Shown: one piece after another, positions 1-17,830 of the stretch
How positions within the stretch are numbered: the stretch's first letter is position 1
How the letters are laid out: each line of letters starts with the position of its first letter
NCBI GenBank assembly: GCA_029071285.1
Contig: JAIEAS010000043.1
Location: 1-17,830, forward strand
Direction of reading: 5' to 3'
Source of the DNA: Clostridia bacterium
Lineage (GTDB): Bacteria; Bacillota; Clostridia; Christensenellales; Borkfalkiaceae
Length of the DNA: 17,830 bases
Position numbers and translations under genes: made by a program
The notes under the pieces: model-generated
Seen by the model: only the letters and a program-made list of their open reading frames with translations
Databases searched by the model: none
Told to the model about the DNA's origin: nothing

Positions 1-89
1 ACATTATATTCAATATTACAAAGGAGTACTTATTTTCCGAAAAACTTAATGGAAAACTTTTAGGGCATATTTTTTTATGCAATTTTTTA

Positions 90-314
90 GGCTACGGTTT
101 AAGTAGCCCCATAGTCGTCGATAATTATCAGACATACAAATTGGCAGTGTGTGTCTCTTGTTCTTCTGATGATTATTGCTACTATAAACATTGTTAGTTA
201 TGCCTAATAATAGTATTTAAGTGTTTTCGGATTAAGAATATTGAATATGGTGTGGTAACCTTAAAGAGATACTACATTTGCAGTGTGGTTCTCTTTGGGA
301 GCCACACTTTTTTT
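90..314 (+). ncRNA. Candidate structured noncoding RNA, family not identified
   Basis: The stretch folds by hand into nested and serial stems. 97-107 pairs with 178-189 (11 bp, one bulged A). Inside it 121-131 pairs with 166-176 (11 bp, one G-U), and 132-137 pairs with 149-154. Next come hairpins 190-197/204-211 (8 bp) and 252-257/270-275 (6 bp), then a 12-bp terminator hairpin. An alternative pairing, GGCTAC 90-95 with GTAGCC 103-108, competes for the left arm of the first stem. No open reading frame occupies it. Its size (about 225 nt), multi-stem layout and terminal hairpin would suit a clostridial noncoding RNA; the raiA motif is one family to test. It lacks the recognisable cores of tmRNA, SRP RNA and RNase P RNA. 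The 5' end is uncertain and may lie upstream, and no promoter was assigned. Confidence 0.5.
282..314 (+). terminator. Intrinsic terminator of the candidate RNA
   Basis: A 12-bp stem (282-293 with 297-308) has a 3-nt loop and contains the perfect pairing AGTGTGG/CCACACT. It runs directly into seven T residues at 308-314. No protein gene lies just upstream on this strand, so it most likely ends the structured RNA transcript. Confidence 0.85.
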
Positions 315-357
315 ATTACATTTTTATTGTAGGCTTGTTAGTGCTGCGCGGCTAATA

Positions 358-451
358 CGTCATTGCGAGGAGCGTAAGCTCCGCGGCAATCCAGACGACA
401 CGCTTTTCAAGTGCCGCGCTTCTGGATTGCTTCGCTTCGCTCGCAATGACG
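358..451. repeat. Palindromic repeat element, family A, copy 1
   Basis: A 94-bp element begins CGTCATTGCGAG and ends with its exact complement CTCGCAATGACG. Inside is a second pair of arms, GCAATCCAGA (left) and TCTGGATTGC (right). A further small hairpin, GAGCGTAAGCTC, sits in the left arm. The same outer and inner arms recur at 3888-3976, so this is a dispersed element rather than a chance fold. Short dispersed elements with ends of this type are common between genes in some bacterial genomes. No target-site duplication is apparent. Any reading frame through it is an artefact. Confidence 0.85.
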
Positions 452-512
452 AGAGGGGCCGATGCGCTTGAAATGGCAACAAATGATAGAAGCCTAATTA
501 AAGGAGAGAAAA

Positions 513-3500
513 ATGAAAACAAAAAGCAGAAATCTATTGACGGTAATATTAGCCTTGCTTTGCGCGGTGGCGGTAGCCCTCGGCATAGGCTTAATACTTC
601 CTAAAGCTGAAAAAATCAATGCTTCAGCAATTTCATTTAACCCAAATTTTTCAGTTATTGGATTCAGTTCCGGTTTTTCAGATGGGGTTTATATGGACGG
701 GGGAAGCATGACTGTCGGCAGGCAAATTGTAGAAACTACGGCAACTACCAACACTCCGTCGGGATATTTGCGGTATAGCGTTTCGTTAGTGGTTCCAGCG
801 TACACGCAATATACGGTTGATTATAAAATGAATTTGGCTTTATTGGCAGCAACTAATACTTTTGCAAATAGTAATGGCAATATGACGACTAAAGCCCGAA
901 TTGACCGTTATAAGGATAGTAGTTATAGTACTTTTGTAGAAACTCATTATTCGCAACAAAAAACATTAGATAAAGCCTGTTCATATTATCCGGAGTATTT
1001 TACCGTTAGTAATCTTATATTTACAAATGATACTGGCACATCAACAACATTTTCAACTTACTTTTGTATGGAGGTTGAATGCCTGTCAAAAACGGGAGGA
1101 GCTTTTAAGTCAGGTTATGCTGTGGGGTTTAGTCCTGCCACTTCCACTGCTGAAGTAACTAAATTATCTGTGCCTAAAACAACAGATACTATAACAACTG
1201 ATTATGACAAAAATCCGCATACGCTAAACTTTACTTATGCAGACAAAGTAACTTCAAATGATTTAGACGGTAAGCAGCATGAATACGCTATAGGTTATAA
1301 AAACGTAACCGTAACGATTGATGCAAAAGACGGCGACGGCAATACTATAACTGCGCCTACTTTAAATCTTGACGAAAATGAGGGCAAGGGCAGTATCACC
1401 GCAACCGATACGGGAACGTATACCGTAAGGTTTAATTTAAGTCCCGGCACGATTAGCAACGGCATAGAATGGGTAGGCGGCGGCACGGGCGAAAAAACTA
1501 TCGTACTGACGATAAATAAGATAGACCCCAAGGTAAATCCGATATTCGGTGAGCCTGAAGAGGTGGACGGCAACCCCGGCAAATGGTATACAAGTAACGA
1601 CTTATACAACGATATCACCATAGAAACAACCGCAGGCGATACGGCGGGCACTATAAGCTGGGATGCAAGTCAAAGTTTATCGTCTGGTACAAAAAATTAC
1701 GGCTGGACTTTTACGCCGACCGATACGCGAAACTATAACAAAAAAACAGGCACTAAATCTATTACTGTTGAAAGTATTGCGATTGCAAGCATAAAAGCGA
1801 CTTTCAATCAGGGTACGGCAAAATTTTATACTTCAAGCAAGTTGGACGATTTAAAAGTAAAACTTTCCGTAGACAAGGTTTATAGCGACGGAAGCACGGC
1901 AAGGCTTGCAAACGCGGACTACGAGCTTTCGGGCGATATATCTTCGGCAGGTACGGCAACAATTACCGTTACTTATACTTCATTGAATACCGAAGACCCC
2001 GCTCTGGAAGAGTTTACCGACACCTTTGAAGTTGACATAACCGCGGTTGCAGTAAAATCGATTTCGGCAAGCTTTAACCCCACGGCTGATATTTACCTTT
2101 CAAACAGCCTCGAAGATTTAAAGCAGTACTTAACCGTAAACGCAACCTATAACGACGGCAAAACCAAAAACAATATAAGCAATTACACCCTTTCAACGGA
2201 CAGCGGCGCGCTCGCTTTGGGCACGGTTACGGTAACGGTAACTTCGGACGAGGATAATACGGTTTCCGATACCTTTGAAGTAGAAGTAATTCCCGATATC
2301 GTTCCCGTGGTATTGCCTCTGCCTCAGGCAAAAGATTATACTTACAGCGGCGAGGAGCTTGACGTTGTCGGCGCGCTTACTACCCTTAAGGAAGAGGACG
2401 TTATAAAGTATCTCGACGTTACGGGCACGGCTTCGGCAAGAAGAGCGGGCATATATACCGTTAAATTTAAAATCAAAGACGAGTTTATCGCCGCGGGCAA
2501 TACAAGCTGGGACGTATCGAATCTGGGTGATTTGGACGGCGTAACGGTCAGCGCGGACGGAAATTCGGTTGAGTTTAAGTGGAACATATTAAAAGCCAAA
2601 GTCGCGGCAAAATGGGACAGCGAGGAGTGCCTGTGGGTTCCCGTGATAGTTGGAACTCTTGCGGAAACGACCGAGCCGAACTTCCTTATTAATACGTATA
2701 CCAACTCGGACGGCAACGAGTTTAAGAACAGGGAAAAGCTCGCGGGCGGAAGGACTTATCAGGTTACCGCGGCGGTTAATCCGCAGTACGCAAACGATTT
2801 CGAGCTGGACGAAAGCTCGCAGGCGTTAATAAATTCCGGAAGCGAAACTTATACCTATACGCCCCCGTACGTGCCGGGCATATGGGAAAGGATTTTAAAC
2901 TTTTTAAAGGCTAACTGGCTGTGGTTCGTAATTGCGCTCGCGGCGATAATACTGCTGATAGTAATTATCGTAGTAGCTAAAAAGTGCCATAAGACCAAGG
3001 AGCAGCGCGAGGAAATTAAGGCGCGCAAGGAAGAGGAAAAAGCCCGCCGTGAGGAAGAGCGCAGACTGCAGCGCGAAAAGCTCGAGGCCGAGCGCGAGAT
3101 TGCGCGCGCCAGGCAGGAAGCCGAGCTTGAAAAAATGCGTATGCAGGCGCAGGCAGGTATGGCTGCTGTCGCCCCGAGCGTTAGTCGAGGGGTCCCGTCG
3201 GCGCCTGAGTACACGGGGGATTCCTCCGCTTCGGTCTCGCAACGCGAGCGGTACGACGGAATGACAAGAATGGACAACTCGGTTCTTCAGGAAATAAGGG
3301 CGGAACTTGCAGAGCTCAGGGCAAGGCAGAATATGGGCGCGGGTTATCCCGTTCAGCCCTACCAGCAACCGCAGGGTTACGAGAATAACCGTATTGCTCA
3401 GCTTGAATTTGAGGTGGCAAAAATCAAAGCCGAAGCGGAGCTTAAATCGGTCGGCGCGGACGAGCGAATGAAAACGATGTACTTCTCGCACCCGTCGGCT

Positions 3501-3788
3501 ATGCCAACCGAACGCTTCGACGCGGCGGACAAAAAGGGAATTACCGCGGAGCTGTTGGGCGAGGCGATAATGACGGCGTTCGCTAAGTTTGCGGCAAACA
3601 ACGCGAAGCCCGCGGAACTGCCCGAACCCGAGCCCGAAACGGCGGCTGCTCAGGCAATATACCCGCCTGACGCTATCGTAACCACTACGACCACGGTGGA
3701 CACTACAAAGAAGACGGACGCGGCTATCCGCCGCGAACGCGAGGATACTTTCGTTGACGTTGACGGATTTTACGACAGTATCGATTAA
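513..3788 (+). CDS. Large Ig-like-repeat surface protein with one membrane span and a cytoplasmic coiled-coil tail
   Basis: The 1091-residue protein has a basic then hydrophobic signal peptide (about 1-36) and a long Ser/Thr/Asn-rich ectodomain. Two tandem bacterial Ig-like units are visible at about 421-510 and 511-595, each starting with a variant of SI-A-F and holding a Y-DG motif. They are flanked by related MBG-like stretches at about 200-330 and 600-680. One membrane helix spans about 802-822. It is followed by a highly charged coiled coil (about 823-877, rich in KEEE, REEE and RLQRE), a second helical stretch around 925-985, and an acidic C-terminus. No LPXTG sorting signal is present, so anchoring is by the internal helix, outside to inside. 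The start is supported by AAAGGAG at 500-506, six bases before the ATG. The 5' part is AT-richer than the 3' part. Function is unknown; adhesion or envelope organisation is inference only. Confidence 0.85.
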   Translation: MKTKSRNLLTVILALLCAVAVALGIGLILPKAEKINASAISFNPNFSVIGFSSGFSDGVYMDGGSMTVGRQIVETTATTNTPSGYLRYSVSLVVPAYTQYTVDYKMNLALLAATNTFANSNGNMTTKARIDRYKDSSYSTFVETHYSQQKTLDKACSYYPEYFTVSNLIFTNDTGTSTTFSTYFCMEVECLSKTGGAFKSGYAVGFSPATSTAEVTKLSVPKTTDTITTDYDKNPHTLNFTYADKVTSNDLDGKQHEYAIGYKNVTVTIDAKDGDGNTITAPTLNLDENEGKGSITATDTGTYTVRFNLSPGTISNGIEWVGGGTGEKTIVLTINKIDPKVNPIFGEPEEVDGNPGKWYTSNDLYNDITIETTAGDTAGTISWDASQSLSSGTKNYGWTFTPTDTRNYNKKTGTKSITVESIAIASIKATFNQGTAKFYTSSKLDDLKVKLSVDKVYSDGSTARLANADYELSGDISSAGTATITVTYTSLNTEDPALEEFTDTFEVDITAVAVKSISASFNPTADIYLSNSLEDLKQYLTVNATYNDGKTKNNISNYTLSTDSGALALGTVTVTVTSDEDNTVSDTFEVEVIPDIVPVVLPLPQAKDYTYSGEELDVVGALTTLKEEDVIKYLDVTGTASARRAGIYTVKFKIKDEFIAAGNTSWDVSNLGDLDGVTVSADGNSVEFKWNILKAKVAAKWDSEECLWVPVIVGTLAETTEPNFLINTYTNSDGNEFKNREKLAGGRTYQVTAAVNPQYANDFELDESSQALINSGSETYTYTPPYVPGIWERILNFLKANWLWFVIALAAIILLIVIIVVAKKCHKTKEQREEIKARKEEEKARREEERRLQREKLEAEREIARARQEAELEKMRMQAQAGMAAVAPSVSRGVPSAPEYTGDSSASVSQRERYDGMTRMDNSVLQEIRAELAELRARQNMGAGYPVQPYQQPQGYENNRIAQLEFEVAKIKAEAELKSVGADERMKTMYFSHPSAMPTERFDAADKKGITAELLGEAIMTAFAKFAANNAKPAELPEPEPETAAAQAIYPPDAIVTTTTTVDTTKKTDAAIRREREDTFVDVDGFYDSID

Positions 3789-3836
3789 TTAACCACGTCA
3801 TCTGATTTTGTCTTACGGCAAATGAGGAGAAAATAA

Positions 3837-3867
3837 CCCGCCCGAGCCAAACGGCTCGGGCGGGTTT
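3837..3867 (+). terminator. Intrinsic terminator of the surface-protein gene
   Basis: A perfect 12-bp GC-rich stem (3837-3848 with 3853-3864) closes the loop AAAC and is followed by TTTATT. It lies about 50 bases after the surface-protein stop codon. Confidence 0.85.
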
Positions 3868-3887
3868 ATTATTATCGCCCCCCTTAT

Positions 3888-3976
3888 CGTCATTGCGAAC
3901 GAAGTGAAGCAATCCAGAAAAAAAGTGGTGAAAAGCGTTATAGACTGGATTGCTTCGGCGCAGCCTCGCAATGACG
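3888..3976. repeat. Palindromic repeat element, family A, copy 2
   Basis: An 89-bp element has outer arms CGTCATTGCGA and TCGCAATGACG and inner arms GAAGCAATCCAG and CTGGATTGCTTC (12-bp perfect). The middle is variable. Outer ends and inner arms match the copy at 358-451, while the centres differ in length and sequence. The two copies lie on either side of the surface-protein gene. The intergenic stretch 3789-4142 otherwise holds the terminator before it and a second repeat type after it. Confidence 0.85.
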
Positions 3977-3998
3977 GGGTGGGGCGGACTGCGTTTGG

Positions 3999-4088
3999 GG
4001 GATTCTTCGGCAAGCCTTTGCGCCATAGCAAATAATTTTTAAAACTGGGGTGCGCAAACCGTCGCTACGCTCGGGCAGAATGACGAGA
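3999..4088. repeat. Partial repeat of a second family (family B), half element
   Basis: GGATTCTTCGG near 4000-4010 and CGCTACGCTCGGGCAGAATGACG ending at 4085 resemble the right half of a different dispersed palindrome type, with ends like CATTCTG and a GGATTCTTCGC core. The matching left half (CGTCATTCTG... with GAATCC) is not visible upstream, where family A copy 2 ends at 3976. It may have been truncated by that neighbour. The assignment rests on recalled features of such repeats. Confidence 0.4.
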
Positions 4089-4107
4089 AGAGCGGGACGC
4101 TTGGTGC

Positions 4108-4142
4108 TTGACCGCTGGGCGGCAATAGTGTATAATTCCAGT
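4108..4142 (+). promoter_or_regulatory. Sigma-70-type promoter of the trmN6-rsmI-DUF2207 operon, probably leaderless
   Basis: TTGACC at 4108-4113 and TATAAT at 4131-4136 are separated by exactly 17 bp. The start codon ATG at 4143 follows the -10 box after only six bases (TCCAGT), where transcription itself would be expected to begin. No Shine-Dalgarno sequence precedes the ATG. Confidence 0.8.
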
Positions 4143-4823
4143 ATGGATATGCTCAAAGACGGCGAAGTTCTCGAAGAATTTTTCGGGGACAAAAAAATTA
4201 TACAGAACGTCGAACTTTACAGGTTCACCTCGGACAGTATTCTGCTGTCAAAGTTTGCGCGCGCAAAGGTCGGGGATATCGTCGCCGATTTCTGCTCGGG
4301 CAGCGGGGTTGTGGGCTTCCACTTTCTGTGCCTGAACCCCAAAATTTCAAGCCTTACTTTATTTGAAATGCAGCCCGCGCTTGCGGATATGTCGCGGCGA
4401 ACCGCCGAATTGAACGGCTTTTTGTGCGAAGTTGTGAACTGCAAGCTGCAGGAAATCCCCAAAAGCTATGACGATAAATTTTCGCTCATTCTGTGCAATC
4501 CGCCCTACGAGCGTTCGGGCTTCGAGAACGCTTCCTTTGAAAAAGCGGTGTGCCGCAAGGAAATTACTTTAACCCTGCCCGAGATTTGCGAAGCCGCGTT
4601 CCGCAAACTGAAATTCGGCGGACGGCTTGCAATCATAAACCGCGCCGACAGAACGGCGGAATTAATTTACACTTTAAAAGCTAAAAATCTCGAAGTGAAG
4701 CGCGTTCAGTTCGTCGCGGGCAAGCAGGGCGCAAAACCCTATCTCGTGATGGTCGAGGCGGTCAAGGGCGGCAAACCCGCAACCGAAATTCTGCCCGCCG
4801 TTATCAACAAAAAAGAGGATTAG
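4143..4823 (+). CDS. TrmN6/YabB-like SAM-dependent adenine-N6 methyltransferase
   Basis: The 226-residue protein has an SAM-binding loop DFCSGSG (49-55), an acidic FE motif (about 74-75) and the NPPY catalytic motif (119-122) typical of adenine-N6 methyltransferases. Family knowledge: YfiC/TrmN6 methylates A37 of tRNA1(Val), and the Bacillus homologue yabB sits near rsmI, as here. I place the start at 4143, not at the upstream in-frame ATG at 4050. The extra 31 residues would be translated from repeat DNA and across the -35 and -10 boxes, and have no family-like content. ATG 4149 is a close alternative. rsmI starts 3 bases after the stop. Substrate specificity is inferred from family and context. 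Confidence 0.85.
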   Translation: MDMLKDGEVLEEFFGDKKIIQNVELYRFTSDSILLSKFARAKVGDIVADFCSGSGVVGFHFLCLNPKISSLTLFEMQPALADMSRRTAELNGFLCEVVNCKLQEIPKSYDDKFSLILCNPPYERSGFENASFEKAVCRKEITLTLPEICEAAFRKLKFGGRLAIINRADRTAELIYTLKAKNLEVKRVQFVAGKQGAKPYLVMVEAVKGGKPATEILPAVINKKED

Positions 4824-4826
4824 ACT

Positions 4827-5630
4827 ATGGTATATCTGGTCGCAACGCCGATTGGCAATTTGAAGGATATAACTTACCGCGCGGTGGAAACTCTGCGCGG
4901 CGTTGACGAAATTTTCTGCGAGGACACCCGCCATTCGCTCAAGCTTTTAAGCGCGTACGATATTAAAAAGCCGCTGCACTCTTGCCATAAATTCAACGAG
5001 CGCGAGGCGTCGGAAAAGATAATTGCGGCGGCAAACGAGGGCAAAAATATCGCGGTGATTTCCGACGCGGGAATGCCCGTGATTTCCGATCCCGGCAATA
5101 TATTGTGCGCCGAACTGAAAAATGCGGGCGTGGAATATACCGTCGTGCCCGGCGCGAACGCCTTTTTGTCCGCGCTCGTGCTTTCGGCTCTGCCCGCGGA
5201 TAAGTTCGCGTTTATCGGCTTTCTGCCCGACAAGGCGGGCGAGAAGAAGGCGGTTTTGGAAAAGTATAAAAACCTCGATATGACCCTTTGCTTCCATGTT
5301 GCGCCGCAGGACGTTGACCGCGATATATCCGCTATGTTTTCCGTTTTCGGCGAGCGCAGCGCCTGCGCGGTGCGCGAAATTACCAAACTGCACGAAGAAG
5401 CAATTACTTTCAACCTTTCCGAGGGCTTGCAGGGCGAAAAGCGCGGCGAGTACGTTTTAATAGTAGAGGGCGCAAAGGTTTCGGAAAACCCGCTTTGCAA
5501 CCTTTCAGAAAAGGAGCATATTGCCCACTATATGTCCGCGGGGCTTGACAAAAAGGAAGCCGTAAAGCAGGCCGCAAAGGACCGCGGGATTTCAAAATCC
5601 GAAATGTATAAATTTTCAATAGAGCTATGA
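4827..5630 (+). CDS. rsmI: 16S rRNA (cytidine(1402)-2'-O)-methyltransferase RsmI
   Basis: This 267-residue protein starts VYLVATPIGNLKDIT, the family signature. It continues with an EDTRHS motif (about 32-37), SDAGMPVISDPG (about 75-86) and VPGANA (about 108-113), all characteristic of the RsmI branch of tetrapyrrole-methylase-fold enzymes. The enzyme 2'-O-methylates C1402 of 16S rRNA in the decoding centre, using SAM. Length is normal for the family. GAGGA just before the stop of the upstream methyltransferase serves as ribosome-binding site. The stop overlaps the start of the next gene by 4 bases (ATGA), so the three genes are very likely one operon. Confidence 0.95.
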   Translation: MVYLVATPIGNLKDITYRAVETLRGVDEIFCEDTRHSLKLLSAYDIKKPLHSCHKFNEREASEKIIAAANEGKNIAVISDAGMPVISDPGNILCAELKNAGVEYTVVPGANAFLSALVLSALPADKFAFIGFLPDKAGEKKAVLEKYKNLDMTLCFHVAPQDVDRDISAMFSVFGERSACAVREITKLHEEAITFNLSEGLQGEKRGEYVLIVEGAKVSENPLCNLSEKEHIAHYMSAGLDKKEAVKQAAKDRGISKSEMYKFSIEL

Positions 5631-7498
5631 GAGAGAAATTAAAGATCAGATTAATTTTAATATTTTTACTGCTTGCGGCGGCGCTTATAATTGCGCTTTT
5701 GCCGTCTTTTAAAAATACCGCCCGCGCGGCGGCGGGCAGTTACGCCTATGATAACGGCAGTATGCAGATAGACGTGGACGAAAATAAAGTTATGCATATA
5801 AAGGAAAATCTGAAAGTCGCTTTTCTGGACGAGAAGACTTACTTCGAGCGCAGAGTTGCGGGCAAAGCCAAGTCGGTTAAAAACGCAAAGGGCAAGGCGA
5901 AAAAGGGCAGGAGTTTTCTTGCGGAAATCACCGTGCTCGGCGCAAAAATCGAGGGCAAGGATTGCGAATTTTCGGTCGCGCGCAACGGCACGAACAATTA
6001 TATACGGCTTGAAAAGGACGGCACTTTTAAAAAGTGGAACGAGGACGACAGGCCCTTTTACAATATTCAGCTCGAATATATCTGCGACTTATCGCAGGAC
6101 GAGGACGGCAAAAGCGCGCTCGGGTTTTACTTCTTCGAAGAAGTGGATATGCGGTGGTTTAATTACAAAAACGGCGAACGGTCGAAGCTGGACGTTACCG
6201 TGAATATGCCAAAGGACTTTGACGCGGACCGCGTATCCGTGGTTCTGGACGGGAGCAATATAAGCGGGCAAAGCGGGCTTGCAGTCGACGGCAATACGAT
6301 AAGCTTTTCTGCCGAATATAAAAATATCGACAAGTGCAGAATAACCGCGCTTCTGCCCGACGGTTATTTCACAACCCGCGCAACCCGTTTCAGTATGTAC
6401 TGGTACTTCGTCGGCGCGGTCGGATTGCTTGCTTTGGCTGGGCTTATCGTTACTTTCATTTTCAGAAAACGCAGACCGGTGGCGCCCGTGGAAATTGCTC
6501 CGCCTATTTTAAACACTATGGTCTTTTCCGCGCACTGGCACGGCATAGCAAGGCGCAAGGATTTGTGCACCCTGCTTCTGCAATGGGCGGACAGGGGCTG
6601 TATAAAAATCAAAAAGGACGGCAAGCGCGACGTTATTATCACTAAAATAAAAAACCTGCCCAAAAGCGCGTCCGTCGGCGAAGTCGGGTATTTCAACGCG
6701 CTGTTCGACGGCGGAAATATTTATTCCTCAAGGGATATCCGCGGTTCGGCGGGGCGCAGGCGCAGACACAGAATAATGTACGCCGCGGGCAAGCTTATAG
6801 AAGAAATAGGCGAACCCGTAACCTACGCGCGCGGCGTTCTCGGCGGAAGAATTACGGTAATGTTTTTATCCCTCCTTGCGCCGCTTATATGCTTTTTGTA
6901 CTGCATAATAATTGCGGACGATTATCCGTTTATGCTTGCAATCGGTTTTATGGCTGCGGTCGTTGCAATGACCTTTTTCGCGGCGTATAAATTTCTGAAC
7001 AGGCTGAGGATTCAACGCCGCGCATATTCGCTGGTTTACAAGGGAACTCTGCTTCTGGCTACGCCCATATTTATCCCCGCCGCGGCGATGGTGTGGATAA
7101 TGCTTACCGCGCAGTATATGATTTTATACGACTATATATATCTGCTGTTCATTTCGCTCGGCTGGATTGCGGTAAGCGTTTACCTATTGCCGCGGCTTAT
7201 CGAAAAACGCGCGGAAGAGTCGCAGAAGCTTTACGGCAGAATGGTGGGATTTAAAAACTTTCTGCGCCTTGCTAAGGTTAAAGAAATCGAAACGATGATT
7301 GACGAAAACCCCGACTACTATCTCGACGTTTTGCCTTACTGTATGATTATGGGGCTCTCGCGCAAGCTCGATAAAAAGACGGAATTTTTAAAGGCTCCCG
7401 ACTGGGCGGAAGGGTTCGACGCAAAGCGTTTCGCCGCAAGCTTTTTCAGCACGATAAAGCGCTCGGTGGTAACCCGCAAACGCAAAACGCAGGATTAA
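5627..7498 (+). CDS. DUF2207 family predicted membrane protein
   Basis: The 623-residue protein has an N-terminal hydrophobic segment (about 9-27) followed by an AAA-type junction, then an extracytoplasmic beta-rich domain (about 38-250). A membrane helix follows at about 260-279. Next is a cytoplasmic stretch with LCTLLLQWADRGCIKIKK, the winged-helix-like segment typical of DUF2207. Two paired hydrophobic regions (about 408-460 and 475-535) precede a basic C-terminal tail. The layout and length (usually about 550-650) fit the DUF2207/YciQ-like family, whose function is unknown. The start overlaps the rsmI stop by 4 bases, so translation is probably coupled. It is the last gene before the terminator at 7508-7540. 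Confidence 0.85.
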   Translation: MREKLKIRLILIFLLLAAALIIALLPSFKNTARAAAGSYAYDNGSMQIDVDENKVMHIKENLKVAFLDEKTYFERRVAGKAKSVKNAKGKAKKGRSFLAEITVLGAKIEGKDCEFSVARNGTNNYIRLEKDGTFKKWNEDDRPFYNIQLEYICDLSQDEDGKSALGFYFFEEVDMRWFNYKNGERSKLDVTVNMPKDFDADRVSVVLDGSNISGQSGLAVDGNTISFSAEYKNIDKCRITALLPDGYFTTRATRFSMYWYFVGAVGLLALAGLIVTFIFRKRRPVAPVEIAPPILNTMVFSAHWHGIARRKDLCTLLLQWADRGCIKIKKDGKRDVIITKIKNLPKSASVGEVGYFNALFDGGNIYSSRDIRGSAGRRRRHRIMYAAGKLIEEIGEPVTYARGVLGGRITVMFLSLLAPLICFLYCIIIADDYPFMLAIGFMAAVVAMTFFAAYKFLNRLRIQRRAYSLVYKGTLLLATPIFIPAAAMVWIMLTAQYMILYDYIYLLFISLGWIAVSVYLLPRLIEKRAEESQKLYGRMVGFKNFLRLAKVKEIETMIDENPDYYLDVLPYCMIMGLSRKLDKKTEFLKAPDWAEGFDAKRFAASFFSTIKRSVVTRKRKTQD

Positions 7499-7507
7499 TC
7501 AATAAAT

Positions 7508-7540
7508 AAAGCCGCCGACGGATTTTCCGTCGGCGGCTTT
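7508..7540. terminator. Bidirectional intrinsic terminator
   Basis: A perfect 11-bp GC stem (7511-7521 with 7527-7537), extended by AAA/TTT flanks, gives T runs on both strands. It sits between the convergent DUF2207 (+) and AEC transporter (-) genes and serves both. Confidence 0.9.
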
Positions 7541-7549
7541 TTATGTTTA

Positions 7550-8578
7550 CTATATCGGTATCCCGAATATTGCTATAACTGCGGTTATTACGCAGGGGAT
7601 TGTAACTACGCTTAATATCGTGCCCGTGACGAAGGCGGCGGTTGCGGTTTCCTTGTCGCCGTCAAAGGTTTCCGCCATAGCCACGACCGAGGCGGCGGGC
7701 GACATTGCCATTGCTATCACGGGCGCAAGGTAAACGTATTCTTCAAACCCGCAGTCCGCGCCCGCGCCGAAAAACCGGGTAAACGGCAACACTAAAAGCA
7801 GAGTTAAAAAGGGTGCAACGATAAGCCTTAACGCGCCGGATATATACACGCCTTTTTTGCAGAACAGACTTTTCGCGGGAGTTTCGGCAAGGCGTATTCC
7901 TACGATTATCATAGACAGCGGCGCGGTGCAGTAGCCGAGATATTTGGGGAATATCCCGAGCCCTTTTACCGCGTCAATCATAAAAAAGTTTATTTCCGGT
8001 ACGAAGAAAAGTACCGCTGCAACCACGCTGGTTATTATCGCGGGATTTAAAAATACCTTCTTGGGGCGTATCTGCTTGAAGTCGCCGGTAATCAGAACCA
8101 CGCCCACCGTCCAGCACAGAATTATGAACGCGACGTTGAACACCATTACGTACATTGTCGCAAGCGGGTTGCCGTCGGTGAACGCCTCGACGAAGGGCAC
8201 GCCCAAGAACCCGCAGTTTGAAAACACCGCCACGTACGAGTAAACCCTCGCCGCGCTTTTGTCCTTAGCTTTTATAAAAACTAATTTTGAAACGCCGAGC
8301 ATTAATAAGAGCGAGGCGACCGCAAAGGCAAAGGATATGCCAAAGTTTTTCAAAAGAATTAATCGGCTTACCGATTGGACGACCTCGAATTCCGCGTCCG
8401 TAAACACGCAAAAGGATTTGACTACCAGCGCGGGCTGGCAGACGTATAAAAGCACGTTCGAGAGGGTGAGCGTTCCGCCCTCGCCTATCATTTTAAGTTT
8501 TTTCAGCGCGAACCCCGGCACGGCGAACGCGGCAAGCACCAACATAATAATCAGTACTTTTAAATATAACATTCCCAT
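7550..8578 (-). CDS. AEC (auxin efflux carrier) family transporter
   Basis: The 342-residue polytopic membrane protein has about ten hydrophobic segments in two halves. The conserved first-half motif region TLTLSNVLLYVCQPALVV and a C-terminal MSPAASVVAMAETFDGDKE followed by a helix are typical of the family. AEC members in bacteria move small organic acids such as malate, or other anions; the substrate here is unknown. The gene begins 4 bases after the mnmA stop, so it is probably co-transcribed with mnmA. No good ribosome-binding site sits at normal distance, which suggests translational coupling. The third codon is also ATG and could be the start. Confidence 0.88.
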   Translation of the reverse strand: MGMLYLKVLIIMLVLAAFAVPGFALKKLKMIGEGGTLTLSNVLLYVCQPALVVKSFCVFTDAEFEVVQSVSRLILLKNFGISFAFAVASLLLMLGVSKLVFIKAKDKSAARVYSYVAVFSNCGFLGVPFVEAFTDGNPLATMYVMVFNVAFIILCWTVGVVLITGDFKQIRPKKVFLNPAIITSVVAAVLFFVPEINFFMIDAVKGLGIFPKYLGYCTAPLSMIIVGIRLAETPAKSLFCKKGVYISGALRLIVAPFLTLLLVLPFTRFFGAGADCGFEEYVYLAPVIAMAMSPAASVVAMAETFDGDKETATAAFVTGTILSVVTIPCVITAVIAIFGIPI

Positions 8579-8582
8579 ATAA

Positions 8583-9656
8583 TCAGTAGTAAACTTCCTC
8601 TATAACCCCGCCGCCGAGGCAGGCAACTTCATCGTAAAACACAGCGTATTGTCCTTCGGTTACGGCGCGCTGAGGCTCGTTAAATTCCACGAGCGCACCG
8701 CCGTCTTTCAGCGTTACGCGCACTTTCTGCTCGGACTGGCGGTAGCGGAATTTCGCCGTGCAGTCAAAGGATATATCGGGCTCAAAGCCAATCCAGTTCA
8801 GTCCCGAAACTCTGCACGCCTTCGAGTACAGCGGGCTTTCGTCGCCGTGGGAGACGTAGAGGATATTGTTTTTCAAATCCTTTTTTACGACGAACCACCT
8901 GCCTTCTTCGCCCGCCCGTCCGCCGAGGTCAAGCCCCTTGCGCTGACCTATCGTGTAGTACATAAGCCCGATATGTTCGCCGACCTTTTCGCCGCCGAGG
9001 GTAAGAATTTTTCCGCTCTGCGCGGGCAGGTAGTTCTGTAAAAATTTTCTGAAATTGCGCTCGCCGATAAAGCATATCCCCGTGGAATCCTTCTTCGAAG
9101 CGGTCGCAAGTCCGTTTTCTTCGGCAAGCTTTCTCACTTCCGTCTTGGGCATATCCGCGAGCGGAAACAGCACGTTTGCAAGCTGTTCCTCGCGCACCTG
9201 ATTTAAAAAGTAGGTCTGGTCCTTGCCCGCGTCCGCGGCTTTTAAAAGACGGTGTCTGCCGTTCGCGTGTTCTATCTTGCAGTAATGCCCCGTCGCAACG
9301 AAGTCCGCGCCTAAACTCAGCGCATAGTCGCGGAAGGGACCGAACTTAATTTCGCGGTTGCACAAAACGTCGGGGTTGGGAGTTCTGCCCGCCTTATATT
9401 CCGCAAGGAAATATGAAAAGACGCGCTCCTCGTACTGCTTTGCGAAGTTCACACTGTAGTAGGGGATATCCAGTGCCGAACACACGCGCTGAACGTCGGC
9501 GTAGTCGGCTTCGGCACTGCACGCGCCGCGGGCGTCTTCCTCTTCCCAGTTGAGCATATACAGCCCTATTACGTTGTAGCCCTGCCGTTTTAAAATGAGC
9601 GCAGCCGCGGACGAATCCACGCCGCCGCTCATTCCCACGACAACCGTTTTCGACAT
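8583..9656 (-). CDS. mnmA: tRNA-specific 2-thiouridylase MnmA
   Basis: The 357-residue enzyme transfers sulfur to C2 of U34 in the wobble position of tRNAs for Glu, Gln and Lys, via an adenylated intermediate. Visible marks are the PP-loop SGGVDSS (10-16), the catalytic cysteines in NPDVLCN (Cys99) and GICFIGE (Cys195), GHYCKIE (123-129), DQTYFL (146-151), and the C-terminal beta-barrel region. I place the start at the ATG at 9656. An AGGTG site lies about 6 bases upstream and the protein then begins SKTVVVGMSGG as in homologues. An in-frame extension to 9713 would run through the promoter. Length is normal. Confidence 0.96.
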   Translation of the reverse strand: MSKTVVVGMSGGVDSSAAALILKRQGYNVIGLYMLNWEEEDARGACSAEADYADVQRVCSALDIPYYSVNFAKQYEERVFSYFLAEYKAGRTPNPDVLCNREIKFGPFRDYALSLGADFVATGHYCKIEHANGRHRLLKAADAGKDQTYFLNQVREEQLANVLFPLADMPKTEVRKLAEENGLATASKKDSTGICFIGERNFRKFLQNYLPAQSGKILTLGGEKVGEHIGLMYYTIGQRKGLDLGGRAGEEGRWFVVKKDLKNNILYVSHGDESPLYSKACRVSGLNWIGFEPDISFDCTAKFRYRQSEQKVRVTLKDGGALVEFNEPQRAVTEGQYAVFYDEVACLGGGVIEEVYY

Positions 9657-9684
9657 ATTTACACCTGCAATTAATTTTAAAATA

Positions 9685-9741
9685 ATTATATCACGGCATA
9701 TTAAGATTTGCAATTAATTTGTTTTGTGGTATAATACCGCT
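9685..9741. promoter_or_regulatory. Divergent promoters sharing one palindromic -35 hexamer (mnmA and DUF4250/tRNA-Arg)
   Basis: TTGCAA at 9708-9713 is its own reverse complement. Leftward (-), it is followed after 17 bp by TATAAT (9690-9685), with a TGn extended -10, toward mnmA. Rightward (+), it is followed after 16 bp by TATAAT (9730-9735), also with TGn (9727-9729), toward the DUF4250 gene. The ATG at 9742 lies six bases after that -10, so the rightward mRNA would be leaderless. Both promoter reads come directly from the sequence; their activity is inferred. Confidence 0.75.
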
Positions 9742-9921
9742 ATGGATTTGCCGCAGGACGATTTTATTTTACTCTCTTTTATAAACACCAAGCTGCGCGA
9801 CGAGTACTCCTCGCTTGATGAGCTTTGCGACAGTCTGGATATACCGTGCGAAACAATCTTGTCGCGGCTGGATAATCTGGGTTACACCTACGACGAAGAT
9901 AAAAACGCCTTTACAAGATAA
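9742..9921 (+). CDS. DUF4250 family small protein
   Basis: The 59-residue acidic protein MDLPQDDFILLSFINTKLRD... matches the DUF4250 pattern as I recall it: an N-terminal LP-D start, LLS-NTKLRD-Y-SLD-LC, and a GY-YD C-terminal motif. Function is unknown. The start at 9742 is chosen because the upstream in-frame TTG at 9724 would require translating the -10 box. There is no Shine-Dalgarno sequence, and the position fits a leaderless message. tRNA-Arg begins 5 bases after the stop, so the two are probably on one transcript. Confidence 0.85.
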   Translation: MDLPQDDFILLSFINTKLRDEYSSLDELCDSLDIPCETILSRLDNLGYTYDEDKNAFTR

Positions 9922-9926
9922 TATAC

Positions 9927-10004
9927 GTACCCGTAGCGCAATTGGATTAGAGTTTCAGATTCCGATTCTGACGGTTGCAGGTTCGAGCCCTGTCGGGTAC
10001 ACCA
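9927..10004 (+). tRNA. tRNA-Arg(CCG)
   Basis: The full cloverleaf is readable. The acceptor is GTACCCG (9927-9933) with CGGGTAC (9994-10000), discriminator A, and encoded CCA (10002-10004). The anticodon stem TCAGA/TCTGA (9955-9959 with 9967-9971) closes the loop TTCCGAT, with anticodon CCG at 9962-9964. The T arm is GCAGG-TTCGAGC-CCTGT. The D stem (9936-9939 with 9950-9953) is weak, with one G-A mismatch and one G-U. It decodes CGG. No independent -35 precedes it; only a GATAAT-like box overlaps the end of the DUF4250 gene, so it probably depends on read-through from the upstream promoter. Confidence 0.95.
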
Positions 10005-10044
10005 AACAGTCCGCCCGCACATTTGTGCGGGCGGACTGTTTATT
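10005..10044 (+). terminator. Intrinsic terminator after tRNA-Arg
   Basis: A perfect 16-bp stem (10005-10020 with 10025-10040) with loop ATTT starts immediately after the tRNA CCA and is followed by TATTATA. It ends the DUF4250-tRNA-Arg transcript. Confidence 0.85.
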
Positions 10045-10059
10045 ATAGAGCAATAGCCT

Positions 10060-10177
10060 CCGTCGTACCGAAGCGCGTATGCGCTTACGCTATGTGCCGC
10101 TTGTTCGTGCGAGCGAAGCGACGCCCAACCGAGGGGACCCCTTCAGGGGTTTCGGTTGAATCCATTCGGGCGCACCA
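10060..10177. repeat. Multi-hairpin intergenic element ending in a tRNA-like 3' end
   Basis: Three local palindromes lie in a row. They are AAGCGC-GTAT-GCGCTT (10071-10086), a CGCTT...AAGCG hairpin (about 10098-10120), and a compound one from about 10127 to 10157 with outer arms AACCGA/TCGGTT and an inner ACCCC-TTCA-GGGGT. The element ends with GGTTGAATCC (10154-10163) and GGGCGCACCA (10168-10177). These look like a worn T arm and a tRNA acceptor with CCA, and an intrinsic terminator follows as after a tRNA. The T stem does not pair and no 5' acceptor half is visible, so it is not a working tRNA. Repeat status is inferred from recalled similarity to tRNA-adjacent repeats. Confidence 0.45.
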
Positions 10178-10184
10178 AAATTTT

Positions 10185-10208
10185 AACCCCGCGTTTGCGG
10201 GGTTTTAT
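10185..10208 (+). terminator. Intrinsic terminator
   Basis: AACCCCGC (10185-10192), loop GTTT and GCGGGGTT (10197-10204) form a perfect 8-bp stem running into TTATTTTT. No gene lies directly upstream on this strand apart from the tRNA-like remnant, which suggests a tRNA once preceded it. Confidence 0.7.
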
Positions 10209-10222
10209 TTTTGCACTAAAAT

Positions 10223-10372
10223 TTAAAGTAAAGTTTTGTACCAGTTCCAGACATCTTTAAAAAAGTTCCATATATTATCACCTTGCACCGCGTATAGGCA
10301 ACAAAACTCAATTACGATTACCGCAACAAACAGCAAAATACCTATTAATATATATTTCAATATCTTTTTCAT
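10223..10372 (-). CDS. Small single-span membrane peptide (49 aa) coupled to the SLOG gene
   Basis: The peptide begins MKKILKYILIGILLFVAVIV, has one hydrophobic helix (about 5-27) with two adjacent cysteines, and ends with a Trp-rich amphipathic tail (NIWNFFKDVWNWYKTLL). Its ATG overlaps the TGA of the upstream SLOG gene in an ATGA junction. AGGGGG lies just upstream as a ribosome-binding site. These two signs support a real gene despite its size. The basic N-terminus suggests an inside-to-outside orientation. I know no family for it. Being co-expressed with a SLOG protein, it may act at the membrane with it, which is inference. Confidence 0.7.
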   Translation of the reverse strand: MKKILKYILIGILLFVAVIVIEFCCLYAVQGDNIWNFFKDVWNWYKTLL

Positions 10373-10878
10373 TTATCCCCCCTGTATAAGTCTATTAGCA
10401 CGATAGATTTATTTTCTTTATGTGCGTAGTTAATCGTGTACCAAGTACCGCCTTTTTCAATGCCGTTGAATACTGCAATTACAAGCTCGCTTTTATCCAC
10501 CATATAGCGGTTACGCTTTAACATACACTCGGTGGTATACCGCTCGGAAATAATGTTTATTTTGTCCGCACGCTTTAAAATGCCGTTATAGCGCAACTTG
10601 TCTTTATCGTTCCATTTTGAAGTTTGATTAGGGCAAGGAATAGCGCACTCTAAGGTAACAGGGTAATACTTCCGCAGTTTCAATACAATTTCCGCAAAGT
10701 CTAAATCTGTGCCCAAAGCCATACCCGAAATAAAGTTTGTTATTCCGTACTCGGTAATAGCAAGCTTTATTTTTTCTTCGAGCTTTTTTAAATAGTCGTT
10801 GTGTTTCTGTTTGTCAACGCCGTACTTAAACGGAAAACCCTTCGGGCGGTGTCCTGTACAGCAACAAGTTTTTATCAT
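10369..10878 (-). CDS. SLOG superfamily protein (DUF1273/YpsA-like)
   Basis: The 169-residue protein starts CCCTGHRPKGFPFKYG, with the TGHRP motif at 8-12 characteristic of the DUF1273/YpsA branch of SLOG Rossmann-fold proteins. SGMALGTD (51-58) and AVFNG (135-139) followed by KGGTWYTINYA (142-152) match the nucleotide-binding loops of the fold. SLOG domains are thought to bind or process nucleotide-derived ligands. Some are sensors or effectors in conflict systems, while YpsA itself is linked to cell division in Firmicutes. GGAG lies 10 bases before the start. The gene is divergent from a Cro/C1-type regulator and overlaps the small membrane-peptide gene, in DNA that is AT-richer than the flanking core genes. 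Confidence 0.88.
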   Translation of the reverse strand: MIKTCCCTGHRPKGFPFKYGVDKQKHNDYLKKLEEKIKLAITEYGITNFISGMALGTDLDFAEIVLKLRKYYPVTLECAIPCPNQTSKWNDKDKLRYNGILKRADKINIISERYTTECMLKRNRYMVDKSELVIAVFNGIEKGGTWYTINYAHKENKSIVLIDLYRGDK

Positions 10879-10907
10879 TTATAAATAACTCCATTTTAAT
10901 CCGGATT

Positions 10908-10936
10908 TTCATAAGCGTTGGTGCACCAACGACCAA
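10908..10936 (-). promoter_or_regulatory. Probable SLOG-gene promoter with operator 1 in its spacer
   Basis: On the minus strand TTGGTC (10936-10931) and TATGAA (10913-10908) are separated by 17 bp. The spacer contains the perfect palindrome CGTTGGTGCACCAACG (10916-10931). A repressor bound there would block this promoter. Confidence 0.6.
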
Positions 10937-10952
10937 AAATTCCATAAGCACA

Positions 10953-10980
10953 TATAATACCCTTGTTGGTACACCAACAA
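10953..10980 (+). promoter_or_regulatory. Regulator promoter -10 box and operator 2
   Basis: TATAAT (10953-10958) lies about 40 bases before the regulator ATG, with only a weak -35. Operator 2, TTGTTGGT-AC-ACCAACAA (10963-10980), covers the expected transcription start and shares GTTGGT...ACCAAC with operator 1. The layout suggests autoregulation. Confidence 0.6.
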
Positions 10981-10997
10981 AAGAGGGTAAAAAAAAT

Positions 10998-11231
10998 ATG
11001 AGATTAGTTGATGCTGTTTATGCAAGGATTATGGAACTTGCGGAAGAAAAAGAAATGAATGTTAATGCTTTTGCCAATATGTGCGGCATTCCCCGTTCAA
11101 CAATAGTTACTATGCCAAGGAGTAAGACTGCTAAGCTTTCTACAATTTACGGCGTTTGCGAAGGTGTAAATATTACTTTACAAGAATTTTTTAATTCGCC
11201 TATATTTAGCCGTGAAAATATTGTAGATTAA
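10998..11231 (+). CDS. Small Cro/C1-type (XRE family) helix-turn-helix regulator
   Basis: The 77-residue protein is a single DNA-binding domain: VYARIMELAEEKEMNVNAFA (helices 1-2), a recognition region GIPRSTIVTMPRSKTAK (about 30-46), then LSTIYGVCEGVNITLQEFF, the classic C-terminal end of XRE-type domains. A purine-rich AAAAGAGGG precedes the ATG. It is divergent from the SLOG gene. Palindromes lie in both promoters and just after its stop, so it most likely represses both directions. A hairpin with a T run at 11311-11344 can end its transcript. Confidence 0.85.
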   Translation: MRLVDAVYARIMELAEEKEMNVNAFANMCGIPRSTIVTMPRSKTAKLSTIYGVCEGVNITLQEFFNSPIFSRENIVD

Positions 11232-11234
11232 AAA

Positions 11235-11260
11235 TATAATGTTGGTATGCCAACATTATA
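11235..11260. promoter_or_regulatory. Third GTTGG...CCAAC palindrome, just after the regulator gene
   Basis: Arms TATAATGTTGG (11235-11245) and CCAACATTATA (11250-11260) are perfect over 11 bp around TATG. The core GTTGGTATGCCAAC resembles operators 1 and 2 but has one mismatched step near the centre. It may be a third operator, or a stem at the 3' end of the regulator transcript; no T run follows directly. Confidence 0.5.
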
Positions 11261-11310
11261 TTACAATTTAAAATATTTATCAACATTAATTGTAAAAAAG
11301 GACTATTAAG

Positions 11311-11344
11311 TCCCCGTTTTCCGAAAAAGAAAACGGGGATTTTT
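11311..11344 (+). terminator. Intrinsic terminator, hairpin copy 1
   Basis: TCCCCGTTTT (11311-11320) pairs with AAAACGGGGA (11330-11339) and is followed by TTTTT. It is oriented to end the regulator transcript. In reverse it lies just after the lipoprotein stop but with a poorer T run. A near copy is at 11769-11798. Confidence 0.8.
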
Positions 11345-11719
11345 CTATTTATTAAATTCACTATGAGAATAATCGTCAAGAGTTACTGAAAAGGGAGTTA
11401 TAGTAAATTTCAGAATTTCCGTAAAGTAATTATTGTGCGCGCCCTCGAAAGTATCCACCGTAATTTTAACGGTAAAAACGTTACCCTTTCTTTCTAAAAT
11501 TTCAAGCTGTGAGTCGCCTATTTCGTAGCGGCGGTTATATCCGTAATAATCTGATATTGCTTTTTCGATATGAGGATGCAATAGCGTAATAGAAAGTTCC
11601 TCATAGTTTGAGCAAGTTGCTTGCGCATAAGCGGGAATTTTTGGTTTTGCTATTGCGGCGCAGGAGCAACCAGTAATAGCTAATAAGACAGACAGCACGA
11701 GTAATTTTATTCTTTTCAT
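11345..11719 (-). CDS. DUF3888-like lipoprotein
   Basis: The 124-residue protein has a lipoprotein signal peptide (KRIKLLVLSVLLAITGCS) with a lipobox ending at Cys18. A short domain follows with LLHPHIEKAISDYYGY (about 47-62) and TFEGAHNNYFTEILKF (about 92-107), resembling the DUF3888 pattern of YYG plus TFxGxHN motifs. It is presumably anchored to the outer face of the membrane; function is unknown. No Shine-Dalgarno sequence precedes the ATG. The gene sits alone on the minus strand between two near-identical hairpins in AT-rich DNA, a layout that suggests insertion. Confidence 0.75.
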   Translation of the reverse strand: MKRIKLLVLSVLLAITGCSCAAIAKPKIPAYAQATCSNYEELSITLLHPHIEKAISDYYGYNRRYEIGDSQLEILERKGNVFTVKITVDTFEGAHNNYFTEILKFTITPFSVTLDDYSHSEFNK

Positions 11720-11768
11720 AGCTATAGTATTTGCAATATTGAATTTTATCTGCCGAAATAATAATTAA

Positions 11769-11803
11769 CCCCCGTTTTCCGAAAAAGGGAAACGGGGGCT
11801 TTT
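11769..11803. terminator. Hairpin copy 2, terminator-like
   Basis: CCCCCGTTTTCC (11769-11780) pairs with GGGAAACGGGGG (11787-11798), loop GAAAAA, followed by CTTTTC. It shares 18 identical bases with the hairpin at 11312-11329. No plus-strand gene lies between the two copies, so as a plus-strand terminator it has nothing of its own to end. It may insulate the downstream bile salt hydrolase gene. Confidence 0.6.
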
Positions 11804-11822
11804 CAAATTTAAAAAAACAGGT

Positions 11823-11834
11823 TATAATTATAAT
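11823..11834 (+). promoter_or_regulatory. Tandem -10 boxes before the choloylglycine hydrolase gene
   Basis: TATAAT occurs twice back to back (11823-11828 and 11829-11834). The first would start transcription right at the GAGGTGAG ribosome-binding site (11835-11842), giving a very short leader. No convincing -35 is visible. Confidence 0.4.
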
Positions 11835-11846
11835 TGAGGTGAGCTT

Positions 11847-12824
11847 ATGTGTACGGCGGCGTGTTATAAGACAAAAGATTTTTACTTCGGGCGGACGCTC
11901 GATTACGATTTTTCTTACGCGGAAGAGGTTACGGTAACACCGCGCAATTTTCCGCTTCCGTTCAAAAATACCGGCGCGCTTAAAACCCATTACGCAATAA
12001 TCGGAATGGCGTTCGTGCCTGACGATTATCCGCTGTATTACGACGCGGTCAACGAAAAAGGGCTGTGTATGGCGGGGCTCAACTTCGTGGGCAACGCGTA
12101 TTACGGCAAGGCGGAAACGGGCAAGCTCAACCTCGCGCAGTACGAGTTTATCCCCTATATACTCGGCAAGTGCGCGAGCGTTAAAGAAGCTTTGAAAGAA
12201 CTCGAAGGCATAAACCTTATTGCCGTCGAATACGCTAAGGGTATGCTCGCGGCGCAGCTGCACTGGATTATCGCGGACAAGCAAAAAGCTATAACGGTTG
12301 AGTTTGTGAAAGAGGGGCTGAAAATTTACGACAACCCAGTGGGTGTGCTCACCAACAATCCGCCCTTTGACGAACAGCTTTTCAATCTTAACAACTATAT
12401 GAGCTTATCGCCCCGCGACCCCGAAAACAAATTTTCGGACAAGCTCAATTTATCTGCTTACAGCAGAGGAATGGGCGCGCTCGGACTGCCCGGCGATTTG
12501 TCGTCGCAGTCGCGTTTCGTGCGGGCAGCGTTCGTGAAAATGAACTCGGTTTCGGGAGACGGCGAAGAGGAGAGTGTAAACCAGTTTTTCCATATCCTCG
12601 GCTCGGTGTGCCAGCCGCGCGGCGCGTGCATTATCGGCAAAGACGGTTACGAAATTTCCATTTACACCTCGTGCTGCAACGCGGCGAAGGGGATATATTA
12701 TTACCAGACTTACGAAAATCACGCGGTTTCGGCGGTGGATATGCACGCGGAAAATCTTGACGGCGGCACTCTTTTCCGCTATCCCATAATCCGCCGCGAA
12801 AATATTACTTTTCAGAATAAATAA
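11847..12824 (+). CDS. Choloylglycine hydrolase family protein, probable bile salt hydrolase
   Basis: This is a 325-residue Ntn hydrolase. Cys2 follows the initiator Met and becomes the N-terminal nucleophile, which fixes the start. Other family positions are visible: Arg16 and Asp19 in GRTLDYD, Asn79 in GLNF, Asn171 in TNNP, and Arg223 in LSSQSRF after the LPGDLSS loop. Length fits bile salt hydrolases (about 315-330). The family cleaves amide bonds of glycine- or taurine-conjugated bile acids, or of penicillin V. The GLPGDLSS-SRF segment and overall resemblance favour the former, but activity and substrate cannot be told apart by eye. No signal peptide is present, so the enzyme is cytoplasmic. 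Glycerol kinase follows after 28 bases, probably co-transcribed. Confidence 0.88.
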   Translation: MCTAACYKTKDFYFGRTLDYDFSYAEEVTVTPRNFPLPFKNTGALKTHYAIIGMAFVPDDYPLYYDAVNEKGLCMAGLNFVGNAYYGKAETGKLNLAQYEFIPYILGKCASVKEALKELEGINLIAVEYAKGMLAAQLHWIIADKQKAITVEFVKEGLKIYDNPVGVLTNNPPFDEQLFNLNNYMSLSPRDPENKFSDKLNLSAYSRGMGALGLPGDLSSQSRFVRAAFVKMNSVSGDGEEESVNQFFHILGSVCQPRGACIIGKDGYEISIYTSCCNAAKGIYYYQTYENHAVSAVDMHAENLDGGTLFRYPIIRRENITFQNK

Positions 12825-12852
12825 CGCCTACCGCAAATACAGGAGATAAATT

Positions 12853-14328
12853 ATGTACGTTCTTGCAATAGACCAGGGGACAACCAGCTCGCGCGCGATA
12901 ATATTCGACAGGCGCGCAAATATCGTCGGGCTTGCCCAGCGGGAGTTTCCGCAGATATATCCGCAGCCCGGCTGGGTGGAGCATTCCCCGAAGGATATAC
13001 TCGGCTCAAGCCTTAAAGTCGTGGAAGAGGCGCTTAAAAACGCGAAGCTTTCCGCAAAGGATATCGCCGCGATAGGAATTACCAACCAGCGCGAAACGAC
13101 TTTGGTCTGGGACAAAAAGACGGGCGAACCCATTTATAACGCCATAGTCTGGCAGTGCCGCAGAACGGCGTCTTACTGCGAGGGGTTGAAGCGCGACGGC
13201 TTTTCGGAAAAGATTTTCAACAAGACGGGGCTGGTGCCCGACGCGTACTTTTCGGCAACCAAAATAAAATGGATTTTAGACAACGTTGACGGCGCGCGCG
13301 AGCGCGCGGAGCGGGGCGAGCTTGCCTTCGGCACGGTGGACACCTATCTCTTGTGGCAGCTTTCAAAGGGCAGGATATTCGCCACCGACTACACCAACGC
13401 AAGCCGCACGATGCTTTTTAATATACATAAACTTAAATGGGACGCCGAGCTTTTAAGGCTGTTTGACATTCCCGAAAGTATGCTCCCCGAGGTTAAGCCC
13501 TCGAGCTTTAACTACGGCTGTACGGACGCGGAAATTCTCGGCGCGCCCGTTCCCGTGTGCGGAGTTGCGGGCGACCAGCAGGCGGCGCTTTTCGGTCAGC
13601 TATGCACGGACGCGGGCGACGTTAAAAATACCTACGGCACTGGTTGTTTCCTTTTAATGAACACGGGCAGGAAGGCGGTCAAAAGTCAGAACGGTTTGGT
13701 CACCACTCTCTGCGCTTCGGCGGACGGCAAGCCCTGTTACGCGCTCGAAGGCTCGGTATTCGTTGGCGGGGCGATAGTGCAGTGGCTGCGCGACGAAATG
13801 AAGCTTATATCCTCCGCGGCGGACAGCGAGGTTCAGGCAACTAAGGTCGCGGACAGCGGCGGCGTGTACGTCGTGCCCGCGCTCACGGGACTTGGCGCTC
13901 CGTACTGGAATTCGTCGGCGCGCGGCACTATTACGGGCATAACCCGCGGCACTTCGCGCGAGCATATCGTGCGGGCGGCGCTGGAGGGAATCGCTTACGA
14001 GGTGTGCGACCTTGCGCAGGCAATGGAAAAGGACGCGGGCGTAAAAATTGCCCGCCTGGCGGTCGACGGCGGGGCTTGCGGAAATAATTTTTTAATGCAG
14101 TTTCAGTCGGACATACTGGGCTGTACCGCCGTCCGCCCGAAAATTTCGGAAACCACCGCCTTGGGCGCGGCGTACCTCGCTGGGCTTAACGCGGGTTACT
14201 GGGGCGGGCTCGACGAGATAAAAAGCAACTTCGCCGTGGAAAGGGAGTTCGTCCCTAAAATGAGCGAGGGCGAAAGGATAGCCCTTTTAAACGGCTGGAA
14301 AAAGGCGGTTGAAAAAGCAAATCTGTGA
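12853..14328 (+). CDS. glpK: Glycerol kinase
   Basis: The 491-residue FGGY-family kinase phosphorylates glycerol to sn-glycerol 3-phosphate with ATP. It shows the N-terminal phosphate loop [11 protein letters not shown] (5-15), ITNQRETT with the glycerol-binding Arg80-Glu81, WQCRRT (100-105), [10 protein letters not shown] with the catalytic Asp, [20 protein letters not shown] and the C-terminal [16 protein letters not shown] adenosine motif. Length is normal (about 500). GGAGA lies 8 bases before the ATG. No glpF or glpD is adjacent in the window; the neighbour upstream is the choloylglycine hydrolase. Confidence 0.97.
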
Positions 14329-14346
14329 ACCGCATTTTAAATTTGC

Positions 14347-14382
14347 AAAAAGCTCCCGAGCAAACCGTTCGGGAGCTTTTTG
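14347..14382. terminator. Bidirectional intrinsic terminator
   Basis: AAAAAGCTCCCGA and TCGGGAGCTTTTT pair around a nine-base loop, with T or A runs on both sides. It lies between the convergent glpK (+) and ABC permease (-) genes. Confidence 0.85.
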
Positions 14383-14393
14383 TTTTAATAAAT

Positions 14394-15104
14394 TTAACGC
14401 CTGATTTTGAATTTTAACAGAAGCGCAATAACTCCGCAGAGGGCGGCAAAGACGGCAAGCAGGACGGGTATATGCCAGACTTGAAAATCGGTCATCGCCT
14501 TAAACGCCGTCGCCGCGGGGAAGGCATAGGCGGCATATTGCATAAAACGCGGCAGCATATCTGCGGGGAACATAATCCCCGACAGCATAATCGATGGAAG
14601 AAAAATTATCATTGCCGCCATCGTCAGCTTTGCCTGCTGTTTTATCAGAAGTCCGAAAACACAACCGACGGCAAGAGTTACCGCAAGCAGTACAGTCAGC
14701 GATAAAAAATACCACAATAAGTTAGCGGGCAGTTCCGCTTTGAACACGAGAGGTGAAAGCGCGAAGATAATAAGGCAGACTATAAAAGTATGTATAAACG
14801 ACGAAACAAACTGAGTTACAACGCCGAACCATATGGGTGCGCCGTTTGCCTTGTAAACCTTTTTAACGTCGGTCCCGTAAACTTCGGCAAGGGCGGGCGG
14901 GAATCCCATAAGCGCGCTCATCGTTACGGTAAATACGGTCATTGACGGAATGAGCGTTTTTGCCGCCGCCGCGTCGATAGACGTAAATATCCCGCCCATA
15001 AACAGAAAGAACACAAGCGGTACGAGGTAACAGGTAATAAGCATACTCCTGCTGCGTATATCAAATTTGAATTGCAGACCGATTCCGTACAATAAAGCCC
15101 TCAT
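14394..15104 (-). CDS. ABC-2 type transporter permease
   Basis: The 236-residue membrane protein has about six hydrophobic segments, the first at about 22-42 after a short cytoplasmic start. It ends with a hydrophobic helix and a basic KFKIRR tail. The pattern (long loop after the first helix, then helices around 95-120, 130-155, 165-185 and 210-230) fits ABC-2 permeases of drug exporters. Its ATG shares one base with the stop of the ATPase gene (TAATG), so the two are translationally coupled. It would form the membrane pore of an exporter with the adjacent ATPase; the substrate is unknown. Confidence 0.88.
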   Translation of the reverse strand: MRALLYGIGLQFKFDIRSRSMLITCYLVPLVFFLFMGGIFTSIDAAAAKTLIPSMTVFTVTMSALMGFPPALAEVYGTDVKKVYKANGAPIWFGVVTQFVSSFIHTFIVCLIIFALSPLVFKAELPANLLWYFLSLTVLLAVTLAVGCVFGLLIKQQAKLTMAAMIIFLPSIMLSGIMFPADMLPRFMQYAAYAFPAATAFKAMTDFQVWHIPVLLAVFAALCGVIALLLKFKIRR

Positions 15105-15916
15105 TATTCAGCACCTCTCACAACGTTTATAAAATTCTGTTCAAGCGAAACTCTCTCCGTTTGTATATCCGTTACGGCTATTCCTTTTTGCTTGTACACT
15201 GTAAGTACCGAAAGCAGCGTTTCGGTAAGGTTTTCCGTTTCGTAATCTTCCTGCCCGTCCGAAGTCTTTATGCGGATAATATGACGGCTGCCCCCGACGG
15301 TGGTAAATTCGTCAACCGTCCCGATAAAAGCAATATTACCGTCCTTTAAAACGGCTATTCTGTCGCACAAATCCTCGACTTCCGCCATATCGTGGCTTGC
15401 AAGAATTATCGTTTTGCCCTGCGCTTTTAAGGCGCGTATCTGTTCGTGCAGCGATACCCGCCCCTCGACGTCAAGCCCCGCCGTCGGCTCGTCAAGAAAA
15501 ATAATATCGGGGTTGCCGATAAGGGCAAGCGCAAGATGCAGTCTGCGTTTTTGTCCCGTTGATAAATCCGCGTATTTCTTTTTGGAAAGTTCGGGTATTC
15601 CGAGGGAGTTAAGCATTTCCGTATCGGGCTCGGTTTTATTCCATTTCGCAAACAGTTTAACCGCCTCCATAGGCTTAATATGCGCCTGCAAAGCAGAGGA
15701 CTGTAACTGAATACCTGTTTTGCCGTTGACCGTAATCGTGCCGCTGTCGTAAGAGCGCAAGCCTTCGATACATTCCAAAGCAGTCGTTTTCCCCGCGCCG
15801 TTTGCGCCGAGCAAGGCAAAGATTTCACCTTTGCGGACGGCTAAGCTTATGCCTTTGAGTACGGCGTTTGAGCCGTAATTCTTTTTTAATTGCGTAATCT
15901 CGATTGCGTTACTCAT
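15104..15916 (-). CDS. ABC transporter ATP-binding protein, drug-export type
   Basis: The 270-residue nucleotide-binding subunit has Walker A GANGAGKT (37-44), a Q-loop around 70-72, signature LSTGQ (118-122), Walker B DIIFLDE (137-143), D-loop AGLD (146-149) and H-loop His175. The SLAVRKGEIFALLGANGAGKTT style and short C-terminal extension match ATPases of the DrrA/CcmA-like group that pair with ABC-2 permeases. Its start lies inside the last codons of the upstream regulator (8-base overlap) and its stop overlaps the permease start, so the three genes form a tight operon. Confidence 0.94.
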   Translation of the reverse strand: MSNAIEITQLKKNYGSNAVLKGISLAVRKGEIFALLGANGAGKTTALECIEGLRSYDSGTITVNGKTGIQLQSSALQAHIKPMEAVKLFAKWNKTEPDTEMLNSLGIPELSKKKYADLSTGQKRRLHLALALIGNPDIIFLDEPTAGLDVEGRVSLHEQIRALKAQGKTIILASHDMAEVEDLCDRIAVLKDGNIAFIGTVDEFTTVGGSRHIIRIKTSDGQEDYETENLTETLLSVLTVYKQKGIAVTDIQTERVSLEQNFINVVRGAE

Positions 15917-16709
15917 TTTTTGCCTCGAAAGGGTCTATCCCCGAATTGCCGAAGTAAGTCTCCAGCGCGGGTTTGATAAAAGCGTTCAGCGAATTTTGCA
16001 AATCGCCGTATTCTCTACTGTCCGTCTGAGCGTTTCCTAAATTTAAAAGCTCGGGCAGCATACTCATATCGCCGTCGGTAAACTCGGTTATTAGCTCCCA
16101 GAATTGCTTTGCGATAGCCTGCCCTTCACCGCTGTCGGGCGCGACGCCTCTTTTCATACAGCGTTCGGTTTTATTCAGAACCGCGTTGAATTTTTTTATG
16201 AAAGCGGCGCCCGTATCTCTGTCGAATTTTTTATGGCAGTGGTCAAGCATATTTTGGTCAAAATATTTAATAAGACCGTAATATTTATTTCCCATCTGCA
16301 AATTGACGATTATATCCGCATACTTTGAAAAATCGACGGTCTGCATCTGTTCGATCTCGCTTTTCAGCAGCCCGATTGCCTGTAACGATTGGTTAAGGAC
16401 TTCAATTTGCGCCTGAATCGAATTGCTTTGCTCGGTCAATGCGGCTATCGCCTCTTGCGGCGTATCGATGGAAATCAAACGGTTTTTTATCTCGGCGAAA
16501 GAAAATCCCAACGATTTAAGGGTTAATATCTGATGCAGCTTAACTATATCTTTATCGTTGTACAGCCGCCGCCCTCCCTCGCTTATGCAGGACGGACTGA
16601 ACAGCCCCTCGCGGTCATAGTATTGCAGCGCGCGAACGGTTACGCCCATTTTCTTAGCGGCTTCGCCGACCGTCAGATACCCTTGCGGAATTGCTTTAAA
16701 TTTTGCCAT
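15909..16709 (-). CDS. MerR family regulator with TipAS-like C-terminal domain
   Basis: The 266-residue regulator has an N-terminal MerR winged helix (YLTVGEAAKKMGVTVRALQYYDREGL, about 11-36, with GGRRLY at 45-50). A dimerisation coiled coil spans about 85-122, and a C-terminal alpha-helical domain (about 125-262) includes KRGVAPDSGEGQAIAKQFW. The last resembles TipAS drug-sensing domains, which bind hydrophobic or thiopeptide ligands. The ATG at 16709 is chosen because AGGAA lies 7 bases upstream and the protein then begins directly before the HTH. An in-frame extension to 16754 would cross the promoter. As first gene of an operon with an ABC exporter, it probably activates that operon when a toxic ligand is bound. 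Confidence 0.9.
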   Translation of the reverse strand: MAKFKAIPQGYLTVGEAAKKMGVTVRALQYYDREGLFSPSCISEGGRRLYNDKDIVKLHQILTLKSLGFSFAEIKNRLISIDTPQEAIAALTEQSNSIQAQIEVLNQSLQAIGLLKSEIEQMQTVDFSKYADIIVNLQMGNKYYGLIKYFDQNMLDHCHKKFDRDTGAAFIKKFNAVLNKTERCMKRGVAPDSGEGQAIAKQFWELITEFTDGDMSMLPELLNLGNAQTDSREYGDLQNSLNAFIKPALETYFGNSGIDPFEAKNE

Positions 16710-16722
16710 AATTTTTTCCTCG

Positions 16723-16758
16723 ACTATACTATAATTCATTACGCGGCGTAACAAGCAA
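16723..16758 (-). promoter_or_regulatory. MerR-type promoter with 19-bp spacer and dyad operator
   Basis: On the minus strand TTGCTT (16758-16753) and TATAGT (16733-16728) are 19 bp apart, the elongated spacing typical of MerR-activated promoters. A perfect dyad, TTACGC-G-GCGTAA (16739-16751), lies inside the spacer. A second TATAGT follows at 16728-16723. Confidence 0.75.
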
Positions 16759-16865
16759 GCGTTTTAATTAATTTTGTGCAAAAAATTTTTTTGCTCCATA
16801 AGGCTGCACACTTTTACACCCCGGAAACGTATTATGTAAGTAAAACGGTTTTTACGGGGTGAAAT

Positions 16866-17830
16866 ATGAATAACCTTCTTGCGGTGGATTTTTCAACGGG
16901 GCTTGCGGCGGTGCTGCTGTGCGCCGCGGCGATAATTTTCGTGGTGATGATTGCGGAAATAATTTCCGCGCGCCCGCGCAAAGTCAAAAACAAACCGGTC
17001 TTGTCCGCGCCCGCTGAAGAGCGGCAGACCGTTGCCGAACCCTTTGAAGAACAGATAAAAGAGGCGCAACCGGTTGAGCCGCCTCAGGCTGAAATTTCTT
17101 GCGAAGAAGAGCAGGTTGCGCTATCGGCGGAACCGCCCGTTGAGCAGATAGAGCAATCCGCGGAAGAGCCGAAAGCAAAGCCCGTTGCAAGGGCTAAATC
17201 CAAGAGTTTTTCCGAGCGGCTTGAGGTGGCGGACGGCGGAGTTAAGGACTGCTATTCCGAGCTGAAAGACGAGCTTACAAAGCGCGGTTTCGAGGGCAGA
17301 CTCTGCAAAAAATCTGAAAGCTTCCGCGCGGTAAAAAAGCTGTGCGCCCGCATTGCAATCAGGCGCAAAGGACTGGGCATTTTCTGCGCGCTCGAGCCCG
17401 AAAATTACGTAAGCTCCGACGGCGCGACTGAAGATTTTTCGGATAAAAAATCTTACAAATCCACGCCCCTTTTCTGCGCTGTTACGGATGGGAAAAATCT
17501 TGAAATTTCAAAGGGTCTGATAGCTGAACTCGAAGCAAAATTTTTTCAGGTAAAAGTTGAAAATTACGCGGTTGAAACGCCCGAAAAAATTCGTGCAAAA
17601 AAGGTTAAAAAAGGCGTAAAAAAAGTCGTTGACGTAGGCGATATTTTCAGACTTTTCGAAGACGGCGAAGAGGCAGATTTCAACGAAATAAAAAAGCGGA
17701 TTTTTGGCAATAAACAAAATATAACTTATATAAAAGTTTTGGGCAGAACGGATCTACGCAAAAATATTTCGGTAACAGCAAACTCGTTTTCGCGTTCGGC
17801 GGAAAAATGTATACTCGACGCGGGCGGTAA
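16866..17830 (+). CDS. Membrane-anchored protein with a uL15-like C-terminal domain, truncated by the window edge
   Basis: The frame is open from ATG 16866 to the edge (321 full codons), with GGGGTG five bases upstream of the start. Residues about 11-34 form a membrane helix followed by basic residues, so the remainder is probably cytoplasmic. A Glu/Pro-rich linker (about 41-110) leads to a compact domain (about 114-215, SFSERLEVAD...FCALEPENY) that I recall only as a recurring uncharacterised unit in gut Clostridia. From about 254, VVDVGDIFRLFEDGEEADF, then YIKVLGRTDLRKNISVTAN and SFSRSAEKCILDAGGK, follow the C-terminal half of ribosomal protein uL15 (VKILG-GEL-K-LTV-A--FSKSA---IEAAGG). The Gly-rich rRNA-binding N-terminal part of uL15 is absent, so this is not the ribosomal protein itself. 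Function is unknown. Confidence 0.8.
   Translation, partial: MNNLLAVDFSTGLAAVLLCAAAIIFVVMIAEIISARPRKVKNKPVLSAPAEERQTVAEPFEEQIKEAQPVEPPQAEISCEEEQVALSAEPPVEQIEQSAEEPKAKPVARAKSKSFSERLEVADGGVKDCYSELKDELTKRGFEGRLCKKSESFRAVKKLCARIAIRRKGLGIFCALEPENYVSSDGATEDFSDKKSYKSTPLFCAVTDGKNLEISKGLIAELEAKFFQVKVENYAVETPEKIRAKKVKKGVKKVVDVGDIFRLFEDGEEADFNEIKKRIFGNKQNITYIKVLGRTDLRKNISVTANSFSRSAEKCILDAGG

Follow-up and report, generated by a model that had tools for sequence, protein, structure and literature searches.

A probable family of recombining cassettes that join divergent HTH regulators to SLOG proteins and small membrane peptides in Clostridia

YpsA is a SLOG protein whose overproduction impairs (blocks) cell division in Bacillus subtilis and Staphylococcus aureus, and its GxD/E motif matters for this effect (PMC6459960), which also depends on a 74-aa small protein, YfhS (PMC7376506). 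The consulted part of the former source names gpsB, PRTase, NAD-salvage and conflict contexts for YpsA/SLOG genes. In an uncultured Clostridia bacterium, a gene of this family occurs in a setting absent from that part of PMC6459960: it is joined to a gene for a 49-aa membrane peptide (PEP), and both are faced by a divergent Cro/C1-type regulator with matching palindromes. The locus raises the question whether these three genes form a fixed system, in which the SLOG protein acts through the peptide as the initial annotation proposed, or one of several arrangements of exchangeable parts.

The window, i.e., the whole stretch of 17,830 nucleotides that was analyzed, is contig C297 of a 1.54-Mb assembly in 358 contigs. 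Within it, tRNA-Arg and a DUF3888 lipoprotein-like gene bracket the three cassette genes (immediate neighbours: PEP, XRE, tRNA-Arg, DUF4250 and DUF3888). The features are as follows.

9927..10004, plus strand: tRNA-Arg (CCG), 3' end 218 bp from the cassette start (tRNA call)
10223..10372, minus strand: PEP, 49-aa single-span membrane peptide with a Trp-rich C-terminal tail (15 homologues, invariant residues, pN<pS)
10369..10878, minus strand: YpsA-type SLOG protein, 169 aa, GxD motif G56-x-D58 (PF06908, profile match to YpsA 2nx2)
10377..10382, minus strand: GGGGGG, Shine-Dalgarno-like run of PEP, within the end of the SLOG gene (sequence)
10917..10930, no strand: O1 palindrome GTTGGTGCACCAAC, presumed operator (exact in 6/7 aligned R1 loci)
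10953..10958, plus strand: TATAAT, presumed -10 of the regulator promoter, in the O1-O2 interval (sequence; A+T-rich TATAAT-like box in the R1 alignment)
10965..10978, no strand: O2 palindrome GTTGGTACACCAAC, presumed operator, 48 bp from O1 (core in 6/7 aligned R1 loci)
10998..11231, plus strand: 77-aa Cro/C1-type regulator, head group R1 (HTH_26; 114 homologues; PDB 3b7h)
11241..11254, no strand: O3 palindrome GTTGGTATGCCAAC behind the regulator (within a perfect inverted repeat with 13-bp arms, 11233-11262)

The SLOG stop and PEP start codons overlap as ATGA at 10369-10372, with the GGGGGG run 4 nt ahead of the PEP ATG. GC content is 35.9% at 10223-11260 (19 of 60 bases at 10741-10800) versus 47.9% for the whole window; among its other genes, mnmA has 54.5% and the CBAH gene 50.4%. 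The anatomy given in the initial annotation (a YpsA-type SLOG gene, an ATGA-overlapping 49-aa single-span peptide, a divergent 77-aa Cro/C1-type regulator) and its AT-richness were thus borne out, as were the three palindromes, which are exact and clustered. Two neighbouring stretches also drew attention. The DUF3888 gene (11345-11719) is flanked by two 27-nt hairpin sequences, 85% identical (CCCCGTTTTCCGAAAAAG.., 11312-11338 and 11770-11796), and is possibly another small inserted unit. The segment 10005-10215 holds short dispersed repeats, parts of which match 11 of 37 genomes searched (its own included), with seven places in G001.

The SLOG protein scored 78.4 bits against PF06908 (YpsA; cut-off 27.7), and its profile matched the YpsA structure 2nx2 at E 9e-10. 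The GxD/E ligand motif is present, G-x-D 56-58 aligning with GVE of 2nx2. In family and motif the protein is like B. subtilis YpsA; it differs in context, sharing its cassette with a membrane peptide and a facing HTH gene. The gpsB synteny of Firmicutes YpsA proper was not seen, and none of the seven window proteins scanned matched GpsB. SLOG matches at E<=1e-30, distant clades counted, occurred in 35 of 93 genomes of the genus.

PEP has a single hydrophobic span in its 49 residues. It exceeded no curated family cut-off, the best PHROGs match having E 0.009. Fifteen homologues were found at E<=1, and across 16 aligned rows W35, W42, W44 and Y45 are invariant, the invariant positions common to the homologues being Tyr-Ala-Val, Asn, Trp and Trp-x-Trp-Tyr. 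Among ten full-frame copies (L099, with a shorter frame, was left out), pN was below pS in all 45 pairs, with a median ratio of 0.39; the pairs share ancestry and are therefore not independent. On this conservation PEP is a real gene, maintained as a protein, and a spurious reading frame, which would have undone the annotated module, is excluded. PEP is sparse: of 93 genus genomes, 5 had strong matches and 7 had matches at E <= 0.001, and among 297 sampled genomes of the order strong matches occurred only in the window's own. Weak matches (E 1.7e-4 to 8.2e-4) in G357, G362, G163, G179, G275 and at a third place in G036 were left out of the copy count. The window's own assembly holds a second PEP gene copy (L096, G000:C163:3140-3295).

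The regulator scored 22.6 bits against HTH_26, barely above the cut-off of 22. It has 114 homologues and matches in 207 of 297 order genomes. Its nearest solved structure is 3b7h, protein 11 of prophage Lp1 (E 1.6e-11), with HigA- and HipB-type antitoxins as weaker neighbours (E 0.002-0.003). Three exact GTTGGNNNNCCAAC palindromes lie around its gene within 340 bp. None of 200 window shuffles reached three matches, one mismatch allowed. The whole 1.54-Mb assembly has four such palindromes, three of them at the cassette; the same pattern read backwards also occurs three times in the assembly, so that the motif is not rare by count, and what is rare is three within 340 bp. In an alignment of seven R1 loci (window, L034, L055, L056, L058, L060, L155), O1 is exact in all except L058, and the O2 core TTGG....CCAA is kept in all except L060, the full ten bases being found only in the window. 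The spacing of the two sites is about 45-48 bp, and a TATAAT-like box falls in the interval. L034, L055, L058 and L155 have one more exact copy, 15 bp upstream, which is missing from the window, and O3 has no equivalent behind the regulator in five other R1 loci. O3 overlaps a promoter-like site (11233-11283, TTGATA-17-TATAAT, 11/12) that reads in antisense across the regulator gene in the direction of SLOG. A divergent regulator with operators at conserved positions fits the repression assumed in the initial annotation; the positions recur in related loci, and repression itself stays presumed. Such spacing would suit a pair of dimers sharing one promoter region.

How regularly do the three genes keep company? 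In 23 SLOG loci from genome contigs, a divergent HTH gene adjoins SLOG in 21, by inspection plus a Pfam or profile match. It is missing in L013 and L020; L019 was counted through an identical protein in L150, L018 repeats L017, and in L011 and L024 some other ORF stands nearer to SLOG than the HTH gene. Under a strict profile count, a divergent HTH stood beside SLOG in 17 of 22 loci versus none of the 82 other ORFs there; as the seeds of the head profiles came from the very loci counted, the weight lies on the contrast and not on an exact P. These figures indicate that SLOG and the divergent HTH belong together. PEP is a much looser companion, present in 3 of the 23 loci. Of its 11 copies with DNA, four follow an intact, close SLOG gene with a 4-nt overlap (window, L002, L003, L010), and four follow a divergent HTH directly with no SLOG between (L090, L093, L098, L099). 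One (L092) follows a C-terminal SLOG stub; one (L097) overlaps by 4 nt a 420-aa surface-type protein that is itself preceded by a distant SLOG; and one (L096) lies at a contig end. L090 is the same place as L032, where a separate cassette, a distant SLOG with its own HTH, adjoins.

The conserved trio that would have marked a dedicated system was not what the search returned. The SLOG-PEP pairing stands as ATGA coupling in four loci; as an obligate sensor-effector pair it finds no support, and such a pair was rejected on finding PEP copies without SLOG. The arrangement named in the initial annotation as counting against a system, SLOG alone at the same site in close relatives, was not seen in that form; L093, at the same tRNA-Arg site, has PEP without SLOG and with another regulator.

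We refer to the HTH gene and its divergent promoter region as the head, and to the genes facing it as the cargo. Nine head groups, R1-R9, were named. Identity within groups is 61-95% overall (64-95% for R1-R6); between groups (R4-R6) it does not exceed 50% across most of the protein. For the most part the groups are distantly related, so that the exchange described below is between relatives and not between unrelated regulators. Each of R1-R6 was found with SLOG and with PEP: R2 with SLOG in L008 versus PEP in L032/L090, R3 with SLOG in L005, L006 and L012 versus PEP in L099, R4 with SLOG in L004, L007 and L019 versus PEP in L093, and R6 with SLOG in L009 versus PEP in L098. R1 (window, L034/L097) and R5 (L010) have both in one operon; R1 also occurs with a distant SLOG alone (L155), and R5 with PEP and the SLOG stub (L092). 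Eight groups (R1-R7, R9) stand beside the one PEP family. R1 heads with conserved operators and no recognisable divergent cargo were found at L055, L056 and L058. G005 and G036 each hold three different heads; the idea that such diversity within a genome signals orthogonality was set aside, the numbers being too small.

The presumed operators differ between groups. On the SLOG side of R2 (L008, L010), TCGTGG..CCACGA stands at about -80 and its partner at -36 is half degenerate; L032, with PEP, has its single intact site at -36. R3 has GGTTGC..GCAACC at about -82 and a weaker site near -36; it is intact in L005 and L006 (SLOG) and changed in L012 and in L099 (PEP; one arm). For R5, ATACC....GGTAT lies at -53 in L010 and L092 and is absent from the third copy (L006). 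The search turned up no group-shared palindrome in R4 (four copies), R6 (two) or R7 (two scanned). In R1-R3 the presumed operators go with the head and not with the cargo.

Blastn comparisons reveal a swap of heads, a swap of cargo at the same tRNA cluster, and a SLOG deletion. Between L006 and L009 the left flank is common at 77% and the sequence from about the third SLOG codon onward at 92%, while the heads between them (R3 versus R6) do not match each other. L006 and L099 share a tRNA cluster at 76-79% and an R3 head and promoter at 82%; the likeness stops just before the cargo start, SLOG following in L006 and PEP in L099. L010 and L092 share an R5 head (91%) and the SLOG end with PEP (79%), the remaining SLOG being missing from L092. 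All relatives come from MAGs or other assemblies, and misassembly is possible, above all in L009 and L092, both less than 1 kb from where a contig ends.

Other cargo enters the same arrangement. Homologues of the 420-aa L034 protein occur in L011 (30%) and on the IMG/VR contig L162 (63%), each with hydrophobic spans at the N- and C-terminus. In L162 an R1 head, 66% identical to the window's and with two GTTGG sites, faces the homologue with no SLOG between; in L060 and L061, R1-like heads face related 58-59-aa peptides (30%). By eye, L162:2427-4327 also carries genes resembling YolD and a Y-family polymerase, with a similar YolD-like ORF in L034 and a similar polymerase-like ORF in L016.

The association was also seen from the regulator side. 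Among the 29 best regulator loci beyond the window, 11 face a gene alignable as a SLOG set (A4); L063 and L084 also carry the A4 SLOG motif, and in L065 an A4-type gene faces a second regulator. Only L079 is above the Pfam YpsA cut-off; L082 (24.0 bits), L081 (22.9) and L077 (18.1) fall below it, and the remaining A4 genes, L084 not among them, match weakly or not at all. Profile A1 matched A4 with probability 97.5 (E 9e-12), and an A4 structure model (pLDDT 90) had YpsA 2nx2 as its best PDB match (E 5e-7). The trio of SLOG, PEP and regulator resembles one of several combinations drawn from a mix-and-match set, and not a fixed three-part system. At a separate locus, L036:59-3487, a SLOG-XRE pair adjoins what by eye are a Cas9-looking gene and a relaxase-like gene.

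Thirty distinct loci with SLOG and/or PEP were used for location (window, L002-L017, L019-L024, L032, L034/L097, L092, L093, L096, L098, L099). A tRNA lies within 260 bp of the cassette in eight (window, L002, L003, L004, L006, L093, L098, L099), and all eight cassettes are on its 3' side; L009 has the same tRNA-Lys flank by alignment, the contig end cutting the tRNA. No tRNA was called within 300 bp in the other 22. Nine further SLOG loci (L031, L033, L035, L149, L151-L155) likewise show no such neighbour, and the 25 distant-SLOG loci (L036-L054, L156-L161) all lack a tRNA. Since a tRNA also lies in the 3 kb of 5 of the 29 XRE controls (L055-L084, window excluded), tRNA proximity is not unique. 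Of 30 genus loci fetched (out of 70 matches, the window's own included), 29 have the window's tRNA-Arg no more than 1.5 kb from the DUF4250 gene. What stands 3' of tRNA-Arg(CCG) varies between species: an integrase in L109 (Phage_integrase, 2.7e-23), by eye also in L111, and a PEP cassette with an R4 head in G036 (L093). At this same site G019 has a GmrSD-type gene (L112:1-1224; GmrSD_N, E 6e-38).

No repeat of the tRNA-Arg 3' end was found in the window. Among the eight sites, L006 has an 18-nt copy of its tRNA-Lys 3' end 129 bp downstream and L098 a doubtful 11-nt one, and a regular expression for tRNA 3'-end remnants matched none of the eight. By eye, a tRNA-like 3' end lies at about 10153-10177 in the window; it is one base short of the remnant pattern and was not counted as evidence. 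The cassette encodes no recombinase; the pair that marks an integrative element, its own recombinase with att repeats, is absent. A viral home was considered and rejected, IMG/VR scans giving no SLOG or PEP relative; the regulator scan there gave two matches (L162, L163). SLOG relatives in 106 phage records, and likewise in 73 plasmid records, are all <60% identical.

A literature search by titles and the beginnings of abstracts returned no account of SLOG-XRE-operator-membrane cassettes, and the mechanism, from repression and induction to membrane action and a role in exclusion or growth arrest, is therefore one that we infer from the anatomy. A repressor dimer would bind two operators spaced about 45-48 bp, the first near the -35 region, the second next to the -10 or start of the regulator gene, and would keep expression of the regulator and of the facing cargo alike low. 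In the window that cargo consists of SLOG and the membrane peptide; other loci have either one by itself, or a secreted single-span surface-type protein that may or may not be accompanied by SLOG or PEP. Heads differing in operator and cargo would recombine with one another, partly 3' of tRNA genes. Cargo expression would follow from loss, dilution or titration of the repressor, as when the cassette enters a naive cell or a phage shuts off synthesis. SLOG would bind or make a nucleotide-type ligand and may stop division, as overproduced YpsA does; the peptide and the surface protein may act independently at the membrane. That these loci belong to a recombining family of small autorepressed cassettes, whose cargo is freed when the repressor is lost or titrated, we consider probable. 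A fuller version is put forward tentatively, as possible: combinatorial selfish or defensive cassettes of about 1 kb, often at tRNA 3' ends, in which exchangeable autorepressing HTH heads, individual in operator code and similar in two-site geometry, are joined near the cargo start codon to exchangeable membrane, surface or SLOG effectors freed on naive-cell entry or phage attack.

Four other readings deserve weight. The cassettes could be remnants of larger integrative elements, their heads former immunity repressors and their cargo accessory genes. In phage and ICE immunity modules, Cro/C1-type repressors are likewise divergent, operator-specific and exchangeable, and 3b7h is a prophage protein; the cassette differs as a unit of about 1 kb without a phage or recombination gene. 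The tRNA 3' sites, the integrases of L109 and L111, the L006 repeat and the R1 head of L162 speak for decay, which we hold to be rather unlikely given operator positions and coding frames kept in many copies, no SLOG or PEP relative in IMG/VR, and a 3'-end repeat at one of eight sites with a doubtful one at a second. Small membrane toxins resemble PEP in size and shape. PEP, with overproduced SLOG, might accordingly be toxic and the regulator its antitoxin; the divergent arrangement looks autoregulated, and HigA- and HipB-type antitoxins are among the regulator's weak structural neighbours. Eight head groups beside one peptide family argue against the specific toxin-antitoxin binding of a type II system. 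As to an antisense RNA of the type I kind, at gathering level over 9600-11900 tRNA was the sole match in Rfam, which covers described RNAs only. We regard a toxin-antitoxin module as unlikely.

Less likely still is a dedicated two-part defence system, in which a SLOG nucleotide signal gates PEP and the regulator serves as brake. In its favour are the ATGA coupling in four loci and a protein cluster (P0035) with SLOG and PEP in one chain, possibly by frameshift; SLOG domains are also part of Thoeris and of further conflict systems (PMC7272460, PMC9503650, in the parts consulted). It sits poorly with PEP directly behind the regulator in four loci, the stub of L092, and the 20 of 23 SLOG loci without PEP; PADLOC gave a partial ShosA match for SLOG (E 2e-5) and none for PEP or the regulator. 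The likeness to Thoeris is in the SLOG fold, the A4 set matching ThsA structures below YpsA; no Sir2 or TIR match was found among the seven window proteins scanned, nor did PADLOC report either for the three cassette proteins. B. subtilis YpsA-YfhS offers a parallel in that SLOG action needs a second small protein; YfhS carries no membrane-protein label in the consulted part of PMC7376506. Ordinary vertical inheritance, with a housekeeping YpsA homologue, a local regulator and the peptide as a chance neighbour, would agree with the conservation of YpsA in several Firmicutes (PMC6459960, consulted in part). We find it very improbable in view of the low GC, the patchy distribution, the contrast of 17/22 with 0/82, the lack of a GpsB match among the seven window proteins scanned and, assembly errors aside, the blastn exchanges.

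If the combinatorial cassette reading is true, promoter-repressor heads would evolve as exchangeable units independently of the effectors they control, on a scale smaller than the operon and in places other than recognised phages. The search rule 'same head, different cargo' would then find membrane effectors too small for routine annotation, and the cassette would provide a genetic setting for testing the ligand and effect of SLOG proteins.
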